DNA of 64,000 nucleotides from contig ONBB01000001.1 of NCBI GenBank assembly GCA_900315935.1, forward strand, positions 186,001 to 250,000. The letters run 5' to 3'. Positions 1-64,000 of the stretch are shown piece after piece. The translations under genes and the position numbers were made by a program. The notes below the pieces were generated by a model that had not been told where the DNA came from, did no database searches, and worked only from the letters and a program-made list of their open reading frames with translations. Position 1 is the first letter of the stretch; each line of letters starts with the position of its first letter. The DNA is from an uncultured Bacteroidales bacterium. Lineage in GTDB: Bacteria; Bacteroidota; Bacteroidia; Bacteroidales; P3.

Positions 1-1277
1 ACTCGCAGCACCAGACCCTCACCCTGGGCGACAGCGCGTTCCGCCTGAACCTGCTCGACACACTCTCGGGCGGCACCGAGCGCCAGCGCTACGAGGATGC
101 CTACCGCACCTACTCGCACCTCAAGCGCGACCTGGAGGAGCTGACCGCCGCCGAGGCTCAGAACCGCAAAGAGCAGGATTACCTGCAGTTCCAGTTCGAC
201 GAACTCAACGAGGCGCGGCTGCAGCCCGACGAGCAGGCATCGCTGGAGCAGGAGTCGCAGCTGTTGGCCCATGCCGAGGCCGTGCGCGAGGGCATAGCCA
301 CTGCCGCCGCTGCGGTGGACGACGAGACGGAGCAGTCCGTCCTTGCCCGCCTGCGACAGGCCAAGTCGGCGCTGGGTCATGTGGCACAGTACCATCCCCA
401 GGCCGACGAACTGCTGAAACGGCTGGAATCGAGCCTGATAGAGCTTGACGACATCAACTCCGAACTGCAGTCGGCCGCCGCCGGCATCACCTACAGCCCC
501 GAACGCCAGCAGGAGGTCGACGACCGCCTGGCGCTGCTCTACCGCCTGCAAAAGAAGCATGGTGTGGACTCCGTGGCAGCACTCATCCAGTTGCGCGACG
601 AGCTGGACCAACGCCTGCAGGGCATCTCCACCCTAGACGAGCGCATACAGACCCTCATGGAGGAGGTTGACAAGGCATTTGCACAGGTTCAGCAAACGGC
701 CGACCGCCTCACCGCCAGCCGCACCAAGGCGGGCCGCCTGCTGGAGAAAAACATACTGCCCACCCTGCATGAGCTGGGCATGCCCGAGGCGCGCTTCGAA
801 GTGGAAATCAGGACGATGGCCACCTACGGCGCCACGGGACACGACACGGTTGCCTTCCTCTTCAACGCCAACCGGGGCGGCGAGCTGCGCGACGTGGCCA
901 AAGTGGCCAGCGGCGGCGAGTTGTCGCGGCTGATGCTGGCGGTCAAGAGCATGCTCACCAGCCACTCGCTGCTGCCCACCGTCATCTTCGACGAGATAGA
1001 CACCGGCGTCAGTGGCGACATCTCCGTGGCCGTCGGCACCATCATGCAGCGCATGGCCCAGCGGATGCAGGTCGTTGCCATCACCCACCTGCCACAGATT
1101 GCCGCACGGGCCTCGCAGCACCTCAAGGTATACAAGCAGACGACTGACGACCGCACCGTGTCGCGCATCCGCGAACTTGAGCCCCTGGAACGTGTTACCG
1201 AGGTCGCCACCATGCTCTCCTCTGACCCACCCACCAAGGCCGCACTCCAGACCGCCAAGGAGCTTATGTCGTTATAA
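1..1277 (+). CDS. recN: DNA repair protein RecN, C-terminal part (5' end cut by window)
   Basis: SMC-like ATPase that acts early in double-strand break repair. The reading frame is open from base 3, so the gene enters from outside the window and only about 424 codons are visible. The visible part holds the second half of the coiled coil, including a DYLQFQFDEL stretch typical of RecN, and the C-terminal ATPase lobe: the ABC signature SGGELSR (bases 909-929), Walker B VIFDEID, and the ITHLPQ switch histidine segment. The internal ATG at 264 is not the true start, because homologous sequence continues upstream of it. The stop is at 1275-1277, and aroK follows on the same strand after a short repeat array. 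Family assignment is secure; the N-terminal Walker A lies outside the window. Confidence 0.96.
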   Translation, partial: SQHQTLTLGDSAFRLNLLDTLSGGTERQRYEDAYRTYSHLKRDLEELTAAEAQNRKEQDYLQFQFDELNEARLQPDEQASLEQESQLLAHAEAVREGIATAAAAVDDETEQSVLARLRQAKSALGHVAQYHPQADELLKRLESSLIELDDINSELQSAAAGITYSPERQQEVDDRLALLYRLQKKHGVDSVAALIQLRDELDQRLQGISTLDERIQTLMEEVDKAFAQVQQTADRLTASRTKAGRLLEKNILPTLHELGMPEARFEVEIRTMATYGATGHDTVAFLFNANRGGELRDVAKVASGGELSRLMLAVKSMLTSHSLLPTVIFDEIDTGVSGDISVAVGTIMQRMAQRMQVVAITHLPQIAARASQHLKVYKQTTDDRTVSRIRELEPLERVTEVATMLSSDPPTKAALQTAKELMSL

Positions 1278-1311
1278 CTACTTGACTACTGACTGCTTAA
1301 CTACTGGAAAA
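1276..1311. repeat. degenerate 7-8-bp array between recN and aroK
   Basis: The gap between recN and aroK consists almost entirely of variants of TAACTACT / TGACTACT / GACTGCT. It overlaps the recN stop codon region and ends just before the aroK start. It belongs to the class of degenerate short-period arrays found at many places in this window. Confidence 0.7.
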
Positions 1312-1312
1312 G

Positions 1313-1798
1313 ATGAAATACTACCTCGTCGGATACATGTACAGCGGCAAGAGCACCTTCGGCCCCTGCCTGGCGGCGGCCAAGGGGTTGGCCTTTGTGG
1401 ATCTGGACAAAGCCTTCGAGGCCAAGTACCACTACGAGGTGGCGCGCTTCTTCGAGGTCTTCGGCGAGGATGCCTTCCGCAAGCTGGAGACCCAGATGCT
1501 GCATGCCACGGCCGACCTCGACAACATCGTCATCTCCACCGGCGGCGGCACCCCCTGCTACGGCGACAACATGGATTTCATACTCGAGCACGGCACCGCC
1601 ATCTACCTCCAGATGAGCGTCGACGCCTTGGTCGAGCGCGCCCTGCGCAGCCGCCACGTGCGCCCCAAGCTCCACGGCCTGCCCGAACCCGAGATGCGCG
1701 CCGCCATCGGCACACAGCTCGCACAACGCGCCCCTATCTACCTCCGCGCCCCCATCGTCCTGGACGGCACCGCCCCCAGCGTGGAGGCCATCCCCTAG
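1313..1798 (+). CDS. aroK: shikimate kinase
   Basis: Phosphorylates shikimate to shikimate 3-phosphate in the chorismate (aromatic amino acid) pathway, using ATP, in the cytosol. The 161-residue length is normal for AroK. The P-loop GYMYSGKST is at residues 7-15, the shikimate-binding aspartate is in DLDKAFE (Asp32), an arginine at Arg56, the glycine-rich GGG at 77-79, and the lid arginine in HVRPKLHG near residue 117. The ATG at 1313 fits the family start exactly. It faces the convergent nucleoside kinase gene, with a palindrome in between. Confidence 0.96.
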   Translation: MKYYLVGYMYSGKSTFGPCLAAAKGLAFVDLDKAFEAKYHYEVARFFEVFGEDAFRKLETQMLHATADLDNIVISTGGGTPCYGDNMDFILEHGTAIYLQMSVDALVERALRSRHVRPKLHGLPEPEMRAAIGTQLAQRAPIYLRAPIVLDGTAPSVEAIP

Positions 1799-1882
1799 GA
1801 ACCGCTAGGGGAATAATAGGAAGAGCCATGCCAGTGGTATGGCGGGCAGAGGATGCGCGAGGCTACATAGGCCGTTTCCCAT

Positions 1883-1904
1883 TATTTCCCATCGATGGGA
1901 AATA
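1883..1904. other. 22-bp perfect palindrome between convergent genes
   Basis: TATTTCCCATC followed by its exact reverse complement, in the 123-bp gap between the 3' ends of aroK and the nucleoside kinase. A T-run lies 8 bases downstream on the plus strand. The convergent position suggests a bidirectional transcription stop, but the spacing of the T-run is not canonical. A second weak inverted repeat (CCCCTA/TAGGGG, about 1795-1812) overlaps the aroK stop codon. Confidence 0.5.
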
Positions 1905-1921
1905 CTGGATACTTTTTTCCT

Positions 1922-3616
1922 TTAGTACTCGAAGGCGCTGCCGCCGAGGAACTCGCGCATGATGGAGTTGTGGGGGATGAAGGTGGCGTCGATGGGGGTG
2001 ATGAGTTCGGAGAATTCAATCAGCTGTTTGGCCATGGCGAACTGTTCGCAGTTCTCGGGCACCTGCTTGAGCAGCGGCTCGGCGTAGTGCTTGAGGATGC
2101 CGAGTTCGTAGAGCAGGGCCGAGTTGAACATCACGTCGGCGTTCTCCTGGTAGGGGAAGATGTGCTTGCGTTCGCCGCGCACCACCTCGGGCCAGCGGCG
2201 GAGGGTCTCGAGGGCGTCCCAGCCGCGGAAGTTGTTGTCGCGCACGATGCGGCGGACGAGGCGGTTGTCGGTGCCGTGGATGATGTTCTGGTTGTCGATG
2301 GAGAGCTGGGTGAGGGCGGAGACGTAGACCTTGAACTTGAGGGCGTCGTCGATTTCAGCCGTGAGTTTGGGGTTGAGACCATGGATGCCCTCCACCACCA
2401 GGATGCTGCGGGGTCCGAGTTTGAGGGTCTTGCCGCTGTAGTAGGGTTCGCCTTTCTTGAAGTCGTAGGTGGGTATCTTGACCTCCTCGCCGCGGAAGAG
2501 GGCGTTGAGGTGCTCGTTGAGCAGCGGTATGTTGAGGGCTTCGACGCACTCGAAGTCGTACTCGCCGTTGGGCAGCTTGGGTGTGCGCTCGCGGCCGAGG
2601 AAGTAGTCGTCGAGCGAGAGCTGGTTGCAGTCGTAGCCGAGGACGGAGAGCTGGACGCTCAGGCGGCGGCACGAGGTGGTCTTGCCGCTCGACGAGGGAC
2701 CGGCCAGCAGCACCATGCGGGCGCCTTTCTTGGCCACCTGCTCGGCGATTTCGGCATACTTCTTTTCGTGCAGCGCCTCGGCCAGCAGGATGAGGTGCTG
2801 GCCACCCTTGTCCTGGACGATGCGGTTGTAGTCGCTCACGGTGGCGGTGTGCATCAGGTCGACCCACTGGTGGTGCTCGCGGAAGATGGCGAAGAGCTTG
2901 GGGGTCTCCTGGAAGAGCGAGAGCTTGTCGGGGTGGTCGGGGTCGGCGCACTGCAGCAGGTAGCCGTCCTCGTACTGGCGGAAGTCCCACGTGGAGACGC
3001 AGCCGGTCGAGGGGGCCAGCTTGCCGGCGATTTTATGTACGGTGTCGCCGAGGAAGTTCATTTCGATGTAGAGCTGGTCGAGGTTTTCGAGTAGTTCGAG
3101 GGTCTTCGGCATGTGGCGCGGACGGACGAGCTCGATGGCGTCGGAGAGGAGCATGGTCTTGGCGGTGAAGGGCATGTCGGCCTCCTGGAGGGCAATCATG
3201 CGGTCGCGCACCTGCTGGCAGACCTCCATGTGCGAGGGCAGCTCGAAGCCCTCGACGGCGCTCTCGATGCGGCAGTAGAAGCCGTTCTGGAGCGAGTGGT
3301 CGATATGGAGCACCGCCTTGGGGAAGCAGTCGTGCACGGCGGTGTAGAGCATCATGCAGAGCGCGTTGCGGTACATGCGGAAGCCCTGGCGGTCGGTGAT
3401 GTCAATCAGGCGGATGACCTTGGGGTTGTAGATGTGGTATTGCAGGGGCTCCACCTTGTTGTTGACCAGGGCGCCGAGGATGGGCCACAGCTTCTTGCCG
3501 TCGCCCTGCTGCTGTTTCTGTTTGATATACTCTTCGGCGAGCACCGACACGGGAGTGCCGCACTCGACCATCTTGCGTTCGCCTGTGTTGGCGAGGACTA
3601 TTTCTACTTTGTTCAT
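1922..3616 (-). CDS. TGS-domain nucleoside (uridine) kinase family protein
   Basis: Large uridine-kinase-like protein of 564 residues from the MNKVEI start (an ATG 5 codons earlier, at 3631, is possible but adds only a non-conserved MCNNT). The N-terminal 60 or so residues look like a TGS domain and residues about 70-200 like the second domain of threonyl-tRNA synthetase. The C-terminal part is a P-loop phosphoribulokinase/uridine kinase fold with Walker A GPSSSGKTT at 306-314, a LDDYF motif and VVEGIHGLNP. This architecture is common in Bacteroidetes and Firmicutes, and the substrate is usually assumed to be a nucleoside. It is the first-transcribed neighbour upstream of nothing obvious; pepP lies 34 bp upstream on the same strand, so the two may be co-transcribed. 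Family is sure, substrate is not. Confidence 0.88.
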   Translation of the reverse strand: MNKVEIVLANTGERKMVECGTPVSVLAEEYIKQKQQQGDGKKLWPILGALVNNKVEPLQYHIYNPKVIRLIDITDRQGFRMYRNALCMMLYTAVHDCFPKAVLHIDHSLQNGFYCRIESAVEGFELPSHMEVCQQVRDRMIALQEADMPFTAKTMLLSDAIELVRPRHMPKTLELLENLDQLYIEMNFLGDTVHKIAGKLAPSTGCVSTWDFRQYEDGYLLQCADPDHPDKLSLFQETPKLFAIFREHHQWVDLMHTATVSDYNRIVQDKGGQHLILLAEALHEKKYAEIAEQVAKKGARMVLLAGPSSSGKTTSCRRLSVQLSVLGYDCNQLSLDDYFLGRERTPKLPNGEYDFECVEALNIPLLNEHLNALFRGEEVKIPTYDFKKGEPYYSGKTLKLGPRSILVVEGIHGLNPKLTAEIDDALKFKVYVSALTQLSIDNQNIIHGTDNRLVRRIVRDNNFRGWDALETLRRWPEVVRGERKHIFPYQENADVMFNSALLYELGILKHYAEPLLKQVPENCEQFAMAKQLIEFSELITPIDATFIPHNSIMREFLGGSAFEY

Positions 3617-3650
3617 GGTGTTGTTACACATTTGGGGAGTTAGGGAGATT

Positions 3651-5039
3651 TTATGACGCCATGACAGCTTCGATTTCAGCCACGGTCTTCGGTATGGGTT
3701 TGCCGAGGACGCGGCAGCCGTCGGCGGTTACGAGGATGTCGTCCTCGATGCGGATGCCGCCGAAGTCTTTCCATTTCTCCAGCTCGTCGTAGTTGACGAA
3801 GTCTTTGTGCATGCCGTCGGCGCGCCACTTGTCGATGAGGGCGGGGATGAAGTAGCAGCCTGGCTCGTCGGTGATGACGAATCCCTCCTGCAGGCGGCGG
3901 CCGCAGCGCAGGCTGCCGAGGCCGAACTGCTCGCTGGGGCGCGTCTCGTCGTCGTAGCCGACATTGATTTGGCCGTAGTTCTCCATGTCATGCACGTCGA
4001 GGCCCATCATGTGGCCGAGGCCGTGGGGCATGAGGAGGCTGTGTGCGCCGGCGGCGATGATGTCGTCGGTATTGCCCTTCAGGATGCCGAGACCTTTGTA
4101 GCCCTCGGCCAGCACGCGGCTGGCGGCCTGGTGCACCTCCTGGTAGGTGATGCCCGGGCGGGTGGCGCGGATGGCCTCCATATTGGCGGCGAGGACGATT
4201 TCGTAGATGGCTTTCTGGCGCTCGTCGAAGCGGCCGCCCACGGGGACGGAGCGGGTGATGTCGGAGCAATAGTTCATGGCGGTCTCGGCGCCGGCGTCCA
4301 TCACCAGCATGCGGCCCACCTCGAGGCGGTTGTTGTGGCCGTGGTTGTGGAGTGTCTCGCCGTGGACGGTCATGATGACGGGGAAACTCACGGGGCCGTT
4401 ACCCTTCCATGCTTCGCCCTGCATGAAGCCGGCCAGCTCGTATTCGTAGCGGCCGGGCATGGCCATCTTCATGGCGCCGACGTGCATGTTGTAGGCCGTC
4501 TCGACGGCGCGCTCGATTTCCTCAATCTCTTCGGCACTCTTGATGGAGCGCTGCTTGACGCAGGCGAGGGTGAGCTCGAGCGAGGCGTGGCGGTTGACGG
4601 CGGAATAGCTCAGGCCGAGCCACTCGGCCAGGTCGGCGCGCGTGTCGGCGCGGTAGGGTGGGAGGTAGAGCGGCAGGGCCGAGGTGGGGCGCTTGCCCTC
4701 GAGGAACTTGCGCAGGTCGGCCATCGAGCCGCTGTTGTCCACGCCCACGCTGGCGGCCAGCTCCTTCACGCTCGGCAGGGGACCGGTCCAAATGATGTCG
4801 TCGATGTCGTAGTCGTTGGCGAAGATATAGTCCTTGCCGGTCTCGCAGTCGATCACGCCCACCAGGTCTTCGCGTTGCAGGCCGAAAAAGTAGAGGAAGG
4901 TGCTGTCCTGGCGGAACCAGTAGGTGTTGTTGGGATAATTGCACGGTGCCTCGTGGTTGCCGGGCAGGATAATCAGGCCGCGGCCGACGTCTTTGCGCAG
5001 CTGCTCGCGGCGGGCGATGTAGGTCTCTTTCTTGAACAT
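3651..5039 (-). CDS. pepP: Xaa-Pro aminopeptidase (M24B)
   Basis: Metallopeptidase that removes an N-terminal residue preceding proline. The chosen start is the ATG at 5039 (MFKKETY), giving 462 residues, the usual length. The same frame stays open upstream to 5948 but that part is non-conserved and runs antisense across the marC gene, so it is not coding. The creatinase-like N-domain spans about residues 1-165. The pita-bread domain follows with all five metal ligands in place: Asp249-region DAG (248-250), Asp260, His343 (GLGHMMG), Glu392 (TDEPG) and Glu432 (IRIEDD). An interspersed repeat of about 130 bp lies just upstream. Confidence 0.95.
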   Translation of the reverse strand: MFKKETYIARREQLRKDVGRGLIILPGNHEAPCNYPNNTYWFRQDSTFLYFFGLQREDLVGVIDCETGKDYIFANDYDIDDIIWTGPLPSVKELAASVGVDNSGSMADLRKFLEGKRPTSALPLYLPPYRADTRADLAEWLGLSYSAVNRHASLELTLACVKQRSIKSAEEIEEIERAVETAYNMHVGAMKMAMPGRYEYELAGFMQGEAWKGNGPVSFPVIMTVHGETLHNHGHNNRLEVGRMLVMDAGAETAMNYCSDITRSVPVGGRFDERQKAIYEIVLAANMEAIRATRPGITYQEVHQAASRVLAEGYKGLGILKGNTDDIIAAGAHSLLMPHGLGHMMGLDVHDMENYGQINVGYDDETRPSEQFGLGSLRCGRRLQEGFVITDEPGCYFIPALIDKWRADGMHKDFVNYDELEKWKDFGGIRIEDDILVTADGCRVLGKPIPKTVAEIEAVMAS

Positions 5040-5159
5040 ATCGGGTGCTTTTTTATAATTTTCAATGGTATAATAACGTATCGCAGGCCGTTTTAGTATC
5101 CACTGTGGCAAAAATGCTACAAGGTGCTGTGTGCCAGCGGTGTACGTTGTCTGTAGGAT

Positions 5160-5290
5160 TTTTGGAAAAAAAGCGAAAACGGAGCCAAAATTGCAGGTTT
5201 GCAACAGGCTGGAAATCATGTGGTAAGGGGTACCCTCTTCTTCCTCTCTTCGGCCTCTATAGGGAGATGGGAAGAGGAGGGGTGGCGGGG
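5160..5290. repeat. interspersed repeat family R1, copy 1
   Basis: One of four related intergenic sequences in the window (others at 13781, 17915 and 30770), all in the same orientation and all between two minus-strand genes. The most conserved stretch reads TTTGCAAC, then GGTACCCTCTTCTTCC, then a pyrimidine-rich part and CTAGGG-like segment. It shares a run of over 30 identical bases with copy 2. It lies between the 3' end of marC and the 5' end of pepP. The rest of this 269-bp gap is A+T-rich leader of pepP. Confidence 0.8.
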
Positions 5291-5308
5291 CGGTTGGAAG
5301 CCGGGGGG

Positions 5309-5914
5309 TCAGAGGCCGCTGTTGTGGATGACGATGGCGAGGTTGGAGGCGAAGAGTTTGACCGAGATGGCCAGCAGGATGACGCCGAAGAATTTGCGCA
5401 GCACGAACACCACCTCGTCGCCCAGCCAGCGCTGCAGTTTTTTGAGCAGGCGGATGACGACATAGTCGATGATGATGTTGAGCAGCAGTCCCAGCATGAT
5501 GTTGACGGTGGCGTATTCGGCGCGGAGGGAGATGAGGGCCGTGATGGCACCCGGGCCGGCGATGAGCGGGAAGGCGACGGGCACGATGCTGGCGCCTGCC
5601 CCGATGCTTTCGTTCTTGATGAATTCGCGCCCCATGACCATCTCCAGCGCCAGCAGGAAGAGCACGAAGGCACCCGCCACGGCGAAGGAGGGGATGTCGA
5701 TGCCGAACAGGTCGAGCAGCGCCTCGCCCACGAAGAAGAAGACCAGGAAGAGCAGCAGCGCCACCGAGGTGGCCTTGAAGGCGTGGATGTGCTTGCCCTT
5801 GTCCTCCATGCTGATGAAGATGGGGATGGAGCCCGTGATGTCGATGATAGCGAACATCACGATGAACACGCTGATTATCTCTACGAAGCTGATTTGCTGG
5901 ATGATGTCTAACAT
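5309..5914 (-). CDS. MarC family integral membrane protein
   Basis: 201-residue inner membrane protein of the MarC/UPF0056 family, with about six hydrophobic segments. The N-terminal FAIIDITGSIPIF segment (about residues 20-32) and a central FPLIAGPGAI segment are the family signatures. The ATG at 5914 (MLDIIQQ) was chosen; the longer ORF to 5962 would read through the promoter. Despite the name, MarC proteins are not shown to transport drugs and the function is unknown. It is preceded by its own promoter and by the terminator of the upstream gene, so it is probably a single-gene unit. Confidence 0.92.
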   Translation of the reverse strand: MLDIIQQISFVEIISVFIVMFAIIDITGSIPIFISMEDKGKHIHAFKATSVALLLFLVFFFVGEALLDLFGIDIPSFAVAGAFVLFLLALEMVMGREFIKNESIGAGASIVPVAFPLIAGPGAITALISLRAEYATVNIMLGLLLNIIIDYVVIRLLKKLQRWLGDEVVFVLRKFFGVILLAISVKLFASNLAIVIHNSGL

Positions 5915-5935
5915 GGCGGTAGGGTTTTGGATTTG

Positions 5936-5960
5936 CAAAGATACGCAAAAAAAGCGTATC
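5936..5960 (-). promoter_or_regulatory. marC promoter -7 box overlapped by inverted repeat
   Basis: On the minus strand TATCTTTG (5936-5943) matches the Bacteroidetes -7 consensus TAnnTTTG, 22 bases from the marC start. It overlaps an inverted repeat GATACGC / GCGTATC (5940-5946 and 5954-5960) with an A7 spacer, which could be an operator. I see no clear TTTG -33 box. Confidence 0.55.
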
Positions 5961-5965
5961 ATGGG

Positions 5966-6003
5966 GAAAAAAGAGTCCGCCCGCGCCTGCAGGCGCGGGC
6001 GGG
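5966..6003 (-). terminator. intrinsic terminator of the DUF5692-like gene
   Basis: Read on the minus strand, a very stable perfect hairpin (CCCGCCCGCGCC, TG, then complement) is followed by GACTCTTTTTT. It lies 24 bp past the stop codon of the gene ending at 6027 and just upstream of the marC promoter. Confidence 0.88.
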
Positions 6004-6026
6004 TCTTGTATGCGGCGTCAGGCCGT

Positions 6027-7118
6027 TCACGACACGTCGGCGCGGGCCATGGCGTCTTTGTAGTATTTCTGGCTTACAAAGACATCCTCCTTGTAGGGGT
6101 TGATGTGGCGTTTCTTGGCGACGTAGAAGATGTAGCCGAGGGCGATGATGTTGGTTACCAGTGCCAGTGCGCTGATGACGGTCATCATGGTGGGGTTGGC
6201 GGCCACGGTGTCGACCGTGGTGCCCACGGCAGCGGCCTCGCCGCCGGCCGCCTCGTAGAGCTGCCTGACGGTGGCGGTGCCGTCGGGGTACTGCACCGGC
6301 AGCACGGCCCAGCGGAACCACTGGCTGCCGTCCTTGAAGGTCTCCTGGAAGAGGGGGAACACCTGGGCAAACATACACCAGATGGCCAGTGTGTTGGCGC
6401 GGTTCTGAATCCATCCGCCGCGGTTCCACAGGATGGCGGCCACGGTGGGGGCCAGCAGCAGGGCGATGCCGCAGTACCAGCTGTGGGTGGGCAGGCAGTT
6501 GTAGGTGTAGGCGAAGTTCCAGATGTCGTAGATGACGATGTAGACCCACGTCATGTCGGCCCAGATCATGTCTTTCTTGTCCTTCGAGGCGTAGACGTTC
6601 CACCAGGCGGTCATGCAGAAGATGTTGAAGATGCCGGCCAGGCCGTTGAAGACGTTGTGCCAGCCGCCGTAGAGCCATACACCTTCGCTGCTGAGCCACC
6701 ACTTGTTCCAGCCGTTGACGGCGCTCTCGAAGTCGGAGACGACGGCGATGAGGATGTTGATGGCCACGATGACGAAGGGGAAGGGCTTGAACCAGTGCTT
6801 GGCACCGATGCCCCACTTGTATTTAATCATCATGAAGCCGATGCAGCCGGTGAGGGCGGCATAGAGTTTGGCATAGTGGAACCAGCCGTTCATGTAGAGG
6901 TGGGTCTGGTTGTTGACCGCCCAGTCGGCGCCGCTGCGCGCGCCAATGGCGATGGCCGCGAAGTAGACCGTCAGCAGCACGGGTATGACGAAGAAGGTGA
7001 TGGCACCGCCCAGTTTGGTGCGGCGCGCGAATTCATTCCAGAGGATCAGGCCTGCCAGCACCACCAGCAGCATCCCCCATTGTGCAAGGGCATCGGCCCC
7101 ATAGACTTGGAAAAACAT
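6027..7118 (-). CDS. DUF5692-like polytopic membrane protein
   Basis: 363-residue protein with about nine or ten hydrophobic segments spread over its length, and conserved tryptophan/tyrosine-rich loops such as WNEFARRTK near residue 27 and HLYMNGWFHYAKLYA near residue 73. I assign it to the DUF5692 family from memory of that pattern; no biochemical function is known to me. The start ATG at 7118 immediately precedes the first membrane segment. It has a TATCTTTG box on its own strand about 90 bp upstream (7207-7214) and a strong terminator downstream, so it is likely transcribed alone. The A/T-rich 219-bp region upstream is shared with the divergent lipoprotein gene. Confidence 0.75.
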   Translation of the reverse strand: MFFQVYGADALAQWGMLLVVLAGLILWNEFARRTKLGGAITFFVIPVLLTVYFAAIAIGARSGADWAVNNQTHLYMNGWFHYAKLYAALTGCIGFMMIKYKWGIGAKHWFKPFPFVIVAINILIAVVSDFESAVNGWNKWWLSSEGVWLYGGWHNVFNGLAGIFNIFCMTAWWNVYASKDKKDMIWADMTWVYIVIYDIWNFAYTYNCLPTHSWYCGIALLLAPTVAAILWNRGGWIQNRANTLAIWCMFAQVFPLFQETFKDGSQWFRWAVLPVQYPDGTATVRQLYEAAGGEAAAVGTTVDTVAANPTMMTVISALALVTNIIALGYIFYVAKKRHINPYKEDVFVSQKYYKDAMARADVS

Positions 7119-7269
7119 AATACGGTGTGTTTGAATGATTGTTTTCTTTGTTTAAATTGTTGTGTGCCAGTTGTTATGAATGTTCATGCGGCTGGCTTTC
7201 CGTCTGCAAAGATACAAAAAATCATTCAAATGGCGGTGGCATAGTTTTGTACGCGAAGGGGAAAATAAA

Positions 7270-7301
7270 TTTGCGCAGGTTGGACAAAATATGTATTTTT
7301 G
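7270..7301 (+). promoter_or_regulatory. Bacteroidetes-type promoter for the DUF362 lipoprotein gene
   Basis: TTTG at 7270-7273 and TATTTTTG at 7294-7301, with 20 bp between, an exact match to the Bacteroidetes sigma-ABfr consensus. The lipoprotein ATG is 37 bp downstream. Confidence 0.85.
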
Positions 7302-7337
7302 CAATGTGAAATCACACCCGTAGTAAAACCTAACATA

Positions 7338-8336
7338 ATGAAAATGACTGTATTGATGGCTGCCGCCGCCTGCATGGTGCTTTGCGGTTGCAAACAGAAA
7401 AACGAGCCCGCTTCGGGCCAGGAGCCTCAGGAGGGCGCCACCGTCTACATGACCACCGAGATCAGCCCCGAGGCGCTGGTGAAGATTTACGAGGCGCTGG
7501 GCGTCAAGGCCGAAGGCCGTGTGGCAGTGAAAATCAGCTCGGGCGAGGGCGGCAACAAGCACTACCTGCAGCCGGCCCTGATCGGCGACCTGGTGAAGCA
7601 TGTGAACGGCACCCTCGTGGAGTGCAACACGGCCTATGCCGGCACCCGCCTCTCCACTGCCGACCACTGGCAGACCATCCGCGAGCACGGCTTCCTCGAC
7701 ATCGCGCCGTTCGACATCATGGATGAGGAGGGCGACATCCAAATCCCCGTGCGCGACACCACGTTCATGAAATACAACCGCGTGGGCAGCCACATCCAGA
7801 ACTACGACTGGATGATCAACCTGGCCCACTTCAAGGGACATCAGATGGGCGGTTTCGGCGGCGTGCTGAAGAACGCCTCCATCGGTGTGGCCTCCACCGC
7901 CGGCAAGCTCTACATCCATACCGCTGGCCACTATGAAGACCCCACCAAGGTAGACGAGGCGTGGGCATACGTGGGCAGCGACGTCCAGCAGGACCACTTC
8001 CTCGAGTGCATGGCTACCGCTGCCACCGCAGTGCATGACTACATGAAGGGCAAGGTGCTCTACATCAACGTGATGAACAATATGAGCATCGACTGCGACT
8101 GCAACGGTGCCCCGGCGGCGCCCGAGCTGAAGGACATGGGCATCCTGGCCTCGACCGACCCCGTGGCGCTCGACCAGGCCTGCTACGACCTTGTCCACCA
8201 GCACAAGAGCGTCGAGGGCGACAACGCCCAGCCGCTGATTGACCGCATGGCGGAGATGCACGGTGTGCACACCATTGAGCATGCCGAGAAAATCGGCCTC
8301 GGTAGCCGTAAGTATCAGATTGTCAGCATCGACTAG
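7338..8336 (+). CDS. DUF362 domain lipoprotein
   Basis: 332 residues from the ATG at 7338 (MKMTVLMAAA). A codon-in-frame ATG at 7299 exists but lies on the promoter. The N-terminus is a signal peptide with lipobox VLCGC, so the mature protein is a lipoprotein. The body is a DUF362 domain, with INLAHFKGHQMGGFGGVLKN in the middle and STDPVALDQACYDLV near the C-terminus, as in other members. DUF362 often accompanies iron-sulfur cluster domains, but no ferredoxin CxxCxxC motif is present here. The function is unknown. The DUF454 gene follows only six bases after the stop. Confidence 0.87.
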   Translation: MKMTVLMAAAACMVLCGCKQKNEPASGQEPQEGATVYMTTEISPEALVKIYEALGVKAEGRVAVKISSGEGGNKHYLQPALIGDLVKHVNGTLVECNTAYAGTRLSTADHWQTIREHGFLDIAPFDIMDEEGDIQIPVRDTTFMKYNRVGSHIQNYDWMINLAHFKGHQMGGFGGVLKNASIGVASTAGKLYIHTAGHYEDPTKVDEAWAYVGSDVQQDHFLECMATAATAVHDYMKGKVLYINVMNNMSIDCDCNGAPAAPELKDMGILASTDPVALDQACYDLVHQHKSVEGDNAQPLIDRMAEMHGVHTIEHAEKIGLGSRKYQIVSID

Positions 8337-8342
8337 CGCCGT

Positions 8343-8717
8343 TTGCAACGCTGTCTATATATCGCCGCGGGCCTGCTGTGCGTGGGTCTGGGAGCCTTGG
8401 GTGTGGTGGTGCCGGGATTGCCCACCACGCCCTTTCTGTTGCTGGCCTCGTGGCTCTTCTTCCGCTCGTCGCCCCGCCTGCAGCAGTGGCTGCTGGCGTC
8501 GTGGCCGGGTAAATACATCCGTTCCTACCATCGCCGTTGCGGCATGACGGTGGCGCAGAAGGCCGGTGCCGTGGGCATGATGGTGGCCATGGTGCTGATT
8601 TCCACTTTCCTCCTAATCCCCGAGGGGTCGGTGGCGCGCATTATTGTCCCCATTGCCGGTGCCGTGGGTGGACTGACGGTCGTCTTCGCCGTTCCGAATG
8701 CCAAGGAAGACGAGTAG
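8343..8717 (+). CDS. DUF454 (YbaN-like) inner membrane protein, TTG start
   Basis: 124-residue protein with the DUF454 signature GVVVPGLPTTPFLLLASWLFF at about residues 20-40 (three or four membrane segments; a basic loop HRRCGMTVAQKA). No ATG or GTG is available: the frame is bounded by the TAG of the preceding gene at 8334-8336, and the only start before the conserved part is TTG at 8343, seven bases after that stop and in the same frame. Translation is therefore probably coupled to the upstream lipoprotein gene. Function unknown. Confidence 0.85.
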   Translation: MQRCLYIAAGLLCVGLGALGVVVPGLPTTPFLLLASWLFFRSSPRLQQWLLASWPGKYIRSYHRRCGMTVAQKAGAVGMMVAMVLISTFLLIPEGSVARIIVPIAGAVGGLTVVFAVPNAKEDE

Positions 8718-8837
8718 TCGCATTCCTGTTGTAATGGGTGGTTATGGAGGCGGGGGCGGTGGCGAGAACGCCACCGTGGTGCATGGATGCTATTTTTAGG
8801 GGTGGTTATTCCTGCTTGGGGCAGGGAAGTTTTGTTA

Positions 8838-10820
8838 TCAGTGGTTGGCGGTGAGGCGGTTTTCTAGCATGCGGAGCATGTATTGTTGGACGATGGCTTT
8901 GAGGCGCAGCTCCATGTGGGCGGCGCGGTCGGGTTCGGCAGCGAGGAGGTCGGTCTTGAGCAAGGGGTCGGCGGTGAAGTGGTAGAGGGCCGTGGTGCGA
9001 CTGCCGTCGAACTGGAGCAGGTATTCGCCGTCGATGTACTGGTAGATGCCGTTGCTGTAGTTGACAGCCCATTGATCGCCATCGGCGAGAAGGTCTTTGC
9101 CGAAGGCGAAGTAGGGCTTGTCGTAGCCGAGGGCGTGCAGGAGGGTAGGCATGATGTCGATTTGCTGGGCCACGCCGTCCAGCATGCCGGAGGGGAGTTC
9201 GCCGCGGGGGTCGTAGATGGCGATGGGGATTTCAAATAGGCCGAGGGCGGTGCGGCTTTCGGGGCGCTCGAGCTGGTTGGTGTGGTCGGCGGTGATGACG
9301 AAGAGGGTGTTCTTGAACCAGGGCTGTCGGCTGGCGGTTTCGAAGAAGCGTCGCAGGGCGTTGTCGGAGTATCCGATGGTGGCGTGTATGGGCAGTGTGC
9401 CTTCGGGGAATCGTCCTTGGTAGCGCTGCGGAACGACGAAGGGGTGGTGGGAGGAAGCACTGAAGAAGCCTGCCATGAAGGGCTCTTCCAGCTGCTCGCC
9501 GAGGGTGAGTGCCATGAACTGCATGAATTCCTCGTCCCAGATAGCCCAGTGTCCGTCGAAGTCGTCGCGTCCGCCGAAGCGAGAGTCGGTGCAGTACTCG
9601 GTCATGCCGTAGTAGTGGCGGAAGCCTGTGCTGCGGGCGAAGGCTTGGAATCCCATGGAACTGTTGGGTGCGCCGTGGAAAAAGGCGGTGCGGTAGCCCT
9701 CGTGCCCGAGGCAGTCGGCCAATCCGCTGAGGTCGTTGAGCGACGAGGGCGTGAGGATGAAGGGCTCGACGAAGAAGGGCAGCGAGGAGAGTGTAGAGGG
9801 CATGGCGTCGATGCTCTTGCGGCCGTTGGCGAAGGTGTGGCACCAGGTGAGCGAGTGAGCCAGGAGCGAGTCGAGGAAGGGGGTGTAGGTGTGGAGTGAG
9901 GAGTCGGGAGTGGGGAGGTTGTAGTATCCGATGTATTCGCGGGAGAAGCTTTCCATGATGAGCACCACCACGTTGCGGCGGCCGCTGACGAGGGGCTGGG
10001 CAGCCGTTGGGGTATGGATGGGGGAGAAGAGTGCCTCGGCCTCGGCGAGGGTCATATAGTGCGGGTCGGAGAAGGCCTGTTTTCCGATGGTGCGGATGAT
10101 GGAGAAGGGGGTGTTGAGGACGATGGCGGCCTGCTGCGGTGAGTGGACGTACTGGTTGGCATTGCTGACGGTGATGGGGCGTGTGTCGCGTGTGAAGCCG
10201 CCGCGCATGGCGAAGACGGCCATGGGGATGGCCACCAGCAGGGCGAGGGTCTGGGGGAGGTAGTATTTAGTGAGGAGTGAGGAGTGAGGAGTGGGGAGTG
10301 GGGAGTGAGGGGTTGGGTTTGTGGGCTTGAGGTAGAGCCACCACATCAGTGCCACCAGGGCGATGCCCAGCAGTAGGAGGTACCAGTGGGCGAGCATCTC
10401 GGTGGCCAGTATGCCGCCGAGGTTGCCCTCGTTGCTGAACTCGGAGAAGAACGAGGCCGTGGTTCGGCGGCCGGAGTACTGCGAGTAGACGGCGTCGGAG
10501 AGGTTGAGTGTGAGGGCCAAGGTGTTGACCGCCATGTATATCCACTTGCACATCGTGTGCCACCAGGGGCGCTTCTTGAGGTGCAGGGGCAGCAACATGA
10601 GGACAATCCAGAGCGAGTGGGTGTAGAAGATGGCCGAGCTGTCGAACCGTAGCGAGCCGGCCAGCAGCTCGCCCATGCGCAGCTCACTCCAGCCGTCGGC
10701 CAGTAGGTTCCAGTTTTCGAGCACGAAGGCCACACGCGTAACCATATATACCACATAGGCCAGTGCCAGGTTGGCCAGCACGGCGACGACGTTGCTCCAG
10801 GGCGAGGGTTTGATTTTCAT
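8838..10820 (-). CDS. LTA synthase family sulfatase-type phosphoglycerol transferase
   Basis: 660-residue membrane enzyme: five or so N-terminal membrane segments (to about residue 210) followed by an extracytoplasmic alkaline phosphatase/sulfatase domain. Visible landmarks are VVVLIMESFSREY (metal-binding Glu), NGRKSIDAMPSTLSSLP (region of the catalytic hydroxyl residue), ASSHHPF and VITADHTNQ (metal-binding Asp/His). In Gram-negatives such enzymes transfer phosphoglycerol or phosphoethanolamine to surface glycans. It is the last gene of an operon with SGNH and MBOAT genes (6-bp gap), which points to decoration of one surface polymer. A heptamer repeat array in frame between membrane segments 4 and 5 encodes a TPHSPLPTPHSSLLT insert; a shorter related insert is near residue 310. 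Confidence 0.9.
   Translation of the reverse strand: MKIKPSPWSNVVAVLANLALAYVVYMVTRVAFVLENWNLLADGWSELRMGELLAGSLRFDSSAIFYTHSLWIVLMLLPLHLKKRPWWHTMCKWIYMAVNTLALTLNLSDAVYSQYSGRRTTASFFSEFSNEGNLGGILATEMLAHWYLLLLGIALVALMWWLYLKPTNPTPHSPLPTPHSSLLTKYYLPQTLALLVAIPMAVFAMRGGFTRDTRPITVSNANQYVHSPQQAAIVLNTPFSIIRTIGKQAFSDPHYMTLAEAEALFSPIHTPTAAQPLVSGRRNVVVLIMESFSREYIGYYNLPTPDSSLHTYTPFLDSLLAHSLTWCHTFANGRKSIDAMPSTLSSLPFFVEPFILTPSSLNDLSGLADCLGHEGYRTAFFHGAPNSSMGFQAFARSTGFRHYYGMTEYCTDSRFGGRDDFDGHWAIWDEEFMQFMALTLGEQLEEPFMAGFFSASSHHPFVVPQRYQGRFPEGTLPIHATIGYSDNALRRFFETASRQPWFKNTLFVITADHTNQLERPESRTALGLFEIPIAIYDPRGELPSGMLDGVAQQIDIMPTLLHALGYDKPYFAFGKDLLADGDQWAVNYSNGIYQYIDGEYLLQFDGSRTTALYHFTADPLLKTDLLAAEPDRAAHMELRLKAIVQQYMLRMLENRLTANH
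10268..10316. repeat. in-frame heptamer array inside the LTA-synthase-like gene
   Basis: Plus-strand units GTGAGGA / GTGGGGA repeat about six times. Read on the coding strand they give a 7-residue periodic peptide (TPHSSLL). It lies in the loop before the last membrane segment, so the protein is not interrupted. Confidence 0.85.
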
Positions 10821-10826
10821 AGGATG

Positions 10827-11834
10827 TCAGGGGCGCGAGATGATGAGTTTCTGACGGCGGTCGCCCGATTGCAGGATGTAGACGCCTGGCGTGAGCTGGC
10901 TGAGGTCGAGCCAGCCGCCGGATGCATTCATCCGCTGGCGGTTCCCCAGCATGTCGTGGATAAAGACCTCGCCATCGGCATCCACATGCACGTGTCCAGT
11001 GGTGGGGTTGGGGTGTGCCTGCAGGCGTTGGTAGTCAACTTGGCGGATACCCACCGTGTCGGGGTCTTCCTCCTCGGCGGCGGGCCCTAGGAGCCACTCT
11101 TCGCGGCGGGGCAGCACCACGCGGTCGGCCACCTGTTGCAGGTATTCGGCCTGGGAGGCATCGAGGGTGGAATGGAAGCGGCAGGGGACGACAGGCTCCT
11201 CGTAGAGGGTCTCGAAGATGGCGCAGGCCACCAGGTAGGAGCCGGCCAGGTTGGGGTGGATTTCGTTGAAGGCGGGGTGCAGCATCAGGTCGTGATGCTC
11301 GGCGTAGTGCTCGCGGAAGCACTCGCCGGCAGGTGCGAAGGGTACGCCCGCGAGGCGCGCGATGCGGGTAACGGTGTCGCGGATGATTCCTTGAGCCATA
11401 AGGTAATAATTGTAGTCGCCGTTGCCGTTGCCCGGGGGGATGCCGTAGCCAATTTCGTAGAGGTAGACTTTGGCCTCGGGGCTTGTGGCGTGCAGCATGT
11501 CGATGAACTGGCCGATAATTTGTGCCAATGCAGCGGTGGAAAGCGATTGTCCGCCTGACTCGCTGGTACCGGGCTGCAGCACCACCTTGTCCCAACGCTC
11601 GTTCCGAACCAGACGGGTTACCTCTTCCGAGGGCAGCAGTGTGGCCAGACCGGTGCCGCCGACGGTATAGGAGTGGACGGAGACATCGTGCCCTTTTTCG
11701 TTGGCGATGCTCTCGAATATCAGGGGCATGTCGTTGAAGTAGGTGAGGCTGTTGCCCACAAAGAGGACGCGCTCCTGCGCTGTGGTGAACAGGGCTGCCA
11801 GCACAAACAAAATCGAAAGGTACAGTTTTTTCAT
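10827..11834 (-). CDS. secreted SGNH-type hydrolase (DUF4886-like) with T9SS sorting domain
   Basis: 335 residues from the ATG at 11834. The signal peptide is MKKLYLSILFVLAALFTTA. The catalytic serine is in GNSLTY (residues 27-32), and the His of block V is in NEIHPNLAG (about residue 210), as in SGNH esterases of the DUF4886 kind. The last 75 residues look like a type A type IX secretion sorting domain (AHPNPTTG near its start, LTPGVYIL and a basic end QKLIISR). So it is probably an esterase or acyltransferase-linked enzyme exported to the cell surface. It sits between MBOAT (26-bp gap) and the LTA-synthase-like gene (6-bp gap), the usual partnership of MBOAT with SGNH proteins in polymer O-acylation. 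Confidence 0.86.
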   Translation of the reverse strand: MKKLYLSILFVLAALFTTAQERVLFVGNSLTYFNDMPLIFESIANEKGHDVSVHSYTVGGTGLATLLPSEEVTRLVRNERWDKVVLQPGTSESGGQSLSTAALAQIIGQFIDMLHATSPEAKVYLYEIGYGIPPGNGNGDYNYYLMAQGIIRDTVTRIARLAGVPFAPAGECFREHYAEHHDLMLHPAFNEIHPNLAGSYLVACAIFETLYEEPVVPCRFHSTLDASQAEYLQQVADRVVLPRREEWLLGPAAEEEDPDTVGIRQVDYQRLQAHPNPTTGHVHVDADGEVFIHDMLGNRQRMNASGGWLDLSQLTPGVYILQSGDRRQKLIISRP

Positions 11835-11860
11835 AGGGGTATATTCAATTAAGTGAGACG

Positions 11861-13693
11861 CTAGAATTGGAAATAGATGAAGGGTTGGAGGTCGGCGGTA
11901 ACGAACTGGTAGAGTGTCAGTGCCATGATGACAACGAAGGCGGCCATGAGCCACAGCGGCATGCGGCTGAACCACAGGCGGTAGCGGCGCTTAAAACGGC
12001 TGGGAAGCCAATGGATAAGCATGCCGAGGGCGAAAAGGAGGAACACCTGCCAGTAGGAGCCGACGATGGCGGGCACCTGCGCCAGGTTCCATTCGGAGCC
12101 TATCTGGCAGACCATCTGCGAGGCGGTCTGCCAGGCCACCTCGTTGGCCTCGGCGGGGTCGAGGTTGGAACCGCTGCGGAAGAAGAGGCGTGTGAAGCTG
12201 ATGAAGACGAAGGTGAAGAGGATGTTCCAGGCTCGTGGAAGTTGGAAGTTGAAAATTGAAAATTGAGACTTTTTGGCCAGCTCGGTCAGAGTGATGCCGG
12301 CGGCGGCGACCAGGGAGATGAACCAGAGGAGGTTGAGGAGTGGGGATTCGGCCAGGTGCCGGGCGAGCGACAGTGCCAGTGCCAGGCTGACGGCGGTGGC
12401 GATGCGGATGGGCGTGGAGAGTGGTTTCCACCACTTGTATACGAGGATGCCGAGACCGTTCAGTCCGCCCCAGGTGATGAAGTTGAACGAGGCGCCGTGC
12501 CAGAGGCCACCCAGCAGCATGGTGTCCATGTTGTTGATGTTGGTACCCAGTGTTTTGCGGTGGCTTTTGCGGAAGAGGAGGAGCAGCAGGATGAGCGCCA
12601 CCACGGCCACCACCGCTGCGGTGAACCAAGGGTGCTGGATGCGGAAAGCGGCGATGGCCAGGATCAGGAACAGCAGGAAGTAGGAGAGGATGCCGGCCGA
12701 GCGGTTGCCGCCCAGAGGAATGTAGAGGTAGTCGCGCAGCCAGCGCGAGAGCGACATGTGCCAGCGGCGCCAGAAGTCGGTGGGATTCTGCGCCTTGTAG
12801 GGCGAGTTGAAGTTCACCGGCAGGTAGAAACCCATCAGCATGGCCACACCGATGGCGATGTCGGTGTAGCCCGAGAAGTCGGCATAGACCTGCAGCGAGT
12901 AGAGCATCAGGGCGGAGAAGTTCTCAAAGGGGGTGTAGAGCAACGGGTTCTCGAAGACGCGGTCGACGAAAGAGACGGCCAGGTAGTCGCTCAAGATGAG
13001 CTTCTTAATCAGTCCGTTGCATATCCAGAAGACGGCTATGCCGAACTGGCGGCGGCTGAGGAAGAAGGGCTTGTAGAGCTGGGGTACGAACTGGTCGGCG
13101 CGCAGGATGGGACCGGCTACCAGTTGGGGGAAGAAGGCTGTGTAGAATCCGAAGTCGAGGATGTTGCCCACGTGGGCGATTTTGCGCTTGTATACATCGA
13201 CTATATAGCTGATATTCTGGAAGGTGAAGAACGAGATACCGACTGGCAGCAATATCTTCACCGCGATGCTGTATTCGGTGTGGAAGGTGGCGTTGAAGAT
13301 ATCGAGGAAGAAGTAAGCGTACTTGAAGAAGCAAAGGACGGCCAGGTTGAGGACGATGCCAATGGTACACAGTGCTTTACGTCCACGGCGGAAGCTGTCC
13401 ATGCCGATGCCAAGGAGCCAGCCCAGCAGGGTGGAACCCACGAGGAGGAGCACGAAGAGGCCGGAGGTCTTATAGTAGAACAACAGGCTGAATGCGAAGA
13501 GGTAACCATTGCGGAGCACGCGCCGGCGGGGCTCCAACGAGCCGTCGGCCTGGGGACGCTGGCGTGCCACAATAAGGCCGAAGACGATGTAGACGAACAG
13601 GAAGAGCACCCAGAAATGAATCTGGGTGAACAGCAGCGGCTGGTCGCTGTTGAATGAGAAGAGGCTTAATATGTACTGCCCGAGTTCGCGCAT
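11861..13693 (-). CDS. MBOAT family O-acyltransferase (AlgI/DltB-like)
   Basis: 610-residue polytopic membrane protein. The family core is clear: VGISFFTFQNISYIVDVY, DFWRRWHMSLSRWLRDYLYIPLGGNR split over the middle, and the catalytic histidine in LGGLWHGASFNF near residue 399. Members move an acyl chain across the membrane to a polysaccharide or teichoic-like polymer, working with an SGNH partner such as the one encoded 26 bp downstream. The ATG at 13693 is the first in frame. An in-frame degenerate array (about 12234-12270) encodes FSIFNFQLPR in a loop near residues 476-485. Exact polymer is unknown. Confidence 0.92.
   Translation of the reverse strand: MRELGQYILSLFSFNSDQPLLFTQIHFWVLFLFVYIVFGLIVARQRPQADGSLEPRRRVLRNGYLFAFSLLFYYKTSGLFVLLLVGSTLLGWLLGIGMDSFRRGRKALCTIGIVLNLAVLCFFKYAYFFLDIFNATFHTEYSIAVKILLPVGISFFTFQNISYIVDVYKRKIAHVGNILDFGFYTAFFPQLVAGPILRADQFVPQLYKPFFLSRRQFGIAVFWICNGLIKKLILSDYLAVSFVDRVFENPLLYTPFENFSALMLYSLQVYADFSGYTDIAIGVAMLMGFYLPVNFNSPYKAQNPTDFWRRWHMSLSRWLRDYLYIPLGGNRSAGILSYFLLFLILAIAAFRIQHPWFTAAVVAVVALILLLLLFRKSHRKTLGTNINNMDTMLLGGLWHGASFNFITWGGLNGLGILVYKWWKPLSTPIRIATAVSLALALSLARHLAESPLLNLLWFISLVAAAGITLTELAKKSQFSIFNFQLPRAWNILFTFVFISFTRLFFRSGSNLDPAEANEVAWQTASQMVCQIGSEWNLAQVPAIVGSYWQVFLLFALGMLIHWLPSRFKRRYRLWFSRMPLWLMAAFVVIMALTLYQFVTADLQPFIYFQF
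12234..12270. repeat. in-frame heptamer array inside the MBOAT gene
   Basis: On the coding strand the units are AATTTTC (twice), then AACTTCC (twice). They add an IFNFQLP-type peptide to a cytoplasmic or periplasmic loop without a frameshift. Confidence 0.75.
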
Positions 13694-13780
13694 AAATTAC
13701 CATAACGCATGTTAGGGGCAAATATTGCAGATGAAAAGTGAAAATGATGCAAGTTGTTGGTAATCAATAGGGAGCGTCTT

Positions 13781-13912
13781 TTGAAAAACTTGAGCGAAAA
13801 ATGGAAAATGGGGGCAAAATTGCAGGTTTGCAACTAATTGATAATCATTGAGTAAGGGGTACCCTCTTCTTCCTCTCTTCGGCCTCTCTAGGGGATGGGT
13901 GGGGGAGGGGTG
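13781..13912. repeat. interspersed repeat family R1, copy 2
   Basis: Fills most of the gap between the queG stop and the MBOAT start. It is the closest relative of copy 1. Its G-rich end directly abuts the shortened 3' end of queG. The rest of the 225-bp gap holds the MBOAT leader with a weak AATATTTG box (13719-13726, minus strand). Confidence 0.8.
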
Positions 13913-13918
13913 TTGGAA

Positions 13919-14674
13919 TCAGGGGTTGAAGGGGCAGGCGAGTTGGCAGAGGTCGCACCCCCGGGTGTAGCCGGCGGTGATGAGGCCGTCGGGGATGGGG
14001 CGCTCGTGGTGGGTGGTGTAGTAGGCGGTGCAGCGGCTGACATCGAGCATCGGGGGGCCATCGGGTGCGATGGCGTGGTTGGGGCAGGCGTCGACGCAGC
14101 GGTTGCAGTGGGTGCAGGGGGAGGGGTGGGCGGAAAAATCGGAATAATCGGAGTGTTCGGAGTATTCTGAATATTCTGAGCATTCCTCGGTGGTAACAAT
14201 CTCACCGAGGTTGACCCAGGAGCCCCACTGGGGGGTAACGAGCAGCGTGTGGCGACCTATGAAACCGAGGCCGGCACGTGCGGCCCAGTGTTTGTCGCTG
14301 ATAGGGACAGTGTCGCAGCAGAGCTTGCCGTCGATGCCCAGCTTTTCGCGCAGGCGAAGGAGCATATCCTTGACCACCTTGTGGTAATCGCGCCCAAGCG
14401 CGTATGCGGCAATCTTCCCTTCTCTTTCCACGTTCTTGGGCGGCTGGTAGGCGCTGACGCAGCAGATGACGCTCCGTGCGCCGGGAACCAGCAGCCTGGG
14501 GTCGAGGCGCATATCGACGTTGCGCTCCATGTATCCGAGGTCGGCGTGCCAGCCCCGACGAAGCCACTCGCGCAGCGGGTACTCGTTGTCGGCCAGGCGG
14601 TCGGCGCGGGCGATACCGCAGGCGTCGAAGCCCACCTCGAGGGCGAGGCGCTTCACCTCGCTGCTATTCAGCAT
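13919..14674 (-). CDS. queG: epoxyqueuosine reductase QueG, shortened C-terminus
   Basis: Reduces epoxyqueuosine to queuosine in tRNA with a cobalamin cofactor. The N-terminal part (WHADLGYMERN, ISDKHWAARAGLGFIGRHT) is typical. Two 4Fe-4S motifs are present, CTHCNRCVDACP and CDLCQLACP, but the protein stops three residues later at 251 residues, whereas QueG proteins I know are over 300 and continue with a C-terminal helical part. The stop lies at the edge of R1 copy 2, so the end may have been lost to the repeat. An EYSEYSEHSDYSDFS insert before the first cluster is encoded by a 9-bp degenerate array. The gene overlaps the upstream methyltransferase gene by 11 bp. Confidence 0.88.
   Translation of the reverse strand: MLNSSEVKRLALEVGFDACGIARADRLADNEYPLREWLRRGWHADLGYMERNVDMRLDPRLLVPGARSVICCVSAYQPPKNVEREGKIAAYALGRDYHKVVKDMLLRLREKLGIDGKLCCDTVPISDKHWAARAGLGFIGRHTLLVTPQWGSWVNLGEIVTTEECSEYSEYSEHSDYSDFSAHPSPCTHCNRCVDACPNHAIAPDGPPMLDVSRCTAYYTTHHERPIPDGLITAGYTRGCDLCQLACPFNP
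14134..14190. repeat. in-frame 9-bp array inside queG
   Basis: Coding-strand units GAATATTCA / GAATACTCC / GAACACTCC / GATTATTCC, period 9, hence a tripeptide-periodic insert of the form (E/D)-(Y/H/F)-S just before the ferredoxin-like domain. Confidence 0.85.
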
Positions 14675-15890
14675 CCTGCTGGTACTTGGCCTTCTTACTG
14701 CCCTCGTAGAGTTCGAAATGGAGGAAGCGGCAGTCGAGCGAGCCGTTCTGGACGGGTATCTTGGCCGAGGGGCGGAGGCCGATGTGCTTCATGGCCTCGA
14801 AGTCGGAGGTGATGAGCCACACGTCGCAGTCCTGTCCGTAGCGCTGCTTGAAGGTGTCGCCCAGCTGCGTGTACATGGCGTTGAGGTCTTCCACCTTGAT
14901 GCGCTCGCCGTAGGGCGGGTTGGTAACGATGAGGGTGCGGCCTTCGGGCGGATCCTGCTCGGCGAAGTCGCCGATGTGGAGCATCACGTCCTTGTGCAGC
15001 TTGGTGTATTCGAGGTTCTTCTCGCACTGCTGGATCACCTGTTCGTCGATATCGTTGCCCCAGATTTCGCCCTCGAAATCGAGGGAGCCGATCTTGCGGT
15101 CCTCCTCGTTCTTGACACTTTTCCACTCGCCGAGGTTGAACTCTTTCCAGCGCATGAAGCCGAAGTGGTTGCCGCGGTAGTACTGGGCAGGGATGCAGTT
15201 GGCCATCATGGCGGCCTCGATGAGCATGGTGCCGGAGCCGCACATGGGGTCGTAGAAGTTCGACTGGCAGTCCCATCCGGCGAGTTTGAGGAGGCCGGCG
15301 GCGAGGACCTCGTTGATGGGGGCGACGCCGACGCCCTGGCGGTAGCCGCGCTTGTGGAGCGAGTCGCCGCTGGCGTTCATCAGCAGGGTGATGTGGTTGT
15401 CGCGTATATGGAGGTTGAACTTGTAGTCGGGCTGCTCGGTGTCGATGCTGGGGCGCTTGCCGAAGTTGCGGCGGAAGCGGTCGACGATGGCATCCTTGGT
15501 CTTGAGGGCGGCGTAGTAGCTGTGTGTGAAGACCTCGCCGCTGGTGGTGGAGTCGATCATGAAGGTGGCGTCGACATCCATGATCTTCTCCCAGCGAATC
15601 TTGTATACCTGGTCGTAGAGCTGCTGGTCGTCGTCGGCATCGAACTCGGCGAAGGGTTTGAGGATGGCCAGGGCGGTGCGGCAGCAGTAGTTGGCGCGGT
15701 AGAGCAGGCGCATGTCGCCCTCGAACTCGACGGCGCGGGCGCCTATGGTAACGTTTTCGGCTCCCAGCTGGCGCAGTTCTTCGGCGAGCACCTCCTCGAG
15801 GCTGACCATGGTCTTGGCGACCATCTTGAACTTCTCTTTCATGGTGGTCGAGGGCGTGACCACCTTCCCGTTATTCTTCTGTATTATCAT
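14664..15890 (-). CDS. THUMP-domain 23S rRNA guanine-N2 methyltransferase (RlmL-like)
   Basis: Class I SAM-dependent RNA methyltransferase of 408 residues, the size of the N-terminal half of E. coli RlmKL or the YpsC family. A THUMP domain spans about residues 50-160. The SAM-binding motif is DPMCGSGTMLIEAA, and the catalytic NPPY motif is in IVTNPPYGER. It probably methylates N2 of a guanine in 23S rRNA; the exact site is inferred from the family. The ATG at 15890 overlaps the upstream gene by 20 bp; an ATG 16 codons later (15842, MKEKFKM) is an equally plausible start because the first residues look poorly conserved. Confidence 0.9.
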   Translation of the reverse strand: MIIQKNNGKVVTPSTTMKEKFKMVAKTMVSLEEVLAEELRQLGAENVTIGARAVEFEGDMRLLYRANYCCRTALAILKPFAEFDADDDQQLYDQVYKIRWEKIMDVDATFMIDSTTSGEVFTHSYYAALKTKDAIVDRFRRNFGKRPSIDTEQPDYKFNLHIRDNHITLLMNASGDSLHKRGYRQGVGVAPINEVLAAGLLKLAGWDCQSNFYDPMCGSGTMLIEAAMMANCIPAQYYRGNHFGFMRWKEFNLGEWKSVKNEEDRKIGSLDFEGEIWGNDIDEQVIQQCEKNLEYTKLHKDVMLHIGDFAEQDPPEGRTLIVTNPPYGERIKVEDLNAMYTQLGDTFKQRYGQDCDVWLITSDFEAMKHIGLRPSAKIPVQNGSLDCRFLHFELYEGSKKAKYQQDAE

Positions 15891-16905
15891 TGTTGAAAAT
15901 TTGAATCTTTTGACGTAGCTCGCGGCGTGCGGAGCGGTTCTTTTGGCGGAGGGTGCCGTTGTAGATGCTGGTGTTGAGCTCGTAGCCCACCAGAATGACG
16001 ATGCAGCTGAAATATATCCACAGCATCAACAGCAGCAGGGTGCCGATGGAGCCGTAGAGCAGGTTGTAGCGGCTGAAGTTGTTGATGTAGATACCGAAGC
16101 CCCACGAGAGGACGAAGAACATGCCGGTGGCCAACACCGAGCCGGCCGAGAAGAAGCCGACACGCTGGCGGCTGGCCGGGGCGAAGTAGTAGATTATGGC
16201 CAGGGCCATGAGCATGGCAATCGAAAGCAACACCCACCGGCCGATGTTGAACATCAGGGTGTTGGCCTTGGTATCGGTGAGCCACCCCTGGCTGAAGATG
16301 AGCTGCAGGAGGTATTTGTGCCCGATAAGCAGGCCAAGCACCAGCACGATGATGATGTAGAGCACGAACACCATCATGATGCACAGCAGGAAGCGCTGGA
16401 AGAAGGGACGCTTCTCGACGGTCTGGTTGGCGAAGTTGAGCGAGAGGATGAAACCGTTCATGCCGTTGGCAGCCAAGATGATGGAGGTGATGAAACCGAT
16501 GGAGAGGAGGGTGGTGTGCTTGTGGCCCATGACATCGTTGACGGTGTCGGACAGCGGGGTCATGATCTTGCCGGGGACAATTTCCGAGAGCTCGGTCATG
16601 AACTCGTCCTGCAGACCGTCGAAGGGCAGATAGGCGATGAGGGAGAAGATGAAAATCATCAGCGGAGGCAGAGCCGACAAGAAGCTGAAGGCCAAACCCT
16701 TGGCACGCTGGGCGATGGAACTGCCGAAGGAGCCAGCGATGAAGTATCCCAGGATGTCGTAGAGCGGCACTCCGCGCCCTCCCGGGAGGGAGAAGTTCTG
16801 GAGGAAATAGAGCACCTGGCGCACCCACCGTTTGTAGAGCAGATGGCGTCCTTGCCGGCGCCCCCAGAGGCGCAGCGTGCGGGTCCAAACTTTCAGTGAG
16901 GTCAT
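15871..16905 (-). CDS. YihY/BrkB family membrane protein
   Basis: 344 residues with about six membrane segments in residues 90-310. Family features are the AKGLAFSFLSALPPLMIFIFS start of the first segment region, the FVLYIIIVLVLGLL segment and the YGSIGTLLLLMLWIYFSCIVILVGYELN end. YihY proteins are old candidates for an inner membrane transporter; earlier naming as RNase BN was a mistake. The ATG at 16905 overlaps the nadC stop as ATGA, so the two are translationally coupled. Function unknown. Confidence 0.9.
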   Translation of the reverse strand: MTSLKVWTRTLRLWGRRQGRHLLYKRWVRQVLYFLQNFSLPGGRGVPLYDILGYFIAGSFGSSIAQRAKGLAFSFLSALPPLMIFIFSLIAYLPFDGLQDEFMTELSEIVPGKIMTPLSDTVNDVMGHKHTTLLSIGFITSIILAANGMNGFILSLNFANQTVEKRPFFQRFLLCIMMVFVLYIIIVLVLGLLIGHKYLLQLIFSQGWLTDTKANTLMFNIGRWVLLSIAMLMALAIIYYFAPASRQRVGFFSAGSVLATGMFFVLSWGFGIYINNFSRYNLLYGSIGTLLLLMLWIYFSCIVILVGYELNTSIYNGTLRQKNRSARRELRQKIQIFNNDNTEE

Positions 16906-17747
16906 TGCTTGACGAGCGAGATGTCGAGGCTTTTGATGTGGTGGGTGAGGGCGCCGACCGAGATGAAGTCCACACCGGTCTCGGCGTAGGGGCGCAGGGT
17001 GGCATCGGTGATGCCGCCGGAGGCTTCGGTCTCGTAGCGGCCTCCGATGCGGAGCACCGCCTCGCGCAGGGTGGGGATGTCGAAGTTGTCGAGCATGATA
17101 CGGTCCACGCCGCCATGGTCGAGCACGCGCTGCAGCTCGTCAAGGTTGCGGACCTCAATCTCAATGCGCAGGTTTTTACCGTTGGTTTTCAGGTAGTCGC
17201 GGGTGCGGTCGATGGCGGGTTCTATGCCGCCGGCAAAGTCGATGTGGTTGTCCTTGAGCATCACCATGTCGTAGAGGCCGATGCGATGGTTGGTGCCACC
17301 TCCGCAGGCCACAGCGTACTTCTCCAGCAGGCGCATGTTGGGGGTGGTCTTGCGGGTATCCAAGAGCTTGGTATTGAGGCCGTCGAGCATGGAGACCATG
17401 CGGTGGGTTTCAGTGGCGATGCCGGAAAGGCGCTGCATGAAGTTAAGGGCAGTGCGCTCGGCGGTGAGGATGCTGCCGGCATGCCCCTGGATGGTCATGA
17501 GGATATCGCCCTTGTGTACAGGGGTTTCGTCGGGAATAAGAACGTTGACAGTCAGACTATTGTCCACGATTTCGAAGACACGCTTGCCCACCTCGATGCC
17601 GCAAAGGATACCATCCTGCTTGGCAACCATCTTGGCCGAGTTGACGGCGTCGGGCGGAATGCAGGCGAGGGTGGAATGGTCGCCGTCGCCCACGTCTTCG
17701 CGCAGAGCCATTTTGATGAGTTCATCCAGATTGTCAATGTTCGTCAT
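16902..17747 (-). CDS. nadC: nicotinate-nucleotide pyrophosphorylase (carboxylating)
   Basis: Converts quinolinate and PRPP to nicotinate mononucleotide in de novo NAD synthesis. 281 residues, full length. Substrate-binding features are ERTALNFMQRLSGIAT, the DTRKTTPNMRLLEKYAV segment with its basic residues, GGGTNHRIGLYDMVMLKDNHI, and the C-terminal ASGGITDATLRPYAETGVDFISVG. First gene of the nadC-yihY-rlmL-queG string, in which neighbours overlap by 4, 20 and 11 bp, so all four are likely one transcript. Confidence 0.96.
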   Translation of the reverse strand: MTNIDNLDELIKMALREDVGDGDHSTLACIPPDAVNSAKMVAKQDGILCGIEVGKRVFEIVDNSLTVNVLIPDETPVHKGDILMTIQGHAGSILTAERTALNFMQRLSGIATETHRMVSMLDGLNTKLLDTRKTTPNMRLLEKYAVACGGGTNHRIGLYDMVMLKDNHIDFAGGIEPAIDRTRDYLKTNGKNLRIEIEVRNLDELQRVLDHGGVDRIMLDNFDIPTLREAVLRIGGRYETEASGGITDATLRPYAETGVDFISVGALTHHIKSLDISLVKQ

Positions 17748-17811
17748 AATAGTCTGATTGTATGAATAATAACTTGTGAACCCGGATGGGAGTCCATAGG
17801 GTTCCAGCCTG

Positions 17812-17819
17812 CAAAGTTA
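17812..17819 (-). promoter_or_regulatory. nadC promoter -7 box
   Basis: TAACTTTG on the minus strand matches TAnnTTTG, 65 bp upstream of the nadC start, followed by a purine-rich leader. No convincing -33 box. The surrounding 350-bp gap (17748-18097) otherwise holds R1 copy 3 and the fabG terminator. Confidence 0.5.
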
Positions 17820-17914
17820 CTGATTTTATTTGAATTAGGTGCGAAAAAATGAAGTAAATAATGTAACTCGCTGATATAATGCCAGTTGGTGTCGTGGTAG
17901 AAAACTGTGCGAAA

Positions 17915-18043
17915 TCATGTAAAAAGATGGAAAAAGGGGGCAAAATGGCCTGTTTTCAAAAGGCTGGTAATCAGTGTATAAGAGGTATCCTCTTCTTCTC
18001 CTCTTCTTACCCTCTTTTTCCTCTCTAGGGAGAGGGATGGGGG
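17915..18043. repeat. interspersed repeat family R1, copy 3
   Basis: More diverged than copies 1 and 2 (CCTGTTTTCAAAAGGCTGG in place of the usual TTTGCAAC part) but with the same order of blocks, ending in the pyrimidine-rich CCTCTTCTTC part and CTAGGGAGAGGGATGGGGG. It lies downstream of the fabG terminator and upstream of nadC. Confidence 0.75.
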
Positions 18044-18080
18044 AAACGAAAAAAGCCAACCCGCGGAGGGTTGGCTTGTG
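18044..18080 (-). terminator. intrinsic terminator of the fab operon
   Basis: On the minus strand the hairpin GCCAACCC-TCCGC-GGGTTGGC is followed by TTTTTTCG, 20 bp after the fabG stop. Confidence 0.88.
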
Positions 18081-18097
18081 AGGGTCGGAATGGGGGG

Positions 18098-18844
18098 TTA
18101 GAGGGATAGGCCGCCGTCGACGCAGAGGACCTGGCCGGTAATGTACTGGGCGAGGTCGGAGGCAAGGTAGAGCGAGGTCTTGGCGACGTCGAGCTCGGTG
18201 CCGCCGCGGCGCAGGGGGATGTCTTCCATCCAGCCTTTGCGGACGTCCTCGGGCAGCTGGGCGGTCATGACGGTCTCGATGAAGCCCGGGGCAATGGCGT
18301 TGCAGCGTATGTTGCGCGAACCCAGCTCTTTGGCGAGGCTCTTGGTGAAGCCCAGGATGCCGGCTTTGGAGGCGGAGTAGTTGCACTGGCCTGCGTTGCC
18401 GTTGACACCGACGACGGACGAGGTGTTGATGATGGAGCCGGAGCGCTGTTTCATCATCATGGGTGTGAATGCTTTGCAGTAGTTGAAGACGGAGCGGAGG
18501 TTGACCTCGATGACGAGGTCCCAGTCCTGCGGGCTCATGCGGAGGAGGAGCTGGTCGCGGGTGATGCCGGCGTTGTTGACGAGGGCGTCGAGGCGTCCGA
18601 ACTGTTTCTGCACCTGCTCGGCGACGGCGAGGGTCTGCTCGTAGTCGGCGGCGTTGCTGGCGATGAAGGTGGAGGCAGGGTTGAGCGCCTGCAGTTCGGC
18701 GAGGAGCGCGTCGCTGTCGTCGTTTTGTTTGAGGTCGGTAAAGATGACGGTGGCGCCTTCTTCGGCGAAGAGGCGAGCGGTGGCGCGGCCGATGCCGCGG
18801 GAGCCACCGGTAACAAGGGCGATTTTGTTTTCTAACAGTTTCAT
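18098..18844 (-). CDS. fabG: 3-oxoacyl-[acyl-carrier-protein] reductase
   Basis: NADPH-dependent reduction of beta-ketoacyl-ACP in type II fatty acid synthesis. 248 residues, normal length. NADP-binding TGGSRGIG is at residues 12-19, NNAG follows at about 90, and the catalytic triad is Ser143, Tyr156 and Lys160 (YSASK). The C-terminus CVDGGLSL is typical. Last gene of the fabH-fabF-fabZ-fabG run, with a terminator immediately downstream and only 13 bp to fabZ. Confidence 0.95.
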   Translation of the reverse strand: MKLLENKIALVTGGSRGIGRATARLFAEEGATVIFTDLKQNDDSDALLAELQALNPASTFIASNAADYEQTLAVAEQVQKQFGRLDALVNNAGITRDQLLLRMSPQDWDLVIEVNLRSVFNYCKAFTPMMMKQRSGSIINTSSVVGVNGNAGQCNYSASKAGILGFTKSLAKELGSRNIRCNAIAPGFIETVMTAQLPEDVRKGWMEDIPLRRGGTELDVAKTSLYLASDLAQYITGQVLCVDGGLSL

Positions 18845-18857
18845 ACTATCTTTTTTT

Positions 18858-19292
18858 TCAATTTGTGGGGGCGGGGGTGTCGATCAGTGCGAAGGAGAGG
18901 ATGCCTTTGACGCACACTTTGCCGTCGACTTTGCCTTCGGCTTCGCAATGGAAGATGAGGCCGCGGCGGTCGGTGATGCGTCCGCGGAACTCGATGGTGT
19001 CGCCTGGGCGCACGGGTTGGCGGAAGCGGGCTTCGCGGATGCCGCTGTAGAGGGGCGTGCGGCCTGCGGCCAGCTCGTCGCGGACGAGGATGCAGCACGA
19101 CTGGCCCATCATCTCGCACAGGATGACGCCGGGGACGATGGGGTTGCCGGGGAAGTGTCCCTGGAGGAAGTACTCGTCGCCGCGCACGTGGTAATGTGCG
19201 ACGGCCCATTCGCCTTCCATGGTAACGTCGTCCACCAGCAGCATAGGCTCGCGGTGGGGGAGGAAGGTCTTGATTTGGTCTCTGTTAAGCAT
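18858..19292 (-). CDS. fabZ: 3-hydroxyacyl-ACP dehydratase, FabZ-like
   Basis: Hot-dog fold dehydratase of 144 residues. The catalytic His46 is in LQGHFPGNP and Glu60 in VILCEMMGQ, the standard FabZ layout, with PHREPMLLVD at the N-terminus. It acts between FabG and the enoyl reductase. The start ATG at 19292 lies only about 10 bp from the inverted repeat of the DUF559 cassette, which separates this gene from fabF, so its leader may have been altered by that insertion. Confidence 0.93.
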   Translation of the reverse strand: MLNRDQIKTFLPHREPMLLVDDVTMEGEWAVAHYHVRGDEYFLQGHFPGNPIVPGVILCEMMGQSCCILVRDELAAGRTPLYSGIREARFRQPVRPGDTIEFRGRITDRRGLIFHCEAEGKVDGKVCVKGILSFALIDTPAPTN

Positions 19293-19300
19293 AATTCAAT

Positions 19301-19793
19301 GGCCTCACCCCCGGCCCCTCTCCTGGGAGGAGAGGGGAGTGGAATGAGGGCTTTTCTGTTATTCGTTAAAACAATTGTTTTTTTATTTGTTCTATCACGT
19401 GATTTGTGTTGTTTGCTACTTCTTCGTTGCGAAAACGGATGACGGTGTAGCCCATTCGGGCGAGGTCGAGGGTTCGTCTTTGGTCGTCTTCTTTCTGTGC
19501 TGCCTCTTCGTGGTAGCCGCCGTCCACTTCGATAACCAGTTTTTCGCGCAAGCAAATGAAGTCTGCTATATAGTCTCCGATTGGGTGCTGTCGTCGAAAA
19601 CGGATGCCGGGTATCTCTTCCCGCAGTGCGTCCCACAGTATTTTCTCATACAGGGTCATCTGTCTCCTATTCTCTTTGGCATTGACCTTGAGCAGGGAAT
19701 ACCTGTCGGGCGAGGCTGTTTTGCTGAGGAATGGCATACGGGTTGGCATTCTGCTCCCCTCTCCTCCCAGGAGAGGGGTCGGGGGTGAGGCCT
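19301..19793. mobile_element. DUF559 nuclease cassette with terminal inverted repeats
   Basis: Left end 19301-19341 begins GGCCTCACCCCCGG; right end 19753-19792 is its reverse complement with one or two mismatches over about 40 bp. Each end is itself a hairpin (CCCCTCTCCT/AGGAGAGGGG). Between the ends lies one gene, the DUF559 nuclease. The unit fills the gap between the fabF stop (3 bp away) and the fabZ start, in an operon that is otherwise tightly packed. I read it as an inserted element; the ends look like those of short palindromic repeats seen beside DUF559 genes in other bacteria. Confidence 0.75.
19366..19749 (-). CDS. DUF559 (Vsr-like, PD-(D/E)XK) endonuclease domain protein
   Basis: 127 residues, the usual size for this family. 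Conserved parts are the LYEKILWDALR helix, FRRQHPIGDYIADFIC (with catalytic Asp in ADF), KLVIEVDGGYH (catalytic Glu and Asp neighbourhood, related to Vsr and type II restriction folds) and YTVIRFRNEEV. The ATG at 19749 adds a non-conserved lead of about 30 residues; initiation at MPFLSK (19737) or at MTLYEK is possible. It is transcribed in the same direction as the fab genes. Biological role unknown; its flanking repeats suggest it is part of a small transposable or homing-like unit. Confidence 0.85.
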   Translation of the reverse strand: MPTRMPFLSKTASPDRYSLLKVNAKENRRQMTLYEKILWDALREEIPGIRFRRQHPIGDYIADFICLREKLVIEVDGGYHEEAAQKEDDQRRTLDLARMGYTVIRFRNEEVANNTNHVIEQIKKQLF

Positions 19794-19795
19794 TT

Positions 19796-21031
19796 CTATC
19801 TCCTCAACGCCACGCAGGCATTCTGGCCGCCGAAGCCGAGGGAGTTGCTGATGGCGATGTCGGCCTGCCAGGTGCGGGCGGTGTGGGGGGTGTAGTCGAG
19901 GTCGCACTCGGGGTCGGGCTGGTCGAGGTGGATGGTGGGCGGGATGATGCCGTGTTTCAGCGCCAAGGCACTGATGATGAGCTCGACGGCGCCGGTGGCA
20001 CCGAGCATGTGGCCGTGCATCGACTTGGTGCTGCTGACGACGGCCTTGCGGGCCTCCTCTTCGCCGAGGGCTTTCTTGATGGCGGCCGTCTCGCCCTTGT
20101 CGTTGAGGGGTGTGCCGGTGCCGTGGGCGTTGATATAGAGGTTGTCGCCGGGCTTGAATCCAGCCTCCTCGAGCGCCAGGCGCATGGCCTCGGCGGCACC
20201 GCGTCCCTCGGGGTGGGGGGCGGTGTAGTGGTGGGCGTCGCAGGTGTTGCCGTAGCCGCAGACTTCGGCGTAGATCTTGGCGCCGCGCTTGAGAGCCAGC
20301 TCCTCGCTTTCGAGGATGAGCACGCCGGAGCCTTCGCCGAGGACGAAGCCGCCGCGGCGGCTGTCGAAGGGAAGCGAGGCGGCCATGGGGTCGGTGGCGG
20401 TGGTGAGGGCCTTCATGTTGGCGAAGCCGCCGATGGCCATCTTGCAGACCGAGGCTTCGGCACCGCCGGTGATGACGGCGTCGGCGCGTCCCTCGCGGAT
20501 GAGGCGGTAGGCTTCACCGATGGAGTGGGTGCCGGTGGCGCAGGCCGTTACGACGGGCAGGTTGGGACCCTGCGCGTTGTGGGCGATAGCCACGTTGCCG
20601 CCCGCGATGTTAGCAATCATCTCGGGGATGAAGAGGGGCGAGATGCGGCGCACGCCGCTGTTGATGAGGTTGGAGTGCTCGCGTTCGAAGGTCTGTATGC
20701 CGCCCACGCCGCTGCCGATGGCGGTGCCGAGACGGCGCGGGTCAATGTCCTCGCCCACGCGCAGGCCGCTGTCGTCCATGGCCTGGCGTGCTGCCGCGAG
20801 GGCGTAGAGGGCGAAGAGGTCGTTGTGGCGCACCATGGCCTTGTCGATGCCGTAGTCTTCGGGACGGAAGTCCTTTACCTCGGCGGCAATCTTGACGGGG
20901 AGGTCGGTGGGGTCGATGTGGGTGATGGGTCCGATGCCGCATACGCCTTTGAGGAGGTTGTCCCACAGCGTGTTGATGTCGTTGCCCAGGGGGGTGATGC
21001 ACCCGAGGCCGGTGATGTATACTTTGCGCAT
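19796..21031 (-). CDS. fabF: beta-ketoacyl-ACP synthase II
   Basis: Elongating condensing enzyme of fatty acid synthesis, 411 residues. The catalytic residues are Cys164 (VTACATGT), His303 (NAHGTGTPLND) and His341 (STKSMHGHMLGATGA). The mature family length and the MRKVYITGLG start support the ATG at 21031. It follows fabH by 25 bp. No acyl carrier protein gene lies between fabH and fabF, so acpP must be elsewhere. The stop codon is immediately followed by the right end of the DUF559 cassette. Confidence 0.96.
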   Translation of the reverse strand: MRKVYITGLGCITPLGNDINTLWDNLLKGVCGIGPITHIDPTDLPVKIAAEVKDFRPEDYGIDKAMVRHNDLFALYALAAARQAMDDSGLRVGEDIDPRRLGTAIGSGVGGIQTFEREHSNLINSGVRRISPLFIPEMIANIAGGNVAIAHNAQGPNLPVVTACATGTHSIGEAYRLIREGRADAVITGGAEASVCKMAIGGFANMKALTTATDPMAASLPFDSRRGGFVLGEGSGVLILESEELALKRGAKIYAEVCGYGNTCDAHHYTAPHPEGRGAAEAMRLALEEAGFKPGDNLYINAHGTGTPLNDKGETAAIKKALGEEEARKAVVSSTKSMHGHMLGATGAVELIISALALKHGIIPPTIHLDQPDPECDLDYTPHTARTWQADIAISNSLGFGGQNACVALRR

Positions 21032-21056
21032 AGTCGTTTAATGTATTCTACTATAA

Positions 21057-22019
21057 TTAATATTTCAAAATCATGGTTCCGGTAACGAATCCGGCGCCGA
21101 AGGCGCTGAAGAGCATGGTGTCGCCGCGGCGGATACGGCCTTCGCGGACACCCTCGTCGAGCAACAGCGGGATGGAGGCCGAACTGGTGTTGCCGAAGCG
21201 TTGCACATTGGTGGGGAACTTGCTGTCGGGTTGCTTGAGGTTCTCGCGGATGGCCTCGTTGATACGCAGGTTGGCCTGGTGGAGGAGGAAGTGGTCGATG
21301 TCGTCGAGGGAGAGGCCGGCGGTGTCGACAGCCTTCGAGATGTCGCGCGAGGCCGAGGTAACGGCCATGCGGAACACCTCGCGTCCCTTCATCTGCAGCG
21401 GCATGCGGGTGTCGATGCCTTCGCGCGTCTCGTAGGGGGTGGGCTCCATGGGGTTCTTGTAGACGATGACGTCGGGCATGGGCACGGAGGTGAGCTTGCT
21501 GTAGATGAGGCTGTCGCCTTTGGTGACGACAACGGCAGCGGCGCCGTCGCCGAAGAGGACGGTGCAGTTGCGGTCGTTCCAGTCGCAGAAACGGGTGCAC
21601 TCCTCGGCGGCCACCAGCAGGATGTTGCGGGCGCGGCCTGTGGTGAGGAGGGCGTCGCAGAGGTCGAGGCCATAGACGAAGCCCACGCAGGCCGAGTTGA
21701 CGTCCATGGTGGGGCAGTTGGGGCCTTTGATGCCGAGGTTGGCCTGGATGATGGCGGAGAGGTGGGGGGTAACGTAGAGGTTCGATACGTTGGAGCAGAT
21801 GATGAAGTCGATGTCGTCGGGGCATAGGCCGGAGGCGTCGATGGCACGGCCGGCGGCCTCGGTGGCCAGGTCTTCAAATCGTTCTGTGGTGATGATATGG
21901 CGGGTGTTGATGCCTGTGCGCGCGGTAACCCACTCGTCGCTCGTGTCGAGAAACTCCGATAGCATGTCGTTAGTTACGATTTTCTTGGGCAGCGCGCTAC
22001 CAGTTCCGATAATTTTCAT
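21057..22019 (-). CDS. fabH: beta-ketoacyl-ACP synthase III
   Basis: Starts fatty acid chains from acyl-CoA and malonyl-ACP. 320 residues with the Cys111-His247-Asn277 triad (NSACVGF, LLHQANLRIN, FGNTSSAS). First gene of the fab run. A TATATTTG box (minus strand, 22047-22054) lies 28 bp upstream and is the likely -7 element. The 200-bp A+T-rich gap to the divergent small gene at 22230 has no other feature that I can name. Confidence 0.96.
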   Translation of the reverse strand: MKIIGTGSALPKKIVTNDMLSEFLDTSDEWVTARTGINTRHIITTERFEDLATEAAGRAIDASGLCPDDIDFIICSNVSNLYVTPHLSAIIQANLGIKGPNCPTMDVNSACVGFVYGLDLCDALLTTGRARNILLVAAEECTRFCDWNDRNCTVLFGDGAAAVVVTKGDSLIYSKLTSVPMPDVIVYKNPMEPTPYETREGIDTRMPLQMKGREVFRMAVTSASRDISKAVDTAGLSLDDIDHFLLHQANLRINEAIRENLKQPDSKFPTNVQRFGNTSSASIPLLLDEGVREGRIRRGDTMLFSAFGAGFVTGTMILKY

Positions 22020-22046
22020 GTGTTAAAAATTATTAATTTCGGGCTG

Positions 22047-22054
22047 CAAATATA
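22047..22054 (-). promoter_or_regulatory. fab operon promoter -7 box
   Basis: TATATTTG on the minus strand matches TAnnTTTG; no clear -33 TTTG. Its position 28 bp upstream of the fabH start supports it. Confidence 0.5.
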
Positions 22055-22194
22055 TGCAATAAATTTTGAATATAGCGTAACTGTGAAAAACTTTTTTTTT
22101 AAAAACATGGATGTCAGATAATTGAGTTTTTTATGAAATTTTAAGAAATGCTTTAATCCTGTTATTTAACTAGTGCCATGTCGCAAATATTGCG

Positions 22195-22202
22195 TATTTT
22201 TG
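22195..22202 (+). promoter_or_regulatory. promoter -7 box for the 137-aa gene
   Basis: TATTTTTG, 27 bp upstream of the ATG at 22230; no good TTTG -33 box. Confidence 0.5.
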
Positions 22203-22229
22203 CACCTCGAAACGAACAGTAAGGAATCT

Positions 22230-22643
22230 ATGCAATTCAGACTCACCTACCAAGAAATCAGCAATCTGATAGAGAAGAAGGCCGGACGCAGTATTCCGGT
22301 GATTTATGGCGGTCCGCACACGGTGCGCATCGCCTACGATGTCAATGTGCTCTTCAAAACTGCCAGTGTGGGGCTCGACCTCACGGTGGAGAGCGTCGAG
22401 GGTGGCAACATCACGCTTTCGTATGCCGGCGGTGCGGGTATCGACTTCATGGTGCGCACGGCCCTCGGGCACGCCAAAAGCCAGCCGGGGGGCGACATGA
22501 TAGAGATGTTGCCGGATAACCGTATCATGCTTATGCTCAGCAAGAATGCCCAGGCGGGATCGCTGTTCGAGCATGTCGACCTGCAGGATATACGCTTCGA
22601 CGAGCAGTATGCCATCGTCGAGTTCCAGCCGAAGGGCATGTAG
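22230..22643 (+). CDS. conserved hypothetical protein, 137 aa
   Basis: Start at the ATG at 22230 (MQFRLTYQEI), the first after a -7 box; an in-frame ATG at 22173 lies upstream of that box. The protein has no signal peptide or membrane segment. It begins with a helix-rich EISNLIEKKAG part and continues with alternating strands (IPVIYGGPHTVRIAYDV, KTASVGLDLTVESVEGGNITLSYAGG). It looks like a small beta-barrel or lipid-binding type fold, but I recognise no family. It stands alone between the divergent fabH and the convergent rlmH. Confidence 0.75.
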   Translation: MQFRLTYQEISNLIEKKAGRSIPVIYGGPHTVRIAYDVNVLFKTASVGLDLTVESVEGGNITLSYAGGAGIDFMVRTALGHAKSQPGGDMIEMLPDNRIMLMLSKNAQAGSLFEHVDLQDIRFDEQYAIVEFQPKGM

Positions 22644-22646
22644 GGA

Positions 22647-23120
22647 CTACTCGTTGTGGTATTTTTCGTGCCGCAGGATGGTGTGGGCGCGGTAGAGTTG
22701 CTCGAGGAAGAAGAGTCGTACCATCTGGTGGTTGAAAGTCATCTGGGATAGAGAGATTTTATGTCCGGCGGCAGCGTACACGGCGGGTGAGAATCCATAG
22801 GCACCGCCAATGACGAAGGCCAAGGTGCGTACTCCGGCATTCATCTGTTTCTGAAGGAATTCCGAGAATCCTACGGAGGTGTATTCCTTTCCGTGCTCGT
22901 CGAGCAGAACCACCTGGTCCACCTTCTCCAACTGTTTCATTATCAGTTCGCCTTCCCGCTCTTTCACCTCTTCGGGGCTGGCTTTGCCCAGGTTTTTCAA
23001 TGCGGGGATGACTACCAGCTGCATGTCGCAGTAGTGCTTGAGCCGCCCCAGGTATTCCTCGATACCTTGCTGCAGGTAGGATACGTCGGTCTTCGAGACT
23101 ACAATGAGTTTGATATTCAT
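22647..23120 (-). CDS. rlmH: 23S rRNA (pseudouridine1915-N3)-methyltransferase RlmH
   Basis: SPOUT-class methyltransferase of 157 residues that methylates pseudouridine 1915 in helix 69. The SAM-binding knot is formed by LAFVIGGAYGFSP and LSQMTFNHQMVRLFFLEQLYRA, followed by the invariant HxxYHNE end. The gene overlaps the upstream acyltransferase-like gene by 4 bp, so both are probably co-translated. Confidence 0.96.
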   Translation of the reverse strand: MNIKLIVVSKTDVSYLQQGIEEYLGRLKHYCDMQLVVIPALKNLGKASPEEVKEREGELIMKQLEKVDQVVLLDEHGKEYTSVGFSEFLQKQMNAGVRTLAFVIGGAYGFSPAVYAAAGHKISLSQMTFNHQMVRLFFLEQLYRAHTILRHEKYHNE

Positions 23121-24064
23121 AGTTTTATCAGATGACGAAGCAGTGTCGGGCGGCAGCGTGTGATGTGGAAATAGGGGGTCTGCTCGGTGCCGAAGGAGCG
23201 GTAGTAGAATTCGCCTCCGGGTTCCATGCTGCCTTCAAAGTCAAAGGCTTGCGTGCGGTCGGAGAGGTGGCGGATCATCTGCCAGTCCAGATAGGTCTGT
23301 GCGTTGGCCGGAGCCTCCTCGTTGGCGGCGGAGAGTAGGGCGTAGGCGCAGCGTTCGTCGTAGGCGACGAAGGCGGCGCAGAGCAGTTTCTCCTCGTTGC
23401 GCAGCCCCCAGAGAAGCCCTTGCCCGCGCTCCAGGGCGGCGGTGCATACGCGGGCAACAAAGTCCTCCGTCAGCAGGTCGTTCCCCAAGCGGCGCTTCCA
23501 GTACCCATTGTGCATGCGGGCGAATGTTTCGGGCGTAAGTGTCGAGGTGTCAACGGTGCAGGTGCCCGCCAGGGTGGAGAGGTTCTTGCGCCGGGCGCCC
23601 GAGGCTTGGCTTATCAGTGCATCGGGGTCGGCGATGGAAGGGAATCGGTAGGTGTAGCGTGTGGTCTGGTGGTAGGAGGCCCAGTGGAAGGGGAGCCAGT
23701 TGGTAACTGCGGGTGAGAAGTTCTGTGAGAAAATGTTGATTCTCAAAGCTTCCAGTTGCTTGGCCAATGCCTCTCCCACGCGGTTTTCCAAGGCGATGCG
23801 TTCGGCAGAGGTGCTACCCTCGGGGTGGTTGTACCAGGGACCGTTGTACTGCGTCAGCTCGGGTTGCAGTATGTAGCGCAGGCCGTAGCGCGAGCCGTGC
23901 AGGTAGGGCAGGGCGCCTTCAACGGTGCCGTCGGGTCGGCAGGCCAGCAGCACGTCCCATTGTTTGCCCTTGCAGACGGCCTCCATCCACCAATATTGCT
24001 GAAACAGAGGGATTCGCGCTCCCTCTGTTTCGCATAGTTGGCGGTATTGTTCTTTGGCGGTCAC
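23117..24064 (-). CDS. FemAB/BioF2-like GNAT acyltransferase
   Basis: 315 residues with two GNAT-like halves. Landmarks are PLFQQYWWMEAVCKG near the N-terminus, LQPELTQYNGPWY, and the C-terminal FDFEGSMEPGGEFYYRSFGTEQTPYF, a pattern shared by peptidoglycan-bridge-type acyltransferases of Bacteroidetes. The substrate is unknown. It overlaps rlmH (4 bp) downstream and the OmpA gene (4 bp) upstream, forming a three-gene coupled unit whose functional link is unclear. Confidence 0.78.
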   Translation of the reverse strand: MTAKEQYRQLCETEGARIPLFQQYWWMEAVCKGKQWDVLLACRPDGTVEGALPYLHGSRYGLRYILQPELTQYNGPWYNHPEGSTSAERIALENRVGEALAKQLEALRINIFSQNFSPAVTNWLPFHWASYHQTTRYTYRFPSIADPDALISQASGARRKNLSTLAGTCTVDTSTLTPETFARMHNGYWKRRLGNDLLTEDFVARVCTAALERGQGLLWGLRNEEKLLCAAFVAYDERCAYALLSAANEEAPANAQTYLDWQMIRHLSDRTQAFDFEGSMEPGGEFYYRSFGTEQTPYFHITRCRPTLLRHLIKL

Positions 24065-24996
24065 TGTATCTGGATACTCACGCGGTTGTTCTGTATACGG
24101 CCCTCGTAGGTCGAGTTGTCTCCGATGGGGTTTTCGTCGCCTTTGGCCTCGATTTCAATGCGTTTGCCGTCGATGCCCAGCAGCACAAGTGCTTTCTTGA
24201 CCTCCATGGCGCGCTGGCGCGAGATGCCGATGCAGTATTCGGCAGTGCCCTGGTTGTCGGCATATCCGGTCAGCAGCAGCCCCTTGCGTTCGTTCTCGAC
24301 CAGGAATTCGGCTATCTCCTCGATCATGGGCTTCCACGACTCCTGGATGGTGGCGTCGTTGGGGAAGAACTTGATGTCCTGGAACTTGCGACTGGTGGTG
24401 TCGGCGGCGAAGAGGGCTTTCTTCTTTGAGCCGAAGTAGAGCATCAGGCCCACGTGTATGATTTCGTCGCCGCGCATGGAGTTGTAGTAGTTGGCTCCCT
24501 TGAAATACTCATAGTCGATTTCGGCCACCTGGTATTGTATCTTGTTGCGCATCTCCTTCTTGGTCTTCCAGCCGTTGAATTTGTCGAGGGCGGCCATGGC
24601 TTCCTTGCGGGCCTTCTCGGACAGGGCGTCGCGTTCGGAGCGGTCGGTGATGTCGGGGTTGATGGCGTAGAGGGCGCACATGGTGAGCGTGGCGCGGCTC
24701 ACCTTCTGGAGGTAGTTCATCACCGGCTGCAGCTCGGCCCAGTCGGGGTTCGACGCCTTGGTGGCGGCGTTGAAGTCCATGTAGTTGTAGGGCGTGTAGT
24801 ACAGCTTGGCATCCTTCGTGCTGAAGGTGGTGTACTTGTCGAAGGTCTGGTAGTCGCTCTCGCGCACCTTCTGGCGACCCTCGATATAGGGCGAGGCGTT
24901 TTTCTTGCTGCGCTTGGAGGGTTTCTTCTGCGCCATGGCGTCGGTGCTGCACAGCACCATCAAGGCGGTCAGTATCAGTGTGATGGTTTTCTTCAT
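24061..24996 (-). CDS. OmpA family protein with signal peptide
   Basis: 311 residues. An N-terminal signal peptide ends at DAMA-QK. A basic patch (KKPSKRSKKN) follows. The C-terminal 90 residues form an OmpA-like peptidoglycan-binding domain: GYADNQGTAEYCIGISRQRA and NRVSIQI. The middle (residues 45-190) is an uncharacterised alpha-helical domain. It is a periplasmic or outer-membrane-linked protein that probably anchors the envelope to peptidoglycan. First gene of the ompA-acyltransferase-rlmH unit. Confidence 0.85.
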   Translation of the reverse strand: MKKTITLILTALMVLCSTDAMAQKKPSKRSKKNASPYIEGRQKVRESDYQTFDKYTTFSTKDAKLYYTPYNYMDFNAATKASNPDWAELQPVMNYLQKVSRATLTMCALYAINPDITDRSERDALSEKARKEAMAALDKFNGWKTKKEMRNKIQYQVAEIDYEYFKGANYYNSMRGDEIIHVGLMLYFGSKKKALFAADTTSRKFQDIKFFPNDATIQESWKPMIEEIAEFLVENERKGLLLTGYADNQGTAEYCIGISRQRAMEVKKALVLLGIDGKRIEIEAKGDENPIGDNSTYEGRIQNNRVSIQIQ

Positions 24997-25059
24997 TGCG
25001 GTCGTTGTTGGATGGGTTTCTGATGTTTTAGTGATGCTGTAACGCCGAAACTTGCATTT

Positions 25060-25764
25060 TTATTGCCTCTCGGGGTCGGTCAGGGTGCCATTTTCACACA
25101 CCACGACGCGGGCGGGGTATTTGTCAATCATCATGAAGTCGTGGGTGGAGATGAGCATCGTGGTGCCGGTCTGGCGGCCCACGTCGATGAGCAGTTGCAT
25201 GATTTCGCCCGAGGTAACGGGGTCGAGGTTGCCCGTCGGTTCGTCGGCCAACAGCAGTGCGGGGTTGTTGATGAGGGCGCGTGCGATACCTACCCGTTGC
25301 TGCTCGCCTTCAGAGAGTTGCGACGGCATCGACTGTGCCTTGTCGGCCACACCCACCGCCTGCAGCGTCTTCTCGATCTGGTTTTTGATTTCGTTCTTTT
25401 TCTTCCAGCCGGTGGCTTTGAGGACGAATTCGAGGTTCGAGTACACGTTGCGGTCGCCCAACAGGCGTGCGTTCTGGAAGACGATACCCATTTTGCGGCG
25501 CAGCTGCGGAATGTGGCGGCGGCGGAGGTTCACCACGTCCATGCCGCACACCTCGGCGATGCCGCCGTCGATGGGGAAGTCGGCATAGAGGCTGCGCAGA
25601 AGCGATGTCTTGCCGGCGCCGCTGCGGCCGATGAGATAGACAAACTCACCCTCCTTCAGGTCGAGGCTTACCCCCTGCAGCAGCGACCCGTTGTCGGTGC
25701 TCAGGGAGACGTTCTCCAAGTGTACAATCGTCTTGTTTTCAGTGCTGTTGGTGCTGTTTTCCAT
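25060..25764 (-). CDS. ftsE: cell division ABC transporter ATP-binding protein FtsE
   Basis: ATPase that together with membrane protein FtsX controls peptidoglycan hydrolases at the septum. 234 residues: Walker A GRSGAGKT, Q-loop VFQNARLL, signature LSEGEQQRV (usually LSGGEQQRV, so one residue differs), Walker B LLLADEPTGNLD and switch STHD. The Bacteroidetes FtsE features MPSQLSEGEQQR and NVYSNLEFVLKATGW support the name over a lipoprotein exporter LolD. No ftsX lies beside it in this window. Confidence 0.87.
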   Translation of the reverse strand: MENSTNSTENKTIVHLENVSLSTDNGSLLQGVSLDLKEGEFVYLIGRSGAGKTSLLRSLYADFPIDGGIAEVCGMDVVNLRRRHIPQLRRKMGIVFQNARLLGDRNVYSNLEFVLKATGWKKKNEIKNQIEKTLQAVGVADKAQSMPSQLSEGEQQRVGIARALINNPALLLADEPTGNLDPVTSGEIMQLLIDVGRQTGTTMLISTHDFMMIDKYPARVVVCENGTLTDPERQ

Positions 25765-25791
25765 GTGCTTGCAGTGTCTGTTTTACGGATG

Positions 25792-25799
25792 CAAAGATA
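25792..25799 (-). promoter_or_regulatory. ftsE promoter -7 box
   Basis: TATCTTTG on the minus strand, 28 bp upstream of the ftsE start; a -33 box is not evident. Confidence 0.5.
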
Positions 25800-25839
25800 C
25801 GAAAAATATTCTATCCGCGGGAAGAAAAAAACAGAAACC

Positions 25840-25910
25840 GTTCCATATCCTTCCATATCCTTCCAGTGCCTTTGTATTCCCCTACCGTTCCCCTACCATT
25901 CCCCTACCGT
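25840..25910. repeat. interspersed repeat family R2, copy 1 (71 bp)
   Basis: Starts GTTCCATATCCTTCC and ends ACCATTCCCCTACCGT; contains CATATCCTTC twice and CCCCTACC three times. An identical 71-bp copy is at 43626-43696, 18 kb away. It lies between the trkH stop and the ftsE promoter. Confidence 0.9.
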
Positions 25911-25918
25911 GTTGCCGG

Positions 25919-27394
25919 TTACCGCCGCCAGAAGCCGGGCAGGAAGAGGATGATGACCGTCATGCATTCCAGTCGGCCGAGGAGCATCAGCCCCGAGCAC
26001 ACCCACATGGCCGGCGCGGAGAAGTGGGCATAGCTGCCGAATCCGCCCGAGGCGCCGAGGCCGGGGCCGTAGCCGGTGAGGCATCCCACCGAGGCACCTA
26101 TCGCTTCGGTGGCGTTCACTCCGCCGAGCATCAGCGCCATCACCCCCAGCATCAGCGTCGCGCCGAAGACCATAAAGATGACCATCACGTTGTTGATGAG
26201 GTGTCCGCTTACGGGTTGCCCGTTAAGGCGCACGGGGTCCACGGCGTTGGGGTGCAGCCGGTTGCGCAGTATGCCGCGGGCGTTGCGCAGCAGGATGAGC
26301 ACACGCATCACCTTCAGTCCGCCCGAGGTCGAGCCCGCCATGCCGCCGCAGATGCCCAGCATCAGCAGGAGGTATACCGCCGGCGTCCACCACTGCGTGT
26401 AGTCGCCGATGACGGAGCCGGTGGTGGTCAGCGCGCTGAGGGTCTGTATGGTGCCTTGGCGCACGGCGTCGCTCCAGCCGTAGCCCGACCGGTAGTGCAG
26501 TCCCAGCACCACAAACGCCGACGACAGGGCGCAGATAATCAGGTAGAAGCTCACCTGGTCCACCTTGTGCCTGATTTGCCGCCAGCGGAAGGTGATGAGG
26601 AGGAAGAGGAGGGAGAAGTTCACGCCGCTCAGCAGCATCTGGGCAGCCAGGATATATTGCTGCGTATGGGTCAGCGAGGCTATGCTGTCGCTGTAGGGCG
26701 AAAAACCGCCCGAGGAGATGTTTGTGAAGGTGAGGTTCACCGCGTCCCACATCTGCATCCCGCTCAGCATCAGCAGGATGATGAATGCCACGGTCAGCGT
26801 AAGGTAGACACCCAGCGTGCGGCGCACGGTAACGGTGGTGCGCACCGAGGTCTTGCCTGTGTTGTCGGCGCCCGAGGCTTCGGCCGTGTAGAGCGAGTAT
26901 TTGTTGATGCCCAGCCTGGGGGTCAGCGCCAGCACGAGCAGCACCACGCCGAAGCCGCCGAACCACTGCGTCATCGAGCGCCACAGGAGCACCGATGCCG
27001 GCAGGGCGCCCACGTCGGCGAATGCCGTGGCGCCGCACGAGGTTACGCCCGACATGGCCTCGAACCAAGCCACGGTAAAGCTCGTGGTGCTGCCCGTGAG
27101 CAGGAACGGCAGGGTGGCGAAGGTCGACAGTGTGAGCCACAGCAGCGACACCAGCAGGTAGGACATGCGGCGGTTCTTGATTTCCGTCTCGCCCCGGTAT
27201 GCCCACCACAGTCCGCCGCCCACGGCCAGCGTGGCCGCCGCGCAGCCTGCGATGCGCCACAGCGTCCCGTCGGCGAAGTGCACGGCCGGCACCACGCACA
27301 ACCCCATCAGCCCCCCCTCGGCCATCAGAATGATGCCCAGGAAGCGAAGCAGCGCTTTCCAATCGGACTGCATTATGTTCAACTTGTCTCTCAT
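25919..27394 (-). CDS. trkH: TrkH family potassium uptake protein (first copy)
   Basis: 491-residue potassium channel-like transporter subunit with the four-fold repeated membrane-pore-membrane plan. Selectivity-loop regions are visible at SGVTSCGATAFADV, FTNISSGGFSPYSDS, LSALTTTGSVIGDY and VGCLTGYGPGLG. The start is taken at the ATG at 27394 (MRDKLNI); the frame stays open to 27613 but that part lies in the GxxExxY cassette and is not homologous. It is a second TrkH in an operon with one TrkA; the two TrkH are only moderately similar. Its start lies 2 bp from the end of the cassette. Confidence 0.9.
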   Translation of the reverse strand: MRDKLNIMQSDWKALLRFLGIILMAEGGLMGLCVVPAVHFADGTLWRIAGCAAATLAVGGGLWWAYRGETEIKNRRMSYLLVSLLWLTLSTFATLPFLLTGSTTSFTVAWFEAMSGVTSCGATAFADVGALPASVLLWRSMTQWFGGFGVVLLVLALTPRLGINKYSLYTAEASGADNTGKTSVRTTVTVRRTLGVYLTLTVAFIILLMLSGMQMWDAVNLTFTNISSGGFSPYSDSIASLTHTQQYILAAQMLLSGVNFSLLFLLITFRWRQIRHKVDQVSFYLIICALSSAFVVLGLHYRSGYGWSDAVRQGTIQTLSALTTTGSVIGDYTQWWTPAVYLLLMLGICGGMAGSTSGGLKVMRVLILLRNARGILRNRLHPNAVDPVRLNGQPVSGHLINNVMVIFMVFGATLMLGVMALMLGGVNATEAIGASVGCLTGYGPGLGASGGFGSYAHFSAPAMWVCSGLMLLGRLECMTVIILFLPGFWRR

Positions 27395-27395
27395 C

Positions 27396-27870
27396 TGTCG
27401 GCGAATTGGGCGAATTATGCGAATTGGCTTGCGCACCGATGCTCCCACTTGGTCGTGCACGGTATACGCTCGTGCTGAAGCGATATGCGTCCAAAATTCA
27501 GCAGCAGCCCTAGGGATAATCCACTTGCTTTTAGGTAATTGTATACTTGTGCAGTATGTTCGTCTGCCAGTTGGTAAACGCTCTTCAGTTCGACAATGAT
27601 ACTGTTGTAGCACACGAAGTCAGCACGGAAGGTCTTGTCCAGTTTTACACCTTTGTATGAGAGGTCGAAAGTCTTTTCCCTCTCGTATGGTATGCCGCGC
27701 ATTCGCAGTTCCACCTCGAGGGCATCCTGATAGACGGGTTCCGTGAAACCGTTGCCGATAATGCGATGCACCTCCATTGCGGCCCCGATGATGTTGTATG
27801 ATTCTTCCTTATATAATATTGAAGACATGTGCTAAAAGTTAATTCGTTCAATTTGCATAATTCGCCGACA
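27396..27870. mobile_element. GxxExxY cassette with inverted repeat ends, inserted between two trkH genes
   Basis: Left end 27396-27429 begins TGTCGGCGAATT and continues as 9-bp degenerate units (GGGCGAATT, ATGCGAATT). Right end 27841-27870, read in reverse complement, begins TGTCGGCGAATTATGC and continues with similar units. One gene (GxxExxY) lies between. The unit fills the trkH-trkH junction, with 14 bp to the upstream stop and 2 bp to the downstream start, so removing it would leave nearly contiguous operon genes. Same plan as the DUF559 cassette. Confidence 0.7.
27415..27828 (-). CDS. GxxExxY family protein
   Basis: 137 residues with the motif GNGFTEPVYQDAL (GxxExxY) and then FRADFVCYNSIIVELKSVYQL, which resembles a PD-(D/E)XK nuclease core. 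Function is not established. The last few residues and the stop are encoded inside the left repeat of the cassette, so the repeat belongs to the gene. Common in Bacteroidetes genomes, often in such inserted positions. Confidence 0.88.
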   Translation of the reverse strand: MSSILYKEESYNIIGAAMEVHRIIGNGFTEPVYQDALEVELRMRGIPYEREKTFDLSYKGVKLDKTFRADFVCYNSIIVELKSVYQLADEHTAQVYNYLKASGLSLGLLLNFGRISLQHERIPCTTKWEHRCASQFA

Positions 27871-27884
27871 TATAAATGAGCAGT

Positions 27885-29345
27885 CTAGCGCCGTCGCCAG
27901 TATGAAGGTGAAACAATGGCCAGCAGGGCGAAGATTTCGAGGCGGCCGGCAAGCATCAGCGCCATAAGCGTCCACTTGGCGGTGGCGGGCAGCAAGGCGT
28001 AGTCGAGGCTGGCGCCCATCGAGTTGATCAAGGGCGAGGGTCCGAGGTTGGAGATGTTGGCCGCCGCCATGCAGAAGGCGTCGGCGATGCCGCTGCCGCT
28101 CAGCGTCAGCAGGAAGGCGCCCCCGATGATGAAGCATATATATAGGAATACGAATCCGAAGATCTTGTTCACGTATTCGCCCGGCACCACCTTGTGGTCA
28201 ATCTTGACGCTGAAGACCACGTTGGGGTGGAGCATGCGGGTGAGGTAGTTGCGCAGGTAGAGGACGAGGGTCATCAGGCGCCGCAGCTTCAGTCCTCCGC
28301 CTGTGGAACCGGCCATGGCGCCGCTGAGGATGAGCAGGAATGTTACCACCGAAGCCCAGAAGGGCCATGCGGGAAGGGTGTCGGTGTAGAAGCCGCAGGT
28401 GCTGATGGTGGAGGCGATGTGGAAGAGGCTGTAGGCCGCCGAGCGGTCCCACGGGTTGCCGGCCAGTCCGAAGGCCGCCGCACAGCTGCCGGCCGCCAGC
28501 AGGAACACCGCGGCATAGACCCAGAACTCCTGGCTGCCGCGCATCTGGCGCCACTTGAGGGTGAAGAGGTTGTACAGCAGTGCCACATTCACACCGCTGA
28601 GGAACATGAAGACGGTGAGGATGCCGAGGGTGAGGTGGCTGTAGCCGCTCATGCCGAGGGAGGTGGTCATGAAGCCGCCGGTGCTCACCGTGCTCAATGC
28701 CAGGCATACCGAGTCCAGCACACCGTTGCCGGCCAGGATGAGCAGCACTGTCAGCACAACGGTGATGAGGGTGTAGATGTGCCACATGCGGCTTACCGAG
28801 GTAGAGATATGGGGGTGCAGCTTGCGCTGCTGGGTGCCGCTGAATTCGGCGCTGTAGAGCTGCAGTGCTCCGCGGTTGAGGCGCTTGAGAATTGCCACTA
28901 CGAAAAGGATAAGCCCCAGTCCGCCAATCCACTGTGTGATGGCACGCCACAGCAGGATGCCCTGCGGCACGGCTGTCGGGTCGGGGATAACGGAGGCGCC
29001 GGTGGTGGTGAATCCGGAGTAGGACTCGAAGGCGGCGTCGGTGAAGGATGAGAGGGTGCCGGTGAAGAGGAAGGGCAGGGCGCCGCCGAGGGGTACGATG
29101 AGCCACACCATGGAGGTAATCCAGAAGCTTTCGCGCTCGTGGAGTTCGTAGGTGGCACGGCGCCCCACTATGTTGTGCAGCAGCAGTCCCGCAGCGGTCA
29201 TGCTGACGGCGGCCAGCAGGAGGGCGTACTGTGCGCCGTCGCGGTAGTAGAGCGATGCCGCCAGCGGCGCCACCATGGCGGCAGCCATGATGAGCAGCAG
29301 CAGCCCCGTGAGGCGTGCGACCAGTCTATAGTTGAAGTGGCGCAT
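27885..29345 (-). CDS. trkH: TrkH family potassium uptake protein (second copy)
   Basis: 486 residues, same four-repeat plan: YSGFTTTGASVIPD, LSTVSTGGFMTTS, ASTISTCGFYTDT and NISNLGPSPLINSMG are the pore-loop regions. Start ATG at 29345 is directly adjacent to the trkA stop (zero gap), so it is the cognate TrkH of the upstream TrkA. Two adjacent TrkH paralogs with one TrkA are less usual; the second lies beyond the GxxExxY cassette. Confidence 0.93.
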   Translation of the reverse strand: MRHFNYRLVARLTGLLLLIMAAAMVAPLAASLYYRDGAQYALLLAAVSMTAAGLLLHNIVGRRATYELHERESFWITSMVWLIVPLGGALPFLFTGTLSSFTDAAFESYSGFTTTGASVIPDPTAVPQGILLWRAITQWIGGLGLILFVVAILKRLNRGALQLYSAEFSGTQQRKLHPHISTSVSRMWHIYTLITVVLTVLLILAGNGVLDSVCLALSTVSTGGFMTTSLGMSGYSHLTLGILTVFMFLSGVNVALLYNLFTLKWRQMRGSQEFWVYAAVFLLAAGSCAAAFGLAGNPWDRSAAYSLFHIASTISTCGFYTDTLPAWPFWASVVTFLLILSGAMAGSTGGGLKLRRLMTLVLYLRNYLTRMLHPNVVFSVKIDHKVVPGEYVNKIFGFVFLYICFIIGGAFLLTLSGSGIADAFCMAAANISNLGPSPLINSMGASLDYALLPATAKWTLMALMLAGRLEIFALLAIVSPSYWRRR

Positions 29346-30672
29346 CTAGTCGAAGAGCTTGGCCATGGCGGCCATGGCTTTGGGGAGGGTGAAGACGACC
29401 ACCTTGTCGCCCTGCTGCAGTTTCAGGTCGCGGCTGGGCAGGATGGTCTCGCGGCCACGGATGACGCCGCCCACGGTGCCGCCGTCGGGTATCTGCAGCT
29501 CGCCCAGCGTGTGGCGTGTGGCAGGGGCGTGTTTGCCCACCATCAGCTCGATGACCTCGGCGTTGGTGCCGCTGAGCCACTTGCTGCTGACGGCGTCGCC
29601 CTTGACGATGAAGCGGGCTATGTAGCTGGCCGTGATGAGTTTCTTGTTGATGATGGTGTCGCGAGATGTCGATGAAGCCGGTATTCTCCACCAGCGCTAT
29701 GGTGCGCCCCACGCCGAGGCGTTTGGCGTGGAGGCAGGTGAGCACGTTGGTCTCGCTCGAGTTGGTAACACCGATGAAGGCGTCGACATGCTGCAGCCCC
29801 TCTTCCTTGAGCAGCTCGATGTCGGTGGCGTCGCCATGGATGATGAGCGGTCCGTCGAGTTGGGCGCTGAGCTCCTCGGCGCGCTGGCGGTTCTCCTCGA
29901 TGAGGGTGATGCGCATGCGGTCGCTGAGGGTCATGGCGGCGTAGCGGCCTATGCGGCCGCCGCCGGCAATCATAATGTTGCGGATGCTGACAGCCTGCTT
30001 GCCGACCACGCGGTTGATGTTCTCCAGTTGGTTGGCACGGCCGATGATGTAGGCCAGGTCGCCGGCGTGGAAGACGGTGTCGCCGTGGGGTATGATGGTG
30101 TCGCCGCCGCGCAGCAGGGCCACCACGCGGGCCTGCAGGTCGGGGTACTCGGCCGTGGCCTCGCGCACCTCGCGTCCCACCACCGGCGAGCCCTCCTCGA
30201 GGCGTACCACATACATCGTCAGCAGCCCGCCGCTGAAGTCGAAGAATTCCGTGGCGGCGCTGTTGTTCAGAAGGTTGGTAATCTCCTTGGCGGCGATGCG
30301 CTCGGGGCATACCATCTCGTCCACGCCCAGGTCGCGGAACATTTCGCGGTGTTTCGGAGCCAGAAGCTCGGCGTTGGTGATGCGGGCCACGGTGCGCTTG
30401 GCGCGCAGTTTCTTGGCCAGGATGCAGGTTACGAGGTTGATGCTCTCGTCGTGCAGCACCGAGAGGAAGAGGTCGCAGTGGTCCACGCCGGCGTCTTCCA
30501 GCACCTGGGGCGAGGTGCTGTCGCCCGTGATGGTGAGCAGGTCGGTCTCGCTCTCGAGGCGTTTGAGCAGCTCGGAGTGCGGGTCGACCACCGTGATGTT
30601 GTGGTCCAGTTCGGTAAGCGACTTGGCCAGGTGGACACCCACCTCGCCGTCGCCTGCTATGATGATGTTCAT
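29346..30672 (-). pseudogene. trkA: TrkA potassium uptake regulator, frameshifted
   Basis: Cytosolic NAD-binding gating subunit of the Trk transporter with two RCK-N/RCK-C pairs. Residues 1-330 are in one frame (MNIIIAGDGEVGVHLAKSL, then NIMIAGGGRIGRYAA for the second NAD fold). After GFIDISR the true sequence continues in the next frame as DTIINKKLITASYIARF through MVGKHAPATR to a natural stop at 29346. The break is at about 29660-29664, where TCGCGAC may have lost one CG unit from TCGCGCGAC. Corrected length would be about 442 residues, normal for TrkA. It may be a real mutation, a phase switch or an assembly error. Confidence 0.85.
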
Positions 30673-30694
30673 ACGTCAGTCAGATTTCGGGGTG

Positions 30695-30725
30695 CAAAAG
30701 TACGAAAGATTTGCGAACCGACAAA
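30695..30725 (-). promoter_or_regulatory. trk operon promoter
   Basis: On the minus strand TTTG (30722-30725), 19 bp, TACTTTTG (30695-30702), about 23 bp before the trkA start. Good match to the Bacteroidetes consensus. Confidence 0.75.
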
Positions 30726-30769
30726 AAAATCTTCCCCCAGCCTCCCAAAATCCCTTCTGAAAGGGTGGA

Positions 30770-30912
30770 AAAAAGGCTGTATTTTTTTTGAAATTTTTCC
30801 GCGAAAAGGGCAAAAATGGCCCGTTTGCAACTGGCTGATAGTTAGTGCGCAAGAGGCACCCTCTTCTTCCTCTCTTCTTCCTCTCTTCGCCCGCTCTTTT
30901 TCCCCTCCGGGT
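30770..30912. repeat. interspersed repeat family R1, copy 4
   Basis: Contains CCCGTTTGCAACTGGCTG, a CACCCTCTTCTTCCTC part (duplicated CTCTTCTTC) and a variant end CCCCTCCGGGTAGCGG. Between the 3' end of mgtC and the trk promoter. Confidence 0.75.
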
Positions 30913-30922
30913 AGCGGCGTGG

Positions 30923-31420
30923 CTACTCCTCGTAACCGGTCTGTTCGTGGGGCAGGTCGGCCTGGCGTTGCTGCTGTTGGCGGGAACGTTTCTTGAGGTA
31001 TACTTCGATGCCTTTCAGCCCCCAGTTGATGGCGAGGATGGCGGCGGTGGCGATGCCGGCTTCGGCCCACATACCGTAGCCGCAGAGGCATCCGATGGCG
31101 GCCGAGCACCAGATGGTGGCGGCCGAGGTGAGCCCCTGGATGGTGATGCCGTTTTTCATGATGACGCCGGCACCGAGGAAGCCGATGCCGGTTACGACCT
31201 GCGAGAGGACACGCAGGTTGTCGTTGTTCACCGGGCCGCCGGCCAGGCGTGAGCCCATGATGACGCTCTCACTGATGAGGATGAAGATGCAGGCACCGAC
31301 GGAGACCAGGGCGTTGGTGGTGAGGCCGGCCTGGTGCTGGCGGAACTCGCGCTGGGCGCCGATGAAGATGCCCGCCACCAGGGCGCTGGCAAGTCGGAAA
31401 ATGAATGTTTCCAGGGGCAT
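30923..31420 (-). CDS. MgtC/SapB family membrane protein
   Basis: 165 residues. Four or five membrane segments in the first 140 residues, with the family signatures IFIGAQREFRQHQAGLTT, VSVGACIFIL and GIGFLGAGVIMK. The C-terminal acidic tail is short, without the ACT-like domain of longer MgtC proteins. MgtC proteins influence magnesium and ATP homeostasis, but the molecular role of this small type is unknown. Confidence 0.92.
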   Translation of the reverse strand: MPLETFIFRLASALVAGIFIGAQREFRQHQAGLTTNALVSVGACIFILISESVIMGSRLAGGPVNNDNLRVLSQVVTGIGFLGAGVIMKNGITIQGLTSAATIWCSAAIGCLCGYGMWAEAGIATAAILAINWGLKGIEVYLKKRSRQQQQRQADLPHEQTGYEE

Positions 31421-31422
31421 GG

Positions 31423-31556
31423 GAGTTATGAGTTATGAGTTATGAATTATGAATTATGAGTTATGAGTTATGAGTATTATTGTCTCTGCAATTATTTTTA
31501 AACCTTAAACCCTAAACCTTAAACTTTAAACCCTAAACCTTAAACTTTAAACCTTA
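31423..31556. repeat. two degenerate heptamer arrays between mgtC and rsmI
   Basis: First array GAGTTAT / GAATTAT, about seven units (31424-31475); second AAACCTT / AAACCCT / AAACTTT, about eight units (31500-31558). The second array supplies the stop codon of rsmI. Both have a strict 7-bp period. Confidence 0.9.
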
Positions 31557-32222
31557 AACCTTACCATCCAGTACAACTACAATTTCGCCTTTGACCTCTT
31601 TCTGCTGGAAGTGGGCAAGTACCTCGGCTAGGGTGCCGCGGGCGGTCTCGGCATGGAGTTTGCTGATTTCGCGGCTGACGGAGACTTGGCGGTCGGGGCC
31701 CAGCACGGCGATGAGTTCGTCGAGCAGTTTCACCAGGCGGTAGGGACTTTCGTATATGACCATGGTGCGTTCCTCGTTGGCGAGGGCGTTGAGTGCCGTC
31801 TGGCGCCCTTTTTTGTGGGGCAGGAAGCCGAGGAAGGTGAAGCGGTCGCAGGGCAAGGCGCTGTCTATCAGTGCCGGCACGAATGCCGTGGCGCCCGGCA
31901 GGCACTCCACCTCGACACCCGCCTTGACGGCTTCGCGCACCAGCAGGAAACCCGGGTCGGAGATGCCGGGGGTGCCGGCATCGGTAACCACGGCGATGGT
32001 GGTGCCGCCCTGCAGGCGTTCCACGAGCGAGGCCACCGTCTGGTGCTCGTTGTGGATGTGGTAGCTCTGCAGCGGGGTTTGGATGCCGTAGTGCTGGAGG
32101 AGTACGCGGCTGGTGCGCGTGTCCTCGGCCAGGATAAGGTCGACCGAACGGAGAACCTCGACACCACGGTAGGTCATGTCGCCGAGGTTCCCCACAGGGG
32201 TCGGTACCAGGTATAGCTTCAT
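31554..32222 (-). CDS. rsmI: 16S rRNA (cytidine1402-2'-O)-methyltransferase RsmI
   Basis: Tetrapyrrole-methylase-fold enzyme, 222 residues. Signature parts are PTPVGNLGDMTYRG near the start, AEDTRTSRVLLQHYGI, VTDAGTPGISDPGF and GATAFVPALIDSALP. The C-terminus ends at VVVLDGKV, the stop being formed by the heptamer array that follows. Most RsmI proteins carry some 50 further residues (an HTH-like domain) in other phyla; Bacteroidetes proteins are often this short, so truncation is uncertain. Confidence 0.94.
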   Translation of the reverse strand: MKLYLVPTPVGNLGDMTYRGVEVLRSVDLILAEDTRTSRVLLQHYGIQTPLQSYHIHNEHQTVASLVERLQGGTTIAVVTDAGTPGISDPGFLLVREAVKAGVEVECLPGATAFVPALIDSALPCDRFTFLGFLPHKKGRQTALNALANEERTMVIYESPYRLVKLLDELIAVLGPDRQVSVSREISKLHAETARGTLAEVLAHFQQKEVKGEIVVVLDGKV

Positions 32223-32251
32223 GTCTGTAAATCAGCATGCTCCTGCTCGCC

Positions 32252-32345
32252 TGCGGCTCGCGAAATCTTGTAAATCTTGTAAATTCCGCCTGGGCTGTAG
32301 TCGCATCGGCAACAAATTTACAAGATTTACTGGATTTCTGCCGCG
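32252..32345. repeat. inverted degenerate repeat pair without a gene (possible empty cassette)
   Basis: Left part AAATCTTGT twice (32259-32282), right part AATTTACAAGATTTAC (32315-32332) in inverse orientation, with only about 30 bp between. It fills the gap between yebC and rsmI. It has the end structure of the GxxExxY cassette but no gene. Confidence 0.6.
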
Positions 32346-32361
32346 GAGCGGCTAGGAGATA

Positions 32362-33102
32362 TTACTCTTCCTCGAAGTCGTCGGGGATCTCCATGTCGTG
32401 GTAGACGTTGGTGATGTCGTCGTCTTCCTCGAGGATGGAAATGACTTTGAGCACTTTGCGGATGGAGTCGGGCTCAATCTGACGGGTCGAGTTGGGGATG
32501 CGCTGCAGTTCGGCGCTCTCACACTCGATGCCTTTCTCTTCCAGCATCTTGACCATGTTGCCGAAGTCCTCGTAGGCGGTGTAGAGGGTGATGTAGTCGT
32601 CCTCCACCTCCATCTCTTCGAGGCCGCCGTCGATGAGTTCCATCTCGAGCTCCTCGAGGTTCATGTCGGCCTTGCGGGGGATGACGAAGACACCTTTGCG
32701 GTCGAAGAGGAAGCTCAGGCTGCCGTTGGTCTCGAGGGTGCCGCCGTACTTGTTCATGATGGACTTGACGTTGGCCACGGTGCGGTTGTTGTTGTCGGAG
32801 AGAGCCTCGATGAAGAGGGCGATGCCGTGGTTGACGTGGCACTCGAAGGTGAGCTCCATCATCTGTGCAGCATCCTTGTCGTTGGCTTTGCTGATGGTGC
32901 GCTGCAGGGTGTCCTTGGGCATGTTCACGCCGCGGGCGTTCTGCACCAGCAGGCGCAGGCGCGGGTTGCTGTCGGGGTCGGGACCGCCTTCGCGCACGGC
33001 GATGGCTACTTGTTTGAGAATGTTGCTCCACTGCTTGGAACGTTTGGCATCGGCGGCGCCTTTGGCGCGTTTAATCTTTGACCATTTATTGTGTCCTGAC
33101 AT
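32362..33102 (-). CDS. yebC: YebC/PmpR family regulator (TACO1-like)
   Basis: 246 residues, full length. Start MSGHNKWSKIKRAKGAADAKRSK is diagnostic, followed by ARGVNMPKDTLQRTISKA and the acidic, beta-rich domains 2 and 3. Annotated as a transcription factor for years; recent work links the family to translation of proline-rich stretches. No operon partner is obvious: a short A/T-rich gap separates it from trmB upstream. Confidence 0.95.
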   Translation of the reverse strand: MSGHNKWSKIKRAKGAADAKRSKQWSNILKQVAIAVREGGPDPDSNPRLRLLVQNARGVNMPKDTLQRTISKANDKDAAQMMELTFECHVNHGIALFIEALSDNNNRTVANVKSIMNKYGGTLETNGSLSFLFDRKGVFVIPRKADMNLEELEMELIDGGLEEMEVEDDYITLYTAYEDFGNMVKMLEEKGIECESAELQRIPNSTRQIEPDSIRKVLKVISILEEDDDITNVYHDMEIPDDFEEE

Positions 33103-33134
33103 AATTAAATAATGTATTTATTATATTATATATG

Positions 33135-33821
33135 TTATTTGATTTGCCATTGCAGGTAGGTGATGGGCTTGCCCTCGGCGAGGAACATGCGCTCGTAGTA
33201 GGTCTGGGTCAGCTTGGCCTCGGCCAGTGAGGAGTGTTGAGTGTCGAGTGTCGGGTTGTCGTTGTACAGATCATTGGTGCAGACCCGTATCTCGCACTGC
33301 TCGTTGGGCAGCACCTCGTTGAGGGTGTAGTCGTAGAGCTCCTGCGAGTCGGTCTTGAGGTGCAGCACGCTGTCGGTGGCCAGGAAACGGCGGTAGGTGG
33401 CCAGGAAGCGGGGCGAGGTGAGTCGCTTGTTGGGCTTCTTGGGCTGGGGGTCGCAGAAGGTGATCCATACCTCGTTCACCTCGCCCGGGCCGAAGAAGCG
33501 GTCGATCAGCTCGATGCGGGTGCGGATGAAAGCCACGTTCTCCAGCGGTTCCTCCACGGCGGTCTTGGCACCGCGCCACAGGCGGGCACCCTTGATATCG
33601 ACCCCGATGAAGTTGCGGTCGGGGTGTATGCGTGCCAGCGCCACGGTGTAGTCGCCCTTGCCGCAACCCAGCTCCAGCGTGATGGGGTTGTCGTTCCCGA
33701 AGTGTTCGGCCCAGCGGCCGCGCAGGGCGAAGCCGTCCTTCTCCAGCTCCTCGAACCCCACCTGGAACAGGTTGGGGAAGGTGAGGTTCTCGGCAAAGCG
33801 CTTCAGTTTGTGGTGTCCCAT
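33135..33821 (-). CDS. trmB: tRNA (guanosine(46)-N7)-methyltransferase
   Basis: 228 residues. SAM-binding LELGCGKGDYTVAL, VDIKGARLWRG and the Bacteroidetes-style FCDPQPKKPNKRLTSPRFL motif (equivalent of PDPWPKKRH). The peptide STLDTQHSSLAEA near residue 195 is encoded by a heptamer array (33225-33256) inserted in frame before the C-terminal TQTYYERMFLAEG. It follows the HU/SPOR gene by 6 bp. Confidence 0.94.
   Translation of the reverse strand: MGHHKLKRFAENLTFPNLFQVGFEELEKDGFALRGRWAEHFGNDNPITLELGCGKGDYTVALARIHPDRNFIGVDIKGARLWRGAKTAVEEPLENVAFIRTRIELIDRFFGPGEVNEVWITFCDPQPKKPNKRLTSPRFLATYRRFLATDSVLHLKTDSQELYDYTLNEVLPNEQCEIRVCTNDLYNDNPTLDTQHSSLAEAKLTQTYYERMFLAEGKPITYLQWQIK
33225..33256. repeat. 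in-frame heptamer array inside trmB
   Basis: Coding-strand units CGACACT, CGACACT, CAACACT, CCTCACT. Encodes LDTQHSSL. Confidence 0.75.
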
Positions 33822-33827
33822 CGGTGG

Positions 33828-36032
33828 TTAGAGTTCTTTGATGACAATGTCGCCGTCGTACCAGCTCTTGATGTGCTTGTAGAGGGCCTCGGCCTTGGTG
33901 CGGGTGGGGGCGGAGCCCATGCTGACGTAGTACATCTCGTTCTTCTCGATGATGTAGGCGTCGCATCCCAGCTCGTGCAGGCGTGCGGTCATCTTGGCGG
34001 CGGTGGCCTTGTTGAGGTAGAAGCCGGCCACGATGTCGAAGCCCTGCTTGCTCTCCTTCTCCACGTAGACGTAGACGGGGTTCTCGTCGGGCGTGGCGGT
34101 CTTCTTGGGTGCGGCCTGTGCGGTGGCGGCAGCGGTTTGCTGTGCGGCGGGCTGGGCCGGTGCCGTTGCAGGCTGGGCGTTGTCGGGCATGATGCCGTAA
34201 TCGTCGATGATGCGGTTGAGCAGCTGGTCCATCAGCGCTTGCTCCATCAGCTCACCCTGCACGGTGCCGCGCGACTGGTAGGCGTAGCGCTTGCGGAGCC
34301 AGGGTTCGGCCTCCTGGTATACGTAGTCGTCGTAGGGGATGAAGCGTTGTACGGCCATGCGGGTGCCCATCAGCTGGTTGAGGCGCTGGTCGGCATACTG
34401 GCGCACGTAGTCCATCATGGCCGGACGGGCGTTGCTATAGCCCTGGTCGGCAAGGAATGCGTTCACATAGTCGGCCATCGTGCGGCACACCTGGTCGGTG
34501 TTGCGGTTGATGTCGCGGCCGCTGTATTCGAGCATGTCGGTGTTGAAGGTCAGGCTGTTGACATTGGGGGCATCGAAATGCTTGCCGGCCAGTTCGGTGG
34601 AGGTGGCGGCAGTGCGCGGATGCAGCTTGAGGAAGTAGTAGGCTCCGCCGGCCAGCAACAGCAGCAATAGCAGCAGGAGCAGCCAGAGCCAGCCTTTGCG
34701 GCCCTTCTTTTCCTCTTCTTCCTTTTCTTTCTTCGCTTCTTTCTTGGCGGCCTTGGCCTGGCGTGCGGCTTCTTTCTCGGCCTCTTTGGCCTGGCGTTTC
34801 TCTTCTTTCAGTCGGCGTGCGGCCTCCTTCTCGGCCTCCTTGGCTTGGCGGGCAGCCTCCTCTTCGGCGGCTTTGGCCCGGCGTGCGGCTTCTTTCTCAG
34901 CCTCTTGGGTCTTGCGTGCAGCCTCTTTTTCGGCACGCTCCATCTCTTTCTGTTTGGCGGCCACTTGTTTCTCCAGTTCGGCCTGCGCCTCTTGCTGTGC
35001 GTCGAGGACTTGGGCCACGGGGTTCACCGGCTGTGCGGCGGCCTGTTCGGGTGCCAGCTGGCTGGCGGCCAGGGCGGCGAGGGCGGCGGCACGTTTCTCG
35101 GCCTTGAGGCGTTCCTTCTCGGCCTTCTTTTCGGCACGCTGCAGGGCGGCCTCGGCCTCCTTCTCGGCGCGGAGGCGGTCCTCTTCGGCTTTCTGCTCGG
35201 CGCGGCGCAGCTCCTCTTCGGCGCGGTGGCGCTCTTCGGCCTCGCGGCGCGCCATGGCTTCACGGTCTTCTTCGATGCGGCGTTCGGCACTGTCGTGGTC
35301 GCGCTGGGCGCGTTTGCGTAGTTTGGCACGCTCCTTCTCGGCTTTGGCTTCGGCTTTGAGACGTGCTTTCTCGGCCTTGGCCTCGGCCTTGAGCATGGCT
35401 TTCGACTTGGGCAGCTCTTCCACCTGTTTCATCTTCTCCTGCCACTCCTCGTCCACCATCTCCTCTTCTTCTTCCTCCTCGTTCTCCACAATGGGTTCGG
35501 GTTCAGGCGCTGCTTCAGGCTCAGGTTCGGGGACACTGACGGGTTCAGGGCGCTGCACCACGGTAACGGCCGGCTCTTCCATGTCGAACTGGGCGAAGGG
35601 GTCGTCGCTGCCGCTGTGGTCGTAGGTCTTCACCCCCTCGATGGGCTTCTCGGTGGCGGTGCCGGCTTCGATGACGACACCGTCGGCCATCTCGAAGGCA
35701 AAGCCGTTGCCCACCTTGGTGAGGGTGCCGAGGGTGCCGAACTGGTGCTCGCCCGTGCGCTTGATTTTGTCGGCCAGGGCATCGGTATAGTTGACCCACA
35801 TCTGCTGGGCCACCTCCTCGTTCACACAGTCGCGCTCGGCAATGACTTTCACTATGCTGTTGTCGCCACTGGTGCCGGGGCGGTAGACGACGTTGCGTGT
35901 GGCAGGGTAGTAGGTGCCGCTGGCGGTGTCGTGGCGCGGCGCCTGGGTTACGCTGTCGAAGGTGCCTATCTCGGGCAGCTCGACGCGCTGTCCATTTTGC
36001 AGTAACTCAACGATTAATTCGGTTATATTCAT
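33828..36032 (-). CDS. HU-domain / coiled-coil / membrane / SPOR-domain protein
   Basis: 734 residues in four parts. Residues 1-60 and about 60-130 look like the two Bacteroidetes HU-CCDC81 domains (MNITELIVELLQNGQRVELPEIGTF; GTLGTLTKVGNGFAFEM), related to DNA-binding HU. Residues about 150-450 are a highly charged helical stretch of A/E/K/R repeats (AEKEAARRAKAAEEEAAR-like) that should form a long coiled coil. One membrane segment follows (WLWLLLLLLLLLLAGGAYYF, about residue 485), and the last 80 residues are a SPOR domain for denuded septal peptidoglycan (VEKESKQGFDIVAGFYL to IKSWYDGDIVIKEL). So cytosolic HU part, TolA-like spacer, periplasmic SPOR. First gene of a unit with trmB. Role probably in envelope or division; DNA binding unproven. 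Confidence 0.85.
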   Translation of the reverse strand: MNITELIVELLQNGQRVELPEIGTFDSVTQAPRHDTASGTYYPATRNVVYRPGTSGDNSIVKVIAERDCVNEEVAQQMWVNYTDALADKIKRTGEHQFGTLGTLTKVGNGFAFEMADGVVIEAGTATEKPIEGVKTYDHSGSDDPFAQFDMEEPAVTVVQRPEPVSVPEPEPEAAPEPEPIVENEEEEEEEMVDEEWQEKMKQVEELPKSKAMLKAEAKAEKARLKAEAKAEKERAKLRKRAQRDHDSAERRIEEDREAMARREAEERHRAEEELRRAEQKAEEDRLRAEKEAEAALQRAEKKAEKERLKAEKRAAALAALAASQLAPEQAAAQPVNPVAQVLDAQQEAQAELEKQVAAKQKEMERAEKEAARKTQEAEKEAARRAKAAEEEAARQAKEAEKEAARRLKEEKRQAKEAEKEAARQAKAAKKEAKKEKEEEEKKGRKGWLWLLLLLLLLLLAGGAYYFLKLHPRTAATSTELAGKHFDAPNVNSLTFNTDMLEYSGRDINRNTDQVCRTMADYVNAFLADQGYSNARPAMMDYVRQYADQRLNQLMGTRMAVQRFIPYDDYVYQEAEPWLRKRYAYQSRGTVQGELMEQALMDQLLNRIIDDYGIMPDNAQPATAPAQPAAQQTAAATAQAAPKKTATPDENPVYVYVEKESKQGFDIVAGFYLNKATAAKMTARLHELGCDAYIIEKNEMYYVSMGSAPTRTKAEALYKHIKSWYDGDIVIKEL

Positions 36033-36041
36033 CGGTATTCG

Positions 36042-36803
36042 TTATTTTGTTCGGTTCAGTATCTGTTCGGCCTCGGCCAAGTCCTGTGGGGTGTCGATGC
36101 CGATGTTGGCGTGAGGGGTGTCGATGACGCGTATGGTGTAGCCAGCGGCCAGCCAGCGCAGCTGTTCCAGTTTCTCGCTGGCCTCGAGCACGGCTACCGG
36201 CAGTTGGCAGAGGCGTTCCAGCACCTCGGCGCGGTAGGCATAGAGGCCCACGTGCTTGTAGTATGCGCCTTCGGTCAGCCATCGCTCCTGCGCTGCATCG
36301 CGGCGGTAGGGGATAGGCTGGCGGCTGAAGTAGAGGGCGTTGCCGCAGTCGGAGCAGACCACCTTCACGTTGTTGGGCGACAGCAGCTCGTCGGTGGCAT
36401 GTATGCGGGTGCGCAGGGTGGCGATCTGCACGGTGGGGTCGTCGAAGGCTGCCGTCAGGGCCTGCAGCTGGTCAGGGTCTACAAAGGGCTCGTCGCCCTG
36501 CACGTTGAGTACCACATCGTAGTGCCGGCCCGCCTCGTCGCGCAGGCGCTTCAGCACCTCGCCGCAGCGGTCGGTGCCGCTCTGGCAGTCGGCCGAGGTG
36601 AGCATCACGTTGGCGTCGAACTGCTGCTCCGCCATGTCGGCGATGCGGCCGTCGTCGGTGGCAATCATCGCGTCGGCACCGAGGGACTGCACCCGCTCCC
36701 ACACCCATTGCACGATGGGTTTCCCCCCGAGCAGGGCCAGCGGCTTGCCGGGGAAACGCGTCGAGGCGTAGCGGGCGGGTATCACAACGAGCGTCTTCAT
36801 CAT
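36042..36803 (-). CDS. kdsB: 3-deoxy-manno-octulosonate cytidylyltransferase
   Basis: Activates Kdo to CMP-Kdo for lipid A core synthesis. 253 residues. Nucleotide-binding VIPARYASTRFPGKPLA at the start, VLNVQGDEPFVDP in the middle and KHVGLYAYRAEVLERL near residue 190 are typical. The start is at ATG 36803 or the next codon 36800; the stop of the upstream kinase overlaps both (ATGATGA), so translation is coupled. Confidence 0.96.
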   Translation of the reverse strand: MMKTLVVIPARYASTRFPGKPLALLGGKPIVQWVWERVQSLGADAMIATDDGRIADMAEQQFDANVMLTSADCQSGTDRCGEVLKRLRDEAGRHYDVVLNVQGDEPFVDPDQLQALTAAFDDPTVQIATLRTRIHATDELLSPNNVKVVCSDCGNALYFSRQPIPYRRDAAQERWLTEGAYYKHVGLYAYRAEVLERLCQLPVAVLEASEKLEQLRWLAAGYTIRVIDTPHANIGIDTPQDLAEAEQILNRTK

Positions 36804-37426
36804 TCGTCGTCGCCGCCGAAGAGGCTGTTGAATATGGAGTCAATCTTGTTGATAATCACGCCCAGGTGCTCGCGGTTCTCCACGAAGTCCAGCTCGTCGG
36901 TGTCCACCACCAGCATCTTGCCTTCGTACTCCGAGGCCCAGTGCTCGTAGCGGTTGTTGAGGTTGGTGAGGTAGTCGAGGCGGATGCCGCTTTCGTACTC
37001 GCGGCCGCGCTTCTGGATGTGGCGTATGAGGGTGGGCACGTCGCCCCGCACGTAGATCATCAGGTCGGGCTTGGGCAGCAGGGCGCACACGGTCTCGAAC
37101 ATGTGGGTGTAGGTGGCCAGGTCGCGGGTGTTCATCAGGTTCATGCTCTGCAGGTTGGGCGCAAAGATGGCTGCGTCGTCGTAGAGCGACCGGTCGCGGA
37201 TGAAGCTCTCGCCCGAGTCGCGCAGCTCCATCAGCTGCTTGGCGTTGGCCCACAGCGAGTGCACCATCATGTTGAACGACCACCGGCGCATGTCCTCATA
37301 GAAACTGTTCAGGTAGGGGTTCTCCTCCGAGGGGCCGAAAACCGCCCGGTAGCCATAGTGCCGCGACAAAAGCTTGGTCAACTCCGTCTTTCCGGCTCCG
37401 ATATTTCCCGAGATTGCTATCTGCAT
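36800..37426 (-). CDS. deoxynucleoside kinase
   Basis: 208 residues, dNK/dGK-type family. P-loop GNIGAGKT at residues 7-14, DRS motif at 78-80 (IRDRSLYDD), and an arginine-rich lid RHIQKRGREYESG at about 140. Salvages deoxynucleosides; specificity (dA, dG or broader) cannot be told. First gene of a two-gene unit with kdsB, with its own promoter 82 bp upstream. Confidence 0.93.
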   Translation of the reverse strand: MQIAISGNIGAGKTELTKLLSRHYGYRAVFGPSEENPYLNSFYEDMRRWSFNMMVHSLWANAKQLMELRDSGESFIRDRSLYDDAAIFAPNLQSMNLMNTRDLATYTHMFETVCALLPKPDLMIYVRGDVPTLIRHIQKRGREYESGIRLDYLTNLNNRYEHWASEYEGKMLVVDTDELDFVENREHLGVIINKIDSIFNSLFGGDDE

Positions 37427-37507
37427 ACACGTTTTTTAAGGCCATGGTTTCTGCTTTCTTTTTGAAAATGAAAGACATGGCGCGATTTTACCTTTGGTTT
37501 TAAAAGG

Positions 37508-37540
37508 CAAATATACATAAAATCCTTTATATATTACAAA
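37508..37540 (-). promoter_or_regulatory. promoter of the dNK-kdsB unit
   Basis: Minus strand TTTG (37537-37540), 21 bp, TATATTTG (37508-37515). It is divergent from the promoter at 37609. Confidence 0.65.
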
Positions 37541-37608
37541 AAATATTCCGCAGCGGCCATTTTTTGTACCTAAATGCCGTTTTTTTTCGCGATGTTAATT
37601 TTTTTTCA

Positions 37609-37616
37609 TATTTTTG
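37609..37616 (+). promoter_or_regulatory. promoter -7 box of the fimbrillin-like lipoprotein gene
   Basis: TATTTTTG, 33 bp upstream of the start at 37650; preceded by T-rich sequence without an exact TTTG at -33. Confidence 0.55.
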
Positions 37617-37649
37617 CAACCCAAAGTGTAAAATATAAAAATATACAAT

Positions 37650-39551
37650 ATGCTGAAAATCAAATACATTGTTCCTGTATTGGCGCTGGCGTTGAGCGCC
37701 GTGGCGGCACTGTTTTTCGCAGCCTGCCAACCCGAAGACCTGAACAGCGACCTCCCGAAGGGGGCCATCCGCCTTGTGGCTCCGGGATACCAGTCCCCCG
37801 ATGGTTCCAAACTGGGTGTTGACGAAGAGGGCAAGAATGTCTTCTTTGCAGTGGGCGACTTGCTGTGGGTCAATGGTGTACAGTGCCCCATAAGTGTGAA
37901 CGAAAATGGCGTTGCCTACTTTGTTCGTCCCGAGAGTGTCGGCTATCCGCTCCGCATCGTATATCCTTATGGTATTGTCGATAATAATGCCCCCACCAAT
38001 TCCGACAATATCCCCATCACTTTGCCGGCAGAATACACGTATGCCACCGTCCAGGATGGTCCCGGTCGCGGACGCCAGAATGTCCCCGCCCCCCTCTGCG
38101 CCAAAATCGTTGGTACTGGCGAGGGCCAAAAACCCAATTCAGCCTTCTTCAAACACATAACCGCAGCCATCACCGTTGCCATCGAGAACAAAACCGGCGC
38201 ACCGATGGAGTTGGAGAAAATTGTGGTTAAATCAGATTACTTTTATTTGCATGGTTCCAATACTATTAATGTTGAGGATCCCGCCATGAATGGAGTTGAA
38301 GGTAATCTCAATAATACAGGTTCAGATGCCCTGTCTGTAAGTTTCTCCCCTGAATGCATTTGCAGAATCGAGAACAACGATCGCGCATATATACAGATTC
38401 CCATCCTTGCACAATATAATCCTGTTAATTCTAATCATAAAGCTAAACTCACTATCGGTGTATTGGCCCAGAATAAGCTCCCTGGCGTAATTGCCAACAA
38501 GTTCTATTTCGAAAAGACGCAGGGGACTGCTTTTAATATATTACAAGGTCAGCTGGCCTATGCCCCTGCATATTTCGACATCAACATGCCTGACGACGAC
38601 CCCAACTACGGTCTCCTTGTTGACGGTACATACACCATAGGTCGCGATGCGAACGACAAGCCCCTCAAAGTCTATCTTGCCAAAGGCAACCTGCAGTACG
38701 CCGCAGGAACAGTAAATAATTCTACCAATACGAACTACAATACTGCCAATACTCTCGGAAATCCAGATCCCACTGATGCAGGGAATTGGAGTTTTATGTC
38801 ATCCCAGCACTTAAAGATTGAAAATTTTACTCATAATCAAAATCAAATCACAAGAGAGCGTAGTTGTAGTAATGTATACGGAAACGGATTCATCTCCCAA
38901 TTTCTTTATGGCTCTACGGGAAATAATTATAATAATATATATACGTGTCATCCTATTGCTACACCTTTTGCTTTGAGGCAGTTAACGGGTCATCCCCAGA
39001 ACGACCTCTTTCGAAGCAACAATACCGACTGGGGTGTACGCATAGGTGAAAAGTGGTTCACCCTTTCTTCCGCACAGTGGACGACTCTCATTGGTAGAAC
39101 ACTTGTCAATAAGGCTGGCCGCACTTGCCAAGACCGCGGTGCAACTGCATCCGGTCAAACCGGCCTTATTCTCTACCCGGACAAATATGGGGTGACTACT
39201 AATCTACTTGCAAAATTCGGATTACCTTTTACCGATGGAACCGCAACTGAGAATGGTCAAGAAGTGTCCTTCACTTACCAAATGGAGAATGCCGGCGTAG
39301 CATTTCTTCCCCATGCGGGATATATCAATGTGAAGACGCAAAATTTTAAAAATGGTAATAAAATTATATCGCAGGAATCCAATGCTATGAATGCTATGAA
39401 TAGTGGTGCTCGTTATTGGACCTCAACAGGTATTTATTATCTAAGCGTGAGTACAACCACTGTAAGTGTTGCAGAAGCGAGTTCTTATGGGACTGTCGCT
39501 AATAACACATTCACAGCCCTCGTGCGTCTGGCTTATCCCGCCAATTTCTAA
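37650..39551 (+). CDS. fimbrillin-like surface lipoprotein
   Basis: 633 residues. Signal peptide with lipobox FFAAC (Cys26) predicts a lipoprotein. The N-terminal half (residues 40-320) has the strand-rich layout of fimbrillin-type adhesins (AIRLVAPGYQSPDGSKL, FAVGDLLWVNG, GYPLRIVYPYG, and AFFKHITAAITVAIENKTG). The C-terminal half from GTYTIGRDANDKPLKVYLAKGNLQYA to WTSTGIYY and ALVRLAYPANF resembles domains repeated in Bacteroidales surface proteins of unknown function. Codon use of residues 190-300 and 380-600 is A/T-richer than at the ends. It may be an adhesin or fimbria-tip subunit. The 81-codon gene follows after 20 bp. Confidence 0.8.
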   Translation: MLKIKYIVPVLALALSAVAALFFAACQPEDLNSDLPKGAIRLVAPGYQSPDGSKLGVDEEGKNVFFAVGDLLWVNGVQCPISVNENGVAYFVRPESVGYPLRIVYPYGIVDNNAPTNSDNIPITLPAEYTYATVQDGPGRGRQNVPAPLCAKIVGTGEGQKPNSAFFKHITAAITVAIENKTGAPMELEKIVVKSDYFYLHGSNTINVEDPAMNGVEGNLNNTGSDALSVSFSPECICRIENNDRAYIQIPILAQYNPVNSNHKAKLTIGVLAQNKLPGVIANKFYFEKTQGTAFNILQGQLAYAPAYFDINMPDDDPNYGLLVDGTYTIGRDANDKPLKVYLAKGNLQYAAGTVNNSTNTNYNTANTLGNPDPTDAGNWSFMSSQHLKIENFTHNQNQITRERSCSNVYGNGFISQFLYGSTGNNYNNIYTCHPIATPFALRQLTGHPQNDLFRSNNTDWGVRIGEKWFTLSSAQWTTLIGRTLVNKAGRTCQDRGATASGQTGLILYPDKYGVTTNLLAKFGLPFTDGTATENGQEVSFTYQMENAGVAFLPHAGYINVKTQNFKNGNKIISQESNAMNAMNSGARYWTSTGIYYLSVSTTTVSVAEASSYGTVANNTFTALVRLAYPANF

Positions 39552-39571
39552 ACCACAATAAGACAAATTTT

Positions 39572-39817
39572 ATGAATAATATGACCAAAAAAATATATAC
39601 CGCTCCGGAACTCACCATTGTTACCGTGTCTGTGGAGCGCGGATTTGCCCAAAGCAACCTCTCCCAGGCCACATTCGGTATCATGCGAGACCAAGCGTTC
39701 GAGCTTCTCATCGATTTCAACCCCATCCAGGGATACGAGGTGGTTGATAACGCTGAAAATCCCTTCCCTAATCAAGGCGCGACCAACACGCCCTCCAACA
39801 ACTTCTGGAACTTCTAG
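39572..39817 (+). CDS. short conserved Bacteroidales protein with a VERGFAQS motif
   Basis: 81 residues, ATG at 39572 or 39581 (MTKKIYTAPEL). The first 30 residues (KKIYTAPELTIVTVSVERGFAQSN) follow a pattern I know from many small proteins in Bacteroidales, usually next to fimbrillin-like or other surface lipoproteins: KK-Y-x-P-E, strand, V-E-x-G-F-A-x-S. The remaining 50 residues are variable and rich in Asn and Pro. There is no signal peptide of standard type. Function unknown; proximity (20 bp) to the lipoprotein suggests a common transcript. Confidence 0.75.
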   Translation: MNNMTKKIYTAPELTIVTVSVERGFAQSNLSQATFGIMRDQAFELLIDFNPIQGYEVVDNAENPFPNQGATNTPSNNFWNF

Positions 39818-39820
39818 TCT

Positions 39821-40570
39821 ATGGGTGAGAGTGCCATCGAGGTGATGCTGCGGCACCGCAGCATCAGACGGTTTACGGAGGAGCCGGTGGGCGAGGCTTT
39901 GCTGCGCGAGATTGTGGAGTGCGGCCTGCGTGCCTCCAACACGGGCAACATGCAGCTATACAGCGTCATCGTCACGCGCGAGGAGCCGCGGCGCAGCCAG
40001 CTGCTGCAGCTGCACTACGGCCAGTGTGCCACGGCGCCGCTGCTGCTCACCGTCTGCACCGACGTGCACCGCTACCACCGCTACTGCCAGGTCAACCAGT
40101 GCGACGAGCCCTACGGCAACCTGCTGTGGTGGTCCTCGGCGCTGGTCGACGCGAGCCTCTTCGCGCAGAACCTCGGCCTGGCGGCCGAGGCGCGCGGGCT
40201 GGGCTTCTGCCACCTGGGGACGGTGATGTACAACACGGCGCAGATAGCCGCCCTGCTGGAGTGCCCCGAGGGGGTGGTGCCGGTCATCACGCTGGCCCTC
40301 GGCCATCCCGCCGAGGAGGGCCGCATGAGCGAGCGCATAGGCCCCGAGGGCGTGCTGCACAGCGAGGTGTACCACCCCTACACCGACGACGACATACGCC
40401 GCATACACGCCGTGCGCGACACCGACCCCTTCAACCAGGAGATGGTGCGCCAGAACGGCACGCGCAACTACTGCGAGATATTCACCACCAAGCGCTACCC
40501 GCGCCAAATGAACGAGGAGGTCAGCGCCAAACTTGAGGCTTTCCTCCGGGGAAGCGGTATGATGAGTTAA
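39821..40570 (+). CDS. nitroreductase family oxidoreductase
   Basis: 249 residues, FMN-binding fold. MLRHRSIRRFTEEPV at the N-terminus and RASNTGNMQLYSVIV contact FMN; ALVDASLFAQNLGLAAEARGLG and VMYNTAQIAALLECPEG are also typical. NfsA/NfrA-type flavin reductases act on nitro compounds or quinones with NADPH; the physiological substrate is unknown. The ATG at 39821 lies 3 bp after the stop of the previous small gene. Confidence 0.9.
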   Translation: MGESAIEVMLRHRSIRRFTEEPVGEALLREIVECGLRASNTGNMQLYSVIVTREEPRRSQLLQLHYGQCATAPLLLTVCTDVHRYHRYCQVNQCDEPYGNLLWWSSALVDASLFAQNLGLAAEARGLGFCHLGTVMYNTAQIAALLECPEGVVPVITLALGHPAEEGRMSERIGPEGVLHSEVYHPYTDDDIRRIHAVRDTDPFNQEMVRQNGTRNYCEIFTTKRYPRQMNEEVSAKLEAFLRGSGMMS

Positions 40571-40660
40571 AGAGAGCTAGAAAATCTAGAAATTCTAGAA
40601 ATTCTAGAAATTCTAGAGATTCTAGAAAATCTAGAAAGGCTAGAAAATCTAGAAAAAAAA
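40571..40660. repeat. degenerate 9-bp array upstream of the acyl-CoA synthetase gene
   Basis: About nine units of CTAGAAATT with variants CTAGAAAAT, CTAGAGATT and CTAGAAAGG. It occupies the whole gap between the nitroreductase and synthetase genes. Confidence 0.92.
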
Positions 40661-40669
40661 ACGACAACC

Positions 40670-42529
40670 ATGACAGAAATCACACGCACATTCGACCTGC
40701 TGGACCACCTTGTGGAACGCTACCCGAAGGACGACATCCTGGCCGGGAAGGTGGCAGGCGAATGGGTGCGCTACTCGTCGCACGACTACTACAAATTCGC
40801 CCACTACCTGGCCTACGGCCTCTGCGAGATGGGGCTCAAGGAGGGCGACCGCGTGGTTACCATGAGCGGCAACTGCCCGGAGTGGAACTTCATCGACATG
40901 GCGCTCTCCATGAGCGGCATCATCCACGTGCCCATCTACCCGACGCTCTCGACCGAGAACTACCAGTACATACTGCAGCACAGCGAGGCGGCGGCGGTGT
41001 TCGTGAGCACCCGCATGCTGCTGGGCCGCCTGCGGCCGGCGCTGGAGCAGCTGGAGGCCAAGCCCCAGATCTACACCCTGGCGCAGGTCGACGGCGAGCA
41101 CCGCACGCTGGAAATCCTCAAGCTGGGCATCGCCAACCGCGACAAGTGGATGGGCGAGATAGAGCGTCGCAAACGCGAAATCAAGCCCGAGGACTGGACC
41201 ACGATGATCTACACCAGCGGCACCACGGGCCAGTCGAAAGGCGTTATGCTGAGCCACCGCAACCTCTGCTCCAACTTCCTCGCCCACTCGCAGGTGCAGC
41301 CCATGGGTTCCGACAGCCGCGTGCTGTCGTTCCTGCCGCTGAACCACATCTACGAGCGCTCGATGAACTACCACTGGCAGTACAAGGGCATCAGCATCTA
41401 CTACGCCGAGAGCCTGGGCACCATACAGCAGAACATGCACGAGATACAGGCCGACGGCTTCTGCGCCGTGCCGCGTGTGCTGGAGATGGTGTACGACAAG
41501 CTCTATGCCGCCGGCAAGGACCTCTCGGGCCTCCGGAAGAAAATCTACGACCGCGCCTTTACGCACGGCAGCCACTACGACTACTCGGGCCTGCGCAAGT
41601 TCTCGCCCATGTACCTGGTGGGGCAGAAGATACTGGACCGCCTGGTATACAGCAAGTGGCGCGAGAAATTCGGCGGCAAGCGGCTCATCGTCATCACGGG
41701 CGGCTCGTCCATCCAGCCGCGCATGGTGCGCATCTTCGCCGCCGCCGGCATCAACATCTACGAAGGCTACGGATTGAGCGAGACCTCGCCCGTCATCGCT
41801 GTCAACGACCCCGCCCACGGCCAGGTGAAAATCGGCACCGTGGGGCCGATACTGAGCGGCGTGGAGGTCAAATTCGGCGACGACAACGAAATCCTCACCC
41901 GCGGCCCGCACGTGATGATGGGCTACTACAAAGACCCCGAATACACGGCCCAGGTAATCGACCCCGACGGCTGGTTCCACACCGGCGACATCGGCGAGCT
42001 GGTGGGGGGCAAATACCTGAAAATCACCGACCGCAAGAAAGACATCTTCAAGCTCTCGGCCGGCAAGTACGTGGCCCCGCAGCTGATAGAGAACATGCTG
42101 CGCGAGTCGGAATACATCGAGCAGGTGATGGTCATCGGCGAGAACGAGAAGCAGGTGGCCGCCATCATCAGCCCCAACTTCAACACGCTGCACTACTGGG
42201 CCCTGAAGCACAAGATGCACTACCGCGACAACGCCGAGCTGATCTCGCTGCCGCAGGTGAACGAGAAAATCCGCAAGGTGCTGGAGGTGTACAACAAAGA
42301 CCTGGCGCCGCACGAGCAGGTGAAGCAGTTCCGCCTGGTGGTGGACGAATGGACGCAGAACAACGGGCTGCTGTCCCCCACCTTGAAGCTGCGCCGCGCG
42401 CCGCTGATGGAAAAATACAAGGACCTCGTGGCCGACATCTTCGGCAAGGACAAGCCCGCCCAGAACGCCTTCTTCTCGGCGTTCAAGAGCATCGAGCTGC
42501 CGACGATGCCGTGGCAAAAAAAGAACTAA
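40670..42529 (+). CDS. long-chain acyl-CoA synthetase (AMP-forming)
   Basis: 619 residues. AMP-binding motif YTSGTTGQSKGV (about residue 180), SFLPLNHIYERSM, YGLSETSPVIAV and the hinge region WFHTGDIGELVGGKYLKITDRKKDIFKLSAGKYV in pieces. ATP-dependent activation of fatty acids to acyl-CoA. The length and ends fit the Bacteroidetes group close to FadD15. The upstream leader is the 9-bp repeat array. Confidence 0.93.
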   Translation: MTEITRTFDLLDHLVERYPKDDILAGKVAGEWVRYSSHDYYKFAHYLAYGLCEMGLKEGDRVVTMSGNCPEWNFIDMALSMSGIIHVPIYPTLSTENYQYILQHSEAAAVFVSTRMLLGRLRPALEQLEAKPQIYTLAQVDGEHRTLEILKLGIANRDKWMGEIERRKREIKPEDWTTMIYTSGTTGQSKGVMLSHRNLCSNFLAHSQVQPMGSDSRVLSFLPLNHIYERSMNYHWQYKGISIYYAESLGTIQQNMHEIQADGFCAVPRVLEMVYDKLYAAGKDLSGLRKKIYDRAFTHGSHYDYSGLRKFSPMYLVGQKILDRLVYSKWREKFGGKRLIVITGGSSIQPRMVRIFAAAGINIYEGYGLSETSPVIAVNDPAHGQVKIGTVGPILSGVEVKFGDDNEILTRGPHVMMGYYKDPEYTAQVIDPDGWFHTGDIGELVGGKYLKITDRKKDIFKLSAGKYVAPQLIENMLRESEYIEQVMVIGENEKQVAAIISPNFNTLHYWALKHKMHYRDNAELISLPQVNEKIRKVLEVYNKDLAPHEQVKQFRLVVDEWTQNNGLLSPTLKLRRAPLMEKYKDLVADIFGKDKPAQNAFFSAFKSIELPTMPWQKKN

Positions 42530-42567
42530 CCAGTCTCATGATTGTCGGACAACGGAAATAACGATAG

Positions 42568-43347
42568 ATGCTGATGAACAGGAAGATATACTTACTCGTG
42601 GCGCTGTGTCTGCTCTTGGCCGGCTGCCGCAGCCAGCAGGAGCATGCCTACATCAAAGATGCCCCGCGTGGCGTGGCGGAGGACATCTCCAACCTCTCCA
42701 CCGCGGTCATCCTGCCCGACGACCTGCTCTATATCTATATCTACAGCCAGATGCCCGAGGCGGCCAATCCCTTCAACGAGGAGACCAACAAGGGGCGCGC
42801 GGCGGTCAAGCCGCGGGGCTACCGTGTCTCCGAAAACGGCAGCATCGCTTTCCCCATACTGGGAACCATCGAGGCCGCCGGCAGGACACTGCCCGAACTG
42901 GCCCAAATCCTCGAACGGCGTCTGCGCGACGAAGGCTATGTTACCGATGCCGTCGCCTCGGTCAGTTTGATGAACTTCCACGTGGCCGTCATCGGCGAGG
43001 TGAAGCAGCCCCGTATGGTGCACTCCGGCAACAGCCGCCTGACCATCTTCGAGGCGCTGGCCCAGTGTGGCGACATCACCTCCGACGGTCTGCGCAACAG
43101 CGTGGTGGTGGTGCGCAACAGCGACGGCGCGCAACTGGTGGACACCCTCGACCTCACCAGCCGCCGTGTGCTAGAGTCGCCATTCTACTACCTGCAGCAG
43201 AACGACATCGTCTACGTGGAACCCACCCCAAAGAAGAAACGCAAGGCATACCGCAACGAGGACTGGCCGCGCTATCTGCAGATTGGTGTCTCGGGCATCT
43301 CGCTGGCATACCGCACAATCTATCGAATCTCGAATGCTTCGCGGTGA
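42568..43347 (+). CDS. polysaccharide export lipoprotein (Wza/BexD-like)
   Basis: 259 residues from ATG 42568 (or 42574). Signal peptide with lipobox LLAGC. Polysaccharide export domain (DDLLYIYIYSQMPEAANPFN) at about residues 50-70, followed by a SLBB-like part (FHVAVIGEVKQPRMVHSGNSRLTIFEALAQCG). A C-terminal hydrophobic segment with basic residues may be the outer membrane helix. It forms the outer-membrane exit channel for capsule. No wzc tyrosine kinase follows here; the gene is at the boundary with the capsule locus downstream of the tRNA. Confidence 0.88.
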   Translation: MLMNRKIYLLVALCLLLAGCRSQQEHAYIKDAPRGVAEDISNLSTAVILPDDLLYIYIYSQMPEAANPFNEETNKGRAAVKPRGYRVSENGSIAFPILGTIEAAGRTLPELAQILERRLRDEGYVTDAVASVSLMNFHVAVIGEVKQPRMVHSGNSRLTIFEALAQCGDITSDGLRNSVVVVRNSDGAQLVDTLDLTSRRVLESPFYYLQQNDIVYVEPTPKKKRKAYRNEDWPRYLQIGVSGISLAYRTIYRISNASR

Positions 43348-43448
43348 TTAATGGCCGAAATCGGACGGGGACGGCATAAAAAGGCGCTGCGGCAAGTATT
43401 TGATTTACAATCTGTAATTTCTGTTTTTCGACATTCTGTGCCGAAAAA

Positions 43449-43480
43449 TTTGGCCATGTCGGCAAAAGGTTGTATCTTTG
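43449..43480 (+). promoter_or_regulatory. promoter of tRNA-Gln
   Basis: TTTG (43449-43452), 20 bp, TATCTTTG (43473-43480); the tRNA begins 20 bp downstream. Confidence 0.85.
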
Positions 43481-43500
43481 CACCCGTTTTTGAGCAAAAA

Positions 43501-43571
43501 TGTCCCATGGTGTAACGGTAGCACTACAGATTTTGGTTCTGCCTGTCGAGGTTCGAATCCTCGTGGGACAA
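43501..43571 (+). tRNA. tRNA-Gln (anticodon TTG)
   Basis: 71 nt. Acceptor stem TGTCCCA / TGGGACA with discriminator A, anticodon arm CAGA-TTTTGGT-TCTG with TTG, T arm CGAGG-TTCGAATCCTCG. CCA is not encoded. Followed by a terminator. As a tRNA at the edge of an accessory locus, it would be a natural integration point, although I find no duplicated 3' end nearby. Confidence 0.97.
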
Positions 43572-43580
43572 CAAATGTTT

Positions 43581-43608
43581 AAGCCCCTCATTTTGAGGGG
43601 CTTTTTTT
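43581..43608 (+). terminator. intrinsic terminator after tRNA-Gln
   Basis: AAGCCCCTCA-TTT-TGAGGGGCTT hairpin with a run of seven T. Confidence 0.93.
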
Positions 43609-43625
43609 GTCTAATGAACCATAAG

Positions 43626-43696
43626 GTTCCATATCCTTCCATATCCTTCCAGTGCCTTTGTATTCCCCTACCGTTCCCCTACCATTCCCCTACCGT
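43626..43696. repeat. interspersed repeat family R2, copy 2 (71 bp)
   Basis: Identical over 71 bp to the copy at 25840-25910, in the same orientation. Directly followed by CCCCCGGGTCGCCGGGAGGG. Confidence 0.9.
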
Positions 43697-44124
43697 CCCC
43701 CGGGTCGCCGGGAGGGCGTCGGCATGTCTTAAATGTTGATGTAATGGACAAAAATAAACCCAAATCGGTCATTAGACAAAAATGGTAGAGTGAAGTAGTC
43801 AAGAGATTCCCAAATGCCCTGAGAAGCGCTCGAGTTTTCAGGGATTGGGCAAGGTAGAGGATGTGCTTGTCCATGGATTTCATTTTGCTCAGAACCAAGT
43901 TGTAGCGCACCAAATCCAGATGCCCGAACTTGCTCGCTCCACACCCCGGCAGAATTTTCAGGAACAACGACAGCCCTCCAAACTAGAGGAGAATGCACTT
44001 GTCATCTGTGGCTCACAGAAAATAGTTGCAAATTTGTCATTAAGGTTCCGGGGTAAATGTATTGATTTTTATGTTCATACGTAATGTAACGCTTGCTTGC
44101 AATTTGTAATTATTATAAATAAAT
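43697..44124. other. gene-poor stretch with no recognisable gene
   Basis: About 430 bp. A 99-codon minus-strand ORF (43668-43967) and a 79-codon plus-strand ORF (43845-44084) are open, but neither resembles a family I know; the first begins inside R2, which argues against it. The composition is closer to coding than to leader DNA, so it may be remnant of a lost gene such as a transposase. The sequence turns A/T-rich before the promoter at 44125. Confidence 0.45.
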
Positions 44125-44155
44125 TTTGCTGATTTATTTTAAAATCGTATCTTTG
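44125..44155 (+). promoter_or_regulatory. promoter of the UDP-sugar dehydrogenase gene / capsule locus
   Basis: TTTG (44125-44128), 19 bp, TATCTTTG (44148-44155). A 140-bp leader follows before the dehydrogenase ATG. It contains a 23-codon ORF (44221-44292, MNDLQAVFQEL...). I see no inverted repeats flanking the promoter, so an invertible switch of B. fragilis type is not evident. Confidence 0.8.
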
Positions 44156-44299
44156 CACATTGAAGAAAATCATGCCGTTTGTCTCGCATGGAAAGACTTT
44201 GGTTTTGTAAGTTGTTTGTTATGAATGATTTACAGGCAGTCTTCCAGGAATTGAGGCAGGCCTTCGCCGTATCAGATATCAATGAAATTTAATTAAAAA

Positions 44300-45637
44300 A
44301 TGAGAATATCCGTAGCAGGTACCGGCTATGTCGGTCTCAGTATTGCCACCCTGTTGGCGCAGCACAATGATGTTACCTCCGTCGATGTGGTCAAGGAGCG
44401 CGTCGACTTGGTGAACAACAAGAAGTCGCCTATCCAGGACGACTATATCGAGGAGTATCTGGCCACCAGACCCCTCTCGCTTCACGCCACCCTCGATCAG
44501 GAGGCCGGCTACCGCGATGCCGAGTTCGTCGTCATCGCCGCCCCCACCAACTACGACAGCCAGAAGAACTTCTTCGACACCTCCGCTGTGGAGGCTGTCA
44601 TTGATGCTGTGCTGAAGGTCAACCCCGACGCCGTGATGGTCATCAAAAGCACCATCCCCGTGGGCTACACCCGCTCGTTGTATGTTAAATACCAGAAGCA
44701 GGGTGTGAAGAAGTTCAATCTTCTCTTTAGCCCCGAGTTCTTGCGTGAGAGCAAGGCCCTATACGACAACCTCTACCCTAGCCGTATCATCGTCGGCATC
44801 CCCAAGATGATGCCCGGTGCCGAATATCAGGAGGAAAACGAGGCTATCAAGGCTCTCTCCGACATCGACTGGCTCACGGAGCGCGCCCAGGTATTCGCCC
44901 GTCTGCTGCAAGATGCGGCTATCAAGGAAGATGTCCCGACCCTCTTCGTCGGATTGAAGGAGGCCGAGGCGGTGAAACTCTTCGCCAACACCTATTTGGC
45001 CTTGCGCGTCAGTTACTTCAATGAACTCGACACCTACGCCGAAATGAAAGGCCTCGACACGCAAGCCATCATCGACGGCATCGGTCTCGACCCCCGCATT
45101 GGCACCCACTATAACAACCCCAGCTTTGGCTACGGTGGCTACTGCCTACCCAAGGACACCAAGCAGCTCCTTGCCAACTACGAGGATGTCCCGCAGAACA
45201 TGATGTCCGCCATCGTCGAGAGCAATCGCACAAGGAAAGACTTCATCGCCGACCAAGTCCTCAAGATGGCCGGCTACTACGCCTACACTGAAAATAACGA
45301 ATACACTCCAAACACTCAAGCAATCAAGCAATCAAACACTCAAGCACTACCTGTACCCACCATCGGTGTCTACCGCCTGACGATGAAATCGAACTCAGAC
45401 AATTTCCGCCAGAGTGCAATCCAAGGTGTGATGAAACGCATCAAGGCCAAAGGCGCCCAGGTCATCATCTACGAACCTACGTTGGAAGACGGCACCACCT
45501 TCTTCGGCAGCCTGGTGGTCAACGACCTCGCCACCTTCAAGTCCCGCAGCAACGCCATCATCGCAAATCGCTACGACTCCTGCCTCGACGACGTCCAGCA
45601 GAAGGTCTACACCCGCGACATTTTCCGTCGCGATTGA
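44300..45637 (+). CDS. UDP-glucose/nucleotide-sugar 6-dehydrogenase
   Basis: 445 residues, oxidises UDP-glucose (or a related nucleotide sugar) to the uronate. NAD-binding GTGYVG at residues 7-12, [22 protein letters not shown], and the catalytic Cys282 in [11 protein letters not shown]. The C-terminal UDP-binding domain is complete. Between the central helix and that domain, residues about 335-350 ([17 protein letters not shown]) are encoded by a degenerate 8-bp array in frame. First gene of the capsule-like locus, with a good promoter upstream. I leave the symbol open because UDP-glucose versus UDP-GlcNAc/ManNAc specificity is not certain. Confidence 0.9.
45301..45348. repeat. in-frame 8-bp array inside the dehydrogenase gene
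   Basis: Units AACACTCA, AGCAATCA, AGCAATCA, AACACTCA. A shorter array of the same unit lies in frame in the mannose-1-phosphate guanylyltransferase gene (55305-55337). Confidence 0.85.
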
Positions 45638-45709
45638 TTTTCAATTTTAAAGATAACAGTGTGGACTGCGGGCCGATGGCTCAAAGTCAAATATTTAAAA
45701 TTCAAAGTT

Positions 45710-46603
45710 ATGTTTAATATTAAAGCTGTTATCGCAAAAACAAGCATCATTATTCTTGCAACCGTTAGCCTCCTCTTCGCGGCCTGCAGCAAGAACCACG
45801 ACTCCGGCACCGCCAAGGTCCGCATCCACGTCAACGACTTCTCCATCGAGCAGGAAAGTCTCCCTGGAACCAAGGATATCGAGAACGTGGCCGACTATTC
45901 CGGCGTCAAGGCCATCACGCTGGCCTTCTATACCTCCGACGGCACCGAGCAATACCAGGTGACACAGATGCGCGACGACGCAACCACCTATACCACCTTC
46001 GGCAACTTCGAGTGCAACCTGCCCATGGGCAGCTACACCATGGTGGTCATCGGCCGCGGCTATGTCGCAGGCGATGTCTTCACCCTCACCAGCCCCACCT
46101 CCGCAGCCTACACCGCTGGCCGCGTCCGTGAGACCTTCGCCACCACCCAGACGGTCACCGTCGCCAACACCGACGACCTCAACCTCAACGCCACGCTGAC
46201 ACGGATCGTCCCCAAAGTGATGGTCTTCTCCACCGACAACCGTACCGAGAATGCCGACTCCATCCGCTTCGCCTTCTCCGCTGGCGGCAGGAGCTTCAAC
46301 CCCACCACGGGGCGGGCCACCACCAACACCGGCCTGGTCAACACCGTGAAAGGTAGCGGTGCCACCGGCGAAACGCTTACCGCCACCAGCTACCTCTTCC
46401 TCGCCTTCGACCAGCAGACCATGGACATCACCATCGACGTCCTCGACAACACTGGTACCTCCATCTCCCACAAGGTGGTCGGTGACGTGCCGTTGAAACG
46501 CAACCGCCTCACGCGCCTCACCGGCTCGCTCTTCACCGCTGGCGCCCCCGGAGCCTTCACCGTCGAGACCCGCTACATCGACACCCTCGACATCAGTTTC
46601 TGA
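45710..46603 (+). CDS. fimbrillin family lipoprotein (FimB/Mfa2-like)
   Basis: 297 residues from the ATG at 45710; the 17 codons upstream are low-complexity leader. Signal peptide with lipobox SLLFAAC. The body has the strand-rich pattern of fimbria anchor or minor subunits (KVRIHVNDFSIEQESLPGTKDIENVADYSGVKAITLAFYTSDG in pieces, NLPMGSYTMVVIGRGY, LKRNRLTRLTGSLF). It is probably a surface lipoprotein of the FimB group. G+C-rich, like the core genome, and it stands between the dehydrogenase and gene debris, so its link to the capsule is unclear. Confidence 0.8.
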   Translation: MFNIKAVIAKTSIIILATVSLLFAACSKNHDSGTAKVRIHVNDFSIEQESLPGTKDIENVADYSGVKAITLAFYTSDGTEQYQVTQMRDDATTYTTFGNFECNLPMGSYTMVVIGRGYVAGDVFTLTSPTSAAYTAGRVRETFATTQTVTVANTDDLNLNATLTRIVPKVMVFSTDNRTENADSIRFAFSAGGRSFNPTTGRATTNTGLVNTVKGSGATGETLTATSYLFLAFDQQTMDITIDVLDNTGTSISHKVVGDVPLKRNRLTRLTGSLFTAGAPGAFTVETRYIDTLDISF

Positions 46604-46659
46604 CCCGAACTATCAAACAATAGTTAAATAACCGAGCCCTCCCCGCAGCCACACTGTTC

Positions 46660-46697
46660 TTTCAGTTAAGAGTTAAGAATTAAAGGTTAAGAGTTAT
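46660..46697. repeat. degenerate heptamer array before the four-helix-bundle pseudogene
   Basis: Units GTTAAGA, GTTAAGA, ATTAAAG, GTTAAGA directly before the ATG. Confidence 0.7.
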
Positions 46698-47232
46698 ATG
46701 GCACAGAGTGTTATAGGAGAGTCTAACATTCGCTAAGCGCATCTCGCGATGCTATGTCTTTCTCAAAGAGAAAAAGGGAGAAACTATGATGTCCAAGCTG
46801 CTACTCCGTTGTGGCACGAGCATTGGTGCCAATGTTAGAGAGGGACAATATGCTCAGAGTAAGAAGGACTTTATCAGCAAAATGAACCTACGCCAAGCCG
46901 AATGCAATGCTAAGCTGGCTTAGCATTGCTGAGGCGCGAACCAAAGGTCATGAGCACCGCTGAAGAAAAAAATATGCAGCGAATAAGGAGGAAGACAGAA
47001 GGTCAACCGACGCCAAGCCGAACGCAATGCTAAGCTGGCTTGAGCATTGCTGAGGCGCGAACCAAAGGTCATGAACCAAAGGTCGCGAGCACCGCTAATT
47101 CAAAACAAATGTAGCGAGTCAGCATCGCTGAAGAAAAGACAATGCAGCGAATAAGGAGGAAGACGATAGTCAACATTGCATTGAAAGAAGCGGGAGAAAC
47201 GGATTACCCTCCCGTACTTCGAGTTCGTGTAC
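46698..47232 (+). pseudogene. four-helix-bundle (rRNA intervening-sequence) protein, broken by frameshift and a repeat insertion
   Basis: Begins MAQSVIGES at 46698, then needs a one-base frame change near 46725 to continue as LTFAKRISRCYVFLKEKKG and then SKLLLRCGTSIGANVREGQYAQ and SKKDFISKMN, the typical core of the S23/four-helix-bundle family. At 46888 a 284-bp repeat insert breaks the gene; homology resumes at 47172 with NIALKEAGETDY and is lost again. A degenerate heptamer array (TTAAGAG/TTAAGAA) abuts the start codon and another degenerate array lies downstream (47365-47455), so the gene itself may have been a repeat-flanked cassette like the DUF559 and GxxExxY units. Confidence 0.8.
46888..47171. 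repeat. tandem repeat insert (two copies of about 115-150 bp) with hairpins
   Basis: Copy a (46889-47006) and copy b (47007-47171) both run from ACGCCAAGCCGAA through the hairpin GCAATGCTAAGC/GCTTAGCATTGC, GAGGCGCGAACCAAAGGTCATGA and GAATAAGGAGGAAGAC to GTCAAC. Copy b carries an internal duplication around GAACCAAAGGTC. The insert splits the four-helix-bundle gene between its MN and NIAL codons. Each copy holds AAGGAGGAAG, a strong ribosome-binding-like motif, which is unusual for this phylum. Confidence 0.85.
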
Positions 47233-47364
47233 GATGAGCACTGGGACCATGACCACGGCTGGAGTGGCGATATGCCCGGCAGCCGCTAAGGCGAGTGAAT
47301 CGAGCCAGATTTCTGCATTTCCGCGCTTTCTGCGGGACAAAAAAAAAACCTCTGCGGGAAAAAC
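47232..47364. other. remnant stretch, no gene called
   Basis: A 33-codon frame here (47184-47289) reads PYFEFVYDEHWDHDHGWSG near its end and stops at 47287-47289; it looks like debris of a gene that I cannot identify. Confidence 0.35.
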
Positions 47365-47456
47365 CAAAAGTAAACAGTAAACGCTAAACTAAACAAAAAC
47401 CTGAAACTATTAACCTACTAAGCAACTAACCTACTAAGCCAACACACTAAGTGCAA
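47365..47456. repeat. degenerate array downstream of the pseudogene
   Basis: Units of the AGTAAAC / GCTAAAC / CTACTAAG kind. It forms the 3' end of the minus-strand ORF at 47434. Confidence 0.75.
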
Positions 47457-47718
47457 GTCTAATCTCGTTCATCCAAGGATTCACCTTGATGGGGGCTTGG
47501 GCAAAATGGAGGTCAACCTCCGAAATGCCAAGGATTTTCGCGTCGGGGTGATGCGAGCGCAGTTCCACCAGCTGGTTGATGAGTGCCTCACGCGAAAGCC
47601 TCTTGTTGTTGACGATAACGCTGTGGTCTCTGAGGTCTGACACGGTGCTGCCACCGATGGCACGGGCAGCCTTATCAGAACCTGTTTCATTGACGAGGAT
47701 GTAATTTATCTGTTGCAT
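47434..47718 (-). CDS. hypothetical protein, 94 aa, probably truncated
   Basis: Reads MQQINYILVNETGSDKAARA at the start and IKVNPWMNEIRLALSVLA at the end. The last residues and stop come from the degenerate array, so the original C-terminus is probably lost. No family recognised. It diverges from the adjacent plus-strand gene with only 7 bp between, also suggesting a recombined junction. Confidence 0.5.
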   Translation of the reverse strand: MQQINYILVNETGSDKAARAIGGSTVSDLRDHSVIVNNKRLSREALINQLVELRSHHPDAKILGISEVDLHFAQAPIKVNPWMNEIRLALSVLA

Positions 47719-47725
47719 TTTTGGA

Positions 47726-48190
47726 ATGCAAGATTTGGTTTCATTTTGCTATAGTCATTCAATAGATTCGACTTTTGATTTAAGTCATTATTTGAACGAC
47801 GAAATGGGCGTTGAGCAGTTGAAAGCTATTAATGGTATTGGCAATAAAACTTGTGACAATTTGAAGAGGTTGTTGGGATTCGATACCGTTGCAGTTGATA
47901 GGCATATTCGTGACTTCCTTGTTGCTGCTGATATTTTATATGATGATTATTTTGATATAAAAGAAGTTGTAGAGTATGCAGCTGATTTTATGGAAACAGC
48001 ACGACGAACGCTTGATTATAGCATATGGTCTTATATGTCATCAAAAAGGAAAAACAAAGGTGAATTACTACTTGATTTAGTATTTCTGAATAACAACAGC
48101 GCCCCTCCAGGTCTTTACGCGCAGCCGGTGGTCGCTGATGGGGCAGGAGGGTCTTCCACACAGCCCACACCGCTCCAAGAAATAGTCTGA
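47726..48190 (+). CDS. HhH DNA glycosylase-like fragment fused to repeat R3
   Basis: 154 residues, clearly A/T-richer than its surroundings up to about 48090. Residues 30-65 have the helix-hairpin-helix and catalytic pattern of endonuclease III-like enzymes (LKAINGIGNKTCDNLKRLL, then VAVDRHIRDFLVAAD, with Asp in VDRH). From about residue 125 the sequence (NNSAPPGLYAQPVVADG...) is translated repeat R3, so the true C-terminus is replaced. The N-terminal part of a normal glycosylase is missing. I take it as a degraded gene. Confidence 0.6.
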   Translation: MQDLVSFCYSHSIDSTFDLSHYLNDEMGVEQLKAINGIGNKTCDNLKRLLGFDTVAVDRHIRDFLVAADILYDDYFDIKEVVEYAADFMETARRTLDYSIWSYMSSKRKNKGELLLDLVFLNNNSAPPGLYAQPVVADGAGGSSTQPTPLQEIV

Positions 48191-48256
48191 CAAGGATCGG
48201 GGTGAGGATAACATCTTAACTTATCCGTCTTCCATCTGACATCAAACGAGGAGGTG
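48099..48256. repeat. direct repeat R3, copy 1, left boundary of the unfamiliar gene block
   Basis: From GCGCCCC through GGTCTTTACGCGCAGCC, GGTGGTCGCTGATGGGGC, CACACAGCCCACACCGC to CTTCCATCTGACATCAAACG. About 85 percent alike to copy 2 (54619-54768) by eye, same orientation, 6.5 kb apart. Confidence 0.88.
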
Positions 48257-48360
48257 AATCCGTAGGTCTATCATCAATGGTTCTGGCCCCTACCGGTTTA
48301 CCGACTTCATTATGTAATTAAACAAATCTATTAGTCTTTTAATAAAAAAACTTTATAACA

Positions 48361-49116
48361 ATGATTAACGTTGGAATTATCGGCTGTGGCTTCGTTGGCG
48401 GAGCCCTCAAAGATTGGTTGGAACATAATAATCAAGAGTGCAAACTCTTCATCAGCGACCCTCCCAAGGGTTACAACGACGACCTGAGTAATGTGGACAT
48501 CGCCTTCCTGCAGATTCACGTCCCCACCGAGGACGATGGCACACAGGACCTGCGTCTTATGACGGAGCTCATCAAGAAACTCCCTAATGTGCCCGTCTTC
48601 GTGCGTACCACCATCCTCCCTGGCACCAGCGACCGTCTCTCCAAGGAGACCGGCCACCAGGTGTGCTACATGCCCGAGTTCCTCACCGAGCGCACCCATA
48701 TCGAGGACTTTAAGAAGCAGACCATGGTCTTCACCGGCGCTCACGAGCTGCTCACCAAGATTTTTGTGGGCAAGAAGTTCACCGTGATGACCCCCATCGA
48801 GGCCGAGCTCACCAAGTACATGCACAATGTGTTCGGAGCCTATAAGGTCACCTACTTCAACGCCTGCCGCGAATACTGCGAGCTGATGGGGGCTGACTGG
48901 CGCAAGGTGCACACGGGTGTGCTCCTGTCTGGTTATATCAACGACACCCACACCTACGTTCCCGGCCCCGACGGCAAGTTCGGCTATGGCGGCAAGTGCT
49001 TCCCCAAGGATGTCAATGCCTTCGCCAAGATGACCGAAGGCACTCCCCTCGGCACCCTGCTGCAGCACTTGCATGAGCTGAACGTCCATTTCCGTGGGGT
49101 GGAGGAGCATATCTGA
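48361..49116 (+). CDS. UDP-sugar dehydrogenase family protein lacking the C-terminal domain
   Basis: 251 residues. NAD-binding IIGCGFVGG at 7-14, PEFLTERTHIEDF, central-domain ELTKYMHNVFGAYKVTYFNACREYCELMG and catalytic Cys213 in GYGGKCFPKD. It ends at residue 251, without the UDP-binding third domain that a complete dehydrogenase needs for dimer contact and substrate. Short forms like this occur in phage and capsule loci. It follows 170 bp after R3 and begins the block of unfamiliar genes. It may act with, or compete with, the complete dehydrogenase at 44300. Confidence 0.85.
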   Translation: MINVGIIGCGFVGGALKDWLEHNNQECKLFISDPPKGYNDDLSNVDIAFLQIHVPTEDDGTQDLRLMTELIKKLPNVPVFVRTTILPGTSDRLSKETGHQVCYMPEFLTERTHIEDFKKQTMVFTGAHELLTKIFVGKKFTVMTPIEAELTKYMHNVFGAYKVTYFNACREYCELMGADWRKVHTGVLLSGYINDTHTYVPGPDGKFGYGGKCFPKDVNAFAKMTEGTPLGTLLQHLHELNVHFRGVEEHI

Positions 49117-49261
49117 TTTTAACATTTCGTAGCCTGGAATTTCGACTGCGAAGTATAAGCGCAGTATAATCGAAGTATAATCCTACCATAATCCTAAAGT
49201 AAGCTGACGGCGAGGTGCGGATTTTAACATTTCGAGATACATAAACATCAAATTTTAGATA
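49117..49261. repeat. 11-bp degenerate array bounded by a 15-bp direct repeat
   Basis: GATTTTAACATTTCG occurs at 49116-49130 and again at about 49221-49235. Between them five 11-bp units run GCGAAGTATAA, GCGCAGTATAA, TCGAAGTATAA, TCCTACCATAA, TCCTAAAGTAA. This is the leader of the gene at 49262. Confidence 0.8.
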
Positions 49262-50257
49262 ATGGCCACAAAACTCCGTTTGGAAATCCATCGCATAGCT
49301 TTGCAACATCTGGTTGTGAAGGATAAGGGCAAGTCGTGGGAAGACTGCAACTTCTCCGAGCTGATTGACCTTTTCGACAAGAACGACAAGCAGAAGGCTC
49401 TTGCAATGCTGTGGACTAAGTTCGTGGAGCAGTTTGGCGACAAGTTTGTGGTCAATACCGATGGCGACAAGGCGGTTACTGCTACCGACAGCTGCCAGCA
49501 CACGGTGTCGCCCCTGAAGAATGTCATCAACGGCGAAGTGTATGGCGGCACCACCAACCGCGAACAGTCCATCTACAAGCGCAAGAACGCCAAGAAATCG
49601 ACCAACACGGTGGCTGCCGACGATGTGGTATCGTCCAACTTCTACATCAAGATGTGGCTGCCCTACGACTACACCACCGGTGCGTTGATGATACAGAGCT
49701 ATTCAACGTCGAATATCTCTGACCTGGTAAAGGTGCATTTCGCAAAGTTTGTGCAGAAATACCAGTTCCGTCTGGGCGTTACTTCCTACTACCCCAAAAC
49801 CTTTATGGAGGAGCGCAACAAGCGAAGCGAGGTGGTGTCGGTGACCTATGTGAAGGACAAACTCTCCAAGGGTAGCCTCCGCCTCATCAATCCGCTATTT
49901 GCCAACCTCGAAGGACTGAGAATTAAGGTGGAGATTACAGGCTTCAGGAAGTCAGTCAATGATTTTTGGAAGCTGTTCAAAAAGAATGGACGCTCGTTGG
50001 ATGCCGACATCGACCCGCTTGCCCTCAAGAAGGATGACAAGGATGTTACGGTGATGGCCAAATATGTGGATGAGGAAGGCCGTTCCACCACGATGAACCT
50101 CGACCAAGACCGCATCCGCAACTTTGCCTACTATTTGTTGCCTGAAGAGGTGATGCTAAAGGATAAGAATACCTACGACTTCATGGAAATCAGCAAACAC
50201 ACCGACTCCATTCTTGAAACCATCAAGAAAGAGATAGGTTACACCAAAACCAAGTAG
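49262..50257 (+). CDS. hypothetical protein, 331 aa (first gene of candidate three-gene system)
   Basis: No signal peptide or membrane segment. The N-terminal 80 residues are helical (LRLEIHRIALQHLVVKDKGKSW); the middle (about 130-260) alternates strands and helices (MLPYDYTTGALMIQSYSTSNIS-like and LVKVHFAKFVQKYQF, LRIKVEITGFRKSVNDFWKLF); the end is helical and charged. The layout (a beta-rich central sensor-like region) resembles cytosolic components of defence systems, but I recognise no family. Operon: 2-bp gap to the 4-TM gene and then 6-bp gap to the NdpA-type gene. G+C content intermediate. Confidence 0.7.
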   Translation: MATKLRLEIHRIALQHLVVKDKGKSWEDCNFSELIDLFDKNDKQKALAMLWTKFVEQFGDKFVVNTDGDKAVTATDSCQHTVSPLKNVINGEVYGGTTNREQSIYKRKNAKKSTNTVAADDVVSSNFYIKMWLPYDYTTGALMIQSYSTSNISDLVKVHFAKFVQKYQFRLGVTSYYPKTFMEERNKRSEVVSVTYVKDKLSKGSLRLINPLFANLEGLRIKVEITGFRKSVNDFWKLFKKNGRSLDADIDPLALKKDDKDVTVMAKYVDEEGRSTTMNLDQDRIRNFAYYLLPEEVMLKDKNTYDFMEISKHTDSILETIKKEIGYTKTK

Positions 50258-50259
50258 CC

Positions 50260-50760
50260 ATGAGAGAGATTATTTCCAAAGCATGGGCCTCATTGATCAA
50301 GGAGAGGTTTTGGTTTATCATTGTGCCGACGGTACTTGCCCTTGCGGTGGGTTGCCTCACATGGTTTTCAGATAGCGAGGTGAAAGTGTTCGCCGATGTG
50401 ATTGGCTCCATCGGCATCTTCTCGGCCTTGATGTTTTCGGTGATTTTCATTGTGGTGGAACATTTCCTGAAGCGGCGTATGGACTACAGCAGCGACAATG
50501 AGGAGGATAAGCGGTATGTAGAAAACTACCAGGAGTTCACCAAAGAAGTGGTCACACGCATTTCCTTCTCCATCTTTTTGGCTGGTTTGATTATTGTGTT
50601 GGCCTTCATCCTGCCGCAGTTGCCTTTCACCAACAAATGGTATTTGGTCATTCGCAACACGGTCTTTGTGTTTCTGCTGCTCCAGTATGCCGGACTCATT
50701 ATCATAGTAGTGAAGGGCATGTATGCGATGCTGATTGACGACACCGAGCAAAAAAAATAA
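50260..50760 (+). CDS. four-TM membrane protein, 166 aa (second gene of candidate system)
   Basis: Hydrophobic segments at about residues 17-36, 45-67, 100-120 and 127-155, with a charged cytosolic loop (FLKRRMDYSSDNEEDKRYVEN) between segments 2 and 3 and a charged C-terminus. No homology that I can name. The size and plan recall membrane subunits of two- or three-gene defence systems such as KwaA of Kiwa (4 TM), but the sequence match is not established. Confidence 0.75.
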   Translation: MREIISKAWASLIKERFWFIIVPTVLALAVGCLTWFSDSEVKVFADVIGSIGIFSALMFSVIFIVVEHFLKRRMDYSSDNEEDKRYVENYQEFTKEVVTRISFSIFLAGLIIVLAFILPQLPFTNKWYLVIRNTVFVFLLLQYAGLIIIVVKGMYAMLIDDTEQKK

Positions 50761-50766
50761 AGAACA

Positions 50767-51810
50767 ATGGCTTTTATAACCGAAATAACCCAACTCCAAC
50801 AAGCCTGCCTGCACCATATCGGCAGCAGGGCCGCCGACGAGGGCATCGTGCTTTCATGTGAGCCTCTGCTGCTCGACGAGGCTTCGCTGAAGAACCTCTT
50901 TACCTATTGCCTCTCGTCGTTCAAGGAGGGCGAGACCTTCTGCTTCCACAACGAGCTGGGCTTGCAGTTCAACGAAGCCTGCGCTTGCGTGGAAAAGCTG
51001 TTTGCCGACCCGCAAACCATAGTGGAGCAGTCACGGAACCTGGCCAAGGTGCTGTATGAACATAGCGAACATCCCGGCATCAAGAGTGGCGACTTGATAG
51101 TGGCCTATTTCACCGATTGTCAAATCAATGGCTACATTACTGATGCCGTGGGCCTGTATAAATGCGAGAACCCTACCAGTTTCCTCTCAGTGGTGTGCGA
51201 GGCCGACAATGCCCACATCACAACCCTGCAAGGACTGGACCTGAAGCATGTGGACAAAGCCGCCTTGATTTTCAATACCGATGCCGATGAGGGATACCGC
51301 ATGGCCATCATCGACAACACCAACCGCACCGAGGCCAAATATTGGGTTGACGATTTCTTGCAGGCCAAGCCTTGTGCCGACGAGTATCAGCATACCCGCA
51401 CCTTCCTCAACGCCACCAAAGCCTTTATCACCAATGAGCTGCCGACCACGCAGGAAGTGTCGCGCGGCGAGCAGGCCGAGCTGATGGACAAAGCCCTACG
51501 CTACTTCAAGGAGAACGACACCTTCGCCATGTACGACTTCAACCAGCAGGTGATGGGCGACGAGTCGCTCTCTGCCGACTTTGGGCTGTATGTGGATGAC
51601 TATATGGCTAAGAACGACTTGGAGCCTGCCGAAAGCTTCGCCATATCGGAGAGTGCCGTGAAGAAGTCGCAACGCTCCATGAAGAGCGTCATTAAGCTCG
51701 ACCGCAACTTCCACATCTATGTGCATGGCGGCGAGGGACTGATTAAGAAAGGCTACGACGAAGAGACTGGGATGGAGTATTACCAGTTGTATTTCAAGAA
51801 GGAAGAATAG
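50767..51810 (+). CDS. nucleoid-associated protein, NdpA/37-kDa family (third gene of candidate system)
   Basis: 347 residues. Family pattern: VDKAALIFNTDADEGYRMAI, TEAKYWVDDFLQ, the middle YQHTRTFLNATKAFI, and the C-terminal block SAVKKSQRSMKSVIKLDRNFHIYVHGGEGLIKKGYD (in segments), ending YYQLYFKKEE. NdpA proteins bind nucleoid DNA with little sequence preference. The presence of the gene in an accessory block, coupled to a 4-TM gene and an unknown gene, is unlike the lone ndpA of enterobacteria. Probably a DNA-contacting or DNA-sensing component; this is inference. Confidence 0.85.
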   Translation: MAFITEITQLQQACLHHIGSRAADEGIVLSCEPLLLDEASLKNLFTYCLSSFKEGETFCFHNELGLQFNEACACVEKLFADPQTIVEQSRNLAKVLYEHSEHPGIKSGDLIVAYFTDCQINGYITDAVGLYKCENPTSFLSVVCEADNAHITTLQGLDLKHVDKAALIFNTDADEGYRMAIIDNTNRTEAKYWVDDFLQAKPCADEYQHTRTFLNATKAFITNELPTTQEVSRGEQAELMDKALRYFKENDTFAMYDFNQQVMGDESLSADFGLYVDDYMAKNDLEPAESFAISESAVKKSQRSMKSVIKLDRNFHIYVHGGEGLIKKGYDEETGMEYYQLYFKKEE

Positions 51811-51830
51811 GAATTATTAATTTCAGAATA

Positions 51831-52343
51831 ATGGACAATAAACCACTAGATTATCACATACAGAAAGGATGGGTAATATTCCTATTCATTTTCTATACAA
51901 TGATTGTGTTGGTTGGGATAACACTTTTATTGTACATACTTATTGAGAAAATGACAGGCCAGTTAGGACAGGATGATGTTAAGACCTTTACTTTTTATGT
52001 ATCTATGCTTGCGAGTACTATGATGACAGGTGTTAGGTATTCACAAAAGCTATACAAGGCGTGTATTGATGGTAGAGTGACATTTGACAACAGCAACAAG
52101 TCGGTTGTTATTGGCAATGTCATATATTTCCTGTTGCGACCACTGTATTCTGTTGCATTTTCTGTTCTTTTTGTTATCTGTTTTTTGGGGGGCATTAAAT
52201 TTTTAGGTGGTGGGATGGATTGTGTCATTAACGAGCGCATGGTTTATTTGGCAGCTATTGCGTCGGGATTTATTGGTTACTCCATCGGCAATGTTTTGGA
52301 TATTTTTGAGATAGTGAGCAAAGACCATGTCGGTAAAATGTAA
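51831..52343 (+). CDS. four-TM membrane protein, 170 aa
   Basis: Hydrophobic segments at about residues 13-37, 48-66, 92-125 and 138-158. No conserved motif that I know. Clearly A/T-richer than the previous three genes, so it starts a second transfer unit. The following kinase-NUDIX gene begins 6 bp after the stop, indicating a joint transcript. Possibly the membrane effector of a small defence module. Confidence 0.72.
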   Translation: MDNKPLDYHIQKGWVIFLFIFYTMIVLVGITLLLYILIEKMTGQLGQDDVKTFTFYVSMLASTMMTGVRYSQKLYKACIDGRVTFDNSNKSVVIGNVIYFLLRPLYSVAFSVLFVICFLGGIKFLGGGMDCVINERMVYLAAIASGFIGYSIGNVLDIFEIVSKDHVGKM

Positions 52344-52348
52344 TAATT

Positions 52349-53722
52349 ATGGTAAAAGAAGACGAAAGAAAAAAGATCATAAATGACCTTCAATCTCTGG
52401 CGGAGACTGTCCATGCACTGAAAGAACAGCATCGGCAGAAGCATCCTATTGTTATTGAGTTTAGCGGTTCTCCAAAGGCAGGAAAGACATCCAGTATCAA
52501 TTCCTTGGAATTGTTTCTTAAAAGGAATGGTTTCAAGGTTAAAGTAGTTCAGGAGAGAGCGAGCGTTTGTCCTGTAACTGACAAACAAAGCCCGATGTTT
52601 AATATTTGGACAGCATGTATGTCTCTTGCTGGAATGTTGGGAACACTTGAGGAGAAAAGCAGTAATATCGATGTTTTGATTCTCGACCGTGGTATCTTTG
52701 ATGCCTTATGTTGGTTTGAATGGCTATATTCTTATGGTAAGATGGATCGGCAACTAAAGGAAAGCGTGGAGGCTTTCTTGTTGCAGAAGGAATTCGTAAA
52801 ATCTATAGACATAGTGTTTGCATTCAAAACAACACCTGAAACATCTATCGAAAGAGAATATGCTAATCTTCTAACAGATAAACTTGGCTCCATTATGAAC
52901 CCTCGTGTTTTGCAGACATACCTCGGTGCTATTGAAAAGACTCATAGAGAGAAAGAAAACAAGTTTCAAAAGGTTTTCATTATTGATACAACTACGAGAA
53001 CACAAGATGAAGTTGGTAAAGATGTAACAGAGAAGACACTAAACACACTCAGGGATGTTTTGATGGAGCGCATTGGTTTCTTTAAGAAAACCGACGAACT
53101 TATGGGAATTTTGAATCAGAAAAGTTTCTTTTTGTACGATGAACTAAAACAGCAGTTTGATACCAATCAGATAGCCTTTGATTACCGTGAAGATGTGGAA
53201 AAACAAGATTCACTCTTGCAGCCAATCCCAATAGCGGTTATAACAAACACAAAAAACCGGGTTCTTGTAGTAAAAAAGAGTAATATTTCCAGTTCTGAAA
53301 AATCACCTGAGAAAGACCGAGTGTTGCCGTATGTAGGCGGACATACCAGACGGGAAGACATTATACCAGGTAAAAAAGAAGATTTTCTCGACATTTGTAA
53401 AACAACACTTAAAAGAGAGATACAGGAAGAGATAGGTATCTCAGTGTCGTTAGACAATATTATTCCTGATATAATTTATACTCCAACAGTTGAAAAAAGT
53501 AAAAAACACTTGGCAATTTGTTTCAGGGTGACTGTGGAGGAAGATACTAAACTTCGGTTGGATGCAGAAGAGTTAGTTCAGAAAAAAGGTGTTAGTAAGA
53601 GTGGAAGATTCCTAACAACCGAAGAGTTGAACAACGAGCCTCTTGAAGATTGGGGTAAAATGATAATGAAAAAATACTTTAAGATAGAGCAATATACATT
53701 GTTCAACAACGATAATCAGTAA
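52349..53722 (+). CDS. P-loop kinase fused to NUDIX hydrolase
   Basis: 457 residues in two domains. Residues 30-240 are a thymidylate/deoxynucleoside-kinase-like P-loop fold: Walker A GSPKAGKTSS at 40-49, a Walker B-like strand with DRG at 113-115 (VLILDRGIFDAL). Residues 290-440 form a NUDIX domain: VGGHTRRED at 329-337 and the Nudix helix KREIQEEIGI at 355-364; the box is off by one from the textbook spacing (G341-x6-D348-x7-REIQEEIGI). The fusion would both phosphorylate or bind a nucleotide-like ligand and hydrolyse a nucleoside diphosphate linkage. I know no named family with this fusion. Confidence 0.82.
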   Translation: MVKEDERKKIINDLQSLAETVHALKEQHRQKHPIVIEFSGSPKAGKTSSINSLELFLKRNGFKVKVVQERASVCPVTDKQSPMFNIWTACMSLAGMLGTLEEKSSNIDVLILDRGIFDALCWFEWLYSYGKMDRQLKESVEAFLLQKEFVKSIDIVFAFKTTPETSIEREYANLLTDKLGSIMNPRVLQTYLGAIEKTHREKENKFQKVFIIDTTTRTQDEVGKDVTEKTLNTLRDVLMERIGFFKKTDELMGILNQKSFFLYDELKQQFDTNQIAFDYREDVEKQDSLLQPIPIAVITNTKNRVLVVKKSNISSSEKSPEKDRVLPYVGGHTRREDIIPGKKEDFLDICKTTLKREIQEEIGISVSLDNIIPDIIYTPTVEKSKKHLAICFRVTVEEDTKLRLDAEELVQKKGVSKSGRFLTTEELNNEPLEDWGKMIMKKYFKIEQYTLFNNDNQ

Positions 53723-53757
53723 TATTTATTTCTTCACTGAATTAAAAACTGTGTGAA

Positions 53758-54192
53758 ATGAAGATAATAAGAAAGAAAAAGCACGAGGAAGCATTATTAG
53801 TCCAATTAATAGAAGAAAAAGAAAAAAATGCAAATCTTGCAGGATATGGACATCTTCCAAAAGCACCGAAAGAGAAAGTGGTTAATGTACCCAATTCCTC
53901 AGATTATAAAGAGCCCAATAACAATACCTGTATAGGCTATTGGGAAGATATTTCTGGTTGCGAATTAAAAGATAATCTTACATATTATTGCCCGTCTTGC
54001 CAGAAAACAATGAGCAAAAAGGACTCAACTCTCGATGGTGCACATGTGTATAAATCAAGTAATAATAAAGAATGGTATTTTGTGCCACTTTGCAACAAAT
54101 GCAATAACTCTGAGAATACAGATGTAATGGAGGTTGATACTGTTTTGGTACCAGTTCCCTCTGAGTGTTATGAAAAGAAATCAGAAAAGTAA
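53758..54192 (+). CDS. HNH-like zinc-finger protein, 144 aa
   Basis: Residues 75-125 hold CPSCQKTM, TLDGAHVYK and FVPLCNKCNN: two CxxC zinc knuckles around an HNH-like DxAH core, as in small HNH/McrA-type nucleases; the second and third catalytic residues are less clear (Asn in CNN). N-terminal 50 residues are charged and helical. Follows the kinase-NUDIX gene by 35 bp, A/T-rich like it, so probably the third gene of the same unit. May be an active endonuclease or a zinc scaffold. Confidence 0.68.
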   Translation: MKIIRKKKHEEALLVQLIEEKEKNANLAGYGHLPKAPKEKVVNVPNSSDYKEPNNNTCIGYWEDISGCELKDNLTYYCPSCQKTMSKKDSTLDGAHVYKSSNNKEWYFVPLCNKCNNSENTDVMEVDTVLVPVPSECYEKKSEK

Positions 54193-54272
54193 AAACAACA
54201 TCTTACACCTTCCTTCTTACATCATACATCTAACGCGGCCTCCCGGTCTTTACACCCAGCTGCACACCAAAT
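54193..54272. repeat. partial copy of repeat R3 with degenerate leader
   Basis: CATCTTACACCTTCCTTCTTACATC-type degenerate heptamers, then AACGCGGCCTCCCGGTCTTTACACCCAGCTG, related to the start of R3 but only about 40 bp long. Confidence 0.55.
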
Positions 54273-54290
54273 ATTAAAACAGATCAAACT

Positions 54291-54584
54291 ATGACAACCA
54301 ACAATAAACCGATAGAGGTGAAGTATTCCGACTCGAAGCTCCGTATCCTTGTTGAGGAGTACATCACCATGCAGAAGCAGGAGTTTACTTTCAAAGACCT
54401 TTGTTCTTATGTCCTTTATTGGGCAAAGGAGGAAGGAAAGACTGTCAATACAGGGCTCTATGAAAGCAATGAATTTGATACTGCTGATGGCGACTGCCTC
54501 GCTCGGATCCCGGAAAAGATTAAACAAGAAGGTCGCATCGTTGTTGCTGATAACAATACAATATTTTTGAAGACGAAGGAGTAA
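54291..54584 (+). CDS. hypothetical protein, 97 aa
   Basis: No membrane or signal segment; begins MTTNNKPIEVKYSDSK and ends TIFLKTKE. Predominantly helical with a possible winged-helix plan (FTFKDLCSYVLYWAKEEGK, then GRIVVADNNTIFLK as a hairpin). No family recognised. It lies between two copies of R3, so it may be the passenger of a short element of its own. Confidence 0.65.
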   Translation: MTTNNKPIEVKYSDSKLRILVEEYITMQKQEFTFKDLCSYVLYWAKEEGKTVNTGLYESNEFDTADGDCLARIPEKIKQEGRIVVADNNTIFLKTKE

Positions 54585-54770
54585 AACATCATACATCTTA
54601 CGTCAGACATCAAACGAAGCGCCCCGGTCTTTACGCGCGGCCGGTGGTCGCTGATGGGGCAGGAGGGTCATCCACACAGCCCACACCGCCCCATGAAATG
54701 GTCTGAGATGGGATGGGGGAGGAGGACAGACATCTTGCCTCATCCCTCTTCCATCAGACATTTAATGGAT
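54585..54770. repeat. direct repeat R3, copy 2, right boundary of the unfamiliar gene block
   Basis: Begins with heptamers CATCATA, CATCTTA, CGTCAGA, CATCAAA, then from 54619 the R3 body, ending CTTCCATCAGACATTTAATGG. Fills most of the 237-bp gap before manC. Confidence 0.88.
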
Positions 54771-54821
54771 TAATTCCCGAAGGGCATACCATTCGAAAAT
54801 AAACACGAATAATATAGCAAA

Positions 54822-55886
54822 ATGAGAAACAATCATATAGTAATCATGGCCGGTGGCGTAGGCAGTCGTTTCTGGCCTCTAAGCACTCCTGAATACCCCA
54901 AACAGTTTATCGACATTCTGGGTTGCGGTAGAACGCTCATCCAACTCACAGTTGATAGATTCAAGGGTATTTGCCCAATGTCAAACTTCTGGGTTGTCAC
55001 TAACGTCAAGTACGTTGACATTGTTAAGAAGCAGTTGCCAGACTTACCTGCAGAGCATATCCTTGCAGAACCTGCCGCTCGCAACACTGCCCCTTGCATT
55101 GCATGGGCCTGTTGGAGCATCCGTCAGGAAGATCCTGCGGCCAATGTAGTGGTAACACCTGCTGATGCCGTGGTGATGAACCCAGAGGAATTCAGAAGAG
55201 TTATCGCCAATGCTCTTTCTTTCACCTACAAGTATAATGCCATAGTTACTATTGGCATTAAACCGTCCCGTCCTGAAACAGGCTATGGTTACATCGAAGT
55301 TGATACTCAAGCAATCAAACAATCAAGCGTTCAGGAAATCAATGAGGTGAAAGCCTTCAAGGAGAAACCCGACCATGATACGGCTGAGAAGTATCTGAAA
55401 GCTGGTAACTATCTTTGGAATGCAGGCATCTTCGTGTGGAATGTAGAGACTATAACGGAATGTATCAAGAAATATAAGCCAGTGATAGCAGACCAGATGG
55501 ATGAAATAGTAAACGGTCAACCGTCAACGGTAAACAGTAAACTAAACGAAGTGTTCCCGAATTGCGAGAAAATATCTATCGACTTTGCCGTGATGGAACC
55601 CGGCGCTGCTGATGGTTTGGTCTACACTCATCCTGCTGATTTCGGTTGGAGCGACCTGGGTAACTGGGCTTCGTTGCACGACAAACTTCAGAAAGACGAG
55701 AGCAACAATGGTGCTGTGGGCAATATCAAACTCTATGAATGCAGCAACTGTGTGGTACACGCAGAGGATGCCCGCAAAGTTGTCCTACAAGGTTTGGACG
55801 GCTACATAGTGAGCGAGAAGAAAGGCCAAATCCTTGTCTGCCGTCGCAGTGAAGAACAACGTATTCGTGAATTTTCTGTAGAGTAA
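54822..55886 (+). CDS. manC: mannose-1-phosphate guanylyltransferase
   Basis: Makes GDP-mannose for polysaccharide synthesis. 354 residues. Pyrophosphorylase signature MAGGVGSRFWPLS at about 7-19, PKQFIDI, AEPAARNTAPCIAWA, TPADAVVM, and WNAGIFVW. No C-terminal phosphomannose isomerase domain. Two in-frame degenerate inserts: DTQAIKQSSVQEIN (about 164) from 8-bp units and NGQPSTVNSKLNE (about 230) from GTAAACGGTCAACCG-type units. First gene of the polysaccharide run after the R3 boundary. Confidence 0.93.
   Translation: MRNNHIVIMAGGVGSRFWPLSTPEYPKQFIDILGCGRTLIQLTVDRFKGICPMSNFWVVTNVKYVDIVKKQLPDLPAEHILAEPAARNTAPCIAWACWSIRQEDPAANVVVTPADAVVMNPEEFRRVIANALSFTYKYNAIVTIGIKPSRPETGYGYIEVDTQAIKQSSVQEINEVKAFKEKPDHDTAEKYLKAGNYLWNAGIFVWNVETITECIKKYKPVIADQMDEIVNGQPSTVNSKLNEVFPNCEKISIDFAVMEPGAADGLVYTHPADFGWSDLGNWASLHDKLQKDESNNGAVGNIKLYECSNCVVHAEDARKVVLQGLDGYIVSEKKGQILVCRRSEEQRIREFSVE
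55305..55546. repeat. two in-frame degenerate arrays inside manC
   Basis: 55305-55337: units ACTCAAGC, AATCAAAC, AATCAAGC, GTTCAGG. 55510-55546: GTAAACG, GTCAACC, GTCAACG, GTAAACA, GTAAACT. Both keep the reading frame. Confidence 0.75.
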
Positions 55887-55926
55887 CATTTTCTTAAAAA
55901 AACATTTCTTCAATTAAGTAATAAAA

Positions 55927-57456
55927 ATGAAAGTAGCTGAAAAAGTTGTTTTCAATACTATTGTTCTTTATGCCAGAGTCATCATCTCCATGTTGATTTC
56001 TTTGGTATCAGTACCATTAGTATTGAAAGCATTGGGAGCGAGTGATTATGGATTATATAATCTTGTTGCAGGCGTTATTGCCATGCTCACGTTCCTCAAT
56101 GCCTCAATGAATGTTGCGACGCAACGCTATCTTTCAGTGGCGATGGGGACAAGGGATACGGTTCGCCTTAACATTGTTTTTAATGTATCGCTATTATTAC
56201 ATTTGCTTATTGGAACGGTCATTGTAATATTGTTTGAGATTTGTGGTTTGTTTGTTTTTGATGGTTTCCTAAACATAGATTCCGAACGCATCCCTGCAGC
56301 AAAAATAGTTTATCAGACCCTTATCGTCAGCACCTTTTTTTCTATTGTTTCAGTGCCATACGGTGCGGTAATCAATGCTAAAGAAGATATGTTGGTATTC
56401 TCAGTAAATCATATCATTAAAGATGTTTTGATGCTGCTTCTTGCACTATACCTTTCGAACACTTCTGCTGATAGGTTGATTTTATATGGAATAGGTGTTG
56501 CCGTAATATCTGTTATTTATATACTCATAAGCCGAACTGTTGTAAAGATAAAGTATAAAGAGTTTTCTATCCACCCCCGAACTTACTATAAAAAAGATGT
56601 TTTTAAAAGTATGTTTGGTTTTGCAGGTTGGAATACTTTTGCTGCCGTTGCAATGATTGGTAGGAATCAGGGAATTGCAGTTGTCTTCAATCTATTCTAT
56701 GGCACAATCATTAATGCCGCTTATGGCGTTGCCAACCAAGTAAATGGTGTGTTAAATGCCATGACTGCTACTTTTTCTCAATCAATCAACCCTCAGCTGA
56801 TGCAAAGCAAGGGAATGGATAATAAGGAGAGACTTGAACGTATCTCAATGATTTCTTCCAAATATTCATTCATCTTATATTCTTTCTTTGCCGTTCCGTT
56901 GATTATCGAGATGTCTAAGGTGTTGAAGTTATGGCTTGGAAATCCACCTGAATACACTTTGATTATGTCTCAACTTGTTATCATACTCAATATGGTTCAT
57001 ATATATTCCAATGGATTGATGTCTGCTATACAGGCAACAGGGAAAATTGCTGTCTATCAGATAGCAATGAGCATTTTAATATCGCTTAATATCCCCATTT
57101 CATATTTCTTGCTAAAAATGGGTTGCTCACCATATTGGTGTTTAGGCTGTTTTATTATTATTGAAGTGGTGTCTTTGTTGCTGCGTATGATTTTTGCTCA
57201 AAAATTGGCTGACATTAAGTTTGGACATTTTTTCAAAAAAGTAATTATTCCTACGTCAATTTGTATTGCTATTTCAGCCATCGTTCCTTTGGCGATACAT
57301 TTTCTATTGCCGGAAACATTGCTCAGGGTTGTTGTTGTTAGCTTGGTATATGCCGTTATCTATCTTTTTGCAATATGGAATATCGCCATAAATAAATATG
57401 AACACTCTACCTTCTTGGGTATGGTGCAGGGTATTAGGTCCAGAAAGAAACATTAA
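55927..57456 (+). CDS. polysaccharide flippase (Wzx, MATE-like)
   Basis: 509 residues with about 12 to 14 membrane segments along the whole length. The N-terminus VFNTIVLYARVIISMLISLVSVPLVLKALGASDYGLYNLVAGV and FLNASMNVATQRYLSVAMG are typical of Bacteroidetes Wzx. It flips lipid-linked repeat units to the periplasm. A/T-rich. Start ATG at 55927 after a short A-rich leader. Confidence 0.93.
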   Translation: MKVAEKVVFNTIVLYARVIISMLISLVSVPLVLKALGASDYGLYNLVAGVIAMLTFLNASMNVATQRYLSVAMGTRDTVRLNIVFNVSLLLHLLIGTVIVILFEICGLFVFDGFLNIDSERIPAAKIVYQTLIVSTFFSIVSVPYGAVINAKEDMLVFSVNHIIKDVLMLLLALYLSNTSADRLILYGIGVAVISVIYILISRTVVKIKYKEFSIHPRTYYKKDVFKSMFGFAGWNTFAAVAMIGRNQGIAVVFNLFYGTIINAAYGVANQVNGVLNAMTATFSQSINPQLMQSKGMDNKERLERISMISSKYSFILYSFFAVPLIIEMSKVLKLWLGNPPEYTLIMSQLVIILNMVHIYSNGLMSAIQATGKIAVYQIAMSILISLNIPISYFLLKMGCSPYWCLGCFIIIEVVSLLLRMIFAQKLADIKFGHFFKKVIIPTSICIAISAIVPLAIHFLLPETLLRVVVVSLVYAVIYLFAIWNIAINKYEHSTFLGMVQGIRSRKKH

Positions 57457-57485
57457 CATGTATTATCTTTAGAAATTGTAGGACA

Positions 57486-58667
57486 GTGAAAAAGAGTTTT
57501 TCCCAATATGTAGTATTTTTCATCATCTCGGCATTGTACCTTTATCTGGAACAAGGTGAGATGTTTTCAAGGTTGATTATGGAGGAGGAATCGAGTTTTG
57601 CAGCCTTGAACTATATTATTGTTGCGATAATCCTAATAGCTGGCATTTCGTATTTCAGAAACAAAAACAAGTGGCCACATGATAAACTTACAAAAAAGTT
57701 TGTCAATTTCACCTTGGTTGTCTATGTGCTAACTATTTTTGGGTCATTGCTGTATGCACTTCCTACTAGGAATGTATATGGATACATTCTTGTTCCATTG
57801 GTGATGTATCTGTATATGGCTATTTTTGTGCAGCGACAGGAGGAAGAAAAGCTTGTCATTATTACCATGTATGTTATTACGTTAGTGTTAGCATTCTTCT
57901 ATTTCACCAATTATTTTACGAACGTGTTATATTTATATGACACTGCTCAGGTTACCAATACTTCATATACGATTTTGTATTTTTTACCTTTTTTGTTGTG
58001 TGCGCGAAAAAACATATTCCGTATCGCATCAATAATATTAGTTCTACTAGCTGTTATGTTCTCCCTCAAACGTGGCGGTTTTATAGCTTTCATTTTGAGT
58101 GTTGCGGTATATCTGTACATCCATCAAATTAAGATGAAGAAAAAGAAGATCAAGCTATGGGGTTGGATAATGGTATTATTTGTGGCCGCGGGAGTGTATT
58201 TGCTTGTTGTGAGAATCAACTCTGAGGTTCTTGGAGATTTATTGTTTACTCGCATATCTGGAGTACAAGAGGAAGGCGGATCAGGACGGTCAGGTATTTA
58301 TAGAGAAGTATTTCGTTTAATAGGGGATAGCTCTGTTTTGGGTATTTTTCTAGGACATGGATGGTGCGGTACGGTACGAGATACCACATTCCATCTTACA
58401 GCACATAATGACTTTCTTGAGGTATTCTATGACTTCGGAATAATAGGTTTCGTTTTATATATTGCTTTTATTGTGCAGTTGGTTAAATTATATCGTCGAC
58501 TTATCCGCAACAATTCAGAATATGCTCCGGCAATGGGTGCTTCTCTTGTCATGTTCTTTGTTAATTCAATGGTGTCACATATTGTCATTTATTGTCAGTA
58601 TATGTTAATCTTTACTGTTTTTTGGGGCTTTATTAGTGCAAGTGAAAACAAAAAAATGTTACAATGA
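57486..58667 (+). CDS. O-antigen polymerase/ligase (Wzy-like)
   Basis: 393 residues, about ten membrane segments with a large periplasmic loop around residues 240-300 (GSGRSGIYREVFRLIGDSSVLGIFLGHGWCG in parts), then TAHNDFLEVFYDFG, the H-x-D-x-hydrophobic pattern of the Wzy/WaaL family. The start is GTG at 57486. It overlaps the next gene by 4 bp. Confidence 0.87.
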   Translation: MKKSFSQYVVFFIISALYLYLEQGEMFSRLIMEEESSFAALNYIIVAIILIAGISYFRNKNKWPHDKLTKKFVNFTLVVYVLTIFGSLLYALPTRNVYGYILVPLVMYLYMAIFVQRQEEEKLVIITMYVITLVLAFFYFTNYFTNVLYLYDTAQVTNTSYTILYFLPFLLCARKNIFRIASIILVLLAVMFSLKRGGFIAFILSVAVYLYIHQIKMKKKKIKLWGWIMVLFVAAGVYLLVVRINSEVLGDLLFTRISGVQEEGGSGRSGIYREVFRLIGDSSVLGIFLGHGWCGTVRDTTFHLTAHNDFLEVFYDFGIIGFVLYIAFIVQLVKLYRRLIRNNSEYAPAMGASLVMFFVNSMVSHIVIYCQYMLIFTVFWGFISASENKKMLQ

Positions 58668-59872
58668 AAATAGGGATACTCACTTATCATGCAGCCTGTA
58701 ATTTTGGTGCAAACCTTCAGGCTCTTTCAACAATCTCTTATTTGCGCAATAATGGTCATGAGCCTGTGTTCATAAATTGGATGACAAGGCAGTTGGAGCA
58801 GCGGTACCGCAATAATACCTCTCCGATTCAATTTGCGGAACACGAAGCGTTCCGTGGGCACTATTTTAATATGACTGAACGATGTTATAATTCGTCAGAT
58901 ATTGCCAAAGTGATTGAAAAAGAGAACATCGATGCCGTTATTGTGGGTAGCGATGCTGTTATGCAGACCCACCCATTCAAGTCACGTATTGTGAGATCTT
59001 CAATTCGACACCCTCTGCCTATTACTTTCCCAACAAAAGACACGATTGCACCAAATCCATTTTGGGGTAGTTTTTACTCTAAATTGAAGCATCATGTTCC
59101 AGTATGTTTTATGTCAGCATCATCGCAAAATAGTCCTTATAAATATCTGAATGATAGAGAAAAGCGCAAGCATCGGGAATTACTCTTGCAGTTTTCTTAT
59201 ATTTCAACTCGTGATGATTGGACATCAAAAATGGTTTCTTATATAACCGATGGTCAAATCACCCCGCAAGTAACGCCTGACCCTGTTTTTGCTTTCAATT
59301 ACAATGTAAGAAAACAACCTACAGAAAATGAGATAAGAGGGAAATACAATCTTCCAGAAAAGTATTGTCTAGTCTGTTTCCATAATGATTGTCCGGTTTC
59401 GATGGAGTGGCTTACGAATCTTAAAATTGAACAATCCAAACTGGGTATAGAATGTGTGGCTTTCCCATTCCCTCAAGGCATTGAATTTAGGAACCCGTTT
59501 GACAGACAAATTGATTTGCCTTTATCGCCCATTGATTGGTACGCACTCATTAAATATTCTGTCTCATATATAGGCGATAACATGCACCCGATAGTGATCA
59601 GTTTGCATAATGCGGTTCCATGTTTTAGTTTTGACCACTATGGGCTTGCAAATAATGAAAGTTCCAGCAAGATTTACCATATAATGAATCGCTTTGGCGT
59701 ACTGAAGAACCGGATTGCATTTAAACACAATTATTCCGAACCTTCGGTTGATAATGTTTTGGAGTGTCTTGAAACATTTGATAGGGAGAAAGTAAAAATT
59801 CATGCAGAAGAATGCCTCTCTGATTATTTGCGAATGATGTCTGATATCACCAATGCTATTTCCAAACAATGA
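58664..59872 (+). CDS. polysaccharide pyruvyl transferase family protein
   Basis: 402 residues, WcaK/CsaB-like fold. KIGILTYHAACNFGANLQALST at the start, AVIVGSDAVMQTHPF (about 90), and SYIGDNMHPIVISLHNAVPCFSFDHYG near the end. Adds ketal-linked pyruvate to a sugar, giving negative charge. Overlaps wzy (4 bp) and the next glycosyltransferase (4 bp). Confidence 0.9.
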   Translation: MKIGILTYHAACNFGANLQALSTISYLRNNGHEPVFINWMTRQLEQRYRNNTSPIQFAEHEAFRGHYFNMTERCYNSSDIAKVIEKENIDAVIVGSDAVMQTHPFKSRIVRSSIRHPLPITFPTKDTIAPNPFWGSFYSKLKHHVPVCFMSASSQNSPYKYLNDREKRKHRELLLQFSYISTRDDWTSKMVSYITDGQITPQVTPDPVFAFNYNVRKQPTENEIRGKYNLPEKYCLVCFHNDCPVSMEWLTNLKIEQSKLGIECVAFPFPQGIEFRNPFDRQIDLPLSPIDWYALIKYSVSYIGDNMHPIVISLHNAVPCFSFDHYGLANNESSSKIYHIMNRFGVLKNRIAFKHNYSEPSVDNVLECLETFDREKVKIHAEECLSDYLRMMSDITNAISKQ

Positions 59873-60873
59873 TGAAGGTCTTTATTTATCCCCAGCATAA
59901 GAAAAAACAAACGATTAATCCGTATTTGGAAAACCAAGAATGGGCTGTCGGCAAACAATTTGAAATTGTTCACCCAGAATATCGTCGAAGATTGCCACAA
60001 TCTTTACGTTTATTGATTGGTAGCACGAAAGCGGATGTCTATATCCTTAATTGGATAGAAGAAGCGGTCGAGGGTGAAGGCTCACGACTATTACGTGGTT
60101 TGTGGACTTTGTTAGCTTTGCAAATAATTATGCTCAGAAAAGCAAAAATTGTATGGATTTTCCACAATATACATTCTCATGAGAGAGAAACATTTTGGTC
60201 AAAACAAATCAAACAATTACTATTCCGCGGTTCGACAATAATAGTTGCACATTCTGCAGAGGCTTGCGAGTACGCAAAACAATATGCTCGCTGTCCTGTG
60301 CATTTTAAGAATCACCCCATCCCGATTAACAACTATGGTATGTGGGGCGGAGAATTGAAGGAATGCGACTTTTATATTTGGGGCAACATTCATCCATACA
60401 AAGGAGTGCTGGAATTTTTGTCAAATCCATTATGTAGAGAGTCTGGTAAACAAATACTCGTTGTTGGAAGGTGCAAAGATAAAGGGATGTCGCAAGAAAT
60501 CATAAAATGCTGTAACGAGAAAGTTGTTTTTGAAAACAGACAGGCAGGCTTCAGTGAAATTGCTGCTCAATGCAAAAAGGCGAAATATGTGTTGTTTCCA
60601 TACGTTGGCGATAGCATCTCCAGTAGTGGCGTATTGATGGATACATTGCAGATGGGAGGAACACCGGTGGGCCCGAATCGCGGTGCTTTTGCTGATTTGG
60701 CAAGGGAAAAATGTTGCATTGTATATGATGACATCAAAGAGGTTTTTGACTTGCCAGTTAATGAAAAAAAAATGACAATACTGCAAGAATCAAGGGATCG
60801 TTTCATGAAGGATAATTCTTGGGAAGCCTTCGGCGCATGGCTTTACAACATACTGAAAGAAGAACACAAGTAA
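59869..60873 (+). CDS. glycosyltransferase (GT4-like)
   Basis: 334 residues, GT-B fold pattern: ADVYILNWIEEAVEGEG, KIVWIFHNIHSHE, IIVAHSAEACEYAKQY, and FDYIWGNIHPYKGVLEF-like hinge (actually CDFYIWGNIHPYKG). The C-terminal part SISSSGVLMDTLQMGGTPVGPNRGAFADLA is the nucleotide-sugar site. Donor and acceptor are unknown. Overlaps its upstream neighbour by 4 bp. Confidence 0.85.
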   Translation: MMKVFIYPQHKKKQTINPYLENQEWAVGKQFEIVHPEYRRRLPQSLRLLIGSTKADVYILNWIEEAVEGEGSRLLRGLWTLLALQIIMLRKAKIVWIFHNIHSHERETFWSKQIKQLLFRGSTIIVAHSAEACEYAKQYARCPVHFKNHPIPINNYGMWGGELKECDFYIWGNIHPYKGVLEFLSNPLCRESGKQILVVGRCKDKGMSQEIIKCCNEKVVFENRQAGFSEIAAQCKKAKYVLFPYVGDSISSSGVLMDTLQMGGTPVGPNRGAFADLAREKCCIVYDDIKEVFDLPVNEKKMTILQESRDRFMKDNSWEAFGAWLYNILKEEHK

Positions 60874-60881
60874 ACTTTTTT

Positions 60882-61409
60882 ATGAATATTTTAGCGGTTA
60901 TTCGGAACATTTATAGAGATTATCTTGCCGAATGGCGCCTGCCGTATACTAAAACAAATCGAGGCAGGGTCAGAATAATGAAACGTATGGGGGTGACCAT
61001 TAACGGGCCTATTGCAGTCCGAAAAGGATTGGAAATCAGAGGGGGGGGGGGGCAGTTGGTTATAAATCAAGGAGTTAGTATTGGTCCGGGCGTTTTGCTT
61101 GATGCACGTAAGGGGTTGGTGATTGGTGAAAGTGCTGTTATTGCATATCAAGCTATCATCTGGTCTCTCAACCACGATTATAACGACATCCACTTTGTTA
61201 CCAAAGGTGCAAAAACTACAATCGGAAAATATGCATGGGTTTGTAGTAGGAGTATCATCCTTCCGGGTGTCACGGTGGGGGAATATGCCGTGGTGGCATC
61301 GGGTGCAATAGTCACCAAAGATGTTCCTCCTTACGCCATTGTCGCTGGAATACCCGCAAAAATTGTGGGATACCGAGAAAAGAAAGAATACGATTATGGA
61401 TGTAAATAA
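60882..61409 (+). CDS. left-handed beta-helix O-acyltransferase with a 12-G tract (probably phase variable)
   Basis: 175 residues from ATG 60882 (MNILAVIRN); starts upstream of this overlap the previous gene in a different frame. LbH repeats run from residue 45 (NGPIAVRKGLEIRGGGGQLVINQGVSIGPGV) to about 155, ending in the typical VVASGAIVTKDVPPYAIVAGIPAKIVGYR. Family: maltose/galactoside acetyltransferase-like enzymes that O-acetylate sugars. Residues Gly-Gly-Gly-Gly at about 54-57 are encoded by a run of 12 G. Confidence 0.9.
   Translation: MNILAVIRNIYRDYLAEWRLPYTKTNRGRVRIMKRMGVTINGPIAVRKGLEIRGGGGQLVINQGVSIGPGVLLDARKGLVIGESAVIAYQAIIWSLNHDYNDIHFVTKGAKTTIGKYAWVCSRSIILPGVTVGEYAVVASGAIVTKDVPPYAIVAGIPAKIVGYREKKEYDYGCK
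61041..61052 (+). repeat. poly-G tract of 12
   Basis: Twelve consecutive G after AATCAGA within the acyltransferase coding sequence; the reading frame is open at this length. No other G run of this length is visible in the window. Confidence 0.95.
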
Positions 61410-61430
61410 TATGTTTAGCATGCCTGAATT

Positions 61431-62645
61431 ATGAAAAATATCCTCTTACTCACCAATATCTACCCTAACAATGATCCTGAATATGGGGGAACAGCTGTAT
61501 GCCACACCTTTACTAGAGAGTGGATGGAAATGGGGTACAACGTGCGGGTGGTACATTTCGACTCGCTCTTTCCTCGTCCTTACTACTGGGTGGGGAAATT
61601 GTTCAATGAGCGTATCCAGGCCAAGACGGGTACGGTGGCTTATACTAAAACTCCGCGAAAGCCGACTCGCTATACGGTGGATGACATACCCGTCCTCTTT
61701 GTGCCGCTACGCAAGTTTGTGCCGCATAAGGCTCCGTCGCAAAAGCAGGCGGAGAAGGCTTTCCGCTATGTGGTGGGCGAATTGAGGAAGGATGGATTCA
61801 CGCCTGATGTGGTTACAGCTCATTTCGTGTTGCCGCAGTTGCAGTTCATGCCATTATTCAAGAAACAATATCCCGATGCAAAAACTTGTTTGGTACTGCA
61901 CGGCGAAAGCGGTTTGTTTACCAAGTTTTACCCGGATAGCTACCAAACGATGATGCCATCCGTAGATGTGTGGGGATTCCGTTCACTTGCGTTCCAAAAA
62001 AGTTTTGAGAAACGCTTCGGCAACGAGAAACCTATGTTCCTCTGCCACTCGGGTATCCCTGAAAAATACTTGGAGTCGATTAACAAGGATTTGGCCAATG
62101 GGGTGAAACGTTTTGCCTTTGTTGGCAGCCTCTATGAATTGAAGAATGTAGACATCACTCTTCGTGCTTTACACAAGGCCATGGTCGGTAAGGAATACAC
62201 TTTTGATATTGTAGGCAGTGGAGCAGAGCATGATAACCTTCATCGTCTGGTTGATGAGCTGGATATGGGTGACCATATAGTGTTCCATGGTCAGATGAAA
62301 CGTGACGATGCACAAAACATAGTCAGGAATGCCGACTGTTTTGTTATGGTCAGCTCTCGCGAAGCATTCGGATTGGTCTATGTGGAGGCTATGGCTAAAG
62401 GTTGCATCGTGATCGGTACTAAGGGTCAGGGAATTGATGGTATCGTGACCCATGGAGAGAACGGTTTCCTGTGCAAGGCTCGTGATGTAGATGGCCTCGC
62501 TGATGTTATGCAACAAATTGTTAACTTGCCGCAATTAGAATTGCAACAGATTTCATCTAATGCAGTTGCAACAGCGGCAGATTTAACGGATAGAAAAGTG
62601 GCGGAGCATTATATTAATTCAATTATTAATAGTCACAATTGTTAG
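61431..62645 (+). CDS. glycosyltransferase family 4 protein
   Basis: 404 residues. N-terminal MKNILLLTNIYPNNDPEYGGTAVCHTFTREWMEMG; C-terminal GT-B half with RFAFVGSLYELKNVDITLRAL, GDHIVFHGQMKRDDAQNIVRNADCFVMVS and the EX7E motif in SREAFGLVYVEAMAKGC. Retaining glycosyltransferase of the capsule or O-antigen. Codon use is closer to the core genome than that of its upstream neighbours. Confidence 0.93.
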   Translation: MKNILLLTNIYPNNDPEYGGTAVCHTFTREWMEMGYNVRVVHFDSLFPRPYYWVGKLFNERIQAKTGTVAYTKTPRKPTRYTVDDIPVLFVPLRKFVPHKAPSQKQAEKAFRYVVGELRKDGFTPDVVTAHFVLPQLQFMPLFKKQYPDAKTCLVLHGESGLFTKFYPDSYQTMMPSVDVWGFRSLAFQKSFEKRFGNEKPMFLCHSGIPEKYLESINKDLANGVKRFAFVGSLYELKNVDITLRALHKAMVGKEYTFDIVGSGAEHDNLHRLVDELDMGDHIVFHGQMKRDDAQNIVRNADCFVMVSSREAFGLVYVEAMAKGCIVIGTKGQGIDGIVTHGENGFLCKARDVDGLADVMQQIVNLPQLELQQISSNAVATAADLTDRKVAEHYINSIINSHNC

Positions 62646-62663
62646 GGAATAGATGAATTCAAT

Positions 62664-63344
62664 ATGAACAACATTCATCCAACAGCTATTATTGACAAAA
62701 CCGTTGTCCTTGGCGACAACAACACCATAGGTCCATACACTGTCATTACAGGCAATACCATTATAGGGAACGATAATTACATTGGTCCCCACACCGCCAT
62801 AGGGGTTCCTGCCACCGATACCAAGCAGGTGGATTATGGATACGAAAACCCTCATTTGGAGATAGGCGATAACAATATCATTCGTGAGTTTTGTGTGGTG
62901 GAGCAACCTTGCTATGAAGCCTTGTCGAAGATTGGTAACAATGTTTTTCTTATGCAAGGAGTCCATTTGTCGCATGATAATATACTGAAAGACCATGTAG
63001 TTATCACCAACCAATGCGTGGTGGGAGGTATTGCCAAGATTTTTGACGGTGCTGATTTGGGCATGGGTTGTACCATCAACCAGTATTCTATCATTGGCCA
63101 TTACTGCATTGTGGCAACTGGTGCCCCTTGTATGAAAAATGTGAAACCCTTCAGCCGTTACATCCCCAACAAGCCTATATCAGTCAACGCGTATGCTATA
63201 AAGAAGTATGGTTTTATGGACTATTTGGATGAGATAACAGCCTACGTGATGGAAGGGGCAATGCCAACGACGGAAAGAGTCAAGGCGATTGTGGATGAGT
63301 TTGACCATTGGGTTGAGAAATACGGGCATGAGACATATAGATAG
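62664..63344 (+). CDS. LpxA-like left-handed beta-helix acyltransferase
   Basis: 226 residues. IHPTAIIDKTVVLGDNNTIGPYTVI begins a hexapeptide-repeat helix to about residue 160 (HLSHDNILKDHVVITNQCVVGGIAKI, with the His pair SHD), then a helical C-terminal part (NKPISVNAYAIKKYGFMDYLDEIT). It resembles LpxA rather than small acetyltransferases. Adjacent to a DegT aminotransferase, so it may N-acylate an amino sugar made there. Confidence 0.86.
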   Translation: MNNIHPTAIIDKTVVLGDNNTIGPYTVITGNTIIGNDNYIGPHTAIGVPATDTKQVDYGYENPHLEIGDNNIIREFCVVEQPCYEALSKIGNNVFLMQGVHLSHDNILKDHVVITNQCVVGGIAKIFDGADLGMGCTINQYSIIGHYCIVATGAPCMKNVKPFSRYIPNKPISVNAYAIKKYGFMDYLDEITAYVMEGAMPTTERVKAIVDEFDHWVEKYGHETYR

Positions 63345-63345
63345 T

Positions 63346-63480
63346 TGAGAGTTTAGGGTTTAGAGTCAGTTAATGAGTTCAAAGTTTAGTAGCTTAGAGG
63401 GTTCAAGGTTAGTTGTTGGCTGTTGGCGAAGCCAAGAATATCTGTGATTTCTGTGCTATCTGTGTGACAAATTAAAAAAT
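63346..63480. repeat. degenerate arrays between acyltransferase and aminotransferase genes
   Basis: First AGAGTTT / AGGGTTT / AAGTTTA / GGGTTCA-type heptamers (63346-63425), then ATCTGTGAT / TTCTGTGCT / ATCTGTGTG nonamers (63439-63468). Confidence 0.75.
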
Positions 63481-63494
63481 AATCTGTGAGAAAT

Positions 63495-64000
63495 ATGAAT
63501 ATACCTTTTCTGTCATTAAAAGAAGTAACAGCTCTTCATGGAGCTGAAATCAACGAGGCCGTCACCAGTGTGGTGAACAGCGGCTGGTATCTCCAGGGTG
63601 AGGAGAACGAACGCTTCGAAACCAATTATGCCAATTTTATCGGCACCAAGCACTGCATTGGCTGTGCTAATGGTTTGGATGCCTTGATCTGGATATTCCG
63701 TGCCTATATCGAGTTGGGCGTAATGCAGCCAGGTGACGAAGTGATTGTTCCGGCCAACACCTATATTGCCACCATACTCGCAATTACCGAAAATGGCTTG
63801 AAACCTAATTTGGTTGAGCCCAAGTTGAACACCTTGGAGATTGATGATGACTTGATTGAGGCAGCAATTACTCCTAAGACCAAGGCTATATGCATCGTGC
63901 ATCTTTACGGACGCAATGCTTATACTGACAAAATAGGTGAGTTGTGCAAGAAGTATGGTTTGAAACTTATTGAAGACAATGCCCAGGCACATGGGTGTAT
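63495..64000 (+). CDS. DegT/DnrJ/EryC1/StrS sugar aminotransferase (3' end cut by window)
   Basis: PLP-dependent transaminase making an amino-deoxy sugar nucleotide. Visible 168 residues from ATG 63495: MNIPFLSLKEVTALHGAEIN, GWYLQGEENERFETNYANFIGTKHCIGCANGLDALIWIFRAY in parts, PGDEVIVPANTYIATILAI, and IEDNAQAHGC. The PLP lysine lies beyond the window. It most resembles FdtB/WecE-type enzymes acting on dTDP-keto sugars. It is separated from the upstream gene by a repeat array. Confidence 0.93.
   Translation, partial: MNIPFLSLKEVTALHGAEINEAVTSVVNSGWYLQGEENERFETNYANFIGTKHCIGCANGLDALIWIFRAYIELGVMQPGDEVIVPANTYIATILAITENGLKPNLVEPKLNTLEIDDDLIEAAITPKTKAICIVHLYGRNAYTDKIGELCKKYGLKLIEDNAQAHGC

What the first reader, a model, noticed from the sequence alone, without database searches (positions are those of the whole stretch)
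49262..51810. Candidate undescribed three-gene system: 331-aa protein, 4-TM protein, NdpA-type nucleoid-associated protein
Seen: three genes with gaps of 2 and 6 bp, inside an accessory block bounded by direct repeats, between a dehydrogenase gene and a second unfamiliar unit. Known: NdpA proteins bind DNA; several defence systems couple a 4-TM membrane protein with a DNA-contacting cytosolic protein (Kiwa KwaA/KwaB is one). Inferred: this trio may detect DNA entry and act at the membrane. I recognise neither of the first two proteins, so a new system is plausible.
Basis: partly seen in the sequence, partly recalled or inferred. Interest (0 to 1): 0.85.

Follow-up and report, generated by a model that had tools for sequence, protein, structure and literature searches.

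The report
Rex-like phage-exclusion trio with nucleoid protein
Three adjacent genes in a Bacteroidales genome look like a distant relative of prophage exclusion systems, in which a cytosolic sensor opens a membrane protein to stop a phage infection, joined here by a nucleoid protein that seems to be a reusable extra part.

Summary
The three genes are real and at the stated coordinates: A (331 aa), B (166 aa, 4 hydrophobic segments), C (347 aa, NA37/YejK family; fold match to E. coli YejK). A and B alone match no curated family. Profile comparison ties A to the validated exclusion proteins CarolAnn gp44/Sbash gp30 (probability 92.5%, E 4.7e-7; 0 of 50 shuffles) and, more weakly, to DUF4747 (0 of 60). 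A membrane-protein gene lies directly behind A in 16 of 17 loci. So A+B is a divergent Bacteroidota member of the RexAB/CarolAnn-type exclusion class; it matched no Kiwa model. C is an optional third gene: present in 8 of 17 A loci, 5 of 12 groups after merging close copies. NA37 genes also sit behind three other cytosolic/membrane pairs (DUF4747, DUF6731-like, 'type II') and behind a RelA/SpoT protein. That NA37 link is what looks new. Most likely mechanism: A, helped by C, senses infection and gates B, damaging the membrane (abortive infection). Homology is shown; activity, trigger and the role of C are inferred. Sequence kinship to lambda RexA/RexB was not shown.

The parts
49262..50257 (+). 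Gene A, 331 aa, cytosolic, RexA-like/CarolAnn gp44-like putative sensor
   Evidence: ORF; no family match alone; profile match to CarolAnn gp44/Sbash gp30 family, prob 92.5%, E 4.7e-7, 0 of 50 shuffles; AF2 model pLDDT 77.1, pTM 0.72
50260..50760 (+). Gene B, 166 aa, membrane protein with 4 hydrophobic segments, putative pore/effector
   Evidence: ORF; segments at 12-30, 41-59, 101-119, 133-151; B profile matches the membrane partners of DUF4747 and type II pairs (0 of 60 shuffles each)
50767..51810 (+). Gene C, 347 aa, NA37/YejK-type nucleoid-associated protein, optional third component
   Evidence: PF04245 117.2 bits; AF2 model pLDDT 85.7, pTM 0.79; Foldseek to YejK 9be2, E 2.1e-10
48107..48202 (+). 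Left copy of the 96-nt direct repeat bounding the accessory block
   Evidence: 89% identical to the right copy; genome copies
54623..54718 (+). Right copy of the 96-nt direct repeat bounding the accessory block

Best explanation
The locus is a RexAB/CarolAnn-type phage-exclusion (abortive-infection) system extended by an NA37 protein. Shown: A is homologous, at profile level, to the cytosolic component of validated two-gene exclusion systems; B is a small membrane protein encoded right behind it and shares ancestry with the membrane partners of related pairs; C is a YejK-type protein, and NA37 genes stand behind four kinds of such pairs. Inferred: A is a DNA-contacting sensor set off by phage DNA or an early phage protein, which then opens B; B depolarises or permeabilises the inner membrane and the infection fails. 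C most likely belongs to the sensing side: a DNA-bound adaptor that reports phage DNA or disturbed DNA topology to A, or holds A inactive on the nucleoid until infection. C is unlikely to be the effector because it is optional and shared among unlike partners.
For: A vs CarolAnn/Sbash family: local prob 92.5%, E 4.7e-7; global, full length, scores 38.3/53.2 against a shuffled maximum of 7.9 in 50, 0 of 40 in a repeat. A vs DUF4747 and vs type II: 0 of 60 shuffles each. Membrane gene directly behind A in 16 of 17 loci. B vs the partners of DUF4747 and of type II: 0 of 60 each; an unrelated membrane protein of the window does not match (20 of 60). AF2 topology of A agrees with the published text description of RexA. 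C: NA37 and YejK fold. The trio order recurs in 5 of 12 A groups and with other cytosolic families. Restriction-type genes beside A loci picked by eye. Sbash/CarolAnn pairs: both genes needed, channel model proposed (passages).
Against: No profile match of A to lambda RexA or of B to RexB; RexA not among the 50 PDB rows shown and no PDB hit at E 0.001. The B match to CarolAnn gp43 relatives is weak (7 of 50 shuffles with three sequences; 0 of 40 with four, but E 0.11-0.15). The DUF4747 and CarolAnn profiles do not match each other here (31 of 50). C is absent from 9 of 17 A loci, and most NA37 genes seen are not in tight operons (52 of 80 have no same-strand gene within 15 bp upstream, 6 more have no upstream gene on the contig). 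No phage assay exists for this family.
Confidence: 0.7

Rival explanations
1. A+B is the complete exclusion system, and C is a separate gene (for example a topoisomerase-modulating or silencing nucleoid protein useful to mobile islands) that merely travels beside it.
For: 9 of 17 A loci lack C; most of the 80 NA37 loci are not in tight operons; NA37 proteins elsewhere act on topoisomerases (passages).
Against: When present, C follows B at -4 to +11 bp in all 8 A-found trio loci; NA37 stands in the same position behind at least three other cytosolic/membrane pairs.
Confidence: 0.2
2. The trio is a plasmid- or island-maintenance (toxin-antitoxin-like) module, with B as toxin and A or C as the restraining part, and phage exclusion is secondary.
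For: Related pairs lie on mobile elements: L126 beside integrases, L129 beside mobilisation-type genes and an integrase (read by eye); a RexB protein suppresses growth when activated (abstract passage).
Against: The validated homologues of A act in phage exclusion (passages); restriction-type neighbours (loci chosen by eye).
Confidence: 0.05
3. The trio has a housekeeping or envelope role linked to the polysaccharide genes around it.
For: The window's copy lies in a polysaccharide gene region, as do L008, L009 and L012 (by eye).
Against: Other copies lie beside restriction-type genes or on mobile elements; rarity: 6 of 190, 8 of 393 (one spurious) and 5 of 395 genomes.
Confidence: 0.05

Closest known systems
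CarolAnn gp44/gp43 and Sbash gp30/gp31 (RexAB-like prophage exclusion; the 'DUF4747/CarolAnn' class of PMC13373217)
   Same: Cytosolic protein plus small four-helix membrane protein encoded directly behind it; A homologous by profile
   Different: Bacteroidota chromosome and not an actinophage; often a third NA37 gene; B match weak
Lambda RexA/RexB and Pseudomonas putida RexAB
   Same: Architecture and gene order; AF2 topology of A agrees with the published description of RexA
   Different: No sequence-profile match for A-RexA or B-RexB; lambda rexAB has no NA37 gene in the stretch fetched
E. coli YejK and the YejK-domain defence system of DefensePredictor (PMC13092281)
   Same: C is the same family and fold; a YejK-domain system has been validated in defence (passages)
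   Different: Gene make-up of that system could not be seen, so whether it has an A/B-like pair is unknown
Kiwa (KwaA/KwaB)
   Same: Four-helix membrane protein plus DNA-contacting protein (recalled)
   Different: No Kiwa model matched by A or B or their relatives (that PADLOC holds Kiwa models is recalled)

Membership tests
CarolAnn/Sbash-type (RexAB-like) exclusion system | Cytosolic component homologous to CarolAnn gp44/Sbash gp30 | tested here: met
   prob 92.5%, E 4.7e-7; 0 of 50 and 0 of 40 shuffles
CarolAnn/Sbash-type (RexAB-like) exclusion system | Four-helix membrane protein encoded next to it | tested here: met
   4 hydrophobic segments, gap 2 bp; same in most relatives
CarolAnn/Sbash-type (RexAB-like) exclusion system | Membrane component homologous to gp43/gp31 | tested here: inconclusive
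   7 of 50 shuffles reach the score with three sequences; 0 of 40 with four, E 0.11-0.15
CarolAnn/Sbash-type (RexAB-like) exclusion system | Both genes needed for exclusion; membrane depolarisation | not testable with these tools
   needs phage assays
Lambda RexAB proper | Sequence homology to RexA and RexB | tested here: not met
   A-RexA 12 of 60 and B-RexB 25 of 60 shuffles at or above the score
Lambda RexAB proper | RexA fold (split globular domain with four-strand, four-helix insertion) | tested here: inconclusive
   AF2 element order agrees with the text of PMC11077077 section 18; Foldseek shows no RexA in the 50 rows printed; the finer aligner was not available
DUF4747 | Pfam match above cut-off | tested here: not met
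   no match for A or relatives; distant profile kinship only (0 of 60). L037, a different trio, does match
NA37/YejK | Pfam match above cut-off and YejK fold | tested here: met
   117.2 bits; 9be2 E 2.1e-10
NA37/YejK | Nucleoid binding, effect on topoisomerases | not testable with these tools
   known for YejK and StaR (passages)
Kiwa | KwaA/KwaB model match | tested here: not met
   PADLOC at E up to 1; presence of Kiwa models in the library is recalled

The most novel reading that the evidence does not exclude
NA37 proteins are a general, exchangeable sensing module of Bacteroidota immunity: one DNA-bound protein wired to different killers, namely several Rex-like cytosolic/membrane pairs (A, DUF4747, DUF6731-like, type II), a RelA/SpoT-domain protein with an NA37 paralogue, and other paired genes, so that phage-induced changes in DNA or its topology trigger whichever effector is present.
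Probability: 0.4. Interest if true: 0.8.

Novelty: new variant of a known kind. Interest (0 to 1): 0.6.

Why it matters
It carries the RexAB/CarolAnn exclusion class, of which a 2026 paper counts only five described systems (passage), into Bacteroidota, where the family libraries searched here do not recognise it. It also gives a nucleoid-associated protein family a concrete, testable partner: if NA37 reports infection to Rex-like pairs, the open question of what activates RexA-type sensors can be tested by removing or swapping one gene.

Tried and rejected
Kiwa: no model match. Direct homology to lambda RexA/RexB: not found by profile. Profile comparisons against one or two sequences were uninformative, and local A vs DUF4747 gave only E 0.045. 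Sequence search of solved structures: the A4 profile gave two chance-level hits, a DUF4747 member and the C profile none. Relatives of the window's A in viral contigs, plasmids and phages: none by single sequence; viral scans with A12, A13, A7, A8, A11 gave none, A14 gave one. DUF4747 in 247 Bacteroidales genomes: 0 (the control genomes did not ring either, so no proof of absence), in 145 genomes of another class: 3. DUF6731-like profile (2 rows) in 198 genomes: 0 (not proof of absence). No match of the DUF6731-like member to plasmids.

Rows dropped before counting: G344 (59 residues, E 7.8e-5), because the match lies in a 435-aa frame that does not look like A and has no B behind it. L115 is kept among the 17 although it has no convincing B. 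L085's gene was left out of one control profile because my coordinates held a stop. In one comparison (B of DUF6731-like vs B of A) a shuffle gave an outlying 129.1 (1 of 50 at or above), so I do not use that pair. Butters gp30 returned no row against A.

Full report
What is there. Three plus-strand genes: A 49262-50257 (331 aa), B 50260-50760 (166 aa), C 50767-51810 (347 aa), gaps 2 and 6 bp. They follow a nucleotide-sugar dehydrogenase gene (48361-49116) and precede a second unit. A 96-nt direct repeat, 89% identical, bounds the block at 48107 and 54623; the genome holds one more partial copy on the same contig. G+C is 0.50, 0.47 and 0.54 for A, B, C, 0.55 for the window and 0.34-0.37 for three genes of the second unit, which suggests that the two units arrived separately. 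In L008 the trio is followed by other genes, in L009 by the same second unit.

Single-protein searches. A: no family in Pfam, PADLOC or NCBIfam at E up to 1. B: only sub-threshold transporter-like hits in Pfam and NCBIfam and none in PADLOC. C: NA37, 117.2 bits, the only NA37 match in the genome.

Relatives of A. Family level: 6 of 190 genomes. Order level, with the distant member L012 as query: 8 of 393, one of which (G344) I dropped as spurious. Phylum level, with the profile A4: 5 of 395. The own genome is counted in each of the three. Viral contigs: 1 locus. That makes 17 loci. Neighbours: a gene with membrane segments lies at -20 to +11 bp in 16 of 17, with four or more segments by a crude count in 14; L022 has a short, apparently broken copy, L126 counts three, L115 has no convincing partner. 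C follows in 8 of 17: window, L008, L009, L010, L011, L012, L021, L025. Merging copies at 60% identity or more leaves 12 groups, 5 with C. Trio members outside the window's own group are 17-39% identical to it in A and 32-43% in C. So A+B is the core; C is frequent but optional.

What A is. A profile of 16 A proteins matches a profile of CarolAnn gp44, Sbash gp30, a Sejanus protein annotated 'RexA family abortive infection protein' and a Rhodococcus plasmid protein: probability 92.5%, E 4.7e-7 over 194 columns. In global mode the match runs full length (1-327 with 1-333), scores 38.3 and 53.2 in the two directions, E 3.7e-7 and 6.8e-10, against a maximum of 7.9 in 50 column shuffles; repeated, 0 of 40. 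A also matches, more weakly, a DUF4747 profile (14.5 and 21.4; shuffled maximum 10.5, 0 of 60) and a set I call type II (19.5 and 22.1; shuffled maximum 10.8, 0 of 60). The 14 other profiles compared with A gave at most 9.5, RexA and the DUF6731-like set included. A does not match lambda RexA (12 of 60 shuffles reach the score); type II vs RexA is inconclusive (4 of 60). Against my reading: the DUF4747 and CarolAnn profiles do not match one another here (31 of 50), although the papers report a weak HHpred link (passages).

Fold of A. AlphaFold2: pLDDT 77.1, pTM 0.72. Strands 169-175, 189-199, 220-231, 262-270 and helices 179-187, 203-209, 211-215, 232-242 lie between the N-terminal strands and a last long helix, which fits the RexA description of a split globular domain interrupted by a four-stranded sheet with four helices (section 18 of PMC11077077, read whole; other passages). 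This is a comparison of element order by eye. Foldseek against PDB found nothing at E 0.001; RexA is not in the 50 rows shown; rank 5 is a chain of a centromere complex, 8ovw_N, E 0.03, which I recall to be Chl4, a protein that the RexA paper names as structural kin. Against viral models there were 6 hits at E 0.001 or better, best 9.1e-14, none with a named function. Six of 16 A members match PHROG 15676, unknown function, best E 8.8e-9; the window protein matches no PHROG.

What B is. The profile of 14 B proteins matches the membrane partners of DUF4747 (21.6 against a shuffled maximum of 7.7) and of type II (35.4 against 10.9); type II matches the DUF6731-like partners (34.3 against 12.9); an unrelated membrane protein of the window does not match (3.1; 20 of 60). 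The match to CarolAnn gp43 relatives is weak, and RexB does not match (25 of 60).

What C is, and with whom it travels. AF2 pLDDT 85.7, pTM 0.79; best PDB hit YejK 9be2, E 2.1e-10. In 22 of the 80 a same-strand gene lies within 15 bp upstream; in 34 the nearest same-strand upstream gene is further off, in 18 it is on the other strand, in 6 the contig has none. In 7 of 80 (L028, L037, L058, L064, L078, L081, L103) the upstream gene is a membrane protein of 161-213 aa behind a cytosolic gene of about 300-330 aa (cut by the contig end in L058). Of these seven only L081 has A by profile. The others: DUF4747 (L037, E 6.9e-27), DUF6731-like (L103, 23.4 bits, below the cut-off of 27; L064 60% identical; L058 by eye) and type II (L028, L078). 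A search with type II found 2 of 198 genomes: L129, a further trio beside mobilisation-type genes and an integrase, and L130, a pair without C. In L073 the NA37 gene follows a RelA/SpoT-domain protein (E 9.4e-20) and an NA37 paralogue (E 1.4e-15). The seven were found through C, so they show the variety of partners and not its frequency.

Setting. In seven loci picked by eye, all 10 neighbour proteins scanned matched DNA-methylase, specificity, MutH-type or AAA families: restriction-type genes in L010, L011, L021, L023, L113; ATPases in L008 and L009. A Hymenobacter plasmid has annotated restriction genes directly before a DUF4747 gene and a small hypothetical gene.

Mechanism. In Sbash and CarolAnn both genes are needed, and a channel opened by the cytosolic protein is proposed (passages; PMC6426596, PMC6426606, PMC7542560). 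In Butters the cytosolic protein itself seems to be the effector (passages), so the division of labour can differ. A Pseudomonas RexAB pair damages the membrane when activated and its RexA binds DNA (passages; PMC12894663). YejK inhibits gyrase and topoisomerase IV, and StaR activates topoisomerase I (passages; PMC10053502). I propose that A senses, B opens the membrane, and C links A to DNA. The first two steps rest on homology, the last on gene order only.

Novelty. Searches for DUF4747; DUF6731; RexA with crystal structure and phage exclusion; NA37, nucleoid-associated, defense system (two of three); YejK with abortive infection; CarolAnn with defense system and transmembrane; NdpA or YejK showed, in the listings seen (capped lists), no description of a RexAB-like pair with an NA37 partner. 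The library lacks preprints and most subscription papers. PMC13373217 names a DUF4747/CarolAnn class behind capKS genes in 17 cases (passages). DefensePredictor (PMC13092281, passages only) validated a system with a YejK domain; its gene make-up was not visible to me. Hence: new variant of a known kind.

Noticed in passing
window 51831-54584: Second unit: 170-aa membrane protein, 457-aa P-loop (AAA_28-like, sub-threshold) plus NUDIX fusion, 144-aa protein with weak HNH-like matches, 97-aa protein. Low G+C (0.34-0.42); the first three also follow the trio in L009 but not in L008. Possibly a second defence-like module.
   Followed up: partly
L073 268-3349 (and perhaps L085): NA37 paralogue, RelA/SpoT-domain protein and NA37 in one tight operon; L085 has genes of similar size in the same order, not scanned. 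Could be an alarmone-type conflict system.
   Followed up: partly
L059, L068, L071, L107, genes just upstream of NA37: A recurring pair (about 310-320 aa and 374-383 aa) directly before NA37; no Pfam family for the L059 members. Nuclease-like by eye only.
   Followed up: partly
L031 7518-11020: A 348-aa protein that aligns to NA37 at 16% identity, a 475-aa protein with about 3 membrane segments, then NA37; L090 looks similar.
   Followed up: no
window 44300-45637 and 48361-49116: Two nucleotide-sugar dehydrogenase-like genes about 4 kb apart; the second is only 251 aa and matches the family models in part.
   Followed up: no
window 47726-48190: 154-aa ORF with weak helix-hairpin-helix/8-oxoguanine glycosylase-like matches (E 0.0005-0.03); its 3' end is part of the 96-nt repeat.
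   Followed up: no
L022 8425-8700: The B gene behind A is short (91 aa, 2 segments) and looks broken.
   Followed up: no
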